Below are positions 1-64,000 of a stretch of 64,000 nt of DNA, in pieces. Under the pieces are notes generated by a model. It was not told the origin of the DNA, made no database searches, and was given only the letters and a program-made list of their open reading frames with translations. The stretch comes from Arthrobacter sp. SLBN-112. GTDB taxonomy: Bacteria; Actinomycetota; Actinomycetes; Actinomycetales; Micrococcaceae. Where the stretch lies: contig NZ_JAUSXY010000001.1 in the NCBI RefSeq assembly GCF_030944625.1, positions 3,782,001 through 3,846,000 of the forward strand, written 5' to 3'. The number at the start of each line of letters is the position of its first letter. Position 1 is the first letter of the stretch. The position numbers were made by a program, and so were the translations under genes.

Positions 1-403
1 TCCCGGAGCGCACCAACCGCTGAAGCAGGGATTCGTGGACGGTCAGGTTACGCACGGACACCAGGTTCACCTGTTGGTCGCGCCGGTTCAGCACGCCGTA
101 CCGGGCCACCATCCGCTGGCTGGTCAGGGTGTAACGGGTGCCTTGCCAGCGGAGCAGCCGCGGCAGGCAGTAGCCCAGCCATACGGCGGCTGCTGCAAGG
201 ACGCAGCAGGCGACGAGCCATGACGTCCATTGCCGGCCCAGGGCCGGCACCACCCGGGCAGCGCCGCCGCGGATGATCCAGGCGCTGGCGAAGGCTGCCA
301 GCGCCGGCGCCAGTACGAAAGCTGCGGCTGCACCGGCCAGTTTCCTGGGCTGGGGGCGGGTGGTGACGATAACTTGTTCCCCGGGAACGAGGCTTCTACG
401 CAT
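1..403 (-). CDS. PH domain-containing membrane protein, C-terminus beyond window edge
   Basis: The minus-strand frame starting at 403 reads MRRSLVPGEQVIVTTRPQPR, followed by two hydrophobic segments (about residues 22-40 and 55-75) and then the YTLTSQRMVARYGVLNRRD type of segment seen in bacterial PH-domain proteins (bPH2, YdbS/YdbT-like). Such proteins sit in the membrane and their biochemical role is poorly known. The ATG overlaps the last eight bases of birA (ATGCGTAG), so the two are probably translationally coupled. About 134 residues are visible and the rest lies outside the window. The assignment rests on fold-level resemblance only. Confidence 0.75.
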   Translation of the reverse strand, partial: MRRSLVPGEQVIVTTRPQPRKLAGAAAAFVLAPALAAFASAWIIRGGAARVVPALGRQWTSWLVACCVLAAAAVWLGYCLPRLLRWQGTRYTLTSQRMVARYGVLNRRDQQVNLVSVRNLTVHESLLQRLVRSG

Positions 404-1304
404 AACCGCCTTGGCCGGGTTCTTCCGGTGATGTCCACGGCCGCAGGTGCACTACGTCGCCGGCGGTCACCACGTGCTCCCGCGCGTCGCGGTCCACCAC
501 CAGCAGGGAGCCGTAGTCATCCAGCCGGGAGGCGTGTCCAATGATCTCGTGGTCGCCGGGCAGCTGTGCCCGCACCTGCTTGCCGAGCGTAACCATCACG
601 GCCTCCACCCGCTTGTGCAGGGAAGGGCCGCCGGCCAACCCGGCCGTGGGGTCGCCGTCGGCGTTGCAGAAACTGCGGTAGAGGGTGGCGAAATGGGCCA
701 GGTAGCTCTTCAGCAGGGCGGTGCGGTCGGTGGTCCGGGCACCTTCGAGCGCCACCGATGTCGCGGTGGGGACCGGGAGTTCGCGTTCACGCAGGGTGAC
801 GTTCAACCCGGTGCCCAGGACGACGGGCGGCACGTTGCCGTCCGCCATCGGGCCAAGCTGGGCCAGGATGCCGGCGATCTTCCGGCCGCGCACCAGGACA
901 TCGTTGGGCCACTTGAGCTCGGCCGGGATGCCGGCGGTCTCCAGCAAGGTCTCGCGCAGCGCAAGGGCGGCGATCAGTGACAACCAGGAGTAGCTCTGCG
1001 TAGGGAGCGGGCGGCCGTCCGCATTGACGGGACGCAACACCACGGAGACGGACACCGAGCTCAGCGGTGGCGCTTCCCAACGCCTGTCCAGCCGGCCCCG
1101 GGCGGCAGTCTGGTATTCGGCGGTCAGGACAGAAAGGTCCGGCCAGGCTGCGCTTTCCACCGTGACGGCCCGCAGGAGGTCGGCATTGGTGGAACCGGTC
1201 GAGTCCACGACGTCGATCCGGGGGATGCCCGTGGCGGAGAGGAAACGCTGGTCTGCCAGGTCCATTCGGTTCAGGGGGGTGCCCGGTACGTGCGCGTCAT
1301 CCAT
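396..1304 (-). CDS. birA: Biotin--[acetyl-CoA-carboxylase] ligase, monofunctional
   Basis: This 302-residue protein activates biotin to biotinyl-AMP and transfers it to the lysine of biotin carboxyl carrier domains; the obvious local client is the AccA3 protein at 12.67 kb. Visible motifs are GSTNADLL (about 36-43), the adenylate loop ARGRLDRRW (about 68-76), WPNDVLVRGRKIAGIL (about 134-149) and a C-terminal beta domain. There is no N-terminal helix-turn-helix, so unlike E. coli BirA it should not act as a repressor. The start is preceded by TAGGAT six bases upstream, suggesting a leaderless message. It lies beside accD, as in other actinobacteria, and overlaps the next gene by eight bases. 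Confidence 0.93.
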   Translation of the reverse strand: MDDAHVPGTPLNRMDLADQRFLSATGIPRIDVVDSTGSTNADLLRAVTVESAAWPDLSVLTAEYQTAARGRLDRRWEAPPLSSVSVSVVLRPVNADGRPLPTQSYSWLSLIAALALRETLLETAGIPAELKWPNDVLVRGRKIAGILAQLGPMADGNVPPVVLGTGLNVTLRERELPVPTATSVALEGARTTDRTALLKSYLAHFATLYRSFCNADGDPTAGLAGGPSLHKRVEAVMVTLGKQVRAQLPGDHEIIGHASRLDDYGSLLVVDRDAREHVVTAGDVVHLRPWTSPEEPGQGGYA

Positions 1305-1310
1305 ACCTGA

Positions 1311-1316
1311 ATCCTA
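1311..1316 (-). promoter_or_regulatory. -10 hexamer TAGGAT, leaderless start of birA
   Basis: On the minus strand TAGGAT is followed by six bases and then the birA ATG. This spacing would place transcription initiation at the start codon. It is one of about a dozen cases in the window with the same geometry. Confidence 0.5.
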
Positions 1317-1433
1317 CCGAGCGAAGCTGAAGACCACCGAGCAGCCCGGAATCCCCCCGGGACGCCGCACGGGCCCACCGCACACCCGCCGGCAATGGCG
1401 GTGGGCGTGTGGACCGGGTGGAAGCAGTCGGCC

Positions 1434-2321
1434 CTAAAGGAAGATGTCCGGAACCAACTGGTCTTCCGGTGCACCAAGGCTGTACGGACGGAAGTCCGTG
1501 ACGCCCGCGGCCGCCAGAACCTGCTCGTCCGTATAGAAGTTGCCTGACACCGCATCTCCGGCGGCAAGGTGGCTTCCCGTCAGGATGGCGTGGGCGGCAT
1601 CGGCCATGATTTGCGGGCCCCGGGCGGCCAGCACCATTTTTTCGCCGTGCGGCATGTTACGGATGGCTGCCGTGTCGATCAGGGTGCACGGCCACAGGGA
1701 GTTCACCCGGACGCCGTCGGCTTTCAGTTCCTCGGCCAGGCCCAGCGTGGTCAGGCTCATCCCGTACTTGGCCATGGTGTAGGCGAGGTGTTTCCCTGCC
1801 CAGGAGGGGTGCAGGTTCAGCGGCGGGGACAGCGTCAGGATATGCCCCTGCGCCGAGGCCCGCAGCGCGGGGAGCGCGAGCTTGGACAGCAGGAAGGTTC
1901 CGCGGACGTTGATGTCCTGCATGAGGTCGTATTTTTTCATCTCGACGGCGTCAGTGGTGGAGAGGTCGATGGCCGAGGCGTTGTTGATGACGACGTCGAT
2001 GCCGCCGAAGCGTTCCACGGCTGCGGCCACGGCTCCTGCGACGTCCTCGTCCCGGCGGACGTCGCCCACCAGCGGCAACGCCTGGCCGCCCGCCTCCACC
2101 AGTTCCTCGGCGGCGGTAAAGACGGTGCCCGCCAATTTCGGGTGCGGATTGCCGGTTTTGGCCAGTAGCACAATGTTGGCGCCGTCCCGGGCCGCCCTCT
2201 TGGCGATGGCCAGGCCGATTCCGCGGCTTCCGCCGGAGATCAGAATGGTGCGACCCGCCAGGGAACCAGCCGCCCGGTAGGGGCTCTCGGACGTCTGCAA
2301 AGCCTCATTGCTTGAAGTCAT
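1434..2321 (-). CDS. SDR family oxidoreductase (HSDL2-like)
   Basis: This 295-residue NAD(P)-dependent short-chain dehydrogenase belongs to the group resembling hydroxysteroid dehydrogenase-like protein 2. The glycine-rich nucleotide loop SGGSRGIGLAIAKR lies near residues 27-40, the NNAS motif near 106-109, and the catalytic YTMAKYG near 181-187. Substrate is unknown. A lipid or acyl substrate is suggested only by the divergent accD gene. I chose the ATG at 2321 rather than an in-frame upstream start at 2339 because TACAGT lies exactly six bases before it, indicating a leaderless start. A palindrome (GTTACTGGCGGGTAAC) sits just upstream in the shared divergent promoter region. Confidence 0.88.
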   Translation of the reverse strand: MTSSNEALQTSESPYRAAGSLAGRTILISGGSRGIGLAIAKRAARDGANIVLLAKTGNPHPKLAGTVFTAAEELVEAGGQALPLVGDVRRDEDVAGAVAAAVERFGGIDVVINNASAIDLSTTDAVEMKKYDLMQDINVRGTFLLSKLALPALRASAQGHILTLSPPLNLHPSWAGKHLAYTMAKYGMSLTTLGLAEELKADGVRVNSLWPCTLIDTAAIRNMPHGEKMVLAARGPQIMADAAHAILTGSHLAAGDAVSGNFYTDEQVLAAAGVTDFRPYSLGAPEDQLVPDIFL

Positions 2322-2327
2322 GGGAAC

Positions 2328-2333
2328 ACTGTA
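2328..2333 (-). promoter_or_regulatory. -10 hexamer TACAGT of the SDR gene
   Basis: TACAGT-N6-ATG on the minus strand, with no Shine-Dalgarno sequence. Upstream of it GTAAC ends ten bases before the hexamer and GTTAC lies a further eleven bases up, the same spacing as in the three nitrate promoters. Confidence 0.5.
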
Positions 2334-2343
2334 ACCCAACTAA

Positions 2344-2359
2344 GTTACTGGCGGGTAAC
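2344..2359. promoter_or_regulatory. Palindrome GTTACTGGCGGGTAAC between SDR and accD
   Basis: Inverted repeat GTTAC-N6-GTAAC in the 215-bp divergent gap. It abuts CATAAT (2359-2364), a possible accD -10, and ends ten bases before the SDR -10, so a bound protein could control both directions. The core TTACTGGCGGGTAA resembles TetR-family operators. A near copy, TTACCGGCCGGTAA, occurs at 32521. Confidence 0.45.
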
Positions 2360-2390
2360 ATAATGGAGAGGGTGCTGGAACGGCAGAAAA

Positions 2391-2407
2391 TTGTAGGTTC
2401 CCTACAG
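2391..2407. promoter_or_regulatory. Shared acyl-CoA carboxylase motif, accD copy
   Basis: TTGTAGGTTCCCTACAG, differing from the accA3 copy at 12558 in two of 17 positions. As DNA it is a palindromic operator candidate; as RNA it could fold TGTAGG-TTC-CCTACA. It lies about 130 bases before the accD start. Confidence 0.5.
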
Positions 2408-2536
2408 CTGCGGGCGCCGAATGCGTCATTAGACTTGCCAGCAGGGTTCGTCTTTTGTGTGGATGCTACTTAAAGCTCCCGCCAATTCGGACCGCCAGCC
2501 AACAGAACTGACTTGCTACAGAGCCGGAGACACTTG

Positions 2537-4120
2537 ATGAGCCACGATCTGACAACGACAGCGGGAAAGATCGCAGATTTCCGCGACCGCCAGGCGCGTG
2601 CCGCACAGCCCTCCGGCCTTGAGGCCATCGAAAAGCAGCATGCCCGCGGCAAGAACACCGCCCGCGAACGCATCGAACTGCTCCTGGACGAAGACTCGTT
2701 TGTTGAATTCGACGCCCTTGCCGTGCACCGCTCCACGGCCTTCGGCATGGAAAAGAAGAAGCCGCTGGGCGACGGCCTGGTCTCCGGCTACGGCACCGTT
2801 GACGGCCGCCTGGTGGCCGTCTACAGCCAGGATTTCAGCGTCTACGGCGGATCGCTGAGCCAGGTCAACGGCGAAAAGATCGTCAAGGTCCAGGAATTCG
2901 CACTCCGCAATGGCTGCCCCGTGGTGGGCATCCTGGACGGCGGCGGCGCACGCATCCAGGAAGGCGTGGCGTCCTTGGCCATGTTCGCGGACATCTTCCG
3001 GAACAACGTCCACGCGTCCGGCGTGGTGCCGCAGATCTCGCTCATCATGGGCCCCTCCGCCGGCGGCGCCGCCTACTCCCCCGCCCTCACCGACTACGTG
3101 GTGATGGTGGACAAGACCTCCCACATGTTCATCACCGGCCCCGACGTCATTAAGACAGTCACCGGCGAGGACGTGGACATGGAAACGCTGGGTGGCGCAC
3201 GGCAGCACAACGCCACCACCGGAACGTCCACCTACTTGGCCTCCGACGAAACCGACGCCATCGAGTTCGTGCGCGAACTGCTGGACTTCCTGCCCTCCAA
3301 CAACCTCTCGGAGGCACCCGTGCTGGGACACCAGCAAGAGCTGGAGGTCGACGACGACGACCTCGCCCTGGACGCGCTGGTTCCGGACTCCGCCAACCAG
3401 CCCTACGACATGCGGGCCGTCGTCGAACAGATCGTGGACGACGGGCACTTCCTTGAGATGCAGGCACTTTACGCACCCAATGTGATGATCGGCTACGGCC
3501 GCGTGGAGGGCCATACGGTGGGCATCGTTGCCAACCAGCCGCTGCAGTTCGCCGGCACCCTGGACATCGCCGCCTCCGAAAAAGCGGCCCGGTTCGTCCG
3601 CCACTGCGACGCCTTCAACATCCCCATCATCACCCTGGTGGACGTTCCCGGCTTCCTTCCCGGCAAGGACCAGGAGTTCCAGGGCATCATCCGGCGCGGC
3701 GCCAAGCTCCTCTACGCATACGCCGAGGCCACCGTCCCCAAGCTCACCGTCATCACCCGCAAGGCCTACGGCGGCGCCTACATCGTGATGGGCTCCAAGA
3801 AGCTTGGCGCCGACCTGAACCTGGCGTGGCCCACCGCGCAAATCGGCGTCATGGGTGCCCAGGGTGCCGTTAACATCCTCTACCGCCGCGACCTCGCCGC
3901 CGTAGCGGAAGATGGCGGGGACGTCGAAGCCCGCCGCGCCGAGGTCATCCGGCAGTACGAGGAAGAACTCCTCAACCCCTACCAGGCGGCAGAACTGGGC
4001 TATGTGGACGCCGTGATCGCCCCCTCCGAGACCCGCGTCCAGATCATCAAGGGCCTGCGGGCACTGCGCGACAAACGCGCCAGCCTCCCCGCCAAGAAGC
4101 ACGGGAACATCCCGCTGTGA
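2537..4120 (+). CDS. accD: Acyl-CoA (propionyl/acetyl-CoA) carboxylase beta subunit
   Basis: This 527-residue carboxyltransferase moves CO2 from carboxybiotin on the alpha subunit to acetyl- or propionyl-CoA, giving malonyl- or methylmalonyl-CoA for fatty acid synthesis or propionate metabolism. The N-terminal crotonase-like half contains [13 protein letters not shown] (about 133-145) and [13 protein letters not shown] (about 171-183), the oxyanion-type glycines of this family. The C-terminal half contains [12 protein letters not shown] (about 407-418). The ATG at 2537 has GGAG seven bases upstream and is preferred over an upstream in-frame start at 2513. Its stop overlaps the GTG of accE by four bases (GTGA), so both form one operon; the biotinylated partner is encoded at 12.67 kb. 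Confidence 0.95.
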
Positions 4121-4419
4121 TCCCCACCCGCCCCCTAACTTCGCAAGCTCAGCCAGGGAACCCTGCGGGCGTGGGCCCAGCGCAGGATCCCACGGAGGCC
4201 GGCGAAGCCCGGGAGACCGAAGCTGCTCCGCTGCTTTCTGTCGTCAAAGGACAGCCGAACGCCGAGGAGCTGGCCGCACTCACCGCCGTCGTCCTTTCCC
4301 TGGGCGGGGAAAGCCCAGCCCCCGCCAAGTCCCCCAGCGTGCGGCACTGGGTGCGCCGGCAACAGTTGCGGCTCGCCCCGTCGCCCGGCCCCGGCGCCTG
4401 GAAGCGCAGCCACAGCTGA
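4117..4419 (+). CDS. accE: Acyl-CoA carboxylase epsilon subunit
   Basis: This 100-residue protein ends in [20 protein letters not shown] (about 42-61) followed by a basic tail with HWVRRQQLR. The pattern KGxPxxEELAALxAVL is diagnostic of actinobacterial AccE, a small accessory subunit that stabilises or stimulates the AccA3-AccD holoenzyme. The first 40 residues are low-complexity and poorly conserved. It starts with GTG overlapping the accD stop, so translation is coupled and the two should be made in fixed ratio. No catalytic residues are expected. Confidence 0.85.
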
Positions 4420-4447
4420 CCCTCCCCACCCGGTCCGCCCAGCCGGG

Positions 4448-4453
4448 TAGTCT
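4448..4453 (+). promoter_or_regulatory. -10 hexamer TAGTCT before the DUF885 gene
   Basis: TAGTCT, six bases, then the GTG at 4460. There is no Shine-Dalgarno sequence, which is consistent with a leaderless transcript. Confidence 0.45.
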
Positions 4454-4459
4454 CGGAAT

Positions 4460-6146
4460 GTGACTACAGACACTGCACCCGCCGCGCGCCCGCATACCCG
4501 CATCGACGCCGTCGCTGACGCTTACACGGACACCCTGATCAGACTCAACCCGACGTTCGCCACCACCCTTGGCCTGCCGGGCCACGAGACGGAATACCAG
4601 GACTTCTCCCCCGCAGGCATCGCCGGATTCGCCGAGGCCGCGCGGGACGCACTGGCCTCACTGGAGGGCCTGGAGCCGGAAGACGACGTGGACGCCGTCA
4701 CCCTGGATGCCATGCGGGAGCGGCTCGGCCTGCAACTGCTGATCCACGCCTCCGGCTGGGAGTACGCCGAACTGAACAACATCGCCTCCCCCGCGCAGGA
4801 CATCCGGGCCATCTTCGACCTCATGCCCACCGCCACCGGGCAGGACTGGGAACACATCGCCGGCCGCGCTGGCAACGTGCCGGCCGCCATCAGCGGCTAT
4901 ATCGAATCCCTGCGCATGGCCCGGGACGCCGGCCGGGTGGCCGCCGCCCGGCAGGTGCGGATCGTCATCGAACAGGTGACCAAGTACGCGGCAGCAGACG
5001 GATTCTTCGCCAAGGTGGCCGCCGGTGCAGCCACCGCTGACGGACCGCTGCCCGCGGCACTTCAGGACAAGCTCGACGCCGGAGCCGGAGCCGCCCGCAG
5101 CGCCTACGCCGGGCTGGCAGAGTTCTTGCGCACCGAGCTGCTCCCGGCCGCGCCTGAGAAGGACGCCGTGGGCAGGGCACGTTACGCACTGGCTTCCCGC
5201 TCATTCCTCGGCGCCGAAGTGGACCTCGAAGAAACGTACGCCTGGGGCGTCCAGGAACTGGACCGCCTCATCGCCGAACAGGAACGCGTTGCCGCCACCA
5301 TCAAGGCCGGCGCCACCATCGCCGAAGCCAAGGAAATCCTCAACAACGATCCCGCACGGCAGCTGAAAGGCACCGACGCACTGCAAGCATGGATGCAGGA
5401 CCTCTCTGACAAGGCCATGGCCGGGCTCGCCGGAGTGCACTTCGACATTCCGGATGTCATGAAGACCCTCGAATGCCGGATCGCCCCCACGGACGAGGGC
5501 GGCATCTACTACACCGGCCCGTCCGACGACTTCAGCCCGCCCCGGCCGCATGTGGTGGTCCGTCCCCGCCGGCGAGGACACCTTCACCACCTGGGCCGAG
5601 ACCACCACCGTGTACCACGAGGGCGTCCCCGGCCACCACCTCCAGGTAGCCACCGCCACCTACCGGCGGGAACTGCTGAACAACTGGCGCCGCAACGTCT
5701 GCTGGACCTCCGGGCACGGCGAAGGCTGGGCCCTCTACGCCGAGAAACTGATGCAGGAACTGGGCTACCTCACCGACCCCGGCGACCACATGGGAATGCT
5801 GGACATGCAGCGCATGCGGGCCGCCCGCGTCGTCTTCGACATCGGCGTGCACCTCGAGCTGGACGTGCCCGAACGCTGGGGATCCGGCACCTGGACCGCC
5901 GACAAGGGCTACGGCTTCCTCAAGGAAAACCTCCCCATCAGCGAAGGCCAGCTCAATTTCGAGTTCACCCGCTACCTCGGCTGGCCGGGCCAGGCACCCT
6001 CCTACAAGGTGGGCCAGCGGCTCTGGGAACAAATCCGCGCCGAACTTGAGTCCCGGCCGGGGTTCGACCTCAAGGAGTTCCACACCAAGGCCCTCAACAT
6101 CGGCTCCGTAGGACTGGACACCCTCCGCCGGGCGCTCTTGGGATAA
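4460..6146 (+). pseudogene. DUF885 domain protein interrupted by a +1 frameshift
   Basis: The first part (GTG at 4460 to about 5536, some 359 codons) and the second part (from about 5538 to 6146, some 202 codons) together make a full-length DUF885 protein, a family of putative metallopeptidases of about 560 residues. The metal-site-like motif YHEGVPGHHLQ lies just after the junction. Frame one reads DDFS then PPRPHVV; removing one C from the run at 5536-5538 gives DDFSRPGRMWWSVPAGEDTF, as expected for the family. Protein-like sequence on both sides of the shift indicates a recent lesion or a sequencing error. The start is leaderless in appearance (TAGTCT-N6-GTG). If the shift is real, the product ends in a scrambled tail at 6049. 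Confidence 0.85.
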
Positions 6147-6147
6147 T

Positions 6148-6200
6148 CCGGTGGTTGAGCCTGTCGAAACCCCCTCGGTTTCGACAGGCTCAACCACTGG
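6148..6200. repeat. Perfect 21-bp inverted repeat (REP-like palindrome, copy 1)
   Basis: GTGGTTGAGCCTGTCGAAAC plus one C (6151-6171) pairs perfectly with its complement at 6177-6197 around a five-base loop. It follows the DUF885 stop by four bases and may also end transcription. A related palindrome with 16-bp arms lies at 51150-51195 after prs, sharing GGTTGAGCnTGnCGAAACC, so this is likely a dispersed chromosomal repeat. Confidence 0.75.
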
Positions 6201-6347
6201 GGTGAGAGACATTAAGCACATCCGGTCCGGGAATAAGTAACAAACGCCGCTGCCTGCCTTGGTTTTCAGGGGTTTTGCAGCGCCGGGCGTTATTGTAGTT
6301 GCGTAATATTTCTCAATATTCTTTCGACGTGGTATGCGGTGCAGGTC

Positions 6348-6353
6348 TAGCTT
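6348..6353 (+). promoter_or_regulatory. -10 hexamer TAGCTT, leaderless start of the symporter
   Basis: TAGCTT is followed by six bases and the GTG start at 6360. Two AATATT hexamers ten bases apart (6305-6310, 6315-6320) lie further upstream and could be an AT-rich regulatory site. Confidence 0.45.
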
Positions 6354-6359
6354 GTTCTG

Positions 6360-7799
6360 GTGACCACTCAGACAAGCACCCCATCCTCCGCGGGGAAGAC
6401 CGGATTCCAGTTGCCCAAGTGGGCGGCCTCCTTCGGCTTCCAGATCATTGCCGCCCTCGTCGTGGGCCTTGGCCTCGGCCTGCTGGCCAAGTACACCGGC
6501 AGCACCAAGGCCAACCCGAACGCCCTCGGCGCCACGCTGCAGACCATCGGCTCGAGCTACGTCTCGCTGCTGCAGACCGCCGTGGTTCCGTTGATCTTCA
6601 CCGCCGTCGTCAGCTCCATCTCCAACCTGCGCCAGGTATCCAACGCTGCCAGGCTGGCATGGAACACGCTCCTGTGGTTCGCCATCACGTCCCTGATTGC
6701 GGTGCTGATCGGTATCGGCCTGGGCGTGCTGCTGCAGCCCGGCGCCAACACCGGCATCACCGAGGAAGCCAAGTACACCGGCAAATCCGGTGACTGGTGG
6801 GCGTTCCTCGTAGGCCTCTTTCCCAAGAACTTCCTGGGCCTCGGCGCCAGTTCCACCGTTGGCGACTCCGGCGCAGTCACCACCTCGGTCAGCTTCAACG
6901 TCCTGCAGATCCTGGTGATCGCCATCGCCGTCGGCGTTGCGGCCCTCAAGGTCGGCAAGGCCGCTGAGCCCTTCCTGAACCTGAACGCCTCGGCCCTTGC
7001 CGTCATCCAGAAAGTGCTGTGGTGGATCATCCGCATCGCTCCGCTCGGCACCATCGGCCTGATCGGCAACGCCGTCGCAGTCTACGGCTGGGACACCATC
7101 GGCTCGCTCGGCAAGTTCGCCGTCGCGATCTACGTTGGCCTGGCCCTGGTGCTGTTCGTGGTCTACCCCGTCCTGGTCCGCAGCCACGGCCTGTCCATCA
7201 AGCAGTACTTCTCCGGTGTGTGGCCGGCCGTCCAGCTGGCCTTCGTGTCCCGTTCCTCGGTGGGCACCCTGCCGCTGACCCAGCGCGTCACTGAACGCAG
7301 CCTCGGCGTCCCGCGCGCCTACGCTTCCTTCGCAGTGCCGCTGGGCGCCACCACCAAGATGGACGGCTGCGCGGCCATCTACCCGGCCGTGTCCGCGATC
7401 TTCGTGGCCCAGTTCTTCGGGATCCACCTGGACTTCAGCCAGTACGTGCTGATCGCCCTGGTCTCCGTGCTGGGCTCCGCAGCGACCGCCGGCACCACCG
7501 GCGCCGTGGTGATGCTGACGCTGACCCTCTCCACGCTGGGACTGCCGCTGGCCGGCGTCGGGCTCCTGCTCGCCATCGACCCCATCCTGGACATGGGCCG
7601 CACCGCCGTGAACGTTGCGGGCCAGGCCCTGGTTCCCACCATCGTGGCCAAGCGCCAGGGCATCCTGGACGAGTCGCTGTACAACGCACCGCGCAACGGC
7701 ACCCCGTTCGTGGATGACAATGACGCCGCCGCCGGTGAGCCCACCGATGGAATCAGCGCCGACACCACTCCGCGCGAACTGCAGGACGCCAAGGCGTAA
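6360..7799 (+). CDS. Dicarboxylate/amino acid:cation symporter (DAACS family)
   Basis: This 479-residue inner-membrane protein imports C4-dicarboxylates or acidic amino acids with Na+ or H+. Hydrophobic helices are spread over the length. The family signatures are visible: a serine-rich reentrant segment near residue 300 (SRSSVGTLPLTQ), ATTKMDGCAAIYP (about 330-342), the second hairpin SAATAGTTGAVVML (about 376-389) and DPILDMGRTAVNVAG (about 407-421). Substrate cannot be settled between glutamate/aspartate (GltP) and succinate/malate (DctA). The GTG start has a TAGCTT hexamer six bases upstream. A perfect terminator hairpin follows. Confidence 0.93.
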   Translation: MTTQTSTPSSAGKTGFQLPKWAASFGFQIIAALVVGLGLGLLAKYTGSTKANPNALGATLQTIGSSYVSLLQTAVVPLIFTAVVSSISNLRQVSNAARLAWNTLLWFAITSLIAVLIGIGLGVLLQPGANTGITEEAKYTGKSGDWWAFLVGLFPKNFLGLGASSTVGDSGAVTTSVSFNVLQILVIAIAVGVAALKVGKAAEPFLNLNASALAVIQKVLWWIIRIAPLGTIGLIGNAVAVYGWDTIGSLGKFAVAIYVGLALVLFVVYPVLVRSHGLSIKQYFSGVWPAVQLAFVSRSSVGTLPLTQRVTERSLGVPRAYASFAVPLGATTKMDGCAAIYPAVSAIFVAQFFGIHLDFSQYVLIALVSVLGSAATAGTTGAVVMLTLTLSTLGLPLAGVGLLLAIDPILDMGRTAVNVAGQALVPTIVAKRQGILDESLYNAPRNGTPFVDDNDAAAGEPTDGISADTTPRELQDAKA

Positions 7800-7812
7800 C
7801 CAGCAGCCCCGC

Positions 7813-7855
7813 AGCACGAAGTCCCCCGGGAAATTTTCCCGGGGGACTTCGTGCT
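7813..7855. terminator. Perfect 21-bp-arm terminator hairpin
   Basis: AGCACGAAGTCCCCCGGGAA plus A pairs without mismatch with the sequence ending in GACTTCGTGCT; the centre is A/T-rich. It lies between convergent genes and can serve both. Its right arm is followed by two further partial copies of GGGACTTCGTACTGTTA. Confidence 0.85.
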
Positions 7856-7891
7856 GTTTAGGGACTTCGTACTGTTAGGGACTTCTACCGG
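7843..7891 (+). repeat. Short tandem repeat derived from terminator arm
   Basis: GGGACTTCGTGCTGTTTA, then GGGACTTCGTACTGTTA, then a truncated GGGACTTCTACCGG: about 2.7 copies of a 17-18 bp unit, with the first copy forming the terminator's right arm. Confidence 0.7.
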
Positions 7892-7929
7892 TCAGGGGAA
7901 CCATGGTTCCGCCGGGCCCGGGGCTTCGG

Positions 7930-8490
7930 TCAGCGCCCGCCACCGCCGATCACGCCGTTCTGGACCGCTTTGGTTACGGCATCGGCTTCGGCCTGCGTCA
8001 GCTTTCCGTCGGTGACAGCCTTGTCCAGGCGGGTCTTGAGCTCTGCAGCGTGCTCAGACTGCTCATCGCTGCGGATCTCCTGGAGGGCGGCCGTCACCTT
8101 CGACTCGTCAATTCCCAGCGCGTCGGCCAGCGACTTCGCAAGCGCTGCTTCGCGGGCGGCCGGGTCCGGTTTCTGGCCGTCAGCCGGGGCGGTGGGCTTG
8201 TTGGCTTCGCGGAAGGCCTTCAGCGCGTCCTGGACCTTGGTCTGGTCCACGCCGAGCTTGGTGGCCAGCGCGGCAGCCTGGTCTTCGCCGTGGCCGCCGC
8301 GGCCGCCGTGCCTGTGCATGCCATCGGGGGCGGCGCCGTTGCCTCCATCAGTCGAGGCGCTTGAGCTGGCGGTGGGTGTGGGAGTTGGCGTCGTGGTGGT
8401 TGCGGAGGCCATGCCGGCCACTCCGATACCGGCGCCAAGGACCAGCGCAGCCGCTGACAGGCCCAGGGTCATCTTCTTGGTACGTGACAT
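7930..8490 (-). CDS. Secreted protein with two Clp-N-like/LGV repeat motifs, function unknown
   Basis: This 186-residue protein starts with a signal peptide (KK, then LGLSAAALVLGAGIGVAGMA, cleavage near ASA at 28-30). A Thr/Pro/Ser spacer and a His/Gly-rich stretch (HRHGGRGGHG) that might bind metal follow. The mature part holds two copies of a helix pair: LATKLGVDQTKVQDALKAF (about 75-93) and LADALGIDESKVTAALQEI (about 121-139), then a helical tail with a D-x-L-T-Q-A-E-A loop. Similar small secreted proteins occur in Arthrobacter without known function. AGGAG precedes the ATG. It is expressed away from the tetR gene, which is divergent. Confidence 0.8.
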   Translation of the reverse strand: MSRTKKMTLGLSAAALVLGAGIGVAGMASATTTTPTPTPTASSSASTDGGNGAAPDGMHRHGGRGGHGEDQAAALATKLGVDQTKVQDALKAFREANKPTAPADGQKPDPAAREAALAKSLADALGIDESKVTAALQEIRSDEQSEHAAELKTRLDKAVTDGKLTQAEADAVTKAVQNGVIGGGGR

Positions 8491-8630
8491 CTCTTGTCTC
8501 CTGATTCGCCGTCCTGCGACGGCTGTAGGTTTATGCCTCTCTCACCGAGACCTCTCAAGCATCCACCGCCAGGTTCGGGAAAGGCTGTTGGGAACCTTTC
8601 GTTCTCCTGTGAATCCGAACCGGAATTTGG

Positions 8631-8669
8631 TTGCATATAGTGCAAAGTTGCACGTAGTGTAATTACGTG
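8631..8669. promoter_or_regulatory. Stacked inverted repeats over the tetR promoter
   Basis: Three overlapping inverted repeats: TTGCA-TATAG-TGCAA (8631-8645), GTGCAAAGTTGCAC (8640-8653) and CACGTA-N7-TACGTG (8651-8669), the last covering the GTG start of the adjacent tetR. TATAGT (8636-8641) and TAGTGT (8655-8660) are -10 candidates inside. This is a plausible autorepression operator. Confidence 0.65.
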
Positions 8670-9344
8670 CCAACCACCCTCCCCTCCCCCGATGACCAGC
8701 AGGCACCGCAGTCGCGGCGGGAGTTGAACAAGGCAGCCACCAGGCAGGCCATTACCGACGCCGCCCTTGGACTGCTGCGCGCCAAGGGCCCGGGAAACTT
8801 CACGGTGGAGGACATCGCCGACGCCGCCGGAATCTCGCGCCGCACGTTCTTCAACTACTTCAGCAGCACCGACGCGGCCCTGGCATCCATCGTGCACGGT
8901 TTCCTGGACACCGCCATCCAACAGTTGCGGCTCCGCCCGGCAGAGGAGCCCATGCTCGAATCGGCCCAGGCGGCCCTGGTGGCCCTGGCCGATCCCAAAG
9001 CCGTCGCTCCGCTGGCAGAACTGTTTACCCTGACCCAGCAGAGCCCGCTGATGGCCCACTCCGAACTGGAAGCATGGGACCACTGCCGGGCGCAGGTCTT
9101 CGCCGTCGCCCGCGAGCGCCTCGCCGGCACGCCGGGCGGGCAGGACGAACTCTATGTCCACGCTTTGGCCGGCTCCATCATCTCCTGTGGCAAGGCCGCC
9201 ATGGAGGTCTGGTTCAGCAGGCGGGGCCCGGACCTCACAGCAGGTTCCCTGACCGAGCTGCGCCAACTGCTGATCGACTCGATAGCCCTGCTGGGCACAG
9301 GCTTCACCCCCGCTGCTTCACCTTCCGCTACCCGCTCCTCCTGA
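8667..9344 (+). CDS. TetR/AcrR family transcriptional regulator
   Basis: This 225-residue repressor has an N-terminal HTH (TVEDIADAAGISRRTFFNYF, about 50-69) and a variable ligand-binding C-terminal domain. It ends 15 bases before the MMPL transporter gene and very probably controls it together with itself through the stacked palindromes at its own promoter. The GTG at 8667 follows TAGTGT by six bases, so a leaderless mRNA is likely; there is no ribosome binding site. The effector is unknown, but a hydrophobic substrate of the pump is the natural guess. Confidence 0.9.
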   Translation: MPTTLPSPDDQQAPQSRRELNKAATRQAITDAALGLLRAKGPGNFTVEDIADAAGISRRTFFNYFSSTDAALASIVHGFLDTAIQQLRLRPAEEPMLESAQAALVALADPKAVAPLAELFTLTQQSPLMAHSELEAWDHCRAQVFAVARERLAGTPGGQDELYVHALAGSIISCGKAAMEVWFSRRGPDLTAGSLTELRQLLIDSIALLGTGFTPAASPSATRSS

Positions 9345-9359
9345 TCAGATCGGTTCCGC

Positions 9360-11882
9360 ATGGCACTCCTCCTCTACCGCCTTGGCAAGTTCTCCTACCG
9401 CCGGCGCTGGCTTGTCATCTCCTTGTGGCTCGCCGTGCTGGTGGCCGTGGGCGGCTCGGCCGCAGCATTCCACGGCACCCTGTCCAACAACTTCCAGATC
9501 CCTGGAACCGAAACCCAACGGATCGCTGACAAGCTCAAGCAGGACCTCCCGTCCGCCTCCGGCGGAAGCGCGACCATCGTGTTCGAAGCCCCGGGCGGCG
9601 GCTTCACGGACCAGAGCCGCGCCGCCGTCACAGACGCGCTGAAGAAGCTCCAGACGCTGCCCGAGGTCCGCGGCACAGTTGACCCGTTCGCCACCCAGGC
9701 CCAGGTGGACCAGGCCGCCAAGGCGATCACGGACGGTGAACAGCAGCTGGCCGCCGGCCAGGCACAGCTCGACGCTTCCCGGGCCCAGCTGGACGCCGGC
9801 AAGGCGCAGCTGGCCGCGGCCGAGCAGCAGCTCACGGCCGCCGGGGCACCGGCAGCAGTGATCGACGCCCAACTCGGCCAGCAGAAGGCGGCGCTGGCGG
9901 CAGGCCAGGCCAAGCTCGACGCCGGCACCCAGGAACTGGAGGCCAACAAGGCCAAGCTGGAGCTCGGCAAACGCCAGGCCCAGGCGGCATCCGCCATCCG
10001 TTTCGTCTCCGAGGACAACCAGGCCGCCGTCGCCCAGGTCCAGTTCAACACCTCCATCAACGGGCTGGCCCCGGCGGTCCGGAAACAGGTTCAGGACATC
10101 GCCCATGAAACGTCGTCAGCCGGCGTCAAGGCGCTGGCCAGCAAGGAAATCACGGAGGACATCTCGGCCCTGTTCGGGACAGCGGAGATCGTGGGCATCG
10201 CGGTCGCCGCGCTGGTCCTGATCCTCATGCTGGGTACCCTGATCGCCGCCGGCCTGCCGCTGCTGATGGCCATCATGGGCGTCGGCGTGGGCGTGGGCGT
10301 GACCTTTGCACTCTCCGGCCTGTTCGACATGAGCTCCATCTCCCCCATGCTGGCCCTCATGCTCGGCCTCGCCGTCGGCATCGACTACTCACTGTTCATC
10401 GTCAACCGGCACCGGACCCAGCTCCTGGCCGGGATGGACGCAGAGGAGTCGGTGGCCCGGGCCAACGGCACCTCCGGCAACGCGGTGGTCTTCGCCGGCC
10501 TCACCGTCATCATCGCCCTCGCTGCCTTGGTGGTCCCCGGGCTGCCGTTCCTCACCGTCATGGGCCTTGCGGCGGCGGGGACCGTGGCCGTGGCCGTGCT
10601 CGTGGCCATCACCCTGACCCCCGCCGTGCTGTCCCTGATCGGCCGCCGCATCATCTCCCGGCGGGCATGGGCCAAGGCCGAGGCGCACAACGCCGAGCCG
10701 GGCCACGAAGCCGCAGACCTCGCCACCGACCGGCAGCGCAGTACGCGCGGTTGGGGCGGACTGGTCACCCGGCACCCGTGGGTTGCCCTGGTGGCCGGCG
10801 TCCTGGTGCTCGGCACCCTGGCACTGCCGGCCACGCAGCTGCAGCTGGCCCTGCCGGACGGCGGCTCCGAGCCTGTGGATTCGGAGGCCTACCAGGCCTA
10901 TGACCTGACGGCGCGCAGCTTCGGCGAGGGTGTGACGGGCCCGATCGTGGCGGTGGGCGAGTTCCCAGCGAACCTGGACGCAGGCCAGGCGCAGAAGCTG
11001 CAGTACGACATCGCGGACAAGCTCCGCGCCGTGGACAACGTGGTGGCCGCCGTGCCGGTGGCCCTGAGCGAGGACCGCCGGACCGCCGTGTTCCAGGTCA
11101 TTCCCAAGGAAGGCCCCGCCAGCGCGAGCACCGTCAAAGTGGTCGCCGAACTGCGCGGACTCAACGGCGAAATCCAGTCGGACTACGGCGTCGCCATGGG
11201 CCTGACCGGGCAGACGGCCGGCAACGTGGATGTCTCCACCAAGCTCGGCGCCGCCCTGCCGCCCTACCTGGCGATCGTCGTCGGGCTTTCCCTGGTCCTG
11301 TTGCTGCTGGTGTTCCGCTCCATCGTGGTCCCGCTGCTGGCCACCGGCGGGTTCCTGCTGTCCCTGTCGGCGGCCTTCGGCGCGGTGGTGGCGGTGTACC
11401 AGTGGGGCTGGCTGGGGGGCGTGTTCGACGTCGCCAACCCGGGCGCCGTGCTCAGCTTCCTGCCCATCATCCTGATCGGCGTGCTGTTTGGGCTGGCCAT
11501 GGACTACCAGGTGTTCATCGCCTCCGGCATGCGCGAGGCGTACATGCACGGCTCCGAGGCCAAGGAAGCTGTCCGGGTGGGCTTCCGGCACGCAGCCGCC
11601 GTGGTGACAGCCGCTGCGATCATCATGGTCAGCGTGTTCTCCGGCTTCATCTTCAGCCACCTCACCATGGTCCGGCCGCTGGGCTTTGCCATGGCCTTCG
11701 GTGTCCTGTTCGACGCCTTCGTGGTCCGGATGACCATTGTCCCGGCCGTGATGTACCTGCTGGGTGCCAGGTCCTGGTGGCTGCCGCGGTGGCTGGACCG
11801 GATCCTGCCGGACGTGGACGTGGAAGGGGCCAAGCTCAACCGTGGCCCGGCCGCCGCCGCCCCGGGCGAACTGGTCCACTAG
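9360..11882 (+). CDS. MMPL/RND family transporter with periplasmic coiled coil
   Basis: This 840-residue membrane protein has the duplicated MMPL layout: TM1 near 15-37, an extracytoplasmic domain, TM2-6 (about 275-430), TM7 near 475, a second extracytoplasmic domain, then TM8-12 (about 640-800). The proton-relay motif appears twice, as GIDYSLFIVNRHR (about 340-352) and AMDYQVFIASGMREAY (about 713-728). Residues about 130-215 of the first loop form a repeated coiled coil built from units such as AAGQAQLDASRAQLDAGKAQ, longer than in typical MmpL proteins. It exports lipids or drugs across the membrane. Expected to be cotranscribed with the TetR gene upstream. Confidence 0.92.
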   Translation: MALLLYRLGKFSYRRRWLVISLWLAVLVAVGGSAAAFHGTLSNNFQIPGTETQRIADKLKQDLPSASGGSATIVFEAPGGGFTDQSRAAVTDALKKLQTLPEVRGTVDPFATQAQVDQAAKAITDGEQQLAAGQAQLDASRAQLDAGKAQLAAAEQQLTAAGAPAAVIDAQLGQQKAALAAGQAKLDAGTQELEANKAKLELGKRQAQAASAIRFVSEDNQAAVAQVQFNTSINGLAPAVRKQVQDIAHETSSAGVKALASKEITEDISALFGTAEIVGIAVAALVLILMLGTLIAAGLPLLMAIMGVGVGVGVTFALSGLFDMSSISPMLALMLGLAVGIDYSLFIVNRHRTQLLAGMDAEESVARANGTSGNAVVFAGLTVIIALAALVVPGLPFLTVMGLAAAGTVAVAVLVAITLTPAVLSLIGRRIISRRAWAKAEAHNAEPGHEAADLATDRQRSTRGWGGLVTRHPWVALVAGVLVLGTLALPATQLQLALPDGGSEPVDSEAYQAYDLTARSFGEGVTGPIVAVGEFPANLDAGQAQKLQYDIADKLRAVDNVVAAVPVALSEDRRTAVFQVIPKEGPASASTVKVVAELRGLNGEIQSDYGVAMGLTGQTAGNVDVSTKLGAALPPYLAIVVGLSLVLLLLVFRSIVVPLLATGGFLLSLSAAFGAVVAVYQWGWLGGVFDVANPGAVLSFLPIILIGVLFGLAMDYQVFIASGMREAYMHGSEAKEAVRVGFRHAAAVVTAAAIIMVSVFSGFIFSHLTMVRPLGFAMAFGVLFDAFVVRMTIVPAVMYLLGARSWWLPRWLDRILPDVDVEGAKLNRGPAAAAPGELVH

Positions 11883-11885
11883 GCT
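11880..11885 (+). promoter_or_regulatory. -10 hexamer TAGGCT, leaderless start of maf
   Basis: TAGGCT, six bases, then the maf GTG. The T of the hexamer overlaps the stop region of the MMPL gene, so maf has its own promoter despite the ten-base gap. Confidence 0.5.
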
Positions 11886-11891
11886 GAAGCC

Positions 11892-12536
11892 GTGCACCAT
11901 CTGATTCTCGCGTCCCAGTCCCCCGCCCGCACCAAGCTCCTGGCCGAGGCCGGCATCCGGCACACGGTCCTGGTGTCCGACGTCGACGAGGCCGCCGTCC
12001 AGGAGCGGTACGGCGTCACCGACCCGCACGACACCGCACTGCTGCTCGCCAGGGCCAAGGCCGAGGCCGTGGCGTCGCTGCCGGAAGCGGAGGGTGCCCT
12101 GGTGCTGGGCTGCGATTCCGTCTTCGAGTTCGACGGCGAGGCGCACGGCAAGCCCTACACGGCCGACGTCGCCCGGGACCGGATGCTCCGGATGAGCGGC
12201 AACGCGGGGGTGCTGCACACGGGCCATTGGCTGGTGGATTGCAGGGACACGGACGACGACGGCAGCGGCGGCCGCGGTTCGGGCGCCACCCTCGGGGCGG
12301 TCGCCTCCGCCGAGGTCGCCTTCATGGACATGGAACCGGCGGAAATCGACGCCTACATCGCCACCGGCGAGCCGCTGCACTGCGCCGGTTCGTTCACCAT
12401 CGACGGCCTGGGCGGGGCCTTCATCCGGAAGGTCGACGGTGACCCGCACGCCGTCGTCGGCCTGTCCGTCTCCACCCTCCGGGGCCTTCTTGCCGCCGCC
12501 AATGTACGCATCACGGATCTCTGGCCCGCGCGCTAA
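11892..12536 (+). CDS. maf: Maf family nucleoside triphosphate pyrophosphatase
   Basis: This 214-residue house-cleaning enzyme hydrolyses non-canonical or modified NTPs (dTTP/UTP type in this family) to the monophosphate. The N-terminal LILASQSPARTKLLAEAGI (about 3-21) is the Maf signature. GCDSVFEFDGEAHGKP (about 73-88) supplies the catalytic acidic residues, and IDGLGGAFIRKVDGD (about 171-185) closes the active site. An acidic insertion DTDDDGSGGRGSG near 118-130 is longer than usual. It sits between accE and accA3, as in mycobacteria, which supports orthology. Confidence 0.92.
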   Translation: MHHLILASQSPARTKLLAEAGIRHTVLVSDVDEAAVQERYGVTDPHDTALLLARAKAEAVASLPEAEGALVLGCDSVFEFDGEAHGKPYTADVARDRMLRMSGNAGVLHTGHWLVDCRDTDDDGSGGRGSGATLGAVASAEVAFMDMEPAEIDAYIATGEPLHCAGSFTIDGLGGAFIRKVDGDPHAVVGLSVSTLRGLLAAANVRITDLWPAR

Positions 12537-12557
12537 GAGCTACATTTTCGGGATGCC

Positions 12558-12574
12558 TTGTAGCTTCCCTACAA
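12558..12574. promoter_or_regulatory. Shared acyl-CoA carboxylase motif, accA3 copy
   Basis: TTGTAGCTTCCCTACAA is a palindrome with 6-bp arms and five-base spacer, 15 of 17 positions identical to the accD copy at 2391. A further half-site AGCTACA lies at 12538-12544 and could pair with TGTAGCT (12559-12565). TAATAT (12607) and TAGGCT (12634) are -10 candidates downstream. Confidence 0.55.
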
Positions 12575-12654
12575 AGGAAGGCTGGTTTACACGCGGATTC
12601 CGCAAGTAATATCGGCGGAACCCTCAAAACCGCGCTAGGCTCCCTGAAGGAAAG

Positions 12655-12660
12655 AAGGAG
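12655..12660 (+). promoter_or_regulatory. Shine-Dalgarno AAGGAG fixing a TTG start
   Basis: AAGGAG with a five-base spacer before TTG at 12666. There is no nearby in-frame ATG or GTG with comparable support. Confidence 0.8.
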
Positions 12661-12665
12661 ACGCC

Positions 12666-14477
12666 TTGTCAGCAAATTTGGAGCAGTCCGCAGGTCCCAC
12701 GCAGTCGACGACCCTCACAAAGGTGCTGATCGCCAACCGCGGGGAAATCGCCGTCCGCATCATCCGTGCGGCCCGGGACGAAGGCATCGCCTCGGTGGCC
12801 GTCTACGCCGACCCGGACCGCGATGCGCTCCACGTCCGGCTCGCTGACGAGGCATATGCCCTGGGTGGCACGACGGCCGCCGAGTCCTACCTGGTGATGG
12901 ACAAGATCATCGGCGCCGCCCGCCAGTCCGGCGCCGACGCGATCCACCCCGGATATGGATTCCTGGCCGAGAACGCCGAATTCGCCGCCAAGGTGATTGC
13001 CGCCGGCATCACCTGGATCGGCCCCTCACCCGAGGCCATTTCCGCCCTGGGCGACAAGGTGCAGGCCCGTCACATTGCCGAGAAGGTCGGCGCCCCGCAG
13101 GTCCCCGGCACCGCCGATCCGGTGGAATCCGCCGAGGAAATCCTCGAATTCGTGGACAAGTTCGGCCTGCCGGTCGCCATCAAGGCGGCCTTTGGCGGCG
13201 GCGGACGCGGCATCAAGGTGGCCCGCACCCGCGAGGAAATCCCCGAACTCTTCGAGTCCGCCGTCCGCGAAGCCACCGCCGCCTTCGGCCGCGGCGAGTG
13301 CTTCATTGAGCGCTTCCTGGACGCCCCCCGCCACGTCGAGACCCAGTGCCTGGCCGACGCGCACGGCAACGTAGTGGTCGTCTCCACCCGCGACTGCTCC
13401 CTGCAGCGCCGCAACCAGAAACTCGTGGAGGAAGCCCCGGCCCCGTTCCTCACCGAGGAGCAGAACCAGCGGCTCTACGAGTCCTCCAAGGCCATCCTCA
13501 AGGAAGCCGGCTACCTCGGCGCCGGCACCTGCGAGTTCCTGGTAGGCCAGGACGGCACCATTTCCTTCCTCGAAGTCAACACCCGCCTCCAGGTGGAGCA
13601 CTGCGTCTCCGAGGAAGTCACCGGGATCGACCTGGTCCGCGAACAGTTCCGGCTGGCCCGCGGCGAGGAGCTCGGCTACGGCGACCCCGAGGTCCGCGGC
13701 CACTCCTTCGAATTCCGTATCACCGGCGAGGACCCCGGCCGGAACTTCATGCCCGCCCCCGGCACCATCAGTGTCCTGAAGAACCCCACCGGTCCCGGCG
13801 TGCGGATCGATTCCGGCGTGGAGCAGGGCGACGTCATCAGCGGCAACTTCGACTCCATGCTCTCCAAGCTGGTCGTCACCGGCGCCACCCGCGCCCAGGC
13901 CCTGCAGCGCTCCCGCCGCGCACTTGAGGAAATGGTGGTGGAAGGCATTCCCACCGTCATTCCGTTCGACCTCGCCGTGGTCAGCAACCCCGACTTCGCC
14001 CCGGCCGAGGGGCCGTTCAAGGTCCACACCCGCTGGATCGAGACGGCCTTCACCAACGACATCCCCGCCTGGACCCCGAGCGGCGCCACGGATGAAGAGG
14101 CCGACGCCGGCGAACGCCAGCGGGTCGTCGTCGAGGTGGGCGGCAAGCGGCTGGAAGTGGTCCTCCCGGCGTCCCTGGGCACCCCCGGAACCGCAGCAGC
14201 CGCGGGCAAGCCCGGCAAGTCGAAGAAACGGTCCCGGTCCGCCGGCCCCGCTGCCGCCACCGGCAACGCCCTTACCTCCCCTATGCAGGGAACAATCGTG
14301 AAGGTCGCTGTTTCGCACGGTGACGTGGTGTCCGAAGGGGACCTGGTGGTGGTCCTGGAGGCCATGAAGATGGAGCAGCCGTTGACGGCGCACCGTTCCG
14401 GCACCATCACCGGACTCACCGCGACGGCGGGCGAAACGGTGTCCGCGGGCGCCATCATCGCCACCATCGAAGACTAG
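12666..14477 (+). CDS. accA3: Acyl-CoA carboxylase alpha subunit (biotin carboxylase + BCCP)
   Basis: This 603-residue biotin-dependent subunit carboxylates its own biotin using ATP and bicarbonate. Order: biotin carboxylase N-domain ([20 protein letters not shown], about 20-39), ATP-grasp loop [14 protein letters not shown] (about 172-185), ATP/Mg residues in [10 protein letters not shown] (about 305-314), a linker with a basic stretch [10 protein letters not shown] (about 517-526), and the C-terminal biotinyl domain with the target lysine in EAMKMEQP (about 565-572). It starts with TTG, supported by AAGGAG five bases upstream. The partner subunits AccD and AccE lie 8.5 kb away, and BirA should modify it. 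Confidence 0.95.
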
Positions 14478-14494
14478 AAAGCGCTGCACCGGCC

Positions 14495-14932
14495 ATGCTT
14501 GCACCAAGTTTCCAGGAAGAAGTGGACCGCTACCACCAGGCGGTTCCCGAAATCACCCGGGGCAACCCTGCTCCCATCAAGGACCTGTACTCCCGGCAGG
14601 ACGACGTCACCCTGGCCAACCCGTTCGGCGGCATCGCCCGCGGCTGGGCGCAGGTGGAGGCCCGGCTTGACCAGGCGGCGCGGCAGTTCCGCGACGGCGA
14701 GATGCTGGGCTTCGACACCGTCACCTCCTACACCGCCCGCGACACCGCCTACCTCGTGGAAACCGAGCATTTCCGGGCACGGCTCGATGCCGCGGCCGCC
14801 ACGGAGGAATTCGCGCTGCGCGTCACGAGCATCTTCCGCCGCGAGGAAGGCTACTGGAAGCTGGTGCACCGGCACGCGGACCCCGCGGCCCGGCCCCAGT
14901 CCCGCCGCTCCCTGACCCAGCCCGCCGCCTGA
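14495..14932 (+). CDS. NTF2-like/SnoaL-like (YybH-type) protein
   Basis: This 145-residue protein has the compact alpha+beta cone fold of the nuclear transport factor 2 superfamily: an N-terminal helix with RGNPAPIKDLYSRQDDVTLAN (in parts, about 22-42), the NPFGG turn (about 42-46), and C-terminal strands LRVTSIFRREEGYWKLVHRH (about 109-128). Members bind small hydrophobic ligands or act as isomerases and hydrolases; this one cannot be assigned a reaction. It begins 17 bases after accA3 and may be cotranscribed. A stem-loop follows. Confidence 0.85.
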   Translation: MLAPSFQEEVDRYHQAVPEITRGNPAPIKDLYSRQDDVTLANPFGGIARGWAQVEARLDQAARQFRDGEMLGFDTVTSYTARDTAYLVETEHFRARLDAAAATEEFALRVTSIFRREEGYWKLVHRHADPAARPQSRRSLTQPAA

Positions 14933-14935
14933 CCC

Positions 14936-14990
14936 TTGGCGAAACCCTGCCGGCACGGACACGTCCGGTGCTGGCAGGGGTCGGCGCCAA
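14936..14990 (+). terminator. Long imperfect hairpin after the NTF2-like gene
   Basis: TTGGCG (14936-14941) pairs with CGCCAA (14985-14990), and inside it CCCTGCC-GCAC-GGAC pairs with GTCC-GGTGC-GGCAGGG. There is no clear T-run, so termination is inferred from structure and position. Confidence 0.55.
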
Positions 14991-14994
14991 CAGG

Positions 14995-15000
14995 CAGACT
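14995..15000 (+). promoter_or_regulatory. -10-like CAGACT before the amidotransferase gene
   Basis: CAGACT-N6-ATG, one mismatch from TAnnnT, with no Shine-Dalgarno sequence. This is the weakest of the leaderless candidates together with the one at 53983. Confidence 0.35.
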
Positions 15001-15006
15001 TAGCAG

Positions 15007-15744
15007 ATGCTGCCTTTTCTGCTTCTCGCTTCCAGGGCCGAGGACGCCGCCGCCGAGGACGAGTACGCCGCCTACCTGAGGTACGGCGGCCTGGAGGAGC
15101 GGGACCTGCACCGGGTACGGCTTGAGGCAGCTCCGCTGCCCGCACTGGACCTTTCGCAGTACTCCGGCGTGATCGTCGGCGGCAGCCCGTTCACCTCCAG
15201 CGACCCGCCCGCGGACAAGAGTGCGGTCCAGCACCGGGTGGAACGGGAGCTTTCAGGCCTCCTTGACCAGGTGGTGGCCCTCGACTTTCCGTTCCTGGGC
15301 GCCTGCTACGGGGTGGGAACCCTTGGCACGCACCAGGGCGCGGTGATCGACCGGACCTATGGGGAACCGCTGGGAGCGGTGGAGATCGAACTGACGGACG
15401 CCGGGCTGCAGGATCCCCTGCTGCACGGGCTGCCCCGGACGTTTACGGGGTTCACCGGCCACAAGGAGGCGGTCAGTGCGCTGCCGGGGCACGCCGTCCT
15501 GCTGGCGCGCTCCACAGCGTGCCCGGTCCACATGTTCCGCATCAAGACCAACCTCTATGCCACCCAGTTCCACCCCGAACTGGACGCCGAGGGGCTGGTG
15601 ACCCGGATCGATATCTACCGGCACGCCGGTTACTTCCCGCCGGAATCCGCCGAAGAGCTGATGGCGGCCGCCCGCCGGTTCACCGTGACCGAGCCGATGA
15701 CCGTCCTGAAGAACTTCGTGGCCCGCTACGCCCGCGGGGCATGA
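15007..15744 (+). CDS. Class I glutamine amidotransferase (GMP synthase-like)
   Basis: This 245-residue stand-alone glutaminase-type protein has the catalytic triad: nucleophile Cys in FLGACYGVGTLG (about 97-108) and His-Glu in QFHPELDAEGL (about 184-194). It lacks a synthase domain, so it resembles YfeJ/GuaA-like amidotransferases that may act on a partner or on gamma-glutamyl compounds. The elbow is GACYG rather than the usual GxCxG with His, which matches this subgroup. The gene is separated from the NTF2-like gene by a hairpin and appears monocistronic. No partner synthase is evident nearby. Confidence 0.88.
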   Translation: MLPFLLLASRAEDAAAEDEYAAYLRYGGLEERDLHRVRLEAAPLPALDLSQYSGVIVGGSPFTSSDPPADKSAVQHRVERELSGLLDQVVALDFPFLGACYGVGTLGTHQGAVIDRTYGEPLGAVEIELTDAGLQDPLLHGLPRTFTGFTGHKEAVSALPGHAVLLARSTACPVHMFRIKTNLYATQFHPELDAEGLVTRIDIYRHAGYFPPESAEELMAAARRFTVTEPMTVLKNFVARYARGA

Positions 15745-15777
15745 AAAAGCCCGGCGGGCCGGATGGCCGCACCGGGC
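15744..15777 (-). terminator. Intrinsic terminator of the MHS transporter gene
   Basis: Read on the minus strand, GCCCGG-TGC-GGCC loops to GGCC-CG-CCGGGC and is followed by TTTTT (15748-15744). It lies between convergent genes. Confidence 0.75.
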
Positions 15778-15795
15778 ATTGTGGCGTTGGAGAAA

Positions 15796-17205
15796 TCAGG
15801 CCACGTTGTTCTCGTAGTCAAGGTCGCGGGTTTCGCGGGTGAGGAACAGCGCGATCAGGGTGAGCACGGCCATGGACGTCAGGTACACACCGACCAGGAC
15901 GGGGCTGCCTTTGGCCGCTTCCCACAGCGCGACGGCGATGAACGGCGCCACCGCTGCGCCCAGGATGGACGAGAAGTTGTAGCTGATGGCAGAGCCGGTG
16001 TAGCGGACGTTCGTGGGGAATAGTTCCGGCAGCAGCGCCCCCATGGGCCCGAAGGTCAGGCCCATCAGGGAGAAACCAACGATCAGCAGGCCCATGGTGC
16101 CCACGAAGCCGCCGCTGAACAGCGGGACGAACAGCAGGCCGAACACGAAGATGCCGGCAGTGACGGCGAGAAGCATCTTGCGGCGGCCGTACTTTTCGGC
16201 CAGGGGTCCGGAAACCAGGGTGAAGATGCCGAAGAAGACGACGCCGGCGATCAGCATCCACAGGAAGTCGTTGCGGGTGTAGCCCAGACCGGGAACGAAC
16301 GCGGCAGCGGCAGCCTCAGTCATGGGCTTTCCGGCCTTTTCGGCGGCCGCCTGCGCACCGGCCAGCGTGGGCTTGGTGCCGTACGTGAGGGTGAACGTGG
16401 TCATCAGGTAGAAGAGCACGTACGTGGCCAGCATGATGAAGGTGCCCAGGATCAGCTGCCGCCAGCTGGACTTGAAGACGCGGCCCAGCGGAAGCTTCGC
16501 GACCTCGTTGGACTCCACCACCTTGGTGAAGGCGGGGGTTTCGATCAGCTTGAGCCGGACATACAGGCCCAGGATCACCATGACGGCGCTGAGCAGGAAC
16601 GGGACGCGCCAGCCCCAGGCCTGGAAGGCCTCCGGCGTCAGCGTGTAGCTGGCCACCAGGAAGATGACGTTGGCAATGATGAAGCCAATGGGTGCGCCCA
16701 GCTGCGGGAACGTGCCGTAGATGGCCCGCTTGTTGGCGGGGGCATTTTCCGTGGCCAGCAGCGCCGCGCCGCTCCACTCGCCGCCCAGCGCCAGGCCTTG
16801 GGCAAAGCGCATGATCACCAGCAGGGCCGGTGCCCAGAATCCCCAGCCCGGGACCAACGCGGTGGGAAGGCAGCCGATCAGGAAGGTCGCAATGCCCATC
16901 GTCAGCAGCGACGCGACGAGGGTTCCCTTACGGCCGAACTTGTCACCGAAGTGGCCGAAGATGATGGAGCCGAGCGGGCGGGCGACGAAGGCAACGCCGA
17001 AGACTGCGAAGGAGCTCAGCAGCTGGGTGGTCTCGTTCTGGCCCGGGAAGAAGAGCTTCGGAAAGACCAGTACGGCGGCGGTGGCGTAGACGTAGAAGTC
17101 GTAGAACTCCACGGTGGTGCCGATCAGGCTCGCCACGATGACGCGGCCGCGGGAGTTCACCGGCTGGTGCGCACCAGGCACCGTGGTGGTATCGGGGGAT
17201 GACAT
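15796..17205 (-). CDS. MFS transporter, metabolite:H+ symporter (MHS) type
   Basis: This 469-residue protein has 12 predicted transmembrane helices. TVEFYDFYVYATAAVLVFPK (about 31-50) and the GHFGDKFGRKGTL loop (about 84-96) between TM2 and TM3 are MHS-family hallmarks shared with ProP, shikimate and alpha-ketoglutarate carriers, as is GGEWSGAALLATE (about 140-152). A central basic loop holds KLPLGRVFKSSWRQ (about 236-249). The substrate is probably an organic acid or osmolyte but cannot be read from sequence. A LacI-type operator lies directly before the start and a 19-bp palindrome further upstream, so expression is likely substrate-regulated. Confidence 0.9.
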   Translation of the reverse strand: MSSPDTTTVPGAHQPVNSRGRVIVASLIGTTVEFYDFYVYATAAVLVFPKLFFPGQNETTQLLSSFAVFGVAFVARPLGSIIFGHFGDKFGRKGTLVASLLTMGIATFLIGCLPTALVPGWGFWAPALLVIMRFAQGLALGGEWSGAALLATENAPANKRAIYGTFPQLGAPIGFIIANVIFLVASYTLTPEAFQAWGWRVPFLLSAVMVILGLYVRLKLIETPAFTKVVESNEVAKLPLGRVFKSSWRQLILGTFIMLATYVLFYLMTTFTLTYGTKPTLAGAQAAAEKAGKPMTEAAAAAFVPGLGYTRNDFLWMLIAGVVFFGIFTLVSGPLAEKYGRRKMLLAVTAGIFVFGLLFVPLFSGGFVGTMGLLIVGFSLMGLTFGPMGALLPELFPTNVRYTGSAISYNFSSILGAAVAPFIAVALWEAAKGSPVLVGVYLTSMAVLTLIALFLTRETRDLDYENNVA

Positions 17206-17206
17206 A

Positions 17207-17220
17207 GGTAAACGCTTTCG
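17207..17220. promoter_or_regulatory. LacI-family operator over the MHS transporter start
   Basis: GGTAAACGCTTTCG; its complement CGAAAGCGTTTACC fits the TGNAANCGNTTNCA consensus except at the two outermost bases. It lies two bases before the start codon, where a repressor would block initiation or elongation. No Shine-Dalgarno sequence is visible there. Confidence 0.5.
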
Positions 17221-17298
17221 TGAGACCGGCCGGGCGCAGGCAGGGCCGCCTCCCGGCTCGAATAGTTAGAGTTCGATCTTACTTCGCCACGTCCAGTC

Positions 17299-17317
17299 AA
17301 TGGACGAATCGTCCATT
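17299..17317. promoter_or_regulatory. Perfect 19-bp palindrome in the MHS/narK divergent gap
   Basis: AATGGACGAATCGTCCATT, symmetrical about a single central base. On the minus strand it overlaps TTGACT (17300-17295), a -35 candidate for the MHS gene. A weaker repeat TCGAA-N9-TTCGA lies at 17258-17276. Confidence 0.65.
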
Positions 17318-17397
17318 ATTCGGACCTGTGTTGTGCGTCTCATGATGCAGTCTCCCGGCCGGGCCTCACGCCGGTTTGCTGACCCGGATAGGCAAAA

Positions 17398-17451
17398 GTC
17401 ACAGCGCGTTAACAAACATCGACTGTCCGCGAAACGAGCCTTCCCTACCTT
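17398..17451 (+). promoter_or_regulatory. GlnR-like half-site array and -10 of narK
   Basis: GTCAC (17398), TTAAC (17409), a degenerate CGACT (17420) and GAAAC (17431) recur at exactly 11-bp steps, the spacing of GlnR boxes. GAAAC is followed by ten bases and TACCTT (17446-17451), a TAnnnT -10 hexamer. The same layout occurs before nirB and the gene at 32661. Confidence 0.7.
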
Positions 17452-17483
17452 GGAGGAACAACATCCCCTGAAGGAGGTAACCC

Positions 17484-18959
17484 GTGACTGTTGACCGCAC
17501 CGTTGATGCCGGCGCCGGAAATACCCTTGACTTTGATGAGGCCACAGGGCCGGCAGCCGTTGCCGCATCCGCCAGCGCACAGCCCGGCCGTACCCGCACC
17601 ACAGACTCTCCTGCCCTTGAATTCCGCCCCGGCCGCTGGATCGCCAACTGGGATGCCGAGAACAAGGAGCAGTGGGAAACCGCCGGCCGCGCCATCGCCC
17701 GCCGCAACTTGAACTGGTCCATCTTCGCCGAGTTCCTCGGCTTCGTGGTGTGGCAGTTGTGGTCCATCGTGGTGGTCCAGCTTCCCGCCGCCGGCTTCAC
17801 TTTCTCCACCTCGGAGATCTTCTGGCTCATTTCGATGCCCAGCCTGGTGGGCGCCACCCTCCGCATCCCCTATACCTTCATGGTCCCCCGCTTCGGCGGA
17901 CGGAACTGGACCATCGTGTCCGCCCTGTTGCTCCTGATCCCCTCCACCGGACTGGCACTGTGTGTCTCCAACCCGGGCACGCCGTTCGGCGTCATGCTCC
18001 TGGTGGCCGCCCTCGCCGGCTTCGGCGGCGGCAACTTCGCCAGCTCCATGGCCAACATCACTTTCTTCTACCCGGCCAGGGAAAAGGGCTGGGCGCTGGG
18101 ACTGAACGCCGCGGGCGGAAACCTGGGCGCCGCCATCGCACAACTTGCCGTTCCCATTGTGATCACCCTGCTGGCCGCCGGCACCGTCAACCTTCCCATG
18201 GCCGGCTGGATGTGGGTTCCCTTCATCCTTCTCGCAGCGTTCGGCGCCTTCAAGTACATGAACAACCTCACCAGCGCCAAGGGCGACGTGGCCGGCTCGG
18301 TCGCCGCGCTCAAGGAACCGCACCTGTGGGTCATGGCGCTGCTGTACATCGGTACCTTTGGCTCGTTTATCGGCTTCGCCGGTGTGTTCCCCAAGCTGAT
18401 CAAGGACTACTTCCCCGCGTTCTCCTCCATCGGAGTAGGCACGGTGGCCCTGTCCCTTGCATTCCTGGGCCCCCTGGTGGGCTCGCTGGCCCGCCCGTAC
18501 GGCGGACGCATGGCGGACAGGATGGGTGGGGCCCGGATGACCGTGGCAGCCTTCGCTTCCATGGCCGTCATCACCCTCACCATGATCTGGACCCTGCCGC
18601 TGAAGAACTTCTGGCTCTTCCTGGTCCTCTTCCTGATGCTGTTCACCGCCAGCGGCTTTGGAAACGGCGCCACCTACCGGATGATCCCCGTCATCTTCGC
18701 CACCTCCAGCCGGGCGGCACGCAACGGCGCAAGCTCCGTTGCAACCCAGCGCCTCGCATCCTCGGCACTCGGCCTGATCTCCGCGATCGGCGCGTATGGC
18801 GGCTTCGTCATCCCCCAGGTCCTGAATGCCTCCAGCACTGCCAGTGGCTCCTACACCCCGGCCTTCTACGGATTCGTTGGCGCCTATGTGGTGATGCTGC
18901 TGGTCTGCTGGACCTGCTACATCCGCAACGCCGGCCGGAACGCGATGGGACACGTCTAA
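17484..18959 (+). CDS. narK: Nitrate/nitrite MFS transporter (NarK family)
   Basis: This 491-residue, roughly 12-TM protein takes up nitrate (and may exchange nitrite) for assimilation. The NNP-family nitrate signatures are present: GFGGGNFASSMANITFFYP (about 174-192) in TM5 and the equivalent GFGNGATYRMIPVIF (about 392-406) in TM11, each surrounding substrate-binding glycines; PYTFMVPRFGGRNWT (about 129-143) holds the TM2-TM3 loop. The N-terminal ~50 residues are a hydrophilic cytoplasmic extension. GTG start with a near-perfect AAGGAGG. It ends one base before nasA, so transport and reduction genes form one operon. Confidence 0.95.
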   Translation: MTVDRTVDAGAGNTLDFDEATGPAAVAASASAQPGRTRTTDSPALEFRPGRWIANWDAENKEQWETAGRAIARRNLNWSIFAEFLGFVVWQLWSIVVVQLPAAGFTFSTSEIFWLISMPSLVGATLRIPYTFMVPRFGGRNWTIVSALLLLIPSTGLALCVSNPGTPFGVMLLVAALAGFGGGNFASSMANITFFYPAREKGWALGLNAAGGNLGAAIAQLAVPIVITLLAAGTVNLPMAGWMWVPFILLAAFGAFKYMNNLTSAKGDVAGSVAALKEPHLWVMALLYIGTFGSFIGFAGVFPKLIKDYFPAFSSIGVGTVALSLAFLGPLVGSLARPYGGRMADRMGGARMTVAAFASMAVITLTMIWTLPLKNFWLFLVLFLMLFTASGFGNGATYRMIPVIFATSSRAARNGASSVATQRLASSALGLISAIGAYGGFVIPQVLNASSTASGSYTPAFYGFVGAYVVMLLVCWTCYIRNAGRNAMGHV

Positions 18960-18960
18960 C

Positions 18961-21183
18961 ATGGCCAAAAGCGCCGACACGCACTGCCCCTATTGCGCCC
19001 TGCAGTGCGCCATGACGCTCACGTCCCCCGCGGACCTGGCCCCGGCTGCACAGCCGGGGCCAGGCCCCGTGCCTGCTCCTTTTGACCTGAACCCCACGCC
19101 GTCCCCGGCCCTGGAAGTGGCCGGCCGGGACTTCCCCACCAACCGCGGCGGACTCTGCCGCAAGGGGTGGACTTCCGCGGCGTTGCTGAACCACGCCGGC
19201 AGGATCACCGAACCGCTGTTGAAGGGCCCCGACGGGGTCCACCGGCCCATCGGCTGGGACCAGGCCCTGGACCTGGCCGCGGCGGCAGTGAAAGATGCCC
19301 GCGCACGCCACGGAGCGGACGCCGTCGGCGTCTTTGGCGGCGGCGGACTCACCAACGAGAAGGCCTACCAGCTGGGCAAGTTCGCCCGGCTGGCCCTGGG
19401 CACCTCCCGGATCGACTACAACGGCAGGTTCTGCATGTCCTCGGCAGCTGCCGCCGGCATGCGCGCCTTCGGCGTGGACCGCGGCCTGCCGTTCCCGCTC
19501 GAAGCCCTGGACACCGCCGGCACCATCCTGATGCTCGGTTCGAACGTGGCCGAGACCATGCCGCCGTTCGTCCAGCACCTGCAGGGTGCCCGCAACGCCG
19601 GCGGATTGATCGTGGTGGATCCGCGCCGTTCCGCCACGGCAGCCTTCACGGCCGACGGCGGCGGCATCCACCTCCAGCCCCTGCCGGGCACCGACCTCAC
19701 CCTGCTGCTGGGGCTCTCGCACGTGGTCATCCACGAAAACCTGGTGGACACCGGCTACCTGCAGGACCGTACCTCCGGCTACAACGCCGTAGCCCGCAGC
19801 GTCAACGCTTTCTGGCCCGAGCGCGTGCAATCCATCACCGGCGTGCCCGCGGACCTGATCCGGGAAACTGCCCGCAGGCTTGCCGCCGGGGCGCGTGCAG
19901 GCGGCAGCTACATCCTCACCGGCCGGGGCGTGGAACAGCACGTGGACGGCACCGACACCGCCACCGCCGCCATCAACCTCAGCCTCCTGCTGGGCCTGCC
20001 GGGCTCGGCCCGCAGCGGCTACGGTACCCTCACCGGGCAGGGCAACGGCCAGGGTGGCCGCGAGCACGGCCAGAAGGCTGACCAGCTCCCCGGCTACCGG
20101 AAGATCACCGACCCCGCAGCCCGTGCCCACGTGGCCTCCGTGTGGGGCGTACCCGAGGCGTTGATCCCCGGCCCCGGGCTGCCTGCCGTCCAACTGCTGA
20201 AGTCGCTGGGACAGCCCGACGGCGTCCGGTGCCTCTTCGTTCACGCCTCCAACATCGCCGTGGCCGCCCCCGACGCCAACGCGGTCATCAAGGGCCTGCG
20301 CAGCCTGGACTTCCTGGTGGTGTGCGACTTCTTCATGTCGGAGACCGCTGCGGAGGCTGACCTCATTCTTCCGGTCCTCCAGTGGGCCGAAGAAGAAGGC
20401 ACCCTGACCAATCTGGAAGGACGCGTCCTGCGCCGGCGCCGCGCCATCTCACCACCCGCAGGCACCCGCAGCGAGCTGTGGATCATGGCCCGGCTGGCCG
20501 AGCGGCTGGACGCCCCCTCCACCTACAGCGAGGACCCCGAGACCGTCTTCGAGGAACTGCGGCTCGCCTCCGCGGGCGGCCTGGCCGACTACTCCGGCAT
20601 CGACTACGCCATGCTGGACCGGGGCGAGGCCGCCTACTGGCCCTACCCGGCCGGCAGCACCGGCACGCCGCGGCTGTTCCGGGACGGCTTCGCACACCCG
20701 GACGGCAAGGCGGTCATGGTCCCGGTGGCTCCCCGCCGCCGTCGTCCTTCCGCTGCCAACTCCGGTGCGAACGCGGCGGCCGGCGGCAAGGAAATGACCC
20801 TCATCACCGGGCGCCTCCTGGAGCACTACCAGTCCGGCGCGCAGACGCGGCGTGTCTCCGAACTGCTCGCCGCGCAGCCGGAAGCGAAGGCGCAGATCCA
20901 CCCCGCGGCCGCCGAGGCCCTGGGCATTACCGCCGGCTCGCTGCTCTCCGTGGCGAACGACCGCGGGGAGGTGGTCTGCCGGGCGGAGCTCAGCACGGCC
21001 ATCCGCCCGGAAACGGTCTTCCTGCCCTTCCACTTCCCGGGGGCCGAAAGCGCCAACCGGCTGACCGAAGCCGCCACTGATCCCGTCTCCGGGATGCCTG
21101 AATTCAAGTTCAACACCGTGTGGGTCCGGCCCGTGGCCGCACCCGATTCCGCCCGTATGCTGCAAAAGACGGAGGCTTCATGA
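18961..21183 (+). CDS. nasA: Assimilatory nitrate reductase, molybdopterin catalytic subunit
   Basis: This 740-residue cytoplasmic enzyme reduces nitrate to nitrite at a Mo-bis-MGD centre. An N-terminal [4Fe-4S] site is formed by Cys9, Cys12 and Cys16 (CPYCALQC) plus a fourth Cys near 66 in GGLCRKGW. The molybdopterin oxidoreductase domain follows, with the Mo-ligand cysteine probably in NGRFCMSSAAAAG (about 154-166), and the C-terminal molydopterin dinucleotide-binding domain from about 600 (ITGRLLEHYQSGAQTRR). There is no C-terminal [2Fe-2S] domain, so electrons must come from the next gene. The stop overlaps nasB by ATGA. Confidence 0.93.
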   Translation: MAKSADTHCPYCALQCAMTLTSPADLAPAAQPGPGPVPAPFDLNPTPSPALEVAGRDFPTNRGGLCRKGWTSAALLNHAGRITEPLLKGPDGVHRPIGWDQALDLAAAAVKDARARHGADAVGVFGGGGLTNEKAYQLGKFARLALGTSRIDYNGRFCMSSAAAAGMRAFGVDRGLPFPLEALDTAGTILMLGSNVAETMPPFVQHLQGARNAGGLIVVDPRRSATAAFTADGGGIHLQPLPGTDLTLLLGLSHVVIHENLVDTGYLQDRTSGYNAVARSVNAFWPERVQSITGVPADLIRETARRLAAGARAGGSYILTGRGVEQHVDGTDTATAAINLSLLLGLPGSARSGYGTLTGQGNGQGGREHGQKADQLPGYRKITDPAARAHVASVWGVPEALIPGPGLPAVQLLKSLGQPDGVRCLFVHASNIAVAAPDANAVIKGLRSLDFLVVCDFFMSETAAEADLILPVLQWAEEEGTLTNLEGRVLRRRRAISPPAGTRSELWIMARLAERLDAPSTYSEDPETVFEELRLASAGGLADYSGIDYAMLDRGEAAYWPYPAGSTGTPRLFRDGFAHPDGKAVMVPVAPRRRRPSAANSGANAAAGGKEMTLITGRLLEHYQSGAQTRRVSELLAAQPEAKAQIHPAAAEALGITAGSLLSVANDRGEVVCRAELSTAIRPETVFLPFHFPGAESANRLTEAATDPVSGMPEFKFNTVWVRPVAAPDSARMLQKTEAS

Positions 21184-22742
21184 GCGAGCAGATTGTGATC
21201 GTGGGATTCGGCCCCGTGGCCGCCAGGCTGGTGGACGAGCTCATGCCCGCCGTCCGCGGCGGACATGCCCGCCTCACCGTGGTGGGCGAGGAGTCCGAGG
21301 CCGCCTACAACCGCGTCCTGGTAGCGGACCTCGGCGTCGGCCGCACCACCGCCGGCGCCCTGGCCCTCGCCGACGCCGCCGAACTGGCGGCCGAGGGGGT
21401 GGATGTCCGCCTGGGTGTGCGGGTCAAGCGGGTGGACCGGGCGCGGCAGCAGGTCCTGCTTTCGGACGGCACCGCGGTGCACTACGACAGGCTGGTGTTT
21501 GCCACCGGCTCCCGGCCCGTCATCCCCAACCTCACCGGCATCAACCCCGACCCGGCCTCCCCCGTGCTTCCCGCCGGGGTTACGGCTTTACGCGACCTCC
21601 GCGACGCGGACGTGCTCCGGCAGGCGGTGGACGGCGGCAAGCGGGTAGTGATCCTGGGCGGCGGCGTCCTGGGTTTGGAGACGGCCCTGGCGGCGGCGGA
21701 GGAAGGGGCCACGGTCACCGTGGTCCACAACGGGCCGCACCCCCTGGGCCGCAACATCGACCGCGGCGGCGGCGCCGTCCTGGCCGCCGGGCTGCGCCGG
21801 TGCGGCGTCCGGGTGGCAGGCAACGCCCGCTCCACCGGCGTTGAGCACAATGCGCCCGACGGCGGTTTCTCGGCTTTGCTCCTGGACGACGGATCAGCGA
21901 TCGACGGCGACCTCCTGGTCATCTCGTGTGGGGTCCGTCCGCGGACCGAACTGGCCGAAGGCTGCGGACTGTCCACCGGAACCGGGATCCTGGTGGACCA
22001 CCGGCTGCGGGCGCACCACGAACCGCACATTTTCGCCATCGGCGACTGCGCGGAGGTTCACTGCCCGGATCCGGGCTGCGCCGCATGCAGGAACGCCAAG
22101 GGACCCTCCGGGCTTGTGGGTCCCGGCTGGCGCCAGGCCGAATGGCTGGGCGGCTACCTCACCCTCCTGGCCGAAGGGGCAGCCGCGGAGGCGGACCTGC
22201 TGCCTGGCCTGCCGCCGGAACAGCCCGGCGTCGTGGTGTTGAAGGCCCGCGGCCTGAACATGGCGGTAGCCGGGGACAACGGCGCCGACCCCTGGGACGA
22301 GGAAGCGCTCACGGCGGGGGCCGTCAACGGCCGGCCGCGCCTGCAAATCGCCCAATGGGCCGATCCGGAGCATGGCCGCTACGTCAAGATGACCACCCGC
22401 GGCGGAGTGCTGGAAGGCCTCGTGTCCGTCGGGATGCCGCGCACCGCGGCCGAACTGGTAGGGCTTTTCGAACGGGGCGCGGAACTCCCGGCCGACCGTT
22501 CCCTGCTTTTGCGCCTGGACGGCCCAGACCAGGTCCCCGGCGCCGGCACCGCCGACCCCGCCGGTACCGTCTGCCGGTGCGCGGGTGTCAGCGGAGCCGC
22601 AATCCAGGGCGCTGTGGAGGATGGCTGCTCAACCGTGGCGGAAGTATCCAAGGCCACCCGGGCCGGCACGGGATGCGGCGGTTGCCACGAGGACATCAAG
22701 GGGCTCATCGAAAAGCACTTCCAGGCGGTCGCGGCGGCCTAG
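21180..22742 (+). CDS. nasB: Nitrate reductase electron-transfer subunit (FAD, BFD-like [2Fe-2S])
   Basis: This 520-residue pyridine nucleotide-disulfide oxidoreductase-type flavoprotein probably passes electrons from NAD(P)H to NasA. FAD motif IVGFGPVAARLVDEL (about 7-21), NAD(P) motif VILGGGVLGLETALAAAEEG (about 157-176), and GDCAEVHCPDPGCAACRNAKG with four cysteines (split across about 287-308). At the C-terminus the bacterioferritin-associated-ferredoxin-like domain has CRCAGVSG (about 465-472) and GCGGCHED (about 500-507), giving four cysteines for [2Fe-2S]. The ATG at 21180 overlaps the nasA stop. It is a NirB N-terminal half without the siroheme part. Confidence 0.88.
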   Translation: MSEQIVIVGFGPVAARLVDELMPAVRGGHARLTVVGEESEAAYNRVLVADLGVGRTTAGALALADAAELAAEGVDVRLGVRVKRVDRARQQVLLSDGTAVHYDRLVFATGSRPVIPNLTGINPDPASPVLPAGVTALRDLRDADVLRQAVDGGKRVVILGGGVLGLETALAAAEEGATVTVVHNGPHPLGRNIDRGGGAVLAAGLRRCGVRVAGNARSTGVEHNAPDGGFSALLLDDGSAIDGDLLVISCGVRPRTELAEGCGLSTGTGILVDHRLRAHHEPHIFAIGDCAEVHCPDPGCAACRNAKGPSGLVGPGWRQAEWLGGYLTLLAEGAAAEADLLPGLPPEQPGVVVLKARGLNMAVAGDNGADPWDEEALTAGAVNGRPRLQIAQWADPEHGRYVKMTTRGGVLEGLVSVGMPRTAAELVGLFERGAELPADRSLLLRLDGPDQVPGAGTADPAGTVCRCAGVSGAAIQGAVEDGCSTVAEVSKATRAGTGCGGCHEDIKGLIEKHFQAVAAA

Positions 22743-22757
22743 GTCCTGGCCCCTTGA

Positions 22758-24179
22758 CTACATGTGGACGTGCAGGCGGCGGGCGGCCTCGGAGATGGAA
22801 CCGGTCAGGGACGGGTACACGGTGAAGGTGCTGGCGAGGTCATCCACGTGCAGCTTCTGCTTGACCGCGATGGAGATCGGGAAGATCAGCTCCGACGCGT
22901 TGGGACCCACCACCACGCCGCCAATCACGGTTCCGGAGCCCTTACGGGCAAAGATCTTCACGAAGCCGTCCTTGGCGTTGCGCATCTTGGCGCGGGCGTT
23001 GCTCCGAAGCGAAAGCTTGATGATGTCCGCCTGGTACTTGCCGGACTCGATCTCGGCCTCGGACACCCCCACGTTGGCGATCTCCGGGGACGTGAAGATG
23101 TTCGACGCCACCTGGTGGAGTTTGAGCGGGGTCACGCCGTCTCCCATGAAGTGCGCCACTGCGATGCGGCCCTGCATGGCGGCCACGGAGGCCAGCGGCA
23201 GGACGCCGGTGCAGTCGCCGGCAGCGTAGATGTTCGGGGCGGTGGTGCGGGACACGCCGTCAACCTTGATGTGGCCGCTGTCGCTGACGGCCACCCCGGC
23301 TTCTTCAAGGCCCAGTCCCGCGGTGTTGGGGATGGAGCCCAGGCAGAGCAGGCAGTGGCTTCCGGTCACGGTGGAGCCGTCGGCGAGGGTCACCACCACG
23401 CCGTCGTCCGTGCGTTCCACGGACTGGGCGCGGGAGCGGGACAGGACCCGGACCCCACGGCGCTCGAAGACTTCCTCCAGCACCACGGCGGCGTCCACGT
23501 CCGAGCCCGGCAGCACGCGGTCGCGGCTGGAGACCAGGGTGACCTTGGAGCCGAGGCCGTTGTAGGCGGAGGCGAACTCGGCACCTGTCACGCCGGAGCC
23601 GACGACGATCAGTTCCTCGGGCAGTTCGTCAAGATCGTAGATCTGGGTCCAGTTCAGGATCCGCTCACCGTCCGGGCGGGCTGTTTCCAGTTCGCGGGGG
23701 TGCGCGCCAACGGCCAGCAGGATGGTGTCGGCTTCCACCGTCTCGGTGCCGTCAGCGGTCAAGACCTCGATGGTGTGGGGGTTCAGGAGGCGGCCGGAGC
23801 CGGCGATGATGCGAACGCCCAGCTTCTCCAGCCCGTCACGGATGTCCTGGGACTGGTTGCGCGCCAGGTTGAGGAGCCGGTCGTTGATGTGCTTGAGGTC
23901 GGCGTGCATCACGGGCACGAAGTCACCGCCGTCGACGTCGAACTTCACTCCCAGCTCGCCGGCCTCAGCCACCCGGGTCATGAGGTCGGCCGTGGCGATG
24001 AGGGTCTTGGAAGGAACGACGTCGGTCAGCACGGCGGAGCCACCGAGCCCGGCACGTTCGATGATGGTGACCGTCGCCCCGAGCGAGGCGGCGACCATGG
24101 CCGCTTCGTATCCGCCGGGACCGCCTCCCAGGATCGCGATTCGGGGGGAACTGAAATCTGGATGCGTAGTCACAGTCAT
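22758..24179 (-). CDS. lpdA: NAD(P)H-quinone dehydrogenase LpdA-type flavoprotein
   Basis: This 473-residue member of the lipoamide dehydrogenase fold lacks the redox-active CxxxxC: the position reads GGSAVLTDVVPSKT (about 43-56). The same loss marks mycobacterial LpdA (Rv3303c), which transfers electrons from NAD(P)H to quinones rather than lipoamide. FAD motif ILGGGPGGYEAAMVAA (about 12-27), NAD(P) motif VVGSGVTGAEFASAYNGLGS (about 184-203), and the dimerisation domain from about 345. I chose the ATG at 24179; the frame stays open to 24488 but has no support there. Its end is only 15 bases from convergent nasB. Confidence 0.9.
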   Translation of the reverse strand: MTVTTHPDFSSPRIAILGGGPGGYEAAMVAASLGATVTIIERAGLGGSAVLTDVVPSKTLIATADLMTRVAEAGELGVKFDVDGGDFVPVMHADLKHINDRLLNLARNQSQDIRDGLEKLGVRIIAGSGRLLNPHTIEVLTADGTETVEADTILLAVGAHPRELETARPDGERILNWTQIYDLDELPEELIVVGSGVTGAEFASAYNGLGSKVTLVSSRDRVLPGSDVDAAVVLEEVFERRGVRVLSRSRAQSVERTDDGVVVTLADGSTVTGSHCLLCLGSIPNTAGLGLEEAGVAVSDSGHIKVDGVSRTTAPNIYAAGDCTGVLPLASVAAMQGRIAVAHFMGDGVTPLKLHQVASNIFTSPEIANVGVSEAEIESGKYQADIIKLSLRSNARAKMRNAKDGFVKIFARKGSGTVIGGVVVGPNASELIFPISIAVKQKLHVDDLASTFTVYPSLTGSISEAARRLHVHM

Positions 24180-24263
24180 CCATTCTCGCCCATTCCGGCC
24201 CGACCACCAAGAAAACGGGCGCTTTCGGGGCCAGCCGTGATGAGGCCAACACTGGCGGCAGGA

Positions 24264-24269
24264 TAACTT
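24264..24269 (+). promoter_or_regulatory. -10 hexamer TAACTT, leaderless start of PNP
   Basis: TAACTT, six bases, GTG at 24276. No Shine-Dalgarno sequence precedes the start. Confidence 0.5.
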
Positions 24270-24275
24270 GTACTG

Positions 24276-25094
24276 GTGAGTACAACAGACTTCCTGAACA
24301 CGGACCCGTTCGCCGCCGCCCGCGCCGCCGCGGACTACATTGCCGAGGAGACCGGCGTGGACCGCCACGACGTCGCCCTGGTCCTCGGTTCCGGATGGGG
24401 CGAGGCGGCCGACCTCATTGGCGAAACCACTGCCACCCTCTCCGCGGAGGAAGTCCCCGGCTTCCATGCCCCCGCCGTGGAAGGCCACGTGGGAACCATC
24501 CGGTCAGTCCTGACCAAGGACGGAAAGCGCGCCTTGGTCCTGGGTGCGCGGACACACTACTACGAGGGGAAGGGCGTCCGTGCAGTGGTGCACGGCATCC
24601 GCACCGCCGCGGCGGCCGGGTGCGGCACGCTGGTCCTCACCAACGGCTGCGGCGGGCTGAACGAGGCGTGGGCGCCCGGCACCCCGGTGTTGATCAGCGA
24701 CCACATCAACCTCACCGCCGCGTCCCCGCTGGAGGGCGCCACGTTCGTGGACCTCACAGACCTGTATTCCCCCCGGCTCCGTGAGCTGGCCCGCGAGGTG
24801 GATCCCACCCTGGACGAGGGCATCTACGCCCAGTTCCCCGGCCCGCACTACGAGACGCCGGCTGAAGTACAGTACGCCAAGCGGATCGGGGCGGACCTGA
24901 TCGGCATGTCGACGGCCCTGGAGGCCATTGCCGGCCGCCACGCCGGAATGGAAGTGTTCGGTATTTCCCTGGTCACCAACCTGGCAGCGGGCATCAGCCC
25001 CCAGCCGCTCAGCCACCAGGAAGTCATCGAATCCGGCCACGCCGCGGGCCCGCGCATCTCCCGGTTGCTGGCCGACATCATCGCCCGGCTCTGA
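24276..25094 (+). CDS. Purine-nucleoside phosphorylase (trimeric class)
   Basis: This 272-residue salvage enzyme converts purine (deoxy)ribonucleosides and phosphate to free base and (deoxy)ribose-1-phosphate. Phosphate-loop VLGSGWGEAADLIG (about 31-44), TNGCGGLNEAWAPGTPVLI (about 124-142), the phosphate/nucleoside segment GPHYETPAEVQYAK (about 189-202) and MSTALEAIAGRHAG (about 210-223) define the trimeric family, which handles guanosine and inosine. The phosphosugar mutase 58 bases downstream would recycle the released pentose phosphate, and deoC at 33.7 kb would cleave deoxyribose-5-phosphate. The neighbour order lpdA-PNP-mutase matches mycobacteria. Confidence 0.93.
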   Translation: MSTTDFLNTDPFAAARAAADYIAEETGVDRHDVALVLGSGWGEAADLIGETTATLSAEEVPGFHAPAVEGHVGTIRSVLTKDGKRALVLGARTHYYEGKGVRAVVHGIRTAAAAGCGTLVLTNGCGGLNEAWAPGTPVLISDHINLTAASPLEGATFVDLTDLYSPRLRELAREVDPTLDEGIYAQFPGPHYETPAEVQYAKRIGADLIGMSTALEAIAGRHAGMEVFGISLVTNLAAGISPQPLSHQEVIESGHAAGPRISRLLADIIARL

Positions 25095-25152
25095 ACGCCC
25101 CGGGCTGCCGGGGTGCGGGCAGCGGACCTGCAATGACGATAGCGTTAGGCCC

Positions 25153-26901
25153 ATGACGCCTTCCGATGCCGAACTTCGCCTGCTTGCCGGGGCCCGGGAA
25201 TGGGCTGCCCTGGATCCGGATCCCGCAACACAAGCATCGCTGCTTGAGCTTGTCAGCCTGGTTGAAGAGGGCGACCCCGCGGCCCGGCAGGAACTGGAAG
25301 ACAGCTTCCGCGGCACGCTGCAGTTCGGCACGGCGGGCCTGCGTGCCGCGCTCGGACCCGGGCCGAACCGGATGAACCGGGTGGTGGTCCGCCGCGCCGC
25401 AGCCGGACTGGCCGCCTTCCTGGTGGACGCCGTTGCCGACTCCGCTTCCGGCACCCGGCCGCGGGCCGTCGTCGGCTATGACGCCCGGCATAACTCGGAT
25501 GTCTTCGCAGCCGAAACCGCCGCCATCTTCACCGCGGCGGGCATCGAGACGTTCCTGCTCCCGGCAGCCCTCCCCACTCCCCTGCTGGCGTACGCCGTTC
25601 GCGCCTTGGAATGCGACGGCGGCGTCATGGTTACCGCCAGCCACAACCCGCCACAGGACAACGGGTACAAGGTCTACCTGGGCCGGCATGCGGTGTCCGC
25701 TGATGGTGACGGCGCCCAGATCGTGGCACCCTATGATGCCCGGATCGCCGAGCGGATCAGCGCCGTGGGTCCCGTTGACTCAATCGAACTGGCGGACAGC
25801 GGGTGGACCGTCCTGGACGGCTCGCTGGCCGCGGACTACCGGCAGGCGACGGCGGCACTGGCCATGCCGGACCGGTTCCCCGCCCGGGACCTGCGGATCG
25901 TCCTGACCCCGCTGCACGGCGTGGGCGGCGCTACAGCACTGGAGGTCCTGAAAGCGGCAGGTTTCACGGATGTCACCATGGTGGCCGAACAGGCCGAACC
26001 GGACCCCGAATTTCCCACCGTCAGCTTCCCCAACCCGGAAGAACCCGGGGCACTCGACCTCGCCGTGGAGGCGGCCGTACGGCTCGACGCCGACCTCGTC
26101 ATAGCGAACGATCCCGACGCCGACAGGGCTGCCGTCGCCGCCAAGGACCCGGACACCGGTGCCTGGCGGATGCTCCGCGGAGACGAAGTTGGCGCCTTGC
26201 TGGGGGCCCATATTGCCGCCAGGCTCGCGGACGCCGGCACCGGCGCCGAGGCGGACCACCAGGGCGTCTTCGCCAATTCGATCGTGTCCTCACGTCTGCT
26301 GGCTCGCGTTGCGGCCGCCGCGGGATTCGCCCATGAGGCAACCCTGACGGGGTTCAAGTGGATTTCCCGGGTCCCCGGCCTCACCTACGGCTACGAGGAA
26401 GCGCTGGGTTACTGCGTTGCGCCTGACCTGGTGAAGGACAAGGACGGCATTTCCGCCGCCCTCCTGGTCGCCGAACTCGCGGCCACCGCCAAAGCCGCCG
26501 GCAAAACGGTCTTCGACACCCTCGACGAGCTGTACCTCCAGCACGGCCTGCACGCCAGCGACCAGCTGAGCATCAGGGTCGCGGACCTGGGTCTCCTGGA
26601 CGCCATGATGAACCGGCTGCGGGTCTCGCCGCCGGAATCGTTCGGGCAGTCGGCGGTGGAAGTCTTCACGGACCTGGCGGAGGGAACCGGGCAGCTGCCG
26701 CCCACGGAGGGCCTCCTGTACATCACCAGGGACCTGACCCGCGTGATCATCCGGCCCAGCGGCACGGAGCCCAAACTCAAGTGCTACCTCGAAGTGATCC
26801 ACCAGGTGGGTTCCGCTGCGGAACTCCCGGCGGCGCGGCAGGCTGCGCGGGCCGCGCTGGACGAGGTCCTGCACGATGTCAGCGAGGCACTGGGACTTTA
26901 A
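25153..26901 (+). CDS. Phospho-sugar mutase (phosphoglucomutase/phosphomannomutase, PGM2-like)
   Basis: This 582-residue alpha-D-phosphohexomutase interconverts sugar 1- and 6-phosphates (or pentose 1-/5-phosphates). The phosphoserine loop TASHNPPQDNGYKVY (about 160-174), the metal loop NDPDADRAAVA (about 319-329), the sugar-binding GFKWISRVPGLTYGYEEALG (about 399-418) and the phosphate-binding RPSGTEPKLKCYLE (about 535-548) are all present in order. Substrate preference is uncertain, but adjacency to PNP suggests pentose phosphates as one substrate. The true start is the ATG at 25153, with TAGCGT seven bases upstream; the reading frame extends further back without support. Confidence 0.92.
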   Translation: MTPSDAELRLLAGAREWAALDPDPATQASLLELVSLVEEGDPAARQELEDSFRGTLQFGTAGLRAALGPGPNRMNRVVVRRAAAGLAAFLVDAVADSASGTRPRAVVGYDARHNSDVFAAETAAIFTAAGIETFLLPAALPTPLLAYAVRALECDGGVMVTASHNPPQDNGYKVYLGRHAVSADGDGAQIVAPYDARIAERISAVGPVDSIELADSGWTVLDGSLAADYRQATAALAMPDRFPARDLRIVLTPLHGVGGATALEVLKAAGFTDVTMVAEQAEPDPEFPTVSFPNPEEPGALDLAVEAAVRLDADLVIANDPDADRAAVAAKDPDTGAWRMLRGDEVGALLGAHIAARLADAGTGAEADHQGVFANSIVSSRLLARVAAAAGFAHEATLTGFKWISRVPGLTYGYEEALGYCVAPDLVKDKDGISAALLVAELAATAKAAGKTVFDTLDELYLQHGLHASDQLSIRVADLGLLDAMMNRLRVSPPESFGQSAVEVFTDLAEGTGQLPPTEGLLYITRDLTRVIIRPSGTEPKLKCYLEVIHQVGSAAELPAARQAARAALDEVLHDVSEALGL

Positions 26902-26920
26902 CCGCCCTGGGTTAAACGCC

Positions 26921-26946
26921 AAAGGGGCGCCGCTTGGCGCCCCTTT
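26921..26946. terminator. Bidirectional terminator between mutase and nirD
   Basis: AAAGGGGCGCC-GCTT-GGCGCCCCTTT, an 11-bp perfect stem with A and T runs on both sides, suited to both convergent genes. Confidence 0.88.
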
Positions 26947-26964
26947 CGTGTGTGCGGGAAAGTC

Positions 26965-27345
26965 CTAGAGTTTCACTTCGACGAACCCGTTGGTGATCCG
27001 GGTGCTGAACGCATCCAGGCGCAGGCCCGGGGTGGTGAAGCATTCACCGGTTTCGAGGTCGTAGACCTCTTTGTGCAGCGGCGAGGCGATCGTGGGGCGC
27101 GTGCCCTTGGAACCAAGGATGCCGCGCGCCATGACGTGCGCGCCGGTGGCCGGATCCTGATGGCCCACGGCGAAGACTTCGCTTGGGCCGGTGCGGAACA
27201 ACGCCACCTGCATGCCTGCTACCAGGGCGGCCTCGCCCCAGGCGGGTTCGAGGTCATCCACCGCGCAGACACGGTGCCAGCCGGTCCGGAATCCGGCGGT
27301 GTCTGATTCGGCGGCGAGCGCCCCAAGTTCCAGTGTTGCCGTCAT
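26965..27345 (-). CDS. nirD: Assimilatory nitrite reductase small subunit
   Basis: This 126-residue Rieske-fold protein partners with NirB. The central WHRVCAVDDLEPAWGEAALV (about 22-41) and the C-terminal IASPLHKEVYDLETGEC (about 91-107) match NirD; as usual for NirD the Rieske Cys/His pairs are missing, so no iron-sulfur cluster is bound. The ATG at 27345 has AGGAG ten bases upstream; the frame upstream of it is not supported. Unlike the common nirBD operon it is divergent from nirB with a 259-bp gap, so the two subunits need coordinated but separate promoters. Confidence 0.92.
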   Translation of the reverse strand: MTATLELGALAAESDTAGFRTGWHRVCAVDDLEPAWGEAALVAGMQVALFRTGPSEVFAVGHQDPATGAHVMARGILGSKGTRPTIASPLHKEVYDLETGECFTTPGLRLDAFSTRITNGFVEVKL

Positions 27346-27500
27346 GTCCGGCTCCTCTCCCTGTGCCTGTTGTCTTTGCAAGCGGCTGCTTGTGCTGCCG
27401 TGTTCCACGCTAGGTTCCGGGTGTTTCAAGGGGGTGCGGTGAATGTGTCCGGCGGGTAAAAGAGAATTCACGCGGCCGGAAATGCGTTCGTGATGCAGAA

Positions 27501-27554
27501 GTTAAGTTGACGAAACAAAAGGGAAACTGAGGCGAAACTGCCCCTCCCTAGGCT
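27501..27554 (+). promoter_or_regulatory. GlnR-like four-half-site array and -10 of nirB
   Basis: GTTAA (27501), GAAAC (27512), GAAAC (27523) and GAAAC (27534) repeat at exactly 11 bp. Ten bases after the last comes TAGGCT (27549-27554), the -10 hexamer. This fits two adjoining GlnR boxes of the GTnAC-N6-GnAAC type. Confidence 0.75.
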
Positions 27555-27604
27555 GGAGGCACAAGCTGCAGAGCACCGTCTGCGGCCCATGCGAAAGGCC
27601 CACC

Positions 27605-30247
27605 GTGACCGAACAGACTTCAAGCACCGAGACTCCGCGCCGCATCGTCGTCGCCGGCGGCGGCCCTGCGGCCCACCGTTTCGCGGACGCCATGCATGCC
27701 CGCGGCCTCGACGGCTGGCATGTCACGGTCCTCACCGAAGAAGCCCACCTCCCCTACGACCGGGTGGCACTCTCCAAGGCCCTCACGGACACCGGCGTGG
27801 ACCTGACGCTGGGAACGGCCACCATGTGGGACCACGGCTCCGTGGCCCTGAAGACCGGCGAGCGCGTCGTCAAGGTCAACGCCGAAGCCAAGACGGTGGA
27901 AACGGCCGCAGGCAACACCTACGAATATGACGAACTGGTGGTGGCCACAGGCTCGGACGCCGTGCGCCTGCCCATCCCCGGCGCCCAGCACGCCCACGTC
28001 TACCGGACGCTCGAGGACGTGTGGGCCATCAACAAGGCCGTCACAGAACTCACCGAAAAGCTCGGCCGCAAGATCAACGCCGTCACCATCGGCGGCGGCC
28101 TCCTGGGGCTCGAATCCGCCGCCGGCACCGAACAGCTCGGCGCCACCCCCGTAGTCATCAACGGGGCCCCCTGGCTGATGAACACCCAACTGGACGAGGG
28201 CGCAGGCCAGGCCCTGGGCCGCCTGATCGAAGCCAAGGGCTTCGAGGTCCACGGCGGAGTGTTCCCGTCCGAGATCCTGGCGGACGACGACGGCCAGGTC
28301 ACCGGGGTGCTGATGGCCGATGAACGCATCATCCCGGCCGACCTGGTGATCGTGGCGGTCGGCGTCAAGCCCCGCGACGAGCTCTTCCGGGCCGCCGACG
28401 GCGAAGAGCAGCTTTTCAGCCTGGGCCAGCGCGGCGGCGTGGTCATCAACGACTACTGCGCCACCGAGGTCCCCGGCATCTGGGCCATCGGCGAGGTAGC
28501 CAACTTCGGCGGCATGTGCCTTGGCCTGGTGGCTCCCGCCAACACCATGGCCGAGATCGTTGCCGACCGGCTGCACGGCGGCGACGCCACCTTCCCCGGC
28601 TTCGACACCGCCACCAAACTTAAGCTCTCCGGCGTGGACGTGGCCAGCTTCGGGGACGCCTTTGCCCGCACCGAGCACGCCCTCGAAATCGTTTACGCGG
28701 ATCCCGCACGCGGCGTGTACCAGAAAATCGTCACCACGGATGACGCCAAGACCCTCCTGGGCGGCATTTTCGTCGGCGACGCCTCTCCCTACATGAGCCT
28801 GCGCCCGCTCCTGGGCCGCGAACTTCCCGCCGAGCCCGGCGCATTCCTCAGCGCCGCAGGCGGCGGCGAAGCCCCCGAAACCGAGCTTCCCGACGACGCC
28901 ACCCTCTGCTCCTGCAACAACGTCACGGCCGGAACCATCCGGGACGCCATCAACGGCTGCGGCGCATGCGAGGGCAATGCGCCCGTCCAGGAACTGGGCG
29001 AGCTGAAGGGCTGCACCCGTGCCGGAACCCAGTGCGGTTCCTGTGTCCCCATGCTGAAGAAGCTGCTGGAAACCGAGCTGACCAAGTCCGGCGTCGAGGT
29101 CTCCAAGGCGCTGTGCGAGCACATCGAGCTGTCCCGCCAGGAACTGTTCGACGCCATCCGCGTCCTGGGACTGACCTCCTTCGAGGAGATCATGGCCAAG
29201 TATGGCACCGGGGCAGGCTGCGACATCTGCAAGCCCACCATTGCCAACATCCTGGCCAGCCAGAACAGCGCCTACGTGCTGGACGCCGGCCGCGGCACCC
29301 TCCAGGACACCAACGACCGGGCCCTGGCCAACATGCAGAAGGATGGCACCTACTCGGTGGTCCCCCGCATCGCGGGCGGGGAAATTACTCCCAAGAAGCT
29401 CGGTGTGATCGCCGCCGTCGCCGAAAAGTACGGCCTCTACACCAAGATCACCGGCGGCCAGCGGATCGACATGTTCGGTGCCCGGCTGGAGCAGCTCCCG
29501 GAGATCTGGAAGGAATTGGTGGACGCCGGCTTCGAGTCCGGCCAGGCGTACGGCAAGAGTCTGCGGACGGTGAAGTCGTGCGTCGGTTCCACCTGGTGCC
29601 GGTTCGGCGTGCAGGACTCGGTAGCCATGGCCATCCAGCTGGAGCTGCGCTACCGCGGCCTGCGCAGCCCGCACAAGCTGAAAATGGGCGTCTCCGGCTG
29701 TGCCCGTGAATGTGCCGAGGCCCGCGGCAAGGACGTCGGCGTCATCGCCACCGCGGACGGCTGGAACCTCTACGTCGGCGGCAACGGCGGAGCCACCCCC
29801 GCCCACGCCCAGCTCCTGGCCAAGGACCTGGACGACGAAACCCTCATCAAGTACATCGACCGCTACTTCATGTACTACATCCGCACTGCGGACCGCCTTC
29901 AGCGCACCGCCCGGTGGCAGGAAGAGCTCGAGGGCGGCATCAAGCACGTCGAGGACGTGGTGGTCAAGGACACCCTGGGCATCGCCGCCGACCTTGAAGC
30001 GGCCATGGCGAAACACGTGGACACCTACGTGGATGAATGGGCGGACACCCTCAAGGACCCCGAACGGCTACGCCGGTTCCGTTCCTTCGTCAACGCACCC
30101 GACCAGAAGGACGATTCCATCACGTTCGTCCCGGACGAGCGCGGCCAGATGCGCCCCGCCACCGCGGAGGAAAAAGGCAAAGTCCTGATTGGCGCTTCCA
30201 TCCCGATCCGCGCCGCCACGCCGGAAACAACTGGAAACGAGGCATAA
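27605..30247 (+). CDS. nirB: Nitrite reductase (NAD(P)H) large subunit, siroheme protein
   Basis: This 880-residue enzyme reduces nitrite to ammonium in the cytoplasm. Order: FAD motif VVAGGGPAAHRFADAMHARG (about 15-34), NAD motif TIGGGLLGLESAAGTEQLG (about 161-179), a BFD-like [2Fe-2S] domain beginning LCSCNNVTAGTIRDAI (about 435-450) with GTQCGSC (about 475-481), the nitrite/sulfite reductase ferredoxin-like half-domain, and the siroheme/[4Fe-4S] ligands in CVGSTWC (about 658-664) and SGCAREC (about 697-703). All cofactor residues are intact. GTG start. The siroheme methyltransferase gene begins one base after the stop, in one operon with the regulator that follows. Confidence 0.95.
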   Translation: MTEQTSSTETPRRIVVAGGGPAAHRFADAMHARGLDGWHVTVLTEEAHLPYDRVALSKALTDTGVDLTLGTATMWDHGSVALKTGERVVKVNAEAKTVETAAGNTYEYDELVVATGSDAVRLPIPGAQHAHVYRTLEDVWAINKAVTELTEKLGRKINAVTIGGGLLGLESAAGTEQLGATPVVINGAPWLMNTQLDEGAGQALGRLIEAKGFEVHGGVFPSEILADDDGQVTGVLMADERIIPADLVIVAVGVKPRDELFRAADGEEQLFSLGQRGGVVINDYCATEVPGIWAIGEVANFGGMCLGLVAPANTMAEIVADRLHGGDATFPGFDTATKLKLSGVDVASFGDAFARTEHALEIVYADPARGVYQKIVTTDDAKTLLGGIFVGDASPYMSLRPLLGRELPAEPGAFLSAAGGGEAPETELPDDATLCSCNNVTAGTIRDAINGCGACEGNAPVQELGELKGCTRAGTQCGSCVPMLKKLLETELTKSGVEVSKALCEHIELSRQELFDAIRVLGLTSFEEIMAKYGTGAGCDICKPTIANILASQNSAYVLDAGRGTLQDTNDRALANMQKDGTYSVVPRIAGGEITPKKLGVIAAVAEKYGLYTKITGGQRIDMFGARLEQLPEIWKELVDAGFESGQAYGKSLRTVKSCVGSTWCRFGVQDSVAMAIQLELRYRGLRSPHKLKMGVSGCARECAEARGKDVGVIATADGWNLYVGGNGGATPAHAQLLAKDLDDETLIKYIDRYFMYYIRTADRLQRTARWQEELEGGIKHVEDVVVKDTLGIAADLEAAMAKHVDTYVDEWADTLKDPERLRRFRSFVNAPDQKDDSITFVPDERGQMRPATAEEKGKVLIGASIPIRAATPETTGNEA

Positions 30248-30248
30248 C

Positions 30249-31280
30249 ATGCAGCTCAGTATCGACCTCACGGGCCGGGACGTCCTGGTGACCGGCACAG
30301 ACACTGCCGCGCGGCAGGCGGTGCGGCGGTACGAAGCCGCGGGCGCCGTCGTCCACCGCCTCAGCAGCCCGGGCAGCGCCCACGGCGCCCACCTGCCTGA
30401 GCGGCTGTTCCTGGTCGCCGCCGTCGAGGACGGACAGCCAGGCTGGGGCGCCCTAGTGGACCGCTGCCGGGACGCCGGCATCCCGGTCGCCGCGGAGCCT
30501 GCCGCAGGCCCTGCCGGGCACGTCACCCTGGTGGGCGGCGGTCCCGGCACCGGTGACCTGCTCACCGTGGCTGCGGTCAAGGCGCTCCGGGATGCGGACG
30601 TCGTCTTCTATGACCGGCTGGCCCCGTACCAGGAGCTGCCGCTGCTGACTTCCGCCGAGCTGGTGGACGTCGGAAAGAAGCCGGGCCACCACAAGGTCAG
30701 CCAGTCGGACATCGAAAAACTGATGGTCGACAGCGCCCTGGCCGGCAACAACGTGGTCCGCCTCAAGGGCGGGGACCCCTATGTCTTCGGCCGAGGCGGC
30801 GAGGAGGTAGCCGCGTGCGTGGCCGCCGGTGTCAAGGTCCACGTAGTGTCCGGTGTGACCAGCGCCATCTCGGTGCCGGCCGCCGCCGGCATCCCGGTCA
30901 CCCACCGCGAAGTCAGCCACATGTTCACGGTGGTTTCCGGGCACGCCCCGCTCACCGAAAAAGAACACCACCACCTGGCCGGCCTGGGCGGGACCATCGT
31001 GGTGCTGATGGGCATCGGGACCCTTCACCAGCTCGCCGCAGGCCTGCGCCGCGCCGGGATGCGCCCGGACATGCCCATGGCAGTGGTGGAACGCGGCTAC
31101 CGGCCCGGCCAGCGCACCACCATCGCGGACCTGGGCACCATCACCTCCGCCGCTGCCGGTTGCAGCAACCCGGCAGTACTGGTCATCGGCGAGGTGGTCC
31201 GGGTGGCCGAAGTCAACCGGCAGCATGCCGGAGCCGCCGCCGACCTGGACAGGCTGGCGGCCTCGCTGCTGGGATCATGA
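30249..31280 (+). CDS. cobA: Uroporphyrinogen-III C-methyltransferase with vestigial N-terminal domain
   Basis: This 343-residue enzyme methylates uroporphyrinogen III twice with SAM to give precorrin-2, the siroheme precursor needed by NirB. The methyltransferase domain starts near 93 (HVTLVGGGPGTGDLLT) and contains YDRLAP (about 120-125), VRLKGGDPYVFGRGGEE (about 158-174) and VVSGVTSAISVPAAAGIPVT (about 199-218). The first ~90 residues resemble a shortened precorrin-2 dehydrogenase (CysG-N): a Rossmann-like VLVTGTDTAARQAVRRYEAA but no complete GxGxxA loop or catalytic C-terminal half. Precorrin-2 oxidation and iron insertion must therefore be encoded elsewhere or occur here inefficiently. 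Confidence 0.92.
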   Translation: MQLSIDLTGRDVLVTGTDTAARQAVRRYEAAGAVVHRLSSPGSAHGAHLPERLFLVAAVEDGQPGWGALVDRCRDAGIPVAAEPAAGPAGHVTLVGGGPGTGDLLTVAAVKALRDADVVFYDRLAPYQELPLLTSAELVDVGKKPGHHKVSQSDIEKLMVDSALAGNNVVRLKGGDPYVFGRGGEEVAACVAAGVKVHVVSGVTSAISVPAAAGIPVTHREVSHMFTVVSGHAPLTEKEHHHLAGLGGTIVVLMGIGTLHQLAAGLRRAGMRPDMPMAVVERGYRPGQRTTIADLGTITSAAAGCSNPAVLVIGEVVRVAEVNRQHAGAAADLDRLAASLLGS

Positions 31281-31294
31281 AAGGATTGACCCCC

Positions 31295-32458
31295 ATGACC
31301 GCACTTGCACCGGCCGAACAGACGCAGCCCGAACCCACGCAGGCTGAAGAAGCAACGGATGCCGCGGAATCGCCGCTGGAGGGGTTCCGCATCGGCGTCA
31401 CCTCGGACCGGCGCTCCCGCGACCTCATCGAGGCGCTGGAACGGCGCGGCGCGGAAGTGCTGCATGCCCCTGCACTGAAGATCGCCCCCGTCCAGGAGGA
31501 CATGCGCCTCATCGAGGACACCCGGGCCATCATCGCGGCGAAGCCGGACCTGTGCATTGCCACCACGGCCTACGGCATGCGCCGTTGGTGCGAGGCCGCA
31601 GACTCCTTCGGCATTGGCGATGAACTGCTGGAAACGCTGGGAAGCTGCCGGATGTTCGTCCGGGGACCCAAAGCCCGCGGTGCCGTGCGCGCGGCCGGCC
31701 TTGCCGACGTCGGGATCAGCAGTGACGAGACCACCGCCACCTTGGTGGACATGCTGCTCACCGAAGGCGTGAAGGGCAAGACCGTGGCCATGCAGCTGCA
31801 CGGCTACACCGATGTCCGCCAGATCGAACGGTTGCGGATGTCCGGTGCCACCGTCCTGACCGTCACGCCCTACCGCTGGGTGAAGCCTGACGGCGAAGAC
31901 AAGCTTCCGCGGCTGATCGAGGCCGCCTGCAACGGGAACCTGGACGTCCTCACCTTCACCAGTGCCCCCGCGGTGGACGCCATGTGGAGCACGGCCCATG
32001 AGATGGGGCTGTACAAGCAGTTGGTGGAGAGCCTGAAGCTGAATGTCACCACCGCCGTGGTGGGTCCCGTGACAGCACAGCCTCTCCTCGACGCGGGCGT
32101 GACGCCGCTCATCCCGGAACGTTTCCGCATGGGGGCCCTCATCCGGCTGGTGTGCGAGCACCTGGCACTGAACCACGTCCGGCGGCTGGATACCCGCTCC
32201 GGAAACATCGAGCTTCGCGGCCGCAGCCTGCGGATCGACGGCCAGGCAGTGGAACTGGCACCCGCTCCCTTGCTGCTCCTGCGCGCCCTGCTGGGTGCCG
32301 GCGGCGCTGTCCTGTCCCGTGAATCCCTCTCCGACCTGCTGGAACTTCGGGGTTCCGTGCACGCGCTGGACATGACGGTCAGCCGGCTGCGGTCCTCGCT
32401 GCCGGACGGCAAGCTCATTGAAACCGTGGTCAAGCGCGGCTACCGGATCCGCCTCTAG
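31295..32458 (+). CDS. nnaR: HemD-like/winged-helix regulator of nitrate assimilation (NnaR type)
   Basis: This 387-residue protein joins a uroporphyrinogen-III synthase-like domain (FRIGVTSDRRSRDLIEALER, from about 31) to a C-terminal OmpR-type winged helix (about 295-387: SRESLSDLLELRGSVHALDM, KLIETVVKRGYRIRL). The same fusion is NnaR of Streptomyces and mycobacteria, a DNA-binding co-activator that works with GlnR on nitrate/nitrite genes. Its position directly after nirB-cobA supports that role, as an autoregulated operon member. I chose ATG 31295 because AGGA lies nine bases upstream; ATG 31277, overlapping the cobA stop, is the alternative. Synthase activity is possible but unproven. 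Confidence 0.85.
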   Translation: MTALAPAEQTQPEPTQAEEATDAAESPLEGFRIGVTSDRRSRDLIEALERRGAEVLHAPALKIAPVQEDMRLIEDTRAIIAAKPDLCIATTAYGMRRWCEAADSFGIGDELLETLGSCRMFVRGPKARGAVRAAGLADVGISSDETTATLVDMLLTEGVKGKTVAMQLHGYTDVRQIERLRMSGATVLTVTPYRWVKPDGEDKLPRLIEAACNGNLDVLTFTSAPAVDAMWSTAHEMGLYKQLVESLKLNVTTAVVGPVTAQPLLDAGVTPLIPERFRMGALIRLVCEHLALNHVRRLDTRSGNIELRGRSLRIDGQAVELAPAPLLLLRALLGAGGAVLSRESLSDLLELRGSVHALDMTVSRLRSSLPDGKLIETVVKRGYRIRL

Positions 32459-32519
32459 CGTCCGGAAAAGAGCCGATTGTGTCGGCCCGCTCCCGGATGA
32501 GAGGTGCGTCACGGGTTGT

Positions 32520-32546
32520 GTTACCGGCCGGTAAATACTGGCGAAC
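32520..32546. promoter_or_regulatory. Upstream GTTAC/GTAAA/CGAAC triplet with TTACCGGCCGGTAA palindrome
   Basis: GTTAC (32520), GTAAA (32531) and CGAAC (32542) repeat at 11 bp, and the first two form the perfect palindrome TTACCGGCCGGTAA (32521-32534). It resembles the palindrome at 2344-2359. It may be a distal GlnR box or a TetR-type operator. Confidence 0.4.
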
Positions 32547-32562
32547 AGGACCCCTGGAAACA

Positions 32563-32605
32563 GCAATGGACGGGTAACACAACCGAAAAAGCAAGCCCCT
32601 ACGCT
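32563..32605 (+). promoter_or_regulatory. GlnR-like half-sites and -10 of the 32.66-kb FAD protein
   Basis: GCAAT (32563), GTAAC (32574) and GAAAA (32585) at 11-bp steps, then exactly ten bases to TACGCT (32600-32605). The layout is identical to that of narK and nirB. Confidence 0.65.
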
Positions 32606-32660
32606 GGGTTCCATCACGAAGTTCCGGCCGGTTACCGGCCACCAGCGAAAGGGCCAGCAC

Positions 32661-33554
32661 ATGTCCGCTCCGGCACCCTCACCGTCCACCTCCGACGCAA
32701 CCCGCATCGTCATCGCCGGCGCCGGACCGGCCGCCCAAGCCCTGGTGGCACAGTTGGACCGCGCCCGTTTCACCGGCAACATCACCGTGCTGAGCAACCG
32801 TGACGACACCCCCGCCGAACTGCTGGAGCTGGCCATGCTGCCCCAGGTTTCCGTGCGGTTCGGCCAGCCAGCAAGCCATGTCGACGCCGCCAACCGAACG
32901 GTGGCCACCGCCGACGGCATGGAATTCGCGTACGACCACCTGGTCATTGCCACCGGTTCCGCCCCCGTCGCCAACCCCGTGGACGGCGCCGCCCAGTGCC
33001 TGAGCTACTCCACCATCGATGACGCCCCGCGCATCGCCGAGGGAGTGCAGGAAATCACCCGGGAGCTGGGGCGACGGCCCGTCGGCATCCTCGTCGGTAC
33101 GGGCGCGGCTGCCGGACAGGCTGAAGCAGTACTCCGGGCCAAGGGCGTGCGGCCCATCCGCACCACGGCCCGGCCCGCCGCCGTCGTACCTTCCGTTGCC
33201 CCGGGCGGATCCCCCTCCGGCCTGGCCACGTCCGCCGTCGTCTTCGAGGACGGCAGCAGCATGACCGGAGACCTGGTGGTCCTGGCCGAGGAGCGGGTGT
33301 CCCGGGACAGCCTCGCCGCCACTGCGGGTGTGCGAACGGCCGCCGGCGGCGGCATCGTGATCAGCCGTGACTTCCGCACCTCGGTCCCCGGCATTTGGGC
33401 CATCGGTGACGCCGCGGCGTTCGACGGCGTGCGGCTGGGCCTGCTGGTCGCGGCGGCGTCCGCTGCGGGTGCCTGCGCCAGCCAGTTGCTGACCGCTGTT
33501 GCCACAGCGGCTCCGTCCGCCGCTCCCGCGCCTGCACTCCAGGTGGCCGCCTGA
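32661..33554 (+). CDS. Reduced NirB/NasB-like FAD-binding oxidoreductase
   Basis: This 297-residue protein matches the FAD-binding half of NirB: RIVIAGAGPAAQALVAQLDR (about 14-33), the ATGSAPVAN hinge (about 96-104) and the FAD-closing VPGIWAIGDAAAF (about 240-252). The segment expected to hold the NAD(P) loop reads PVGILVGTGAAAGQAEAVLR, with the glycine pattern eroded, and the protein stops without a dimerisation, BFD or siroheme domain. Alanine-rich tail. It may be a non-catalytic or electron-carrier paralogue. Its GlnR-like promoter places it in the nitrate regulon. Strong placement, unknown reaction. Confidence 0.75.
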   Translation: MSAPAPSPSTSDATRIVIAGAGPAAQALVAQLDRARFTGNITVLSNRDDTPAELLELAMLPQVSVRFGQPASHVDAANRTVATADGMEFAYDHLVIATGSAPVANPVDGAAQCLSYSTIDDAPRIAEGVQEITRELGRRPVGILVGTGAAAGQAEAVLRAKGVRPIRTTARPAAVVPSVAPGGSPSGLATSAVVFEDGSSMTGDLVVLAEERVSRDSLAATAGVRTAAGGGIVISRDFRTSVPGIWAIGDAAAFDGVRLGLLVAAASAAGACASQLLTAVATAAPSAAPAPALQVAA

Positions 33555-33685
33555 CCGGGCCGGCCCGGCTCTCCCGCGGCGTCCCCTTCCGGGTATCCGG
33601 TGCGGCCCCGGTCCGCTGTGACAAGATGGTTTCCGAAAAGAGTCACTGACGCGCCGGGCCCACGAAGCCCCTCGAGAGGACCATC

Positions 33686-34405
33686 ATGAGCAATGAAGCC
33701 ACTGTTCAGCCAGGCACCGCCGCACCCGCCGGTGACGGGAACATCGCCTCCTACATCGACCACACGCTGCTCAAGCCCGAAGCCTCGGAAGTCGAGGTCC
33801 TGAGAGTCTGTGCCGAGGCCGCTGAGTACGGGTTCAAGTCGGTCTGCGTCAACCCTGTCTGGGTCAAGACCGTCACCACCGCGCTGAAGGGTTCGGGGGT
33901 CCTCACCTGCTCCGTGGTGGGCTTTCCGCTGGGGGCGACCCCCACGGACGTGAAGTCGTTCGAGGCCCGCGGCGCGGTGCTGGACGGCGCGGACGAGGTG
34001 GACATGGTGATCAACATCGCCGCTGCCAGGGCAGGCGACAAGGGCGCCCTGACGGATGACATCGCTGCCGTGGCCGAGACCGTGCATGCCGGCGGTGCCA
34101 TCCTGAAGGTGATCATCGAAACGGCCCTCCTGACCGACGCACAGAAGGTCCTTGCGTGCCAGGCGGCAGTGGAGGCCGGCGCCGATTTCGTGAAGACCTC
34201 CACGGGCTTCAACGGTGGCGGCGCCACCGTTGACGACGTGGCCCTGATGCGCAAGGCCGTGGGCCCGAACATGGGGGTCAAGGCCTCCGGCGGCGTACGG
34301 TCCCTGGCCGATGCTCAGGCTATGATTGCAGCAGGTGCAACACGAATCGGCGCCAGCTCCGGGATTGCCATCGTCAAGCGTGAACAGGGTTCAGCCGCTT
34401 ACTGA
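33686..34405 (+). CDS. deoC: Deoxyribose-phosphate aldolase
   Basis: This 239-residue TIM-barrel aldolase splits 2-deoxyribose-5-phosphate into acetaldehyde and glyceraldehyde-3-phosphate. The conserved YIDHTLLKPEAS (about 23-34), the Schiff-base lysine in FVKTSTGFNGGGAT (about 169-182) and the second lysine in VKASGGVRS (about 199-207) are all present. GAGAGGA precedes the ATG. It completes deoxynucleoside catabolism begun by the purine nucleoside phosphorylase and mutase at 24-27 kb, although the nitrite cluster separates them. Confidence 0.95.
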   Translation: MSNEATVQPGTAAPAGDGNIASYIDHTLLKPEASEVEVLRVCAEAAEYGFKSVCVNPVWVKTVTTALKGSGVLTCSVVGFPLGATPTDVKSFEARGAVLDGADEVDMVINIAAARAGDKGALTDDIAAVAETVHAGGAILKVIIETALLTDAQKVLACQAAVEAGADFVKTSTGFNGGGATVDDVALMRKAVGPNMGVKASGGVRSLADAQAMIAAGATRIGASSGIAIVKREQGSAAY

Positions 34406-34458
34406 CCGGAACCGGACGGCCGCCACAGACCAAGCCCCACGGGGCGGAGGAGGAACAC

Positions 34459-34722
34459 ATGTCCAGCAAGATCAACGCGTCCAGCCGGGACACGACGTCG
34501 AACCAGGACACGGTCCGCACACCGCAGAACGAGAACAACGTGGCCACCAGCGCCGTCCTTTTCGTGATCAGCTTCGCTCTTTTCCTTGGCGCCCTCTACT
34601 CCCTGTCATTCCTCACCCTGAGCAACGCCTGGCCGATGGCCGTGTGCCTTGTCCTGTTCGCGCTGGCGTTCTGGATCCCGCAGACCGTCCTCGGACGCTC
34701 CGACTCAGCAGGCGAGCACTGA
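34459..34722 (+). CDS. Small two-helix membrane protein
   Basis: This 87-residue protein has a hydrophilic N-terminus (about 1-27) and two hydrophobic helices: SAVLFVISFALFLGALYSLS (about 30-49) and WPMAVCLVLFALAFWIP (about 57-73). A strong GGAGGAGG lies just before the ATG. The gene is 53 bases after deoC and may be cotranscribed. I do not recognise a named family, but the codon usage, RBS and clean membrane pattern support a real gene. A terminator hairpin follows. Confidence 0.8.
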   Translation: MSSKINASSRDTTSNQDTVRTPQNENNVATSAVLFVISFALFLGALYSLSFLTLSNAWPMAVCLVLFALAFWIPQTVLGRSDSAGEH

Positions 34723-34739
34723 CCCACAGCAGGCAGCGT

Positions 34740-34772
34740 CAAAGGACCCCGGACAATGTCCGGGGTCCTTTG
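34740..34772. terminator. Bidirectional terminator hairpin
   Basis: CAAAGGACCCCGGAC-AAT-GTCCGGGGTCCTTTG, a perfect 15-bp stem flanked by A and T runs, between convergent genes. Confidence 0.9.
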
Positions 34773-34799
34773 CTGTGTTGGTGGAAGCCTGCCCCGCCG

Positions 34800-35612
34800 C
34801 TAGAACCAGAGCCTGATCCAGGCACCTGCGGTCGCGGTCACAGTGCCCCAGTGGTCCCGGGCGATGGCCCAGCCGGCCATGGACATGCCCACCATGGCGT
34901 ACGCGCTGACCGGGATCAGCACCAGCCACTCCCGCTTGGATCCGGCCCGTCCCAGCAGGGGTACGGAGAGGGCGCCATTGGGCCGCCAAACGTTCCGCAG
35001 CAGGGGAAGCCTCCGCAGCAGCCGGGGTGGCCTGATGACCAGCGGCCACAGCAACGGCACTCCCCCGGTGGTGACCAGGTCGCCAACAATATGCACCACC
35101 ACGCCGATGAGCATCGACGTCGGCAGCCAGGTCCATTGTTCCGGCGCGTAGAACGTGACCAGGCCGGCCATCGCCAGGGCGAAGATCCAGTTCGAGATGA
35201 AGCCGCTCTTGGGAAAGAGCTTCAGTGCCTTCGCCGCGATGTTGATCAGGAACATGCACAACAGCCCTGCACCCACGGACAGGTGCCCCCACGGGGTCTC
35301 CAGATGCACCTGCGATGCCAGGCCGGCCAGGAACACGAACACTGCGGCGCCCAGGATGGAATGCGTGCCCTGCCGGTGGCCGCCGCTGGCGTTCTCGATG
35401 CCCCGCGCGATCACATTGGACAGTGGCGGGAGCGAGTGGGCCACCGTGCTTGACCGGTGGTCCCAGTCGCACACCAGGGCCGTGCCCGCCGTGGCCATGC
35501 CTCCGATGAGGATGCCGGTGGGATCCAGCGGATACCAGCCCAGCGTGTACGGCCCGGTGGACGCAACAGCTACCCACGCCGCGGCTCCCGACGCGGCGTG
35601 GTGTCCTCCCAT
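34800..35612 (-). CDS. Membrane-bound metal-dependent hydrolase (YdjM/YfhO-like)
   Basis: This 270-residue multi-pass membrane protein starts MGGHHAASGAAAWVA, the His-rich N-terminus of the YdjM/'LexA-binding, inner membrane-associated putative hydrolase' family. A second conserved block is DWDHRSSTVAHSLP (about 49-62) and a third HIVGDLVTTGGVPLLWP (about 170-186), all His/Asp motifs likely to bind metal at the membrane. Six or so hydrophobic helices are visible. Substrate unknown. ATG 35612 is five bases downstream of the mfd stop, so it is probably the last gene of the mfd operon. Confidence 0.85.
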   Translation of the reverse strand: MGGHHAASGAAAWVAVASTGPYTLGWYPLDPTGILIGGMATAGTALVCDWDHRSSTVAHSLPPLSNVIARGIENASGGHRQGTHSILGAAVFVFLAGLASQVHLETPWGHLSVGAGLLCMFLINIAAKALKLFPKSGFISNWIFALAMAGLVTFYAPEQWTWLPTSMLIGVVVHIVGDLVTTGGVPLLWPLVIRPPRLLRRLPLLRNVWRPNGALSVPLLGRAGSKREWLVLIPVSAYAMVGMSMAGWAIARDHWGTVTATAGAWIRLWF

Positions 35613-35617
35613 CACCT

Positions 35618-38600
35618 CTAACCGACAGTCAGGGGAGCATCTGAGAAGATGTTCCGGATCACGCCGTTGGCCCATTCGAGGATCTCCGCGTCCTGCAGGT
35701 CCCGGCCGCCGATCCGTGCGGTTTTCGGCTTGGGTATGAGGACGGCGTCCAGTGCGGGCTTGGATTGCGAGCCCGGGTACATGCGGTTCAGGCGCATCAC
35801 CTTCGACTCAGGCAGGGTGGCCGGGGAGAACTTGATGAAGTTGCCCTGCAGCGCGACGTCTGTCAGGCCGGCCTCGCGTGCGCCCACCCGGAACCGGGCC
35901 ACGGCCACCAGGTTCTGCGCGGGCAGGGGCAGCTCGCCGTAGCGGTCCACGAGCTCGGCCGTGACCTCGTCGATGGCCTCGTTGGTGACCGCGGCCGCGA
36001 GCTTCCGGTAGGCCTCCAGGCGCAGCCGCTCGCCGGGGACGTAGTCGTGCGGCAGGTGTGCGTTGACGGGCAGCTCGATCTTCATCTCCGCGGCCTTCTC
36101 TTCGGCTTCGCCGCGGAAGTCCGCCACGGCCTCGCCCACCAGCCGGATGTACAGGTCGAACCCAACCCCCTGGATGTGCCCGGACTGTTCACCGCCCAGC
36201 AGGTTGCCGGCACCGCGGATCTCCAGGTCCTTCATGGCCAGCTGCATGCCGGCGCCCAGTTCGTTGTGCGCGGCCACGGCCTTGAGCCGCTCCAGCGCCA
36301 CCTCGCCAAGCGGCTTCTCCGAGGGGTACAGGAAGTACGCGTACGCACGCTCCCGGCCACGGCCCACCCGGCCGCGGAGCTGGTGCAGCTGGGACAGGCC
36401 GTACTTGTCCGCCCCGTCCACGATCAGGGTGTTGGCGTTGGAGATATCCAGCCCCGTTTCGATGATGGTGGTGCAGACCAGGACGTCGAACCGCTTCTCC
36501 CAGAAGTCCACGATGATCTGCTCCAGCCGGCTCTCCGACATCTTGCCGTGCGCCACCTCCACACGCGCCTCAGGCACCAGTTCGCGGATCTTCGCGGCGG
36601 TTCGCTCGATCGTCGAGACCCGGTTGTGCACGAAGAACACCTGTCCCTCGCGCATCAGTTCGCGGCGGATCGCCGCAGAGGTCTGCTTGTCCGTGTATGG
36701 GCCCACGTAGGTCAGTACCGGATGCCTTTCCTCCGGCGGGGTGGCCAGGGTGGAGGTCTCCCGGATGCCGGTCAGGGACATCTCCAGGGTGCGCGGGATC
36801 GGCGTCGCGCTCATCGCCAGGACGTCCACGTTAGTGCGCATCTTCTTCAGCGCTTCCTTGTGTTCGACGCCGAACCGCTGCTCCTCGTCCACGATCACCA
36901 GGCCGAGGTCCTTGAACTCAAAGTCCTTGGAGAGCAGCCGGTGGGTACCGATCACGACGTCCACCGAGCCGCTCTTGACGCCCTCCACGGTCTCCTTGGT
37001 TTCCTTCGTCCCCTGGAACCGGGACAGCGCCTTGACCCGCAGCGGGAAGCCGGAGAAGCGCTCGGTGAAGGTCTCGTAGTGCTGCTGGGCGAGCAGGGTG
37101 GTGGGCACCAGCACGGCCACCTGCTTGCCGTCCTGCACGGCTTTGAATGCGGCCCTGACGGCGATTTCGGTCTTGCCGTAGCCCACGTCGCCTGACACCA
37201 GCCGGTCCATGGGGATTTCCCGCTCCATGTCGGCCTTGACCTCGTTGATGGTGGTCAGCTGGTCCGGCGTCTCCACATAAGGGAAGGCTTCTTCGAGTTC
37301 GCGCTGCCAGGGGGTATCCGGGGCAAACGCGTGCCCGCGGGACGCCATCCGGGCCGAGTACAGCCGGATCAGCTCACCGGCGATTTCCTTGACGGCTTTG
37401 CGCGCCTTGGACTTGGTGCTGGCCCAGTCCGCGCCGCCCATCTTGCTCAGGACAGGGGTGTCCCCGCCCACGTAACGGGTCACCTGGTCCAGCTGGTCCG
37501 TGGGGACGAACAGCCGGTCGCCGGGCGCGCCGCGTTTCGAGGGCGCGTATTCCAGGACCAGGTATTCGCGGACGCCGTCGCCGCCACCAGCCACCTTGCG
37601 CTGGATCAGTTCCACGAACCGGCCGATGCCGTGCTGTTCGTGCACCACGTGGTCACCCGCCACCAACTGCAGCGGGTCCACGGCGTTGCGCCGCTTGGAG
37701 GGCATGCGCCGCATGTCCTTGGTGGACCCGGCGGAAGTCCGGCCCAGGAGGTCGGCCTCAGTCAGCAGGCCCACTTTGAGCCCGTCAAGGACAAAGCCGC
37801 GGCCGACGGCGGCAGTGGTCACTTCGATGATGCCCGCCTGGGGCTCGTGGTCCAGGCTGTCCACCCGGGCGCACGGGATGTCCGCGTCATGGAAGAGTTC
37901 GGCCAGGCGCTGGGCCGGCCCGGGACCTTCGGTAGCCACCACGATGCGCCACTGGTCGCGGACGTGCGAACCGATGAACTCCATCATTTCCGCCACATCG
38001 CCCTGGTAGCCGCGGGGTTCGCGGGCATGCAGGTTCAATACGTCGATCTCGGGGAGCAGTTCTGAATCCTGCGCCAGTGAGGTGATGGACCACCAGGAGA
38101 CCCCGTGCGCCAAGGCGGACCCGCGGGTTTCGGCCAGGGAGCGGAAGCTCGCCGAATGGAGGGCCGCGCTGGCCTGGGAGCTGAGGTCCAAGGGTGCGCT
38201 CCCGCCGTCGGACGCCGTGGACCAGGCCGCCTCAAGGAACTCCTCGTTGGTGGCGGCGAGGTCGTGGGCGCGGGTGCGCACCTTCTCGGGTTCGATGACG
38301 ACGGCGACGGAATCCGCGGGCAGCTGGTCCACGAACGGCACCATGGCATCCACCAGTACCGGGGCCAGGGATTCCATGCCCTCCACGGCGATGCCGCCGG
38401 CTATCTTTTCCAGCATGTCCGCCGCGGCCGGCAGCTGGGCCTTCAACGTGGCGGCGCGGGACATCACGGACGGCGTGATGAGGATTTCGCGGCACGGCGG
38501 GGCGTGCAGTTCCGTGGGGTGGTGGATGCCGGGCGCGGACAGCGACCGCTGGTCGGCTACGGCGAACCAGCGCATCTGGTCCACTTCGTCCCCGAAGAAC

Positions 38601-39313
38601 TCCACCCGGACGGGGTGGTCCTCGGTGGGCGGAAAGACGTCGATGATGCCGCCGCGGACGGCGAATTCGCCGCGGTGCGTGACCATGTCCACCCGGGCGT
38701 AGGCAGCATCCGCGAGGCTCTTCACCACGTCGGAAAACGGCACCTCCTGGCCCACTCTCAATGTGACCGGAACCAGGTCACCCAGGCCGGCCACCACCGG
38801 CTGGACCACGGCGCGAACGGGCGCGACGACGACGCGCAGCCGCGCCGTCGTCGAACTTTCCGGGTGGGCCAGGCGGCGCAGGACGGACAGCCGCCTGCCC
38901 ACGGTGTCCGAACGCGGCGAAAGCCGCTCGTGCGGAAGGGTTTCCCAGCTGGGGAACTCGGCCACGGTATCCGCCGGCAGGTAGGCCCGCAGTGCCGCGG
39001 AGAGGTCTTCGGCTTCCCTGCCGGTGGCGGTCACGGCCAGCACAACCCCCGGTTCGCCACCGACCGCGGACGCTGCCAGGCCGTCTGCCATCTCCGCGAG
39101 CAGTACGGGGCGCAGGCCGGCGGGCGCGCTGATCTGGTAGTCCTGGCCGCGGCCCTCGAAGCCCCTGGCGGCCTCGGCCCGGACACGGCCGAATGTCTGG
39201 TCCGGTTCCAAAGCCCGGCGCAGGCCATCCAGCGTGGGAACCGCGCCGGACGTGCCGTAACGGGTTTTGCCGGCGCTGGACGTGCCGGCGGCGGACTGGC
39301 CGGGAAGACTCAT
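35618..39313 (-). CDS. mfd: Transcription-repair coupling factor
   Basis: This 1231-residue translocase removes RNA polymerase stalled at DNA lesions and recruits UvrA. UvrB-like N-terminal modules occupy about 30-450. The polymerase-interacting domain has VAGDHVVHEQHGIGRFVE (about 545-562). The helicase has GDVGYGKTEIAVRAAF (about 706-721), the DEEQ box VDEEQRFGVEHK (about 806-817), TATPIPRTLEMSL-like and QLRGRVGRGRERAYAYF (about 970-986), followed by the C-terminal TRCF domain. I chose ATG 39313 because AGGAG lies eight bases upstream; earlier TTG/ATG codons at 39340/39337 lack a ribosome binding site. Full length for the family. Confidence 0.96.
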   Translation of the reverse strand: MSLPGQSAAGTSSAGKTRYGTSGAVPTLDGLRRALEPDQTFGRVRAEAARGFEGRGQDYQISAPAGLRPVLLAEMADGLAASAVGGEPGVVLAVTATGREAEDLSAALRAYLPADTVAEFPSWETLPHERLSPRSDTVGRRLSVLRRLAHPESSTTARLRVVVAPVRAVVQPVVAGLGDLVPVTLRVGQEVPFSDVVKSLADAAYARVDMVTHRGEFAVRGGIIDVFPPTEDHPVRVEFFGDEVDQMRWFAVADQRSLSAPGIHHPTELHAPPCREILITPSVMSRAATLKAQLPAAADMLEKIAGGIAVEGMESLAPVLVDAMVPFVDQLPADSVAVVIEPEKVRTRAHDLAATNEEFLEAAWSTASDGGSAPLDLSSQASAALHSASFRSLAETRGSALAHGVSWWSITSLAQDSELLPEIDVLNLHAREPRGYQGDVAEMMEFIGSHVRDQWRIVVATEGPGPAQRLAELFHDADIPCARVDSLDHEPQAGIIEVTTAAVGRGFVLDGLKVGLLTEADLLGRTSAGSTKDMRRMPSKRRNAVDPLQLVAGDHVVHEQHGIGRFVELIQRKVAGGGDGVREYLVLEYAPSKRGAPGDRLFVPTDQLDQVTRYVGGDTPVLSKMGGADWASTKSKARKAVKEIAGELIRLYSARMASRGHAFAPDTPWQRELEEAFPYVETPDQLTTINEVKADMEREIPMDRLVSGDVGYGKTEIAVRAAFKAVQDGKQVAVLVPTTLLAQQHYETFTERFSGFPLRVKALSRFQGTKETKETVEGVKSGSVDVVIGTHRLLSKDFEFKDLGLVIVDEEQRFGVEHKEALKKMRTNVDVLAMSATPIPRTLEMSLTGIRETSTLATPPEERHPVLTYVGPYTDKQTSAAIRRELMREGQVFFVHNRVSTIERTAAKIRELVPEARVEVAHGKMSESRLEQIIVDFWEKRFDVLVCTTIIETGLDISNANTLIVDGADKYGLSQLHQLRGRVGRGRERAYAYFLYPSEKPLGEVALERLKAVAAHNELGAGMQLAMKDLEIRGAGNLLGGEQSGHIQGVGFDLYIRLVGEAVADFRGEAEEKAAEMKIELPVNAHLPHDYVPGERLRLEAYRKLAAAVTNEAIDEVTAELVDRYGELPLPAQNLVAVARFRVGAREAGLTDVALQGNFIKFSPATLPESKVMRLNRMYPGSQSKPALDAVLIPKPKTARIGGRDLQDAEILEWANGVIRNIFSDAPLTVG

Positions 39314-39439
39314 GGCAGAAGCTCCTGTGGTGTTCATCAAAAAATCGCAGGCAACGCGAAAACCCGAAATTCGCTGCGAATCCCGGGGACTTCCAGCCTA
39401 CCCCGCGGGACCGACATGGCAGCGCGGAGGCTGCAGGCC

Positions 39440-39445
39440 TAGGCT
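39440..39445 (+). promoter_or_regulatory. -10 hexamer TAGGCT upstream of the frameshifted SDR
   Basis: TAGGCT about 80 bases before the ATG at 39528, in the divergent gap with mfd. This is a promoter candidate with a conventional leader carrying AGGAG at 39518-39522. Confidence 0.35.
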
Positions 39446-39527
39446 GGCAGTGCCATCGCATTCGGCGTCGGAGCAGCCGTCCGGACAGGCCGCCGCTCCG
39501 AACCGCAAGGGACGAACAGGAGCCAGC

Positions 39528-41034
39528 ATGAGCGAAAACGACTGCCCGACCAACACCAAAGACCGTCCTTGTCACCGGGGCCACCGGCTACATCGGCGGC
39601 CGGCTGGTGCCAAGGCTCCTTGAAGCAGGCCACGCGGTAAAGGTCCTGGTCCGCTCCCCCGACAAGATCTCCGGCGTCCCCTGGCGCACCAAAGTGGACG
39701 TGGTGGAAAGCAGCCTTGACGACGGCGACGCACTCCGCGAAGCCCTTGCCGGCGTCGACGTCTTTTATTACCTGGTGCACTCCATGGCCGCCGGCGCCGG
39801 GTTCGAGGCGAAGGAAAGAGCGATGGCCGCGACGGCGGCGGATGCTGCCGCGACGGCCGGCGTCAGCCGGATCGTCTACCTGGGCGGGCTGCACCCGAAG
39901 GGCGTGGAGCTCTCCACCCACATGCGCTCGCGCGAGGCCGTGGGCAAGGTCTTCCTGGACAGCCCGGTGGATTCGATCGTGTACCAGGCGGGTGTGGTGA
40001 TCGGTTCCGGCTCCGCCTCCTTCGAGATGATCCGCCACCTGTCCGAGACCCTGCCCCTCATGCCGGCACCAAGCTGGGTGCGCAACCGGATCGAAGCCAT
40101 CGCCGTCCGCGACGTGCTCTATTACCTGGTGGCTGCGGCATCCCTGGCGGGCCCCATCAACCGCACCTTCGACATCGGGTGCCGGCAGGTCCTGACCTAC
40201 GCCAGGATGATGCAGGAATACGCTGCCGAAGCCGGCCTGCCCTACCGGGTGGTGTTGGCGCTGCCCGTGCCGGCGCCCAAACTGGCGGGCATGTGGGTGG
40301 CCCTCACCACACCCATTCCGTGGTCCATGGCGGTCCCCCTGGTCCAGTCGCTGCAGCATGACGCGGTATCCAACGAGCACGACATCGACCAGTTCATTCC
40401 ACAGCCCGACGGCGGCCTCACCCCATACCGCACCGCGGTGGCCCTGGCGCTGGGCAAGGAACGGGACGGCCAGGTGGAGACCACCTGGGCGAATGCGGGC
40501 GCGGATTCCGACCCGTTGCCCAGCGACCCGGAATGGGCCGGGCACAAGGTGTACATCGATGAGCGGACGTTCCACGGAGACGTGGACCCTGCGCACGTAT
40601 GGACCATTATCGAGGGCATCGGGGGGCGCAACGGCTGGTACTCGCTCCCCCTGGCGTGGCAGGTGCGGGGCTGGCTGGACAAGCTGACCGGCGGCGCAGG
40701 CCTGCTGCGTGGCCGCCGGCACCCGCATACCCTGGCCGCCGGCGAAGTGGTGGACTGGTGGCGGGTGGAACGGATCGACCGCGGCCGGCTGCTCCGGCTG
40801 CGCGCCGAGATGCGGGCGCCCGGCCGTGCCTGGCTGGAGCTCTCCGTGGAGCCTGACGGCGGGGGCAGCCGCTACCGGCAGCGGGCCATTTTCTTCCCCA
40901 AAGGCCTGAGCGGCCGACTCTACTGGCTGGGCGTGCTCCCCTTCCACAGCCTGATCTTCCCGGCCATGGCCCGGAACATTACCGCAGCCGCCCAAAAACT
41001 GGCCGATGCGGAGCGCGCACAGGTGACCCCGTAG
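39528..41034 (+). pseudogene. NAD(P)-binding SDR/NmrA-like protein with DUF2867, frameshifted near the start
   Basis: ATG 39528 has AGGAG five bases upstream and reads MSENDCPTNTK, then goes out of frame and stops at 39623. The nucleotide-binding sequence TVLVTGATGYIGGRL lies in the +1 frame immediately after, without any start codon of its own, and continues to 41034. Deleting one A from the AAA at 39558-39560 joins them into a ~501-residue protein: extended SDR domain (HPKGVELSTHMRSR near residue 125) followed by a DUF2867 domain (GRNGWYSLPLAWQVRGWLDK region) as in this family. Either a recent +1 insertion or a sequencing error. Without repair only an internal GTG at 39607 could start a protein lacking the P-loop. 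Confidence 0.8.
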
Positions 41035-41078
41035 GATGTTGGAGGCGTAAATCCTTTCCCGACGTCCCAGGAGGACCC

Positions 41079-41576
41079 ATGGCGCTGAGCGCAACCACCA
41101 CCCTTCCGCACTCCGTTGACAGCGTTGCCGCTGTGCTGGTGAACGAGGATTTCCAGCGCCACGTCAGCCAGCTGGTGGGCGGCGAACTGGAGTCCTTCAA
41201 CATCGACGGCGACACCGCCGGCGCGTTCAGCGCCACGTCGGTGCGGACCCTCCCCACCACCCGGCTGCCCGAAATCGCCCGCAAGTTCGTGGGTGAGCAC
41301 CTCAAGGTGACGCAGGTGGAAAACTGGGATGCCCCCGCCGCCGACGGATCCCGCCAGAGCACCATCTCGCTGAAGATCGCCGGCGCCCCGGTGGATGTCT
41401 CGGCCGTGCAGCGGCTGGTGGCCGACGCCGGCGGGACCCGGGTGGAGCTTGAGGGCGCGGTGAAGTCCTCCGTGCCGTTCCTGGGCGGCAAGATTGCCGA
41501 CGCCGCCGAGCCCATGGTGGCCAAGGCGTTGAACCTGCAGGCCACGCAGGCGCAGGCCTGGCTGGAAAGCCACTAA
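41079..41576 (+). CDS. DUF2505 domain-containing protein
   Basis: This 165-residue protein has an SRPBCC/START-like fold: N-terminal HSVDSVAAVLVNEDFQRHVS (about 10-29), middle strand repeats TLPTTRLPEIARKFVGEHLK (about 52-71), and a C-terminal amphipathic helix. DUF2505 proteins are widespread in actinobacteria and may bind hydrophobic ligands; no function is known. GGAGG lies six bases before the ATG, and a TAGGAT hexamer about 45 bases up overlaps the end of the SDR gene. The next gene begins four bases after its stop. Confidence 0.85.
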   Translation: MALSATTTLPHSVDSVAAVLVNEDFQRHVSQLVGGELESFNIDGDTAGAFSATSVRTLPTTRLPEIARKFVGEHLKVTQVENWDAPAADGSRQSTISLKIAGAPVDVSAVQRLVADAGGTRVELEGAVKSSVPFLGGKIADAAEPMVAKALNLQATQAQAWLESH

Positions 41577-41580
41577 ACAC

Positions 41581-41802
41581 ATGGTGCTTCCCGTTTTCGC
41601 TGCGCTGGTCCTGATTGTCGCCGGCGTTTGGTCGCTGGTGGTCTGGCCGCAGTTCCTGCGCCGGGTCATGAACGACCCCCGGGCCAGGGACCGTGCAGGC
41701 AAGGCCACCAGGTTCCTCACCGTGCATGTGGTGCTGGTCAGCATCTCCATGGTGCTCGGGCTCGCCACCGCAGTCATCGGCGTCCTCGGGCTGCTGGGCT
41801 GA
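41581..41802 (+). CDS. SCO4848-type small membrane protein
   Basis: This 73-residue protein has two helices: VFAALVLIVAGVWSLVVWPQ (about 5-24) and VHVVLVSISMVLGLATAVIG (about 48-67), separated by the basic/acidic loop FLRRVMNDPRARDRAGKATR. This is the conserved pattern of the SCO4848 family in actinobacteria. Function unknown. It lies four bases after the DUF2505 gene, forming a two-gene operon ended by the hairpin at 41823. Confidence 0.85.
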   Translation: MVLPVFAALVLIVAGVWSLVVWPQFLRRVMNDPRARDRAGKATRFLTVHVVLVSISMVLGLATAVIGVLGLLG

Positions 41803-41822
41803 GCCGGCCGTTTCCTCGCACG

Positions 41823-41871
41823 AAAACAGCCCGGATCTTCCTCCTGTTGGAGGCAAGATCCGGGCTGTTTT
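41823..41871. terminator. Bidirectional terminator hairpin
   Basis: AAAACAGCCCGGATCTT (41823-41839) pairs perfectly with its complement at 41855-41871; CCTCC/GGAGG extends the stem inside. It lies between convergent genes. Confidence 0.9.
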
Positions 41872-41892
41872 CCGTTTGGCCTGTTCCCCGGA

Positions 41893-42342
41893 TTATGCCG
41901 CCTGGTTGAGGGCATCCTCCGCGGCCACCCAGGAAATCATGGCGCACTTGACCCGGGCCGCGTAGCGGGCCACCCCCTCGAAGGCGGCGGCGTCTCCCAG
42001 CAGTTCGGGGTCCGCCTGGACCTTGCCCCGTGAACGGAGCACCTCCCGGAAGCTGTCGATCACCTGGTGGAGTTCGGCAACTGTCATTCCGAGGGCGAGC
42101 TCTGAGAGGACCGACGCCGAGGCCATGGAAATGGAGCAGCCGGCTCCGTCCCAGGCCACCTGGGCAACCTTGCCGTCCTGCACCGCCAGCCGGAGCGTGA
42201 CTTCGTCTCCACATACCGGGTTGAGCTGGTGCGATTGGCCCGTTACTGCGCCGTCCGGGGCGTGGGTGGCTGCCAGGCCGCTGCCGTGGCGTGCCTTGGA
42301 ATGGTCCAGGATGATCTGCTGGTACAGCTGGTCGAGGCTCAT
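41893..42342 (-). CDS. sufU: Iron-sulfur cluster assembly scaffold/sulfur-transfer protein SufU
   Basis: This 149-residue IscU-fold protein accepts sulfur from SufS. Three conserved cysteines are visible: LNPVCGDE (about 40-47), WDGAGCSISMASAS (about 64-77) and ARVKCAMISW (about 128-137), plus the SufU-type insertion after the second (SELALGMTVAELHQVI). It begins 23 bases after sufS on the same strand, so both are cotranscribed. The rest of the suf operon (SufB/C/D) is not in this window, meaning this pair is separated from it or serves another role. Confidence 0.93.
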   Translation of the reverse strand: MSLDQLYQQIILDHSKARHGSGLAATHAPDGAVTGQSHQLNPVCGDEVTLRLAVQDGKVAQVAWDGAGCSISMASASVLSELALGMTVAELHQVIDSFREVLRSRGKVQADPELLGDAAAFEGVARYAARVKCAMISWVAAEDALNQAA

Positions 42343-42365
42343 GGTGTCACCCTTCGTGTTTTCCG

Positions 42366-43964
<1,599 letters not shown>

Positions 43965-43974
43965 TTAAGTAAAT

Positions 43975-44035
43975 CCGGTAGTGCCCTCCCGTGCACGAGT
44001 AGGGTGTACTCGAATCTGTGGGGGTCCACTACCGG
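43975..44035. repeat. Second nested inverted repeat
   Basis: CCGGTAGTG (43975-43983) pairs with CACTACCGG (44027-44035), and inside them CGAGTA (43996-44001) pairs with TACTCG (44007-44012). It lies about 100 bp below the end of the first LuxR gene. Confidence 0.55.
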
Positions 44036-44133
44036 GCCGCGGCACTGTGTGCATTCAGGGGCGCGCACACTGAGCCCGTGGCCTGGTTCCGCGGCGCGTG
44101 GCACCCACGGCACACGGCACAGCGCAGCCGCGG

Positions 44134-46725
44134 CTATTTGGGCAGGGCCGTCTCCAGCTCATCGCGGCTGCGTACGCCGAGCTTGACGTAGGTGCGGTAG
44201 AGGTGGCCTTCCACCGTGCGCACCGACACCATCAAGCGCTGGGCGATCTCCCGGTCGGTCAGGCCCTGGACTGCCAATTCAACGATGTCCTGTTCGCGGC
44301 GGGTGAGGTGGACCGCGGGTGCGGCGGCGATGAAACGTCCCTCGCGGAAGCGTTCACCGAGTTCGTGATCGCACTTTTCACGCTGGGCCACCGCCTGCCG
44401 GGACCGGCGGCGTTCGCCAGCCTGCTCAAGCACCGTACTGGCACGGGCGTATGCCTCCCGGGCCAGGTTGACAAAGGCTGCTTCCTCCAGCGAGGCAGCC
44501 GTTGCCATCAGGGCGTCGCCGTCGGCGTTTTCCCACGCCGTAGCCAGGGTCAGCAGAGCCTCCGCCCAGCGGCCTTCCACGCCGCGGGCAACAGTCTGGA
44601 CCATGGGGATCACGGAGGGGTCCCCCAGGTCCCAGCACATGGCCAGGACTTCGAGGAGGTTTCCGGCCCTGGCGGCTGCCTCCGTCGTGGTCATCAGCGT
44701 CTGCAGCGCAGCCAGCCCCTTGCCGTCGCGGGCCATGTATTCCGCCGCCGCCGCCACGTACGCCTCGGCCAGAAGGTCGTGTGCGGGGCCGCCGGCAATG
44801 GCATCCCTGTGATCCTGTTCCAGCCGTTTCGCCTGTTCGACATCGCCAAGCCGGGCCGCCACGTAATAGCCCAGCGCCGTCCCAAAGCGGTACAACTGCA
44901 ACGGATCATTGAGCCTCAGTGCTTCCACGGCGGGCAGCAGGATCTGGTACGCCCGTTCCATCCGCCCCTGCCGAAGCAGGGAGTAGCCGCGGAGCACATT
45001 GAGGCTTCCGTCAAAGGTGGCCGCGCCGGCGCCGTGGCCTGCCGCGTAGCTGTTGAGCTCCCGCTCGGCCGATTCCCACTCGCCCATGGCCAGGTAGCCG
45101 GACACCAGCCGCCCCAGCACGAACTCGGGGAAGAAGAACAGGCTGCCTTCCAGCGGAGGAAGCTCCGAGGCCGCCAACAGGGCAGCATCCAATCCCTGGA
45201 CGGGACGCCCGGCAGCGGCCAGGGCATGGGCCAGGAGCGCCTCCGCCAAGGCACGCAGCGGCTCTCCCCCGGAGCCCGCTGCGCCGCGTTTACGGATCCG
45301 GTCAACTTCGTCGCCGAGGACCTGGAAGTTGACCTCGGCACCGAGCTGCAGCACCTGCACCAGCTCTGCCTGCCAGCTGCCATCCGGGTCCGATTGCGGG
45401 CAGGCCCGTTCCACGTCCTCCGCCACATCAGCCAACAGCCGGCCGTTGGCCTGGTGTGCCGACACCAGGAGTACCAGGGCTGCCGGCCCCTGGGGATCTT
45501 CGGCCAGCCGGAGCCAGCAGCCGTCCAGGAGGGTGGCGGCCTCCTGGTAGGAGCCCTCGTTGTACAAAGCCCGGGCCTGGATGGCCTGGGCCAGGGGAAC
45601 CATGGCGGGGTTGCGGATCCTGGCCGCTATGGACCGCGCACTGTGATTGCGGTACCGGAGCAACGCCACTTTGGCGGCGGCCAGCATCTCGTCGTCGCTG
45701 ACGCGGAGGCCACACTCCAGCGCCCACTCCACCGACCGGAGCCGGCCTTCCCCCTGGAGCTGGCCGGGATCCTGGTGTGCCTTGACCTTCTCCAACAACT
45801 GGAGGCTCCGGGAGACCGAAACCGTGTTCCTGATGGCGCCGGCGAAAAGCGCGTTCCAGATGAACAGCTCCGATGGCACCCCGGGGGTCTCTACGATCAT
45901 CTGCTGGTCCAGCAGGGACCTGACCACCGCGGCCCCGCTGATGTCTTCGATGACCTTGCGACCCACCGGGCCGGCCAGGGCAATGAGCTTCAGGGCTTCC
46001 TGTTCCTCGGGCCCCCGGCGCAGATGGTCCTTGGCAACAACGGCCGCCAGCCGGGGCCCGTCGGCGGGGAGTTCGCCGAGCAGCATCCAGATTCCGTTGC
46101 GTTTGGCCAGGACGCCGGTCTCTGCGGAGTCATGCAGCAAGGCGTCAAGGATTCGCGGATTTCCGCCCGATGCGCTCCATATGGCGTCCACCGTCGCGGC
46201 GGGAACGGTCCCGTCCAGGACGTGGGCCAGGACTTCCTCTATCTGTTCCCGGTTCAGGGGCCTTAGGTCCACGCGCTCGGCAAGGCCGTCGTACCAGAGC
46301 TGCTCGAGCGGCTGCGGGAGGCCCGGCCGGGGGCGGGCCGCCGCCACCACAGTTGCCCAGCCCGCCGAAATCAGCTCAGCCAGGACGCCCGCGGAAGCCT
46401 CGTCCAGGTGATGTGCGTCATCCACCGCGAGCAGGACTGCCAGGCCGTTGCCGGTCTTGATTTTTTCGAAGTACGACCACATGGACCGCAGCACGGCGAC
46501 CGGCGAGACCGACTCCTCAGCCGTGAGTTCCCCGGTATAGGGGGTCAGGACCCCGAACGGCACCCCGGCAAGGGCCGAACTCGCGTGGACCCGCACCACG
46601 TTCAGGTGCCCGGCGAGCCGCTCGGTGACGGCATCGGTCACCGCCGACTTTCCGATCCCCGGGCCGGCCATGATGAAGACGGCATGGTGGGTGCCGTTCC
46701 CGATCAGGTTGCAGATCCGGTCCAC
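44134..46725 (-). CDS. Large ATP-binding LuxR-family regulator (LAL-like), N-terminus uncertain
   Basis: This 863-residue protein has an AAA-type ATPase domain (Walker A AGPGIGKSAV, about 20-29; Walker B LLAVDDAHHLDE, about 98-109), a long helical tetratricopeptide-like middle and a C-terminal LuxR HTH (LTRREQDIVELAVQ and TDREIAQRLMVSVRTVEGHL, about 805-840). Such proteins are signal- or sugar-sensing activators. The only callable start in frame is GTG 46725, but conserved-looking residues (RLLTGRREP) lie upstream in the same frame with no start. An ATG at 46778 overlapping the upstream stop (TAATG) is one frame off, so a base may be missing. Targets unknown. Confidence 0.8.
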   Translation of the reverse strand: MDRICNLIGNGTHHAVFIMAGPGIGKSAVTDAVTERLAGHLNVVRVHASSALAGVPFGVLTPYTGELTAEESVSPVAVLRSMWSYFEKIKTGNGLAVLLAVDDAHHLDEASAGVLAELISAGWATVVAAARPRPGLPQPLEQLWYDGLAERVDLRPLNREQIEEVLAHVLDGTVPAATVDAIWSASGGNPRILDALLHDSAETGVLAKRNGIWMLLGELPADGPRLAAVVAKDHLRRGPEEQEALKLIALAGPVGRKVIEDISGAAVVRSLLDQQMIVETPGVPSELFIWNALFAGAIRNTVSVSRSLQLLEKVKAHQDPGQLQGEGRLRSVEWALECGLRVSDDEMLAAAKVALLRYRNHSARSIAARIRNPAMVPLAQAIQARALYNEGSYQEAATLLDGCWLRLAEDPQGPAALVLLVSAHQANGRLLADVAEDVERACPQSDPDGSWQAELVQVLQLGAEVNFQVLGDEVDRIRKRGAAGSGGEPLRALAEALLAHALAAAGRPVQGLDAALLAASELPPLEGSLFFFPEFVLGRLVSGYLAMGEWESAERELNSYAAGHGAGAATFDGSLNVLRGYSLLRQGRMERAYQILLPAVEALRLNDPLQLYRFGTALGYYVAARLGDVEQAKRLEQDHRDAIAGGPAHDLLAEAYVAAAAEYMARDGKGLAALQTLMTTTEAAARAGNLLEVLAMCWDLGDPSVIPMVQTVARGVEGRWAEALLTLATAWENADGDALMATAASLEEAAFVNLAREAYARASTVLEQAGERRRSRQAVAQREKCDHELGERFREGRFIAAAPAVHLTRREQDIVELAVQGLTDREIAQRLMVSVRTVEGHLYRTYVKLGVRSRDELETALPK

Positions 46726-46777
46726 GGGCTCCCGCCGGCCGGTCAGGAGCCGATGGGCAGATGTGGGTTTGTGGCCA

Positions 46778-49513
46778 TTAGACGAGTCCAGTCAGATCAC
46801 CCCTTGAAGTTACGCCCAGCTTGGTGAACACCTGGTACAGGTGGCCTTCGACGGTGCGGACTGATACACCCATTTCCAGGGCGATGTCACGGTTTGAGGC
46901 GCCCCGGCCGGCCATCCGCGCAATCTGCCGTTCACGGCTGGTCAGCAGCGGGCTCCCGCTGCTGGGCACGATGGGCAGATTCGCCACCGTGGCGGCGAGG
47001 ATGTCCAGCCTTGCCTGCGCGGTCCTTGCCGAAAGGGCGTCCCCGATCTGGCGGGCGAAGTCCACGGCCAGGGCCATGCACCGCGCTTCAACGGCGTCGA
47101 GTTCGAGCGTGGCCGCGAGTTCGCCGCCGGCGAGAAGCGCTTTGGCATCCTTTGTCCGGCTGCCCACGGCTATCAGCCGGGAAACCTCGGCCAGCGGACC
47201 TTGCCGGTGGCCGGCGATCTCCTCCAGGAGGCGGAAGTCGGCATCGCTGCCATTGACCGTTGCCGCCAGCAGGTAGATCCCGGCAACGGTGTACCGGCCC
47301 GCTTCAACGTTCGCACGGGTTGCCTGCTTGAGGCTTGTGACTGCTTCGGAGTCGCCAAGCCAGCGTCCGGCAACCAGTGCACAGAACTCGATGATGCTCT
47401 CCACGGCAAATCCTGACCTGCCGGGCATCCTCTGGAGTTTCGTCAGGTATTTGCGTGACAGCGCGGCATTGCCGGTCTGGGCGTAGGCCAATGCCGTGGC
47501 CGCGTAGGCGGTGCGCAACGCACCCTGGACCGGTTGCAACTCCAGCTGCGCGGCGGCCGAAATCAGGGGTTCCAAGGCGGCTTCGCCACGGCCGGAAAAT
47601 GCGAAGGCGATCCCGGCCGCGATCTCTGTGGCCGCGCTGCGATAAGGGAGCCGGAAGGGTTGGCCGGCACTGAAAGGGGCCATGAGGTCGATGCAGCGCC
47701 CCCACTGGCCGGCCATCAGCAGCACGAAGTAAGCCTCCCTGGTATACCGCTCACGGAGGCCCACAATATGCGAGGCATCGCTGAGTTGGCCGCCGATCTG
47801 GCGCAGGAGTCCCAGGGCGTCCATCTCCCGGCCTGTCATGGCCAGGGAGCTCATCAGGATGATCGCGCACTGGAGCCGGTAGCCGATGTCCGGATTGGCG
47901 GCTGGATCAGCAGCGCGCTCAAGTGCGGGAATCATGGCGGTATACCTGCCCACGTGCGCCTGGTACTCGAATTCGCTCAGCGAGATGCGGTTGGCGGCCA
48001 CCGCGGCGGCCGCAGGCCAGGCGTAGTGGTCCCCCACTTTGTCCAGGCGTTCGCGGGCCGAGGCGAAGAGCTCTTCCACCTTGCCGGCCTGCTCCGGAAT
48101 GCAGAGCATGACCCTTGCCTTGGCGGCCACCACCTGGGCGTACTCTTCGAGGTCGAGGGCCTCCAGTTCCGGGTGGGTGATGTCCTCAAGGGCTGAAAGG
48201 GCCTGGACCCCCATGTCCAGCTGCAGGTACGCGGCAGCCTTTTGCCGCTGGGCGGAGGCCCACTGGGCGTCCGTCCGTTGCAGCATCTCCGCATAGGTCA
48301 ACGCAAACCGGGGGTCGAAGAGTTGAACCGCGGCCTGGGCGGCCGCAAGCGCCAGCGCCGGGCTGAGTTCCGCCTCGCATTCATGGGTCCAGGCGGCAAA
48401 GGACATTAGTTCTTCGACGGTCATGGCGGCGGGGTCAGGCTCTGTGCCGCCCAGCAGCACGCTGCGGAGCTCCCGCCGCCGGGAAATGCTCAGCCAGGTC
48501 CTGACGACATCGCCAATGTACTTTTCCCGCAGCGATACCCAGCGGTGCTCGGAGTCGTCGATCTCCAACAGTCCTGCATCCTCCATGTCCGCTACGACGT
48601 CGGCGCCATAGATGGCGGTCAGCCTGGACAGTTCCACCCGGCGGGCGCAGGACAACATTTCGATGACCTCGCGGGTTTCCGGTGTTTCCCGTGTCCAGCG
48701 GGACCTGACGATGTCATCCAGGCTCGCGGCGCCGTCGAGCACCACTTTGTCCCGGAGCGTCCAGACGGACTCGGACAGCACCAGGTTTCCGGCGAGCTGT
48801 TGCTCGGTGACCAGGGCTTTGAGCAGCAGGGGGTTGCCGCCCACCATCTGGTGGTAGGTGGTGACCAAAGACGATGAGACGCGGTGCCCCAGGAGGGACA
48901 GCAGGACCTGCCGGGTCTGCAGTTCGTTCAGGTTGCTGAGCCGGACTTCGGTGAGCATGCGGTCCGTGAGGAGCCAGTGGAAATCCGCCGGGAGGTCGCT
49001 GGCTTTGGGAGCGACGGCGATGATCCGGGCCGTGCCCGTCAACAAGACGTTCAACAGCACGCCGGCGCTCATGTCGTCAATGGTGCCGGAGGTGTCCAGC
49101 GTGATGATGCAGGGCCTGCCCGCGGCGTCGCTTCGGATCAGGGAGGTGATCCCGCGCAGGATGGCGGTAGGTGAACCCATGTAGGCCTGCGGCAACCGGG
49201 CAAGCAGGAAGGAAAGGCAACCATACGGGGTGTTGGAGCCGGAGGGTGCGCTTCGGAGCTGGAGCGACCAGACGTCCGGACCCAGGTCTGCCACCGCTGC
49301 CCTGGCCAGGGAGGATTTCCCCACTCCGCGGGCGCCCGTGATGACCGCTCCAAAGGAGTGTTCGCTGGTCAGCGCTGTGCGGACGGCGTCAAGGTTGGCA
49401 CTTCGTGCCGGCACGGACCACTGCTGGCCCTCCGGCACGGCAGAGGATCCTGTGGCCAGCCCATCACCCTGAGGTGTTGACCCACGTCCCCAGCTGAGTG
49501 GCTCGATTGACAT
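46778..49513 (-). CDS. Large ATP-binding LuxR-family regulator
   Basis: This 911-residue protein has an AAA-like ATPase domain (Walker A TGARGVGKSSLAR, about 56-68; a Walker B-like IITLDTSGTIDD near 128, weaker than usual), a long TPR-type helical region and a C-terminal LuxR HTH (LTSRERQIARMAG, SNRDIALEMGVSVRTVEGHL, about 855-890). I chose ATG 49513 because AGGGG lies eight bases upstream and the frame beyond is low-quality. It is tandem with a second regulator of the same type (44.1-46.7 kb), with similar HTHs but diverged sensor regions. This gene and the next overlap by one base, implying a two-gene operon. Confidence 0.88.
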   Translation of the reverse strand: MSIEPLSWGRGSTPQGDGLATGSSAVPEGQQWSVPARSANLDAVRTALTSEHSFGAVITGARGVGKSSLARAAVADLGPDVWSLQLRSAPSGSNTPYGCLSFLLARLPQAYMGSPTAILRGITSLIRSDAAGRPCIITLDTSGTIDDMSAGVLLNVLLTGTARIIAVAPKASDLPADFHWLLTDRMLTEVRLSNLNELQTRQVLLSLLGHRVSSSLVTTYHQMVGGNPLLLKALVTEQQLAGNLVLSESVWTLRDKVVLDGAASLDDIVRSRWTRETPETREVIEMLSCARRVELSRLTAIYGADVVADMEDAGLLEIDDSEHRWVSLREKYIGDVVRTWLSISRRRELRSVLLGGTEPDPAAMTVEELMSFAAWTHECEAELSPALALAAAQAAVQLFDPRFALTYAEMLQRTDAQWASAQRQKAAAYLQLDMGVQALSALEDITHPELEALDLEEYAQVVAAKARVMLCIPEQAGKVEELFASARERLDKVGDHYAWPAAAAVAANRISLSEFEYQAHVGRYTAMIPALERAADPAANPDIGYRLQCAIILMSSLAMTGREMDALGLLRQIGGQLSDASHIVGLRERYTREAYFVLLMAGQWGRCIDLMAPFSAGQPFRLPYRSAATEIAAGIAFAFSGRGEAALEPLISAAAQLELQPVQGALRTAYAATALAYAQTGNAALSRKYLTKLQRMPGRSGFAVESIIEFCALVAGRWLGDSEAVTSLKQATRANVEAGRYTVAGIYLLAATVNGSDADFRLLEEIAGHRQGPLAEVSRLIAVGSRTKDAKALLAGGELAATLELDAVEARCMALAVDFARQIGDALSARTAQARLDILAATVANLPIVPSSGSPLLTSRERQIARMAGRGASNRDIALEMGVSVRTVEGHLYQVFTKLGVTSRGDLTGLV

Positions 49514-49622
49514 GAACTTGTCCCCTACATCCTGCAGTAGCGGGATGTAGCCCCATTGCTCCCCCGCATAGGAAGAAGAGTACCCCTTGCCACTGACAAC
49601 GAAACAGGGCACAAAGGAACTT

Positions 49623-50228
49623 TTACGATTCGGCTTGGCGTGATCCGGACTTGGCGGGGTGGAACTTCTGCTGTGTGGCGGTGAGTCCTTCCCGGAGCAA
49701 GGACTCGACGGCATCCGCCGCGTCATCGAGCAGGAAGGGCAATTCCTTCCGTTCTGCGGTGCCGAAATCGCGCAGGACGTAGTCTGCCGTGTCCATCCGG
49801 CCGGGCGGGCGGCCCACTCCGACCCGGACCCGGAGGTAGTCCTTGGTGGCGAGGGCTTTGGAAATATCGCGCAGGCCGTTGTGGCCGCCTTCGCCGCCGC
49901 CAAGCTTGAGCTTAACCGTGTTGAAGGGAATGTCGATCTCATCGTGGACGGCCACCACGTGGTCCGGGGCGATGCCGTAGAAGTTGGCCAGGGCAGAGAC
50001 CGGGCCGCCGGTGACGTTCATGTAGCTCATCGGCTTGGCCAGGATTACCCGGGGGCCGCCGATTCCCAGCCGCCCCTCAAGGACCTGGGCCCGGGCCTTG
50101 TGGGTCTTGAAGCCTGCGCCGATCCGGGAGGCGAGCTCGTCAAGGACCATCTGGCCAATGTTGTGCCTGTTGCCTTGGTACTGCGCCCCGGGGTTGCCGA
50201 GGCCGACGATCAGCCAGGTATCAGTCAT
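49623..50228 (-). CDS. pth: Peptidyl-tRNA hydrolase
   Basis: This 201-residue enzyme releases peptides from stalled peptidyl-tRNA. The N-terminal IVGLGNPGAQYQGNRHNIGQ (about 7-26) holds the substrate Asn and catalytic His. KPMSYMNVTGGPV (about 65-77), the catalytic-base region VHDEIDIPFNTVKLK (about 93-107) and GGHNGLRDI (about 113-121) complete the active site. It starts leaderlessly (TAGGAT-N6-ATG), so it has a promoter separate from rplY upstream. Order rplY-pth is conserved in actinobacteria. Confidence 0.96.
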   Translation of the reverse strand: MTDTWLIVGLGNPGAQYQGNRHNIGQMVLDELASRIGAGFKTHKARAQVLEGRLGIGGPRVILAKPMSYMNVTGGPVSALANFYGIAPDHVVAVHDEIDIPFNTVKLKLGGGEGGHNGLRDISKALATKDYLRVRVGVGRPPGRMDTADYVLRDFGTAERKELPFLLDDAADAVESLLREGLTATQQKFHPAKSGSRQAES

Positions 50229-50234
50229 GGATCA

Positions 50235-50240
50235 ATCCTA
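50235..50240 (-). promoter_or_regulatory. -10 hexamer TAGGAT, leaderless start of pth
   Basis: TAGGAT-N6-ATG on the minus strand. The promoter lies after the rplY terminator, so pth is expressed independently. Confidence 0.55.
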
Positions 50241-50278
50241 TGGGGGCGGTTGGGGCGGGAACGGCGCTGTGCGGACAC

Positions 50279-50315
50279 GACAGTGGCCGGCCCCGTGCGG
50301 GGTCCGGCCACTGTC
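50279..50315 (-). terminator. Terminator hairpin of rplY
   Basis: GACAGTGGCCGG pairs with CCGGCCACTGTC and CCCC with GGGG inside, 17 bp past the rplY stop. There is no long T-run. Confidence 0.75.
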
Positions 50316-50331
50316 AGGAAGTGCGCAGTAC

Positions 50332-50943
50332 TTACTCTGCGGCTGCTTCTTCGGCTGCCGCGGGAGCTTCCTCGGCCGCAGCTTCGGTTTCCTCTTCCAC
50401 TGCGTTTTCGACGGCCTCGGAGATGTTCACGACAAGCGCCTCGGCGTCGGTCAGCAGCACGGTGCCCTTGGGCAGGACCAGGTCGGAGCCGTGGATGTGT
50501 TCGCCGGCGGCGCGGCCTTCGATGCTGACGACGACGGACTCGGGCAGGTGGGTGGCCTCGGCTTCGAGGGACACAACCGTCAGTTCCAGGTTGTGGACGG
50601 TGCCCGGAGCGGTCTCGCCCTCAACGTGCACGGGAACGTCAACGGTGACCTTCTCGCCCTTGCGGACGGTCAGGAGGTCGATGTGCTCGATGATCTGCTT
50701 TACGGGGTCGCGCTGGATGTCCTTCACCAGGGCCAGGTGGCCTTCACCGTTGATGTCCAGGGACAACAGGGCGTTGGCGGTGCGGACGGCCAGGGTGGTG
50801 GCCTTGGCCGGAAGGGTGACGTGGATGGGCTCTGCGCCGTGGCCGTAGATGACGGCAGGGATCAGGTTGGCCATCCGTGCGCGGCGGGCGTAGCCCTTGC
50901 CGAATTCGGTGCGCAGTTCTGCTGCGAGCTTCTGCTCAGACAT
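50332..50943 (-). CDS. rplY: 50S ribosomal protein L25/general stress protein Ctc
   Basis: This 203-residue protein binds 5S rRNA. The N-terminal L25 domain (LRTEFGKGYARRARMANLIP, about 10-29; VIYGHGAEP, about 31-39) is followed by the TL5/CTC C-terminal domain (EKVTVDVPVHVEGETAPG, about 97-114) and an acidic Glu/Ala tail (about 175-203) of low complexity, common in actinobacterial L25. AGGAG precedes the ATG. It lies upstream of pth and downstream of prs, with hairpins on both sides. Confidence 0.95.
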   Translation of the reverse strand: MSEQKLAAELRTEFGKGYARRARMANLIPAVIYGHGAEPIHVTLPAKATTLAVRTANALLSLDINGEGHLALVKDIQRDPVKQIIEHIDLLTVRKGEKVTVDVPVHVEGETAPGTVHNLELTVVSLEAEATHLPESVVVSIEGRAAGEHIHGSDLVLPKGTVLLTDAEALVVNISEAVENAVEEETEAAAEEAPAAAEEAAAE

Positions 50944-51149
50944 GGAAATCTCCTTGAAGACGAAACGGTGTTCAGCAAGGGCGGAGGTCTGGTGTGACCT
51001 TCAACGCCGGGCGGCCGGTGAGCGGCCCTTCAAGAAGGCAGTCCCTCTCAGCAAGGGACAAGCAGACCCAGTCGATAACGGAGACATTGCTCTCCCTCGC
51101 CAAGGTATCGGGGTCAAGCCTACCAGCGCGGGGCCTGATTCCTGAAAAC
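50944..51149. other. Gap between rplY and prs with no gene
   Basis: 206 bp holding the rplY leader. I see short repeats but no open frame with family features. The palindromic repeat at 51150 follows on the prs side. Confidence 0.5.
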
Positions 51150-51195
51150 GGCGGTTGAGCTTGCCCAAGCCTGGGTTTCGGCAAGCTCAACCGCC
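51150..51195. repeat. 16-bp-arm inverted repeat (REP-like palindrome, copy 2)
   Basis: GGCGGTTGAGCTTGCC (51150-51165) pairs with GGCAAGCTCAACCGCC (51180-51195). Its minus-strand reading, GGTTGAGCTTGCCGAAACCC, matches the copy at 6151 in 18 of 20 positions. It lies six bases beyond the prs stop and may end transcription too. Confidence 0.75.
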
Positions 51196-51200
51196 AGGGA

Positions 51201-52181
51201 CTACGCCTTGCCGTCGAAGAGGCTGGTGACCGAACCGTCGTCGAACACTTCACGGACGGCGCGGGCGATCAGCGGCGCGATGGACAGCACGGTCAGCTGC
51301 GGGAACCGCTGGGAAGCGGTGAGCGGCAGGGTGTTCGTAACCACTACTTCGCGCGCACCGGACTCGGACAGGCGGCGGGCGGCGGGCTCCGAGAAGACGG
51401 CGTGAGTGGCCGCAATGATGACATCCTTGGCGCCGGCGTTCTTCAGCACGTTGACGGCGCCGGAGATCGTTCCGCCGGTGTCGATCATGTCGTCGATCAG
51501 GACGCAGGTACGTCCCTCGATCTGGCCCACGACCGTCTTGGAGACAGCCTGGTTGGGGACGGTGAGGTCCCGGCTCTTGTGCACGAAAGCGAGGGGCGCC
51601 CCGCCCAGGCGTTCGGCCCACTGTTCTGCCACCCGGACGCGGCCGGTATCCGGGGAGACAACGGTGATGTTGTCGGCCGCGACGCGGGTGCGGATGTAGT
51701 CGGCGAGCAGCGGGATTGCCATCAGGTGGTCCACGGGTCCGTCGAAGAAGCCCTGGATCTGGGAGGTGTGCAGGTCCACGCTCATGATGCGGTCCGCGCC
51801 GGCAGTCTTGTAGAGGTCTGCCACCAGGCGGGCGGAGATGGGTTCGCGGCCGCGGCCCTTCTTGTCCTGCCGGGCGTAGGGGTAGAACGGTGAGACAACC
51901 GTGATCCGCTTGGCCGAGGCCCGCTTCAGCGAATCGATCATGATCAACTGTTCCATCAGGTGGTTGTTCAGCGGTGCAGGGTGGGCCTGGATCACGAAGG
52001 CGTCGGTGCCACGGACGCTTTCACCCGCGCGGACGTAGATTTCGCCGTTCGCAAAGTCATAGGCATCAACCGGAAGAAGGTCGGTGCCGAGTTCCTTGGC
52101 GATTTCCCGCGCCAGCTCCGGATGGGCCCGCCCGGAGGCGAGCACCAGCTTTTTTTCGCCGCGCGCCGTAATTTCGCTCAT
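51201..52181 (-). CDS. prs: Ribose-phosphate pyrophosphokinase
   Basis: This 326-residue enzyme makes PRPP from ribose-5-phosphate and ATP for nucleotides, His and Trp. Visible are RVRAGESVRGTD-like flexible loop residues (about 40-55), FYPYARQDKKGRGREPISAR (about 95-114), DLHTSQIQGFFDGPVDHL (about 134-151), and the PRPP-binding VSPDTGRVRVAEQWAERLG and CVLIDDMIDTGGTI (about 220-233). The ATG at 52181 is two bases after the glmU stop, so both are one operon. The frame continues upstream into glmU without meaning. Confidence 0.96.
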   Translation of the reverse strand: MSEITARGEKKLVLASGRAHPELAREIAKELGTDLLPVDAYDFANGEIYVRAGESVRGTDAFVIQAHPAPLNNHLMEQLIMIDSLKRASAKRITVVSPFYPYARQDKKGRGREPISARLVADLYKTAGADRIMSVDLHTSQIQGFFDGPVDHLMAIPLLADYIRTRVAADNITVVSPDTGRVRVAEQWAERLGGAPLAFVHKSRDLTVPNQAVSKTVVGQIEGRTCVLIDDMIDTGGTISGAVNVLKNAGAKDVIIAATHAVFSEPAARRLSESGAREVVVTNTLPLTASQRFPQLTVLSIAPLIARAVREVFDDGSVTSLFDGKA

Positions 52182-52183
52182 TG

Positions 52184-53662
52184 TTACTTGCCCTCTTCTG
52201 TAGATGCCGGGGTACTGGAGGAGTTCTTGGTGGCCGCCTGGGCCAGTTCGGCGGAGCGGGTTCCCGGACGGTTCGCGGGGACCCAACCCTCGGCGTTGCG
52301 CTGGGCGGCGACGCTCAAAGCGAGGGCGCCGGCCGGTACGTCCTTGCGGATCACCGCGCCGGCGCCGCTGTAGGCGCCGTCCCCCACGGTGACCGGGGCA
52401 ACAAAGACGGTGTTGGAGCCAGTACGCACGCCCGAGCCGATGACCGTGCGGTGCTTCTTCTCGCCGTCGTAGTTTGCCGTGATGTTTCCACAGCCGATGT
52501 TGGTGTCTTCGCCGATTTCGGCGTCGCCCGCGTAGCCCAGGTGGGACAGCTTTGACCCCCGGCCGATGGTGACGTTCTTGGTTTCGTAGAAGGCGCCGAT
52601 CTTGCCCTGTTCGCCCAGGACGGTGCCCGGCCGCAGGTAGGTGAAGGGGCCGACGGCGGCGTGTGCGCCGATGACCGATCCGGAACCATGGGTGCGGATC
52701 ACCGTTGCGCCCTCGCCGACCGTGACATCGGTCAGGGTGGTATCCGGTCCGACGACGGCGTCCCTCGCCACGGCGGTAGCGCCGTGCAGCTGGGTGTTGG
52801 GCAGGAGCCGTACGTCCTCGTCGAGCGTGACGGACGCGTCGATCCACGTTGTGGCCGGGTCCACTACCGTCACGCCTGCGCGCATCCAGGCTTCGACGGT
52901 GCGGCGGTTCAGTTCGGCGCCCAGGGCGGCGAGCTGGACGCGGTCGTTCGCGCCTTCCACCTGCCAGCGGTCGGCGGTGACGACGGCGGCAACCCGGCCA
53001 CCGGCAGCGCGTGCCAGGGACAGGACGTCGGTGAGGTATTTCTCGCCTTGGGCGTTGTCTGTGGTGACCTTGCCCAGGGCCTCGCGGAGAACTTCCGCGT
53101 CGAAGGCGTAGATCCCGGAGTTGACCTCACGGATCAGCCGCTCGGCCTCGGAAGAATCCTTGTGCTCGCGGATGCCCGTGACGGAGCCATCCTCGCCCCG
53201 AAGGATGCGGCCGTAGCCGGTGGCGTCGTCCAGGACGGCAGTGAGGACGGTGACCGCGTTGCCGTCACGCTCGTGGGCGGCCACGAGCTCGTCCAGGAGT
53301 TCCCCGGACAGCAGCGGCACGTCGCCGTAGGTGACCACAACTGTGCCGGTCAGGCCCTGTTCCGCGTGAAGCGCCTCAAGGGCGGCTTCCACGGCGCGGC
53401 CGGTGCCCGGCACGTCGTCCTGGTCCACAATGACGGCGTCGGGATCCAGCGCCGATACATGCCCGGCCACCAAGTCACGTTCGTGGCGCACCACGATGGC
53501 AAGCCGCTGCGGGTTGATGCTGCGGGCGGCACGGAGGGCGTGGCCCACCATGGAAAGGCCGCCAATCTCGTGGAGGATCTTGGGTGTACGCGATTTCATC
53601 CGGGTGCCGGCGCCTGCTGCCAGAACGATGACTGCGGCCGGGCCGGCATTCTCAGGGATCAC
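52184..53662 (-). CDS. glmU: Bifunctional N-acetylglucosamine-1-P uridyltransferase/glucosamine-1-P acetyltransferase
   Basis: This 492-residue enzyme makes UDP-GlcNAc for peptidoglycan. The N-terminal pyrophosphorylase has VLAAGAGTRMKSRTPKILHE (about 13-32) and VTYGDVPLL (about 110-118). The C-terminal left-handed beta-helix has hexapeptide repeats and the acetyltransferase residues YETKNVTIGRGSKLSHLGYAG (split over about 366-386) with GCGNITANYDG (about 395-405). A charged tail (about 460-492) lacks conservation. GTG start with AGGAG upstream. It is transcribed towards prs. Confidence 0.96.
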   Translation of the reverse strand: MIPENAGPAAVIVLAAGAGTRMKSRTPKILHEIGGLSMVGHALRAARSINPQRLAIVVRHERDLVAGHVSALDPDAVIVDQDDVPGTGRAVEAALEALHAEQGLTGTVVVTYGDVPLLSGELLDELVAAHERDGNAVTVLTAVLDDATGYGRILRGEDGSVTGIREHKDSSEAERLIREVNSGIYAFDAEVLREALGKVTTDNAQGEKYLTDVLSLARAAGGRVAAVVTADRWQVEGANDRVQLAALGAELNRRTVEAWMRAGVTVVDPATTWIDASVTLDEDVRLLPNTQLHGATAVARDAVVGPDTTLTDVTVGEGATVIRTHGSGSVIGAHAAVGPFTYLRPGTVLGEQGKIGAFYETKNVTIGRGSKLSHLGYAGDAEIGEDTNIGCGNITANYDGEKKHRTVIGSGVRTGSNTVFVAPVTVGDGAYSGAGAVIRKDVPAGALALSVAAQRNAEGWVPANRPGTRSAELAQAATKNSSSTPASTEEGK

Positions 53663-53765
53663 GTACGGGCTCTCCTTGCTACGTTGTGCTGGCGCTTTGC
53701 GGTGTCCGGCGGGCCTGTCCGCCCGGCACCGGGTGCCATCCTACTGAACGCTCCTCGCACAGCAG

Positions 53766-53837
53766 TTCCGCCCATAGGACTCGAACCTATACTCCACGGC
53801 TCCAAAGGCCGGGGTGCTGCCATTACACCAGAGCGGA
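53766..53837 (-). tRNA. tRNA-Gln (anticodon UUG)
   Basis: On the minus strand the 72-nt sequence begins TCCGCTCTGGTGTAATGGC and ends with GGTTCGAGTCC ... GGGCGGA plus discriminator A. The acceptor arms TCCGCTC/GGGCGGA pair fully (one G-T). The anticodon loop CTTTGGA gives anticodon TTG, decoding CAA. CCA is not encoded. It lies between glmU and tetR. Confidence 0.93.
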
Positions 53838-53908
53838 CCGTGCCGGAGGACTCAAGGCCCGGGCACAAGTCCCTATTTTGCCATGGGTTCAGGGCACCGC
53901 GCGACACC

Positions 53909-53944
53909 GGCCGATTCTGCCCAGCCGGCCGGGCGGAATCGGCC
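53909..53944. repeat. Strong hairpin upstream of tetR and the tRNA gene
   Basis: GGCCGATTCTGCCC (53909-53922) pairs with GGGCGGAATCGGCC (53931-53944) with one T-G wobble. It lies in the divergent gap between tRNA-Gln and tetR. Confidence 0.65.
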
Positions 53945-53980
53945 CCGCGGCCGCTGGGGAATCGGCCCCGCGGACGGTGG
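53935..53980 (+). repeat. Two 23-bp tandem repeats before tetR
   Basis: GGAATCGGCCCCGCGG recurs at 53935 and 53958, each in a 23-bp unit. The first copy overlaps the right arm of the hairpin. The unit abuts the tetR -10 region and may hold operator sites. Confidence 0.65.
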
Positions 53981-53982
53981 GG

Positions 53983-53988
53983 CATGAT
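53983..53988 (+). promoter_or_regulatory. -10-like CATGAT before tetR
   Basis: CATGAT-N6-GTG, one mismatch from TAnnnT. It fits the leaderless geometry seen elsewhere in the window. Confidence 0.35.
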
Positions 53989-53994
53989 GGGAAC

Positions 53995-54621
53995 GTGAGC
54001 AACAACCCGCCGCGGATGCGGATGACCGGCCTGCAGCGGCGAAGCCAGCTGATCGACGTCGGCCGCGGCCTTTTCGCCGCCCGTGGGCTCGACGGGACCA
54101 CGATTGAGGAGATCGCTGCCAGCGCGGGAGTGTCCAAGCCGGTCATCTACGAGCACTTCGGGTCCAAGGAGGGGTTGTACACGCAGGTGGTGGAGTGCGA
54201 GTTCCACATCCTGCTGGACGCCATTAATAACGCCCTCACCGAGGAAGCCAAACCCCGTGTCCTCGTCGAACGCGCCGCCCTGGCCCTGCTCACCTACATT
54301 GAGGAACGCACCGAGGGCTTCCGGATCCTCATGCGGGACGCTCCCCCGTCCCAGCCCGAGGGCGCCTTCTCTACCCTGCTCTCCCACGTCACCGCACGGG
54401 TGGAACACATCCTCTCCGACGAATTCTCGCGCCGCGGCTTCAGCGGTGAGGACGGCGCCATGTACGCGCAGATGCTCGTCGGCATGGTAGCCATGACCGG
54501 CCAATGGTGGCAGGACAGCCGCCAGCCGGACAAACAGACGGTGGCCGCGCACCTGGTCAACCTCGCCTGGAACGGCCTGACTGGCCTCAAGAAGGACCCG
54601 GAGCTGCAGTCTGAATCCTGA
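53995..54621 (+). CDS. TetR family transcriptional regulator next to glmU
   Basis: This 208-residue protein has an N-terminal HTH with TIEEIAASAGVSKPVIYEHF (about 38-57) and a C-terminal TetR domain (YIEERTEGFRILMRD, about 101-115; MVAMTGQWWQDSRQPDKQ, about 164-181). The position beside glmU and its orientation match the mycobacterial tetR between glmU and mfd, so it is probably an ancestral housekeeping regulator; its targets are unknown. The GTG start is leaderless in appearance; ATG 54016 is the alternative. Tandem repeats and a hairpin crowd its promoter, as expected for autoregulation. Confidence 0.88.
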   Translation: MSNNPPRMRMTGLQRRSQLIDVGRGLFAARGLDGTTIEEIAASAGVSKPVIYEHFGSKEGLYTQVVECEFHILLDAINNALTEEAKPRVLVERAALALLTYIEERTEGFRILMRDAPPSQPEGAFSTLLSHVTARVEHILSDEFSRRGFSGEDGAMYAQMLVGMVAMTGQWWQDSRQPDKQTVAAHLVNLAWNGLTGLKKDPELQSES

Positions 54622-54784
54622 GCGCCTGGCCGTGGTTCCGGCCGCGGCACAGGAGCCCTTCGCCGTCGCTTAGACACAACGCATAGGGGCACCTGCGGTC
54701 GCTGGGCGACCTCCGGCGCCCGATTCGCCGCGATGCGCGACTACACGAAGGCCTCCTGCACCGCTCGTGCCCGCGTCGCCTTTG

Positions 54785-56614
54785 TCAGTCGCCGAGGAGT
54801 TCTGAGGACTCCAGCCACTCCAGTTCCAGGGTGTCCTTCTCGTCGGCCAGGTCCTTGAGTTGCCGGTTTTGTTCGGCGAGTGCGTCGAAATCGGACTTCT
54901 CCGTGCTTTTGACCATGTCGTCGTGGAGTTTTTTCTCCTGCTGGTCAAGCTTCTTGAGCTGCCGTTCGATCCTGTTGAGGGCCTTGCGGGCGTCCCGCTT
55001 CTCGGCCTCGGACGGCCCGGATGTTCCGTCTGTGGCGGGCGCCTGGCCGGCACTTGTCACGGGGTTTCCGCCGCCGGTGACGGTCGAACCGGCCAGGGCT
55101 GCTTCGCGCAACTCAAGGTACTGGTCCACGCCGCCGGGCAGGCCGCGGAGCTTGCCGTCGCCCAGCAGGGCCATCTGGTGGTCGGTGACGCGTTCGAGGA
55201 GGTAGCGGTCGTGACTGACCACCACCAGGGTGCCGGGCCAGCCGTCCAGGACGTCCTCCACGGCGGCGAGGGTGTCGGTATCAAGGTCGTTGGTTGGCTC
55301 GTCGAGCATCAGGACGTTGGGCTCCCCCACCAGCAGCCTCAGCAGCTGCAGCCGGCGCCGCTCACCGCCGGACAGGTCCTTCACCGGTGTCCACTGCTTC
55401 TGGTTGGTGAAACCAAGCTGCTCCACCAACTGGCCTGCGGTGAATTCTTTGCCGCCCACGTTGAAAGACCGTTTCTCCCGCTCAATGACCTCGATGACGC
55501 GCAGGTCCGCTACGGCGTCGAGCTCCTTGACCTCCTGCGTGAGAACCGCCGTGACCACGGTCTTTCCCCGCTTGAGCTTCCCGGCGTCGGGCGTGATCTC
55601 GCCGTTGAGCAGCTTCAGCAGGGTGGTCTTGCCGGCACCGTTGACGCCCACCAGCCCCAGCCGCTCGCCCGGAGCCAGGCGGAGGGTGATGTTGTCGAAG
55701 AGCTTCCGGCCGGCGTCGTCGCCCCGGAAGTTCAGGGAGATGTTTTCCAGGTCCAGCACGTCCTTGCCCTGGCGGGCGGTGGCCATTTTGTTCAGCGCCA
55801 TCGAGTCGCGCGGTGCGGGGACATCGGCAATGAGGGCGTTGGCGGCCTCGATCCGGAACTTGGGTTTGGCCGTCCGGGCCGGTGCGCCGCGGCGAAGCCA
55901 CGCCAACTCCTTCTTGACCAGCTGCTGGCGCTTGCCTTCCACCACGGACGCCATCCGGTCCCGTTCCGCGCGGGCCAGGACGTACGCGGCGTAACCGCCC
56001 TCGAAGGGGTCCACGATGCCGTCATGCACTTCCCAGGTTTTGGTGCAGACCTCGTCCAGGAACCAGCGGTCGTGGGTGACCACCAGGAAGGCGCCCTGGT
56101 TGGCCCGCCAGCGCGTCTTCAGGTGTCGGGCAAGCCAGGCAACGCCTTCGACGTCGAGGTGGTTGGTGGGTTCGTCGAGCATGATGACGTCGTGGTCCTC
56201 GATCAGCAGCTTGGCCAGGGCCACCCGCCGCTTCTGTCCGCCGGAAAGGGCGTGCACGTTGGCATGCCAGTCGACGTCGGACACCAGGCCGCCCATGATT
56301 TCGCGTATTTGCGGGTTGCGCGCCCATTCGTAATCCGCCTGGTCCCCCACGATCGCGGCACCTACCGTCAGGTCGCCGTCGAGCACGTCGCTTTGGTCCA
56401 GATACCCCACGTTGACGTCGCCGCGCTTGGTCACACGGCCGGAATCAGGCGTGGAGCGCAGGGCCAGCAGCCGCATCAGCGTGGACTTGCCGTCGCCGTT
56501 CCGGCCCACCATCCCGATCCGGTCGCCCTCCTCAAGGCCCAGGGTGAGGCCGTCCAGGACGGTACGGGTCGCGTAGGAGACTGTGAGGTTCTCGCCGCCA
56601 AGAAGGTGTGCCAA
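54785..56614 (-). CDS. ABC-F family ATP-binding cassette protein
   Basis: This 609-residue protein without membrane domain has two ABC domains, as in EttA/Uup-type ribosome-associated factors. First site: Walker A VGRNGDGKSTLMRLL (about 35-49), signature LSGGQKRRVALAK (about 123-135), LDEPTNHLD (about 145-153). Second site: VGVNGAGKTTLLKLL (about 327-341), LSGGERRRLQLLR (about 420-432), LDEPTNDLD (about 442-450). The C-terminal third has a Glu/Lys-rich coiled coil (about 545-600). The first Walker A has Asp where Ala is usual (NGDGKS), which is common in Uup-like proteins. It precedes ispE's end; both run on the minus strand. Confidence 0.92.
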   Translation of the reverse strand: MAHLLGGENLTVSYATRTVLDGLTLGLEEGDRIGMVGRNGDGKSTLMRLLALRSTPDSGRVTKRGDVNVGYLDQSDVLDGDLTVGAAIVGDQADYEWARNPQIREIMGGLVSDVDWHANVHALSGGQKRRVALAKLLIEDHDVIMLDEPTNHLDVEGVAWLARHLKTRWRANQGAFLVVTHDRWFLDEVCTKTWEVHDGIVDPFEGGYAAYVLARAERDRMASVVEGKRQQLVKKELAWLRRGAPARTAKPKFRIEAANALIADVPAPRDSMALNKMATARQGKDVLDLENISLNFRGDDAGRKLFDNITLRLAPGERLGLVGVNGAGKTTLLKLLNGEITPDAGKLKRGKTVVTAVLTQEVKELDAVADLRVIEVIEREKRSFNVGGKEFTAGQLVEQLGFTNQKQWTPVKDLSGGERRRLQLLRLLVGEPNVLMLDEPTNDLDTDTLAAVEDVLDGWPGTLVVVSHDRYLLERVTDHQMALLGDGKLRGLPGGVDQYLELREAALAGSTVTGGGNPVTSAGQAPATDGTSGPSEAEKRDARKALNRIERQLKKLDQQEKKLHDDMVKSTEKSDFDALAEQNRQLKDLADEKDTLELEWLESSELLGD

Positions 56615-56647
56615 AAGGAACTGCTTTCTGCTGCCGAACTAAGGGGT

Positions 56648-57610
56648 CTAGTGGTGTGTATCAGAGATGATGCGCGCCCCGGGGACGGGGCCGTGCACGT
56701 GGAGGGCCGCCAGGCCCTGGTGCCGAAGATCCTCGGCGAGTGCCTCGGCCGCCACGGGGTCGTCGGCGAGCAGGGCCACGGTGGGGCCGGAACCGGACAC
56801 GATTCCGGCGATCGCGCCATGGGATTCACCGATGCCCAGCGTATCGCGCAGTGCCGGGGATAGGGAGATGGAGGCGCGCTGCAGGTCGTTGACCAGGACG
56901 CGGCTCAGGGATTCGGCGTCACCGCTGCGCATGGCCGCCAGGATGTGCGGGTCGACGCCGGTGGGCTCGTCCGCGGTGAGGCCTTCGGCGTCCCGCAGCC
57001 TGTCAAGGGTGCGGTACACCTCCGGGGTGGACAGGCCGTAGTCGGCCACCACCAGCACCCAGTGGGTCTGGGCCTTGGCCAGGGCAGGGGAAAGTTTGTC
57101 GCCCAAACCCAGGCCCACCGCGGTGCCGCCGAGCAGCGAGAAGGGAACGTCCGCGCCCAGTTCCGCGGCAAGATGGGCCAATTCTTCCCGGGACAGCCCG
57201 CTGTTCCAAAGGGCGTCGCAGGCCAGGAGCGTGGCGGCGGCGTCGGCTGAGCCCCCACCCATGCCGCCGGCCACGGGGACGCGCTTGGTGATCTCCAGGT
57301 GCACGCCGGTGGCGTGCTCGGAAACATCAGCCATGATCGCCGCTGCTTTGTAGGCCAGGTTGTTGCTGTCCAGGGGGATGTCGACGGCGTCGAGGTCCAG
57401 GGTGCTTTCGGGGCTCAGGCTAAGCGTGATCCCGGGAGTCGCGGTGCTGGTGGCCGCAACTTCCTCATAGAGGGATACCGCGAGGTAGACACTGGCGACC
57501 GAGTGGTAGCCGTCCGGCCGGAGCTGGCCTACCGCCAGGGATACATTGACCTTGCCGGGTGCTTTGACCCGGACGGTCCTGGCCGCGAAGCGGCCTGCCG
57601 GGGCGTTCAC
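56648..57610 (-). CDS. ispE: 4-diphosphocytidyl-2-C-methyl-D-erythritol kinase
   Basis: This 320-residue GHMP kinase phosphorylates CDP-ME in the MEP isoprenoid pathway. N-terminal [20 protein letters not shown] (about 12-31), the ATP loop [17 protein letters not shown] (about 111-127) and [12 protein letters not shown] (about 275-286) are the three GHMP motifs. It starts at GTG 57610, which overlaps the ksgA stop by four bases (GTGA), so translation is coupled to the rRNA methyltransferase. This ksgA-ispE pair is conserved across actinobacteria. Confidence 0.95.
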
Positions 57611-58479
57611 GGCCGTGATTCCCTGGCTTCGGCGATCCTGGCGAAGGCCTGGATATCGATGACCTCGCCGCGGGCAGTGGGGTCCACGCCCGCTGCAACC
57701 AGGCAGCGTTCCGCTTCCGGAGCACCGCCTGCCCAGCCGGCGAGCGCGGCCCGAAGCGTCTTGCGCCGCTGCGCGAAGGCTGCGTCCACCACTGCAAACA
57801 CTTGTTCGCGGGTGGCAGTGGTGGCCGGCGGCTCGCGGCGGGTAAAGGCCACCAGGCCGGAATGGATTTTGGGGGCCGGCCAAAAAACGTTCATGCCGAT
57901 CACGCCGGCTTTGCGCATCTGGCTGTACCAGGCGGCCTTGACCGACGGTACCCCGTAGGTCTTGGACCCCGGGCCTGCGGCAAGGCGGTCCGCCACCTCG
58001 TCCTGCACCATCACGAGTCCGTGCCGCAGGCTTGGGAAATGCTGCAGCAGGTGCAGCACCACCGGAACCGCCACGTTGTAGGGCAGGTTGGCCACCAGGG
58101 CGGTAGGTTCCACCGGCAACCCGGTGACCTTCATGGCGTCGGCGTGGACCAGGTGGAACGCCCCGGCGGCGGCGGGGCGCCATTCCTTGACTGTTTCCGG
58201 AAGCTTCGCTGCAAGGACCGGATCGATTTCGACGGCGACCACGGCCGCCGCAGCGTCGAGCAGCCCCAGGGTCAGGGAGCCAAGCCCTGGCCCGACCTCA
58301 AGGACGGTCTCCTCCGGCCCCACTCCGGCGGCGGTAACGATCCGCCGGATGGTATTGCCGTCGATCACGAAGTTCTGGCCGAGGGTTTTCGTGGGCCTGA
58401 TCCCGATTTCCTCTGCCAGCCGTCGGATGTCGGAGGCGCCGAACAACGGTGCGGGCACGGCGGGGATCGGTTCAGTCAC
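57607..58479 (-). CDS. rsmA: 16S rRNA (adenine(1518)-N(6)/adenine(1519)-N(6))-dimethyltransferase
   Basis: This 290-residue KsgA enzyme dimethylates two adenines near the 3' end of 16S r[19 protein letters not shown] (about 34-49), the SAM loop [16 protein letters not shown] (about 59-74), [10 protein letters not shown] (about 83-92) and the catalytic [11 protein letters not shown] (about 134-144) are present. GTG start with TAGGAT six bases upstream suggests its own leaderless promoter in addition to transcription from rpfB. Followed by overlapping ispE. Confidence 0.95.
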
Positions 58480-58485
58480 CTAGGT

Positions 58486-58491
58486 ATCCTA
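58486..58491 (-). promoter_or_regulatory. -10 hexamer TAGGAT, leaderless start of ksgA/rsmA
   Basis: TAGGAT-N6-GTG on the minus strand, located after the rpfB terminator, so ksgA-ispE can be expressed separately from rpfB. Confidence 0.55.
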
Positions 58492-58527
58492 TCCCGCTCG
58501 GCAGGTCCACCCGGTCGGCTTAACGGC

Positions 58528-58563
58528 AGTGGCCGGGCGCCCGGATATCCGGGCCCGGCCACG
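58528..58563 (-). terminator. Terminator-like hairpin after rpfB
   Basis: GTGGCCGGG pairs with CCCGGCCAC, with CCCGG/CCGGG inside around ATAT. It follows the rpfB stop by about 28 bases on the minus strand; no T-run. Confidence 0.7.
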
Positions 58564-58590
58564 CTGTGTGCTTCGTGCTTGTCAGCCGAA

Positions 58591-59757
58591 TCAGCTGCTG
58601 GCTGCCCAGCCGCAGCCCCACGGTGACAGCCCGCGCTGGGCGTACACGCGGTTGGCGATATCGATCTGCTGGGCCTTGGTGGCCAGGCTGGCGTTCGGGG
58701 CATACGCCCCGCCGCCGGCTCCGATCCACGTGCGGATGTCGAACTGGAGGCCGCCGTAGTAGCCGTTGCCGCTGTTGATGCTCCAGTTTCCGGTGGATTC
58801 ACACTGGGCAATCTTGTCCCACATGGCTTCGTTCATCATGGCCGGCGCGGCCGCACCGGTGTTGGCACCTGCTGCCGCGGGTGCGGCTTCGAGGGCGGGC
58901 TTGGCCTTGGTGCCAACGGTGACCTTTTCGGTAACCGGCTGCACGGCGACGTTCTCGGACACGAGGGTGCGCGATGCTTCCCTGCCGTCAACGAGCACCA
59001 GCTTGAAGGTGCGCTCAATCTTTCCGGCGGCCCCGGCCTGGGTCACCTGCTTGTCACCCTTGAGCATGTCGGCGCTTTCAGCGGTAACGGTCTGGAACGG
59101 CACGTCTTCGCTGGTAACAGCGGTCTGGCTGGTGTCCACCCGGGAGACCTTGATGACCATGTTGTTCACCACGTCGGCGTTGGCCGGCTGGGAGGACCGG
59201 TCATTGGCGCCGAGGGTAACGCCGGCATCCTCGAGGACCTTGCCTACGGTTGCAGCCGTGGTGGTGGCGGTGTTCACCTTGCCATCGGCCACGATGCTGA
59301 TGGTCTTGGGTGTGGAGATGGAGACGTAGGAACCGGCCAGTGCCAGCGTGGCATCCTTGGGCACCGAGACGGCCGATGCGCTGGCGACGCCGAGCTCGGT
59401 CACGAGGTCTTCCACATCCCGGGCCGTGGTGTTGACCGTCTTTTCGGCCCCGTCAAGGCTGACCTTGACCTCTTTGGCCTGATTGACGTTGATGACGGTG
59501 CCGTTTTGCACGGAAGCGTCCAGCGAAGGCGATACGCGGTCGCTGGGCTTCAGGTCCAGGTTGGCGCTCTTGACCACCTGCGCCACTGTTCCACCAAAGG
59601 ACTGCACGGACGAGGTCTTGCCGTCCACGTTGAGCGTGATTGTTTTGTTATTGCCCACGAAAGCCACGAGGCCTGCGACGAGACCGCAGAGCACCAGCAG
59701 TTGGGCGCCAACCTTGATATAGCTGAACTTGCCGTCCGATGTGAAGAACTTGATCAC
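58591..59757 (-). CDS. rpfB: Resuscitation-promoting factor (DUF348-G5-Rpf transglycosylase)
   Basis: This 388-residue cell-wall lytic enzyme promotes resuscitation of dormant cells. Order: a membrane anchor near 17-36 (GAQLLVLCGLVAGLVAF), three DUF348 repeats (NVDGKTSSVQSFGGTVAQVV near 44-63 and two more), a G5 domain (about 220-295, VVTRTLVSE-like EASRTLVSENVAVQPVTEKV), and the C-terminal Rpf domain (about 312-388) with the catalytic Glu in MWDKIAQCESTGNWSIN and GYYGGLQFDIRTW. I chose GTG 59757 since the upstream frame is not protein-like. Order tatD-rpfB-ksgA-ispE is the mycobacterial one. Confidence 0.93.
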   Translation of the reverse strand: MIKFFTSDGKFSYIKVGAQLLVLCGLVAGLVAFVGNNKTITLNVDGKTSSVQSFGGTVAQVVKSANLDLKPSDRVSPSLDASVQNGTVINVNQAKEVKVSLDGAEKTVNTTARDVEDLVTELGVASASAVSVPKDATLALAGSYVSISTPKTISIVADGKVNTATTTAATVGKVLEDAGVTLGANDRSSQPANADVVNNMVIKVSRVDTSQTAVTSEDVPFQTVTAESADMLKGDKQVTQAGAAGKIERTFKLVLVDGREASRTLVSENVAVQPVTEKVTVGTKAKPALEAAPAAAGANTGAAAPAMMNEAMWDKIAQCESTGNWSINSGNGYYGGLQFDIRTWIGAGGGAYAPNASLATKAQQIDIANRVYAQRGLSPWGCGWAASS

Positions 59758-59951
59758 GATTGCCCGTAACTCTAGGTCCGTCCGGGCACGGGGAATCGCG
59801 CAATAAAATGCCCGGAGCAACCTCAAAAAGACCGTCCGGGCATCGATGCACCGCCACACTCCACACAGCGGCATGGCCGGGAACTGACGTGCCCGGAGCG
59901 GCTTCAAATGGAGCGAAATTACCCGTTGGCCTTCCCCGACCCCGGCTAATA
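59758..59951 (-). promoter_or_regulatory. Structured rpfB leader with duplicated attenuator-like hairpins
   Basis: On the minus strand GCTCCGGGCA occurs at 59899-59890 and 59818-59809, and its complement-bearing TGCCCGGACGG at 59842-59832 and 59788-59778. The first pair is followed by TCTTTTT, like an intrinsic terminator. Arms can pair with either partner, allowing alternative folds. In M. tuberculosis the rpfB leader is an RNA switch; this may be its counterpart. Confidence 0.5.
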
Positions 59952-59958
59952 GTTGTCC

Positions 59959-59988
59959 ACTGTAACCGTAGCGTTATAAAGCGACCAA
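59959..59988 (-). promoter_or_regulatory. rpfB promoter candidate
   Basis: TTGGTC (59988-59983), 18-bp spacer, TACAGT (59964-59959) on the minus strand, giving a leader of about 195 nt before the GTG at 59757. Confidence 0.5.
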
Positions 59989-60037
59989 CATTTTTGCATA
60001 CCAGGTATGGTCGTCGATCACGGAACGGGCAAGGTTT

Positions 60038-60940
60038 TCAGGCCCAGGATCCGTAAGCCCGCACGGTATTTTCGCTGATGGCGTTACACAGGCCGGCGAG
60101 GTCGGAGCCTGTCAATTCTGCCATGGCCCGGACCGTATACGGGACCATGTAGCTGGCATTTGGCCGCCCCCGGTGCGGATGCGGGGTCAGGAACGGGGCA
60201 TCCGTTTCCACCATGATGAGCCCGCGGTCAGCAACGGCGAGCGCGGCGCGAAGATTCGCGGCGTTCTTGAAGGTCAGGGTCCCGGCGAAGGACATCCACC
60301 ACCCCTGTTCGTTGCAGGTCCTCGCAAGGTCCTCGTCGCCGGAGAAGCAGTGGAACACCACCCTGTCCGGTGCGCCTTCCTCCCGCAGCACCCGCACCAC
60401 GTCGTCGTGCGCGTCCCGGTCATGGATCTGGAGGGTGAGGTTCAAACGCTTGGCGATGTCGATGTGCCGCCGGAACGAATACTCCTGGTGGCGCAGCCCT
60501 TCACCTTCCGTACGGTAGAAGTCCAGCCCCGTCTCGCCGATCGCCCGGACCCGGGGATGCGCCGCGAGGCTCTCGATCTCTGCGAGGGCCGCCTCCAGTT
60601 CGCCCCTGGCGGCGTAGTGCGGAGCATCGTTGGGGTGCAGGGCAACGGCTCCCAGGAGCCGCTGGTCCTGCTGCACGGCTTCCACCGTGAACCGTGACGA
60701 CTCCAGGTCGCAGCCCACCTGGACCGCCCCCTGGACCCCTACCGCTGCTGCCGCGTCCAGCGCGGCCTTGATTCCCACCGGCGCCGTTCCATCAGGGAAG
60801 TCCAGGTGGGTGTGGTTGTCCATGACCGGTACGGGCAGGGGTTCGGGAGCGGGCGGATATTGCTTGCGGGCCGGAGCTTCCGGATCCGCAGGCCCTGAGT
60901 CGGGCGCCCGGTAGGCGGCGGGAGTCAGCGGATTGCACAT
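60038..60940 (-). CDS. TatD family metal-dependent hydrolase (deoxyribonuclease-like)
   Basis: This 300-residue TIM-barrel nuclease has metal ligands in DNHTHLDF (about 40-47), the glutamate in GETGLDFYR (about 137-145), histidines in IHDRDAHDDV (about 172-181) and FHCFSGDEDLA (about 195-205), and the final Asp in ETDAPFLTPHPHRGRPN (about 248-264). An unusual N-terminal ~38-residue Pro/Ala-rich extension precedes the barrel. Leaderless start (TAGGCT-N6-ATG). In related genomes metG lies upstream; here a divergent moxR operon does. Confidence 0.93.
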   Translation of the reverse strand: MCNPLTPAAYRAPDSGPADPEAPARKQYPPAPEPLPVPVMDNHTHLDFPDGTAPVGIKAALDAAAAVGVQGAVQVGCDLESSRFTVEAVQQDQRLLGAVALHPNDAPHYAARGELEAALAEIESLAAHPRVRAIGETGLDFYRTEGEGLRHQEYSFRRHIDIAKRLNLTLQIHDRDAHDDVVRVLREEGAPDRVVFHCFSGDEDLARTCNEQGWWMSFAGTLTFKNAANLRAALAVADRGLIMVETDAPFLTPHPHRGRPNASYMVPYTVRAMAELTGSDLAGLCNAISENTVRAYGSWA

Positions 60941-60946
60941 CCAACC

Positions 60947-60952
60947 AGCCTA
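60947..60952 (-). promoter_or_regulatory. -10 hexamer TAGGCT, leaderless start of tatD
   Basis: TAGGCT-N6-ATG on the minus strand; no Shine-Dalgarno sequence. Confidence 0.55.
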
Positions 60953-61104
60953 GCCGCCCAAAGCGGTGGCATATTTGCCGGAACTCTCTGTCAGGCACGG
61001 CAGTTGTGTTAGTAGTCTGGAACGAACACACGCGCACGCCCCACCGACGGGCGAAGGCAGGCTTGCTGTCCCGTCCAGGCGAAACCCGGGCTGAAAGGTT
61101 GCCG

Positions 61105-62205
61105 ATGGAACCCCACCGACGCACTGCCAACGATGGGAGCGCACCGAACCTCAACCTGGCCGGCGTCACGGATGCCGTCAGCAGGCTGAACGGGCACCGG
61201 CCCGCGGCCATGGACGCGGAGGCGTTCCACGCCGCGGCCCAACGCATCCTCACCACAGTCAACACGGTGATCGACGGCAAGTCGGATGCCGCCAAGCTGG
61301 CGCTGACTGTCCTGCTCGCGCAAGGCCACCTGCTGGTGGAGGATGTTCCCGGCGTCGGAAAAACCCTCCTGGCCAAGACGCTCGCCCGGACCATCGACTG
61401 CACCGTCAACCGCATTCAGTTCACCCCGGACCTGCTGCCCTCGGACGTGACCGGTGTGTCCATTTACAACCAGGCCTCACGGCTCTTTGAATTCCGGCCC
61501 GGCGCCGTCTTCGCGAACATCGTCATTGGTGACGAGATCAACCGCGCCTCCGCCAAGACGCAGTCCGCCCTGCTGGAGTGCATGGAGGAGCACCAGGTGA
61601 CGGTGGACGGCAACACCTACAAGCTTGACGAACCGTTCATGGTAGTGGCCACCCAGAACCCCATCGAGATGGAGGGCACGTATCCCCTGCCGGAGGCACA
61701 GCGGGACCGCTTCATGGCCCGGATCTCCATGGGCTATCCGGACAAGGACGCCGAGATCGAAATGCTTGAGACCCACCAGGCGGTATCACCGCTGGCCACT
61801 GTCACCCCGGTGGTGACGGCGTCTGAAGTGGCGGCGATGACTACCACCGTCCAGCAGGTCTACGTTTCGGCGGCCGTGAAGGAATACACCGTCTCGCTGG
61901 GCCGCGCCACCAGGGAAAGCCCCCTGCTCCGGCTGGGTGCGAGCCCCCGTTCCATGCTGCAGCTGCTGCGTGCGGCCAAGGCCACGGCTGCGCTGGACGG
62001 ACGCGATTTCGTCCTGCCGGACGACGTCGCAGGCGTCGCCGAGGCCGTGCTGGCGCATCGGATTATCGTCGACCGGAAGGCCGCCGGCGCGGGGGAAAAC
62101 CCGCACAGCGTCCTGCAAAAAATCCTCTCCCGGCTGCCCGTTCCGCAAGCGCCCCCGGGGCAGGCGTCGCGCCCGGCGGCGGCTGCCGGCGGCAGGAACC
62201 GCTAG
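61105..62205 (+). CDS. MoxR family AAA+ ATPase
   Basis: This 366-residue chaperone-like ATPase has Walker A EDVPGVGKTLLAKTLA (about 76-91), Walker B IVIGDEINRASAKTQSALLE (about 140-159), sensor 1 VVATQNPIEMEGTYPLPEAQ (about 182-201), and the arginine finger/sensor 2 region (about 275). MoxR proteins work with neighbouring DUF58 and transglutaminase or von Willebrand proteins; here DUF58 follows by nine bases and TgpA-like after it. The ATG at 61105 has AAAGG six bases upstream; the open frame extends to 61006 but lacks support. TAGTCT at 61013 is a -10 candidate. Confidence 0.92.
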   Translation: MEPHRRTANDGSAPNLNLAGVTDAVSRLNGHRPAAMDAEAFHAAAQRILTTVNTVIDGKSDAAKLALTVLLAQGHLLVEDVPGVGKTLLAKTLARTIDCTVNRIQFTPDLLPSDVTGVSIYNQASRLFEFRPGAVFANIVIGDEINRASAKTQSALLECMEEHQVTVDGNTYKLDEPFMVVATQNPIEMEGTYPLPEAQRDRFMARISMGYPDKDAEIEMLETHQAVSPLATVTPVVTASEVAAMTTTVQQVYVSAAVKEYTVSLGRATRESPLLRLGASPRSMLQLLRAAKATAALDGRDFVLPDDVAGVAEAVLAHRIIVDRKAAGAGENPHSVLQKILSRLPVPQAPPGQASRPAAAAGGRNR

Positions 62206-62214
62206 GGGCGGACC

Positions 62215-63678
62215 ATGGCGCTCCTGGACAAGCTTCCCCGGCACCTGTTCACCAGGCGCGGCTGGGGCATGCTCGCCGCGGGGGCGTTCGCCCTGGCCGC
62301 TGCGCAGGTCATGGGGCGCCGGGACCTGTTGACCCTGGCACTGCTGCTGCTGGTGCTGCCGCTGGTGTCCCTGGCCGGGATCCGGCTGGTGAAACCGAAG
62401 TTCCGGGTGTACCGGGAATTCAATCCCTCGACCGTGGAAACGTCCGCCCCGGCCATCGTCCATCTTGCGGTGGGCAGGACGGGCCCGGGGACGGGCCACG
62501 TAACCATGGAGGAGCGGCTGCCCCCGCAATTTGGCCAGGCTCCGGCATTCCGGTTTCCTTCCCGTTCCGCTGCGGGCGGCACCAGCCGCTACGAGTACCA
62601 CCTGACGTCGGGCTACCGCGGCCTGTTCCGGATCGGGCCGGTCACGGCGGAGTTCACCGACCCGTTCGGTCTATCGCTGCACCGCCAGGCCATCGACGAC
62701 GGCGATGTCCTCACCGTGACGCCGGCCGCCGTCGCGCTGCCTGCCACGGTGCTGGACGGAGCGCGCGGCAACGACGGCGTCACTACCACCCGCATCCGCG
62801 CCAATCCGAGCGATGACGACGTCATGACCCGCGAATACCGGCACGGCGACCCTATGCGCCGGGTCCACTGGGCCGCCACGGCGAGGCACGGGGCCCTGAT
62901 GGTCCGCCAGGAGGAATCAGTCACCACGCCGGAAGCCACCATCATCCTGGACCATCGCTCGGGTGCGTTTGGCGGCGCGACCGGGACGACGATGCCCGGG
63001 CTTCCCGGTCGAAACGGCCATGGGCTGGCCACCAGCGACACCTTTGAGTGGTCGGTCGTCGCCGCCATGTCCGTCAGCGCCCACCTGGCGGAACGCAATT
63101 ACAGCCTCCGCATCCTCGATGCCGGCGGTAATCCGGCCTTCCTGCATTCGCCCTCTTCCCCGGAACCTGCGGCTGAAGAGTTCAGTGGCACCTACGGCCT
63201 GCAGTCCATTGCCGAAAGCCTGGCCGCGATCCATCTGTCCGGGCCATCCCACCTGCGGCGGGACGGTGGGGTCCCGGACTTCCCGGGCAGGAACAGGAGG
63301 CACCGGGCTGTCAGCGGAACCAAGGCTCCGGGCGCGGACCAGGAACCGCCGGCCTTTGACGACCACCTGATGGACAAGCTGAGCGCGCACCGGATGCGCG
63401 GACCGTTGATCGCCGTGCTGGGAAGGATCAGTGCCGAGGAGGCGACGGCGTTGGCACCCGCGGCCGCGTACGGCACCAACGCCTTCGCCCTCCTTGCCGT
63501 GGACAAGCCGGCTGACTTCCACGGCGTGCTGGACGTACTGCGGCAGCGCGGCTGGCGTGCTGCCGCCGTGACGCCGCATGCCCGGCTCACGGCAGCATGG
63601 GGGCAGTTCGACGAGGACCCGGCCCTGCCCGTGGCACCCGCGTCCGAGGTCCGCCGCGGAGCAGGAGTGGCCAAATGA
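62215..63678 (+). CDS. DUF58 domain-containing protein
   Basis: This 487-residue protein has two N-terminal membrane helices (about 18-34, LLTLALLLLVLPLVSLAGIR about 42-61), an immunoglobulin-like region and the DUF58 signature REYRHGDPMRRVHWAATARH (about 204-223), which contains part of a vWA-like domain. The C-terminal ~180 residues vary. DUF58 proteins are partners of MoxR ATPases, probably in envelope biogenesis. The stop overlaps the next ATG (ATGA), so the operon is tightly coupled. Confidence 0.88.
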   Translation: MALLDKLPRHLFTRRGWGMLAAGAFALAAAQVMGRRDLLTLALLLLVLPLVSLAGIRLVKPKFRVYREFNPSTVETSAPAIVHLAVGRTGPGTGHVTMEERLPPQFGQAPAFRFPSRSAAGGTSRYEYHLTSGYRGLFRIGPVTAEFTDPFGLSLHRQAIDDGDVLTVTPAAVALPATVLDGARGNDGVTTTRIRANPSDDDVMTREYRHGDPMRRVHWAATARHGALMVRQEESVTTPEATIILDHRSGAFGGATGTTMPGLPGRNGHGLATSDTFEWSVVAAMSVSAHLAERNYSLRILDAGGNPAFLHSPSSPEPAAEEFSGTYGLQSIAESLAAIHLSGPSHLRRDGGVPDFPGRNRRHRAVSGTKAPGADQEPPAFDDHLMDKLSAHRMRGPLIAVLGRISAEEATALAPAAAYGTNAFALLAVDKPADFHGVLDVLRQRGWRAAAVTPHARLTAAWGQFDEDPALPVAPASEVRRGAGVAK

Positions 63679-64000
63679 CTATGGCACCGGCCCGGCCTGC
63701 GGACAGCGGACATGAAGCCCACAACAATCCGGCACCGCCTGCGGGCCGTGCGAGGGCCGGTGCTTATCCATGGGCGATGGCGGTGGCGATTTCGGTGGCT
63801 GTCTGCGGGGCGGCCCTGTCGCTGAACGGCGTCCTCCGGGGCTGGAACTGGTTCTGGCCCGCCCTGACCACCGTACTGGCGGTCAGTTTGACCCTGGCAG
63901 CCATGCGTTCTGTCCGCGCCGGGCCCCTCCTGGTCGCGGCAGGCGGATTTATCTCCCTGGCTGCCGTCCTCACGCTGACGTTCTTCCGCAGTTCAAGTTT
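63675..64000 (+). CDS. Transglutaminase-like membrane protein (TgpA/DUF3488 type), 5' part only
   Basis: The visible 108 residues begin MTMAPARPADSGHEAHNNP and then show three hydrophobic helices (about 37-55, 61-77, 83-104) as in the N-terminal DUF3488 membrane region of TgpA-type transglutaminases. The gene overlaps DUF58 by four bases and is the expected third member of the moxR-DUF58-tgpA operon. No transglutaminase motif is inside the window, so the call relies mainly on context. Confidence 0.65.
   Translation, partial: MTMAPARPADSGHEAHNNPAPPAGRARAGAYPWAMAVAISVAVCGAALSLNGVLRGWNWFWPALTTVLAVSLTLAAMRSVRAGPLLVAAGGFISLAAVLTLTFFRSSS

Follow-up and report, generated by a model that had tools for sequence, protein, structure and literature searches.

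The nirD–nirB intergenic region

The window, i.e. the whole 64-kb stretch of DNA analysed here, carries the genes for the large and the small subunit of a nitrite reductase in divergent orientation. nirD starts at 27345, and the gene on the other side, downstream of an array of pentamers spaced by 11 bp, is nirB, as the first-pass annotation of this DNA had proposed. A search of 61 genomes of the same genus retrieved a close nirB in 58 of them, five of which had two copies, resulting in 63 loci with 60 distinct sequences. Locus counts in the following list refer to this collection.

26965–27345, minus strand: nirD, nitrite reductase small subunit (TIGR02378, 86.5 bits; Pfam Rieske_2)
27407–27412, minus strand: predicted −10 of nirD, TAGCGT, ten bases beyond b2′ (TANNNT in 61/63 loci)
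27423–27427, minus strand: mirror half-site b2′, GAAAC (GAAAC in 59/63 loci, GTTAC in 2/63)
27434–27438, minus strand: mirror half-site a2′, CGCAC, which matches the GlnR half-site poorly (as in most loci)
27445–27449, minus strand: mirror half-site b1′, GACAC (GACAC in 61/63 loci)
27456–27460, minus strand: mirror half-site a1′, TTTAC (TTTAC in 61/63 loci)
27467–27494, no strand: NnaR-type operator TTCACG-N16-CGTGAT, with arms TTCAC (27467–27471) and GTGAT (27490–27494) and 18 bp between them
27479–27483, plus strand: GAAAT between the arms of the NnaR-type operator and in 11-bp register with the nirB ladder
27501–27505, plus strand: GlnR-type half-site a1, GTTAA (GTTAA in 62/63 loci)
27512–27516, plus strand: GlnR-type half-site b1, GAAAC (no variation in the 60 distinct sequences)
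27523–27527, plus strand: GlnR-type half-site a2, GAAAC (no variation in the 60 distinct sequences)
27534–27538, plus strand: GlnR-type half-site b2, GAAAC (GAAAC in 59/63 loci, GAAAT in 4/63)
27539–27548, plus strand: spacer TGCCCCTCCC, ten bases from b2 to the −10
27549–27554, plus strand: predicted −10 of nirB, TAGGCT, ten bases beyond b2
27605–30247, plus strand: nirB, nitrite reductase large subunit (TIGR02374, an NCBIfam model, 911.8 bits)
30249–31280, plus strand: uroporphyrinogen-III C-methyltransferase (siroheme), between nirB and nnaR (TIGR01469, 252.9 bits)
31277–32458, plus strand: nnaR homologue with a HemD and an OmpR-type DNA-binding domain (HEM4, 140.3 bits; Trans_reg_C, 36.7 bits)

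On direct reading, the positions given earlier for the nirB side, GTTAA at 27501, GAAAC at 27512, 27523 and 27534 and TAGGCT at 27549, are exact. The half-site a1 departs from GTnAC at its fifth base. The −35 place (27526–27531) reads ACTGAG, which is unlike TTGACA, and is overlapped by a2, the third half-site. Upstream of this ladder lies a palindrome whose right arm begins 11 bp ahead of a1 and which ends six bases ahead of the ladder. On the minus strand, starting out from the left arm of the palindrome, GTGAA, TTTAC, GACAC, CGCAC and GAAAC follow each other in 11-bp steps and are followed, after ten bases, by TAGCGT. The resulting offsets (0, 11, 22, 33, 44 and 59) are identical to those of the nirB side.

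Conservation of the two ladders

The 11-bp register, the central point of the first-pass annotation, is real and not due to chance: the three GAAA[C/T] and the ten-base gap are found at every one of the 63 nirB loci of the genus. A simple product derived from the base composition of the 64-kb window predicts about 2.1 GAAAC-N6-GAAAC pairs and 0.001 in-register triples per 4.39-Mb genome. The genome, a single contig of this size, actually contains 11 such pairs, as compared to none for the reversed pattern, and its only in-register GAAAC triple is the nirB ladder, which accounts for two overlapping pairs out of the 11. All 63 loci share GAAAC-N6-GAAAC-N6-GAAA[C/T] followed at the same distance by TANNCT, and several of the linker bases between the half-sites vary across them. 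The −10 itself occurs as TAGTCT (38 loci), TAGGCT (22), TACGCT (2) and TAGCCT (1). The closest named nirB loci are those of Arthrobacter and Pseudarthrobacter, which places the genome in this group. Among 80 named loci of the Arthrobacter/Pseudarthrobacter/Paenarthrobacter type, a set that shares species in part with the 63, 78 matched strictly and had TANNNT at a distance of ten bases; L259 and L284 have one altered half-site each. As the loci are related, these counts are not independent of one another.

Beyond the genus, an order-wide nirB search at an E-value of 1e-60 matched only 5 of 119 genomes, and a family search at 1e-40 with matches in 162 of 295 genomes was used in its place. From the matches listed, we picked 40 loci (39 genomes) by hand for spread over genera, so that all family counts are counts of that choice. 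In 35 of the 40 family loci, we found a ladder of four rungs followed after ten bases by TA...T, with the −10 being part of the score by which sites were chosen. When the −10 was left out of the scoring, the same site was still the best in 28 loci, 26 of which had TA...T ten bases on.

A 54-column matrix trained on the 35 non-genus family nirB promoters with a full −10 ranked the nirB ladder (27501, plus strand) first among the 127,894 positions of the window with a score of 43.8. The second rank was taken by the mirror ladder (27460, minus strand) with 18.55. For comparison, 60 random 64-kb windows yielded a maximum of 16.4 and a mean of 6.4. Since a score of 18.55 alone is modest against this maximum, the case for the nirD side rests on position and conservation. 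When this matrix, which contains only nirB-side sites from outside the genus, was applied to the minus strand, the predicted mirror place was the best of 447 to 507 positions in 61 of the 63 genus loci, the exceptions being L076, where it is one base off, and L078, where a second palindrome lies in between. The mirror place also came first in 77 of the 78 testable loci among the 80 named ones.

Is the nirD-facing ladder a chance resemblance or a relic, with nirB alone under control? The score close to the null maximum and the poor half-site a2′ could be taken as hints in this direction. In the genus, a2′ reads TGCAC (15 loci), CGCAC (13), TGCAT (9) or CGCAT (6), the remainder being mixed. Against this reading speaks the spacing kept in nearly all genus and named loci. 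Moreover, the unconstrained best minus-strand site of the family loci leaves 16 to 19 bp between the implied arms in 22 of 40 cases (scores 4.1 to 24.2), the gap in the window itself being 18 bp. We therefore regard a fortuitous or decayed nirD-side ladder as very improbable. In 11 of the 40 family loci, namely L124, L126, L127, L129, L134, L141, L143, L147, L148, L149 and L161, the gap amounts to 62 to 141 bp (scores −1.3 to 22.9, some of them doubtful), and in seven there is no such pair, five of these being the ladderless loci. The two gap classes suggest that a shared form and perhaps also a split form of the arrangement exist in the family. Of the loci with the wide gap, four (L126, L143, L149 and L161) contain TCAC-N18-GTGA at a place farther upstream, toward nirD. 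In Arthrobacter bambusae (L280) and in L078, the NnaR-type palindrome is repeated, with a second copy lying between the ladders.

Candidate regulators and related promoters

In a search of the genome, 15 OmpR-type DNA-binding domains were found. One of the proteins, L009, has its best PDB matches in 8hih (E 2.4e-75) and 8hig, which we take to be entries of the GlnR complex. It also matches 4o1h, entitled 'Transcription regulator GlnR' (E 2.6e-25). Although no NCBIfam model matched L009 above its cut-off, its PDB relatives clearly point to a GlnR homologue, and the glnR gene that the first-pass annotation had suggested looking for is thus present. GlnR half-sites of the GTnAC/GAAAC type are arranged in 11-bp steps, commonly four per promoter (a1-b1-a2-b2), and in the GlnR complex four DNA-binding domains bind head to tail to four sites and a receiver-domain tetramer contacts RNA polymerase (PMC10704036). 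A GlnR complex is reportedly the subject of Shi et al. 2023. The four rungs upstream of nirB fit this four-domain complex. In the amtB promoter of Streptomyces coelicolor, the a2 site is found at −35 (PMC5826061). As the −35 place of nirB does not match TTGACA and is overlapped by the third half-site, the class-II-like activator geometry proposed earlier fits as well, in line with the conserved gap to the −10.

Other promoters of the genome have a similar build. Of three glutamine synthetase genes, the best-matching one, which was taken as glnA, reached a matrix score of 40.0 with GTAAC-n6-GAAAC-n6-GACAC-n6-GAAAT-n10-TAGGCT and has no NnaR arms; the other two scored below 0. The promoter of ureA (urease gamma, L003) contains two half-sites in the order GAAAC-n6-GAAAC-n10-TAGGCT. 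L003 was the only convincing promoter among eight of the nine other GAAAC-N6-GAAAC places (L001–L008; the place at 4115020 was left out), and several of the remaining seven lie inside long open frames with no fitting −10 seen. Genes of the amtB family are expected GlnR targets; the 500 bp before the Pfam matches of the three amtB-family genes scored 4.9, 5.3 and 11.0 and contained no good −10. glnA and ureA are named among the GlnR targets in a review (PMC10704036). The gap and the TAGGCT shared with these two promoters, together with the GlnR homologue, argue for a GlnR-type binding ladder in front of nirB, for which GlnR is a good reading. The first-pass annotation is supported as to the GlnR-type half-sites and incomplete in that it missed the NnaR-type operator and the ladder facing nirD.

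The window contains a further candidate upstream of narK.

17398–17451, plus strand: narK ladder GTCAC, TTAAC, CGACT and GAAAC, ten bases, TACCTT (matrix scan)

With a score of 15.25, below the null maximum, this ladder is supported by conservation only: it was found with small changes in 29 of the 30 best of 38 same-genus narK matches (scores 6.4 to 18.3). The one locus without a ladder, L205, has upstream DNA that resembles the end of a further narK gene. In the window, CTCAC is located at 17365, 33 bp ahead of the narK ladder, and GATAG occupies the place of the right arm. Of the 29 same-genus narK loci with the ladder, 24 have CTCAC at −33, one has it at −34, and in four the arm is CTAAC. 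A weak ladder (GCAAT, GTAAC, GAAAA, ten bases, TACGCT) at 32552–32605 precedes a NirB-like flavoprotein gene at 32661; it scored 13.4, again less than the null maximum of 16.4, and inverted GTTACCGGCCGGTAA letters are found nearby.

A further candidate for the GlnR-type sites of 27407–27554 is MtrA, which is encoded in the genome (L013; NF040689, 340.8 bits at a cut-off of 300). In S. coelicolor, MtrA occupies the GlnR boxes of nirB, glnA and other genes and competes with GlnR (PMC6988585). The motifs of the two proteins are described as nearly identical, and MtrA has been reported at the mycobacterial nirB (PMC6277429). The motif as such is unable to separate MtrA from GlnR. Nevertheless, the constant distance of ten bases to the −10 and the absence of a −35 are in keeping with an activator. 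A review assigns the decisive part to GlnR, and MtrA would leave the NnaR-type palindrome unexplained. MtrA in place of GlnR is therefore an unlikely explanation.

The palindrome at 27467–27494 is, as we infer from its layout, an operator for NnaR, a co-activator of GlnR that is said to be treated in Amin et al. 2012. The published NnaR box of Mycobacterium smegmatis is ctCAC[a/c]-N16-[t/g]GTGag, a motif that has also been used for M. abscessus. The palindrome agrees with it in the core CAC and GTG and in the spacing and departs from it in several other letters. The right arm, GTGA 11 bp before a1, is conserved in 62 of 63 genus loci. At the left arm, CTCAC predominates (45 loci) over CTAAC (15), with TTCAC and CTATC in one locus each and one arm off register. 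Of the 40 family loci, 16 have GTGA exactly 11 bp ahead of the ladder and three more have it at 9, 12 or 18 bp, whereas CTCAC occurs at −32 to −35 in 28. The left arm is thus the steadier one in the family. As a stand-alone search for NnaR sites, TCAC-N18-GTGA was rejected, since this pattern by itself showed no enrichment across the genome (17 places as compared to 25 for the reversed control).

In S. coelicolor, NnaR and GlnR bind cooperatively to the nirB promoter (PMC10704036), and the nirB promoter of M. smegmatis is reported to be bound avidly by NnaR and modestly by GlnR. Could the arms instead be additional GlnR half-sites, such that GlnR alone extends over at least six half-sites and NnaR plays no part? 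GAAAT at 27479 and GTGAT at 27490 continue the 11-bp register and show conservation within the genus; in g61 and g72, the arm is GTGAC and the inner site is GAAAC; and many ladder-bearing family loci have no GTGA arm. However, the two arms are inverted repeats of each other, the left one being conserved in its own right, and among the 16 family loci that have GTGA at −11, 11 have GTGAG, a pentamer that does not end in C or T as a half-site would. In addition, glnA has a ladder without arms, and narK keeps its CTCAC at −33 without a GTGA arm. We consider GlnR acting alone over the extended array improbable and retain the palindrome as a putative NnaR operator. The inner site itself is GAAAT in 32 genus loci, GAAAC in 20, GACAT in 6 and different in 5. 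GAAAY is thus present at 27479–27483 in 52 of the 63 loci, as well as in four g61 and g72 loci, and may be a GlnR half-site hidden beneath the NnaR operator.

The nnaR homologue is the second gene after nirB, and, going by the reading frame, it begins at a position that overlaps the methyltransferase stop. Transcription of nirB therefore probably feeds its own co-activator. NCBIfam names the protein uroporphyrinogen-III synthase (NF005568, 506.1 bits). The five of the 40 family loci without a ladder all belong to genomes in which the NnaR match ends at residue 295 to 331 of 392 and covers little or none of the DNA-binding domain. Of the 35 loci with a ladder, 34 are from genomes that encode NnaR in full length, with a split match in two cases. 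The exception is L132, from a genome (G208) in which full-length NnaR was not found; here, one nirB copy has kept the ladder and CTCAC, and the GTGA arm is absent. A same-genus genome without a close nirB contains only the C-terminal part of NnaR (residues 224–390; G031:C1:774885-775385), which looks like the remnant of a lost nitrite-assimilation cluster.

Proposed promoter mechanism and comparison with known systems

Taken together, the region 27407–27554 is probably a two-sided, activator-dependent promoter of nirB and nirD with GlnR on both ladders and NnaR in the centre. Occupancy by the two proteins, the start sites, co-activation of both sides and a shared NnaR dimer are deduced from the arrangement of the sites. 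In nitrogen shortage, GlnR would bind head to tail to each ladder of four half-sites. The two gene-proximal half-sites would stand in for the −35, which would position GlnR next to RNA polymerase at a distance of ten bases from the −10. NnaR, a probable product of the nirB transcript, would occupy the central palindrome and aid GlnR on the neighbouring ladder, as reported for nirB of S. coelicolor. As each arm is one 11-bp step away from the first half-site of its ladder, one NnaR dimer could help GlnR on both sides. With a single palindrome flanked by a ladder on each side, nirB and nirD would be expected to rise together. Expression in Arthrobacter sp. M7-15, where nirBD, nasAB and glnA were up on nitrate as compared to ammonium and went down on addition of ammonium (PMC12010642), agrees with this model and is no proof of the regulator.

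A more specific version of the model can be put forward tentatively, and we would sooner bet against it than on it. A single NnaR dimer might seed two outward GlnR filaments through contacts of the DNA-binding domains one helical step from each arm, giving rise to two back-to-back RNA polymerase activation complexes that balance the nitrite reductase subunits. Within the genus, the step from arm to ladder is 11 bp on either side. The arm distance of 16 to 19 bp in the family is what a flexible NnaR dimer would allow.

The region resembles the GlnR box promoters of S. coelicolor (glnA, amtB and nirB) in having GTnAC/GAAAC elements every 11 bp and an a2 site at the −35 place as in amtB. Unlike these promoters, it has two ladders running outward from a common centre, and its nirB side consists of a1 GTTAA followed by three consecutive GAAAC. 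It shares with the NnaR-GlnR promoters of nirB and narK in S. coelicolor and M. smegmatis a palindrome of the NnaR type near a GlnR box; the published spacing is fairly constant, and the right-arm spacing seen here is kept in 62 of 63 genus loci and in 16 of 40 family loci. In the excerpts of these studies, however, there is one box per gene or operon, whereas here a ladder lies on either side of the palindrome. GlnR control of divergent genes has a parallel in six pairs of M. smegmatis (PMC3662644). Those pairs are based on ChIP peaks and expression, and the available text describes no mirror ladders around an NnaR operator.

Control of nirB by GlnR and NnaR is thus already known from Streptomyces and mycobacteria, as is GlnR control of divergent pairs as such. 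The mirror layout was not found in the available parts of the literature searched (PMC6277429, PMC10704036, PMC5826061, PMC11162112, PMC3662644, PMC12010642 and PMC6988585), and a symmetric, common NnaR-type operator between two GlnR-type ladders appears to be an undescribed variant within that literature. It would extend GlnR/NnaR control to the soil Arthrobacter group. Being very regular and conserved, the promoter offers a test case for the spacing rules of a head-to-tail activator of the OmpR family and its co-activator, and its two-sided layout permits a direct test of one co-activator dimer driving two opposite promoters.

Across the class, a composite pattern of palindrome and ladder was found at 20 places in 17 of 394 genomes, as compared to one place for the reversed control. 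Two of these are nirB loci of the genus itself (L105 and L106). Outside the family and judging by the translations, the composite offset precedes nirB in L102, L114 and L116 and nitrate-reductase-like genes in L103 and L104. The remaining 13 places, attributed to chance or a repeated motif (L107–L110, L119–L121), were dropped. In another genus of the class, five of eight fetched nirB loci (L168, L171, L172, L173 and L175) have TCAC-N18-GTGA, GTGAY 11 bp on and b2-n10-TANNNT, with matrix scores of 2.2 to −4.8 and a distance from the arm to the −10 that is one base shorter.
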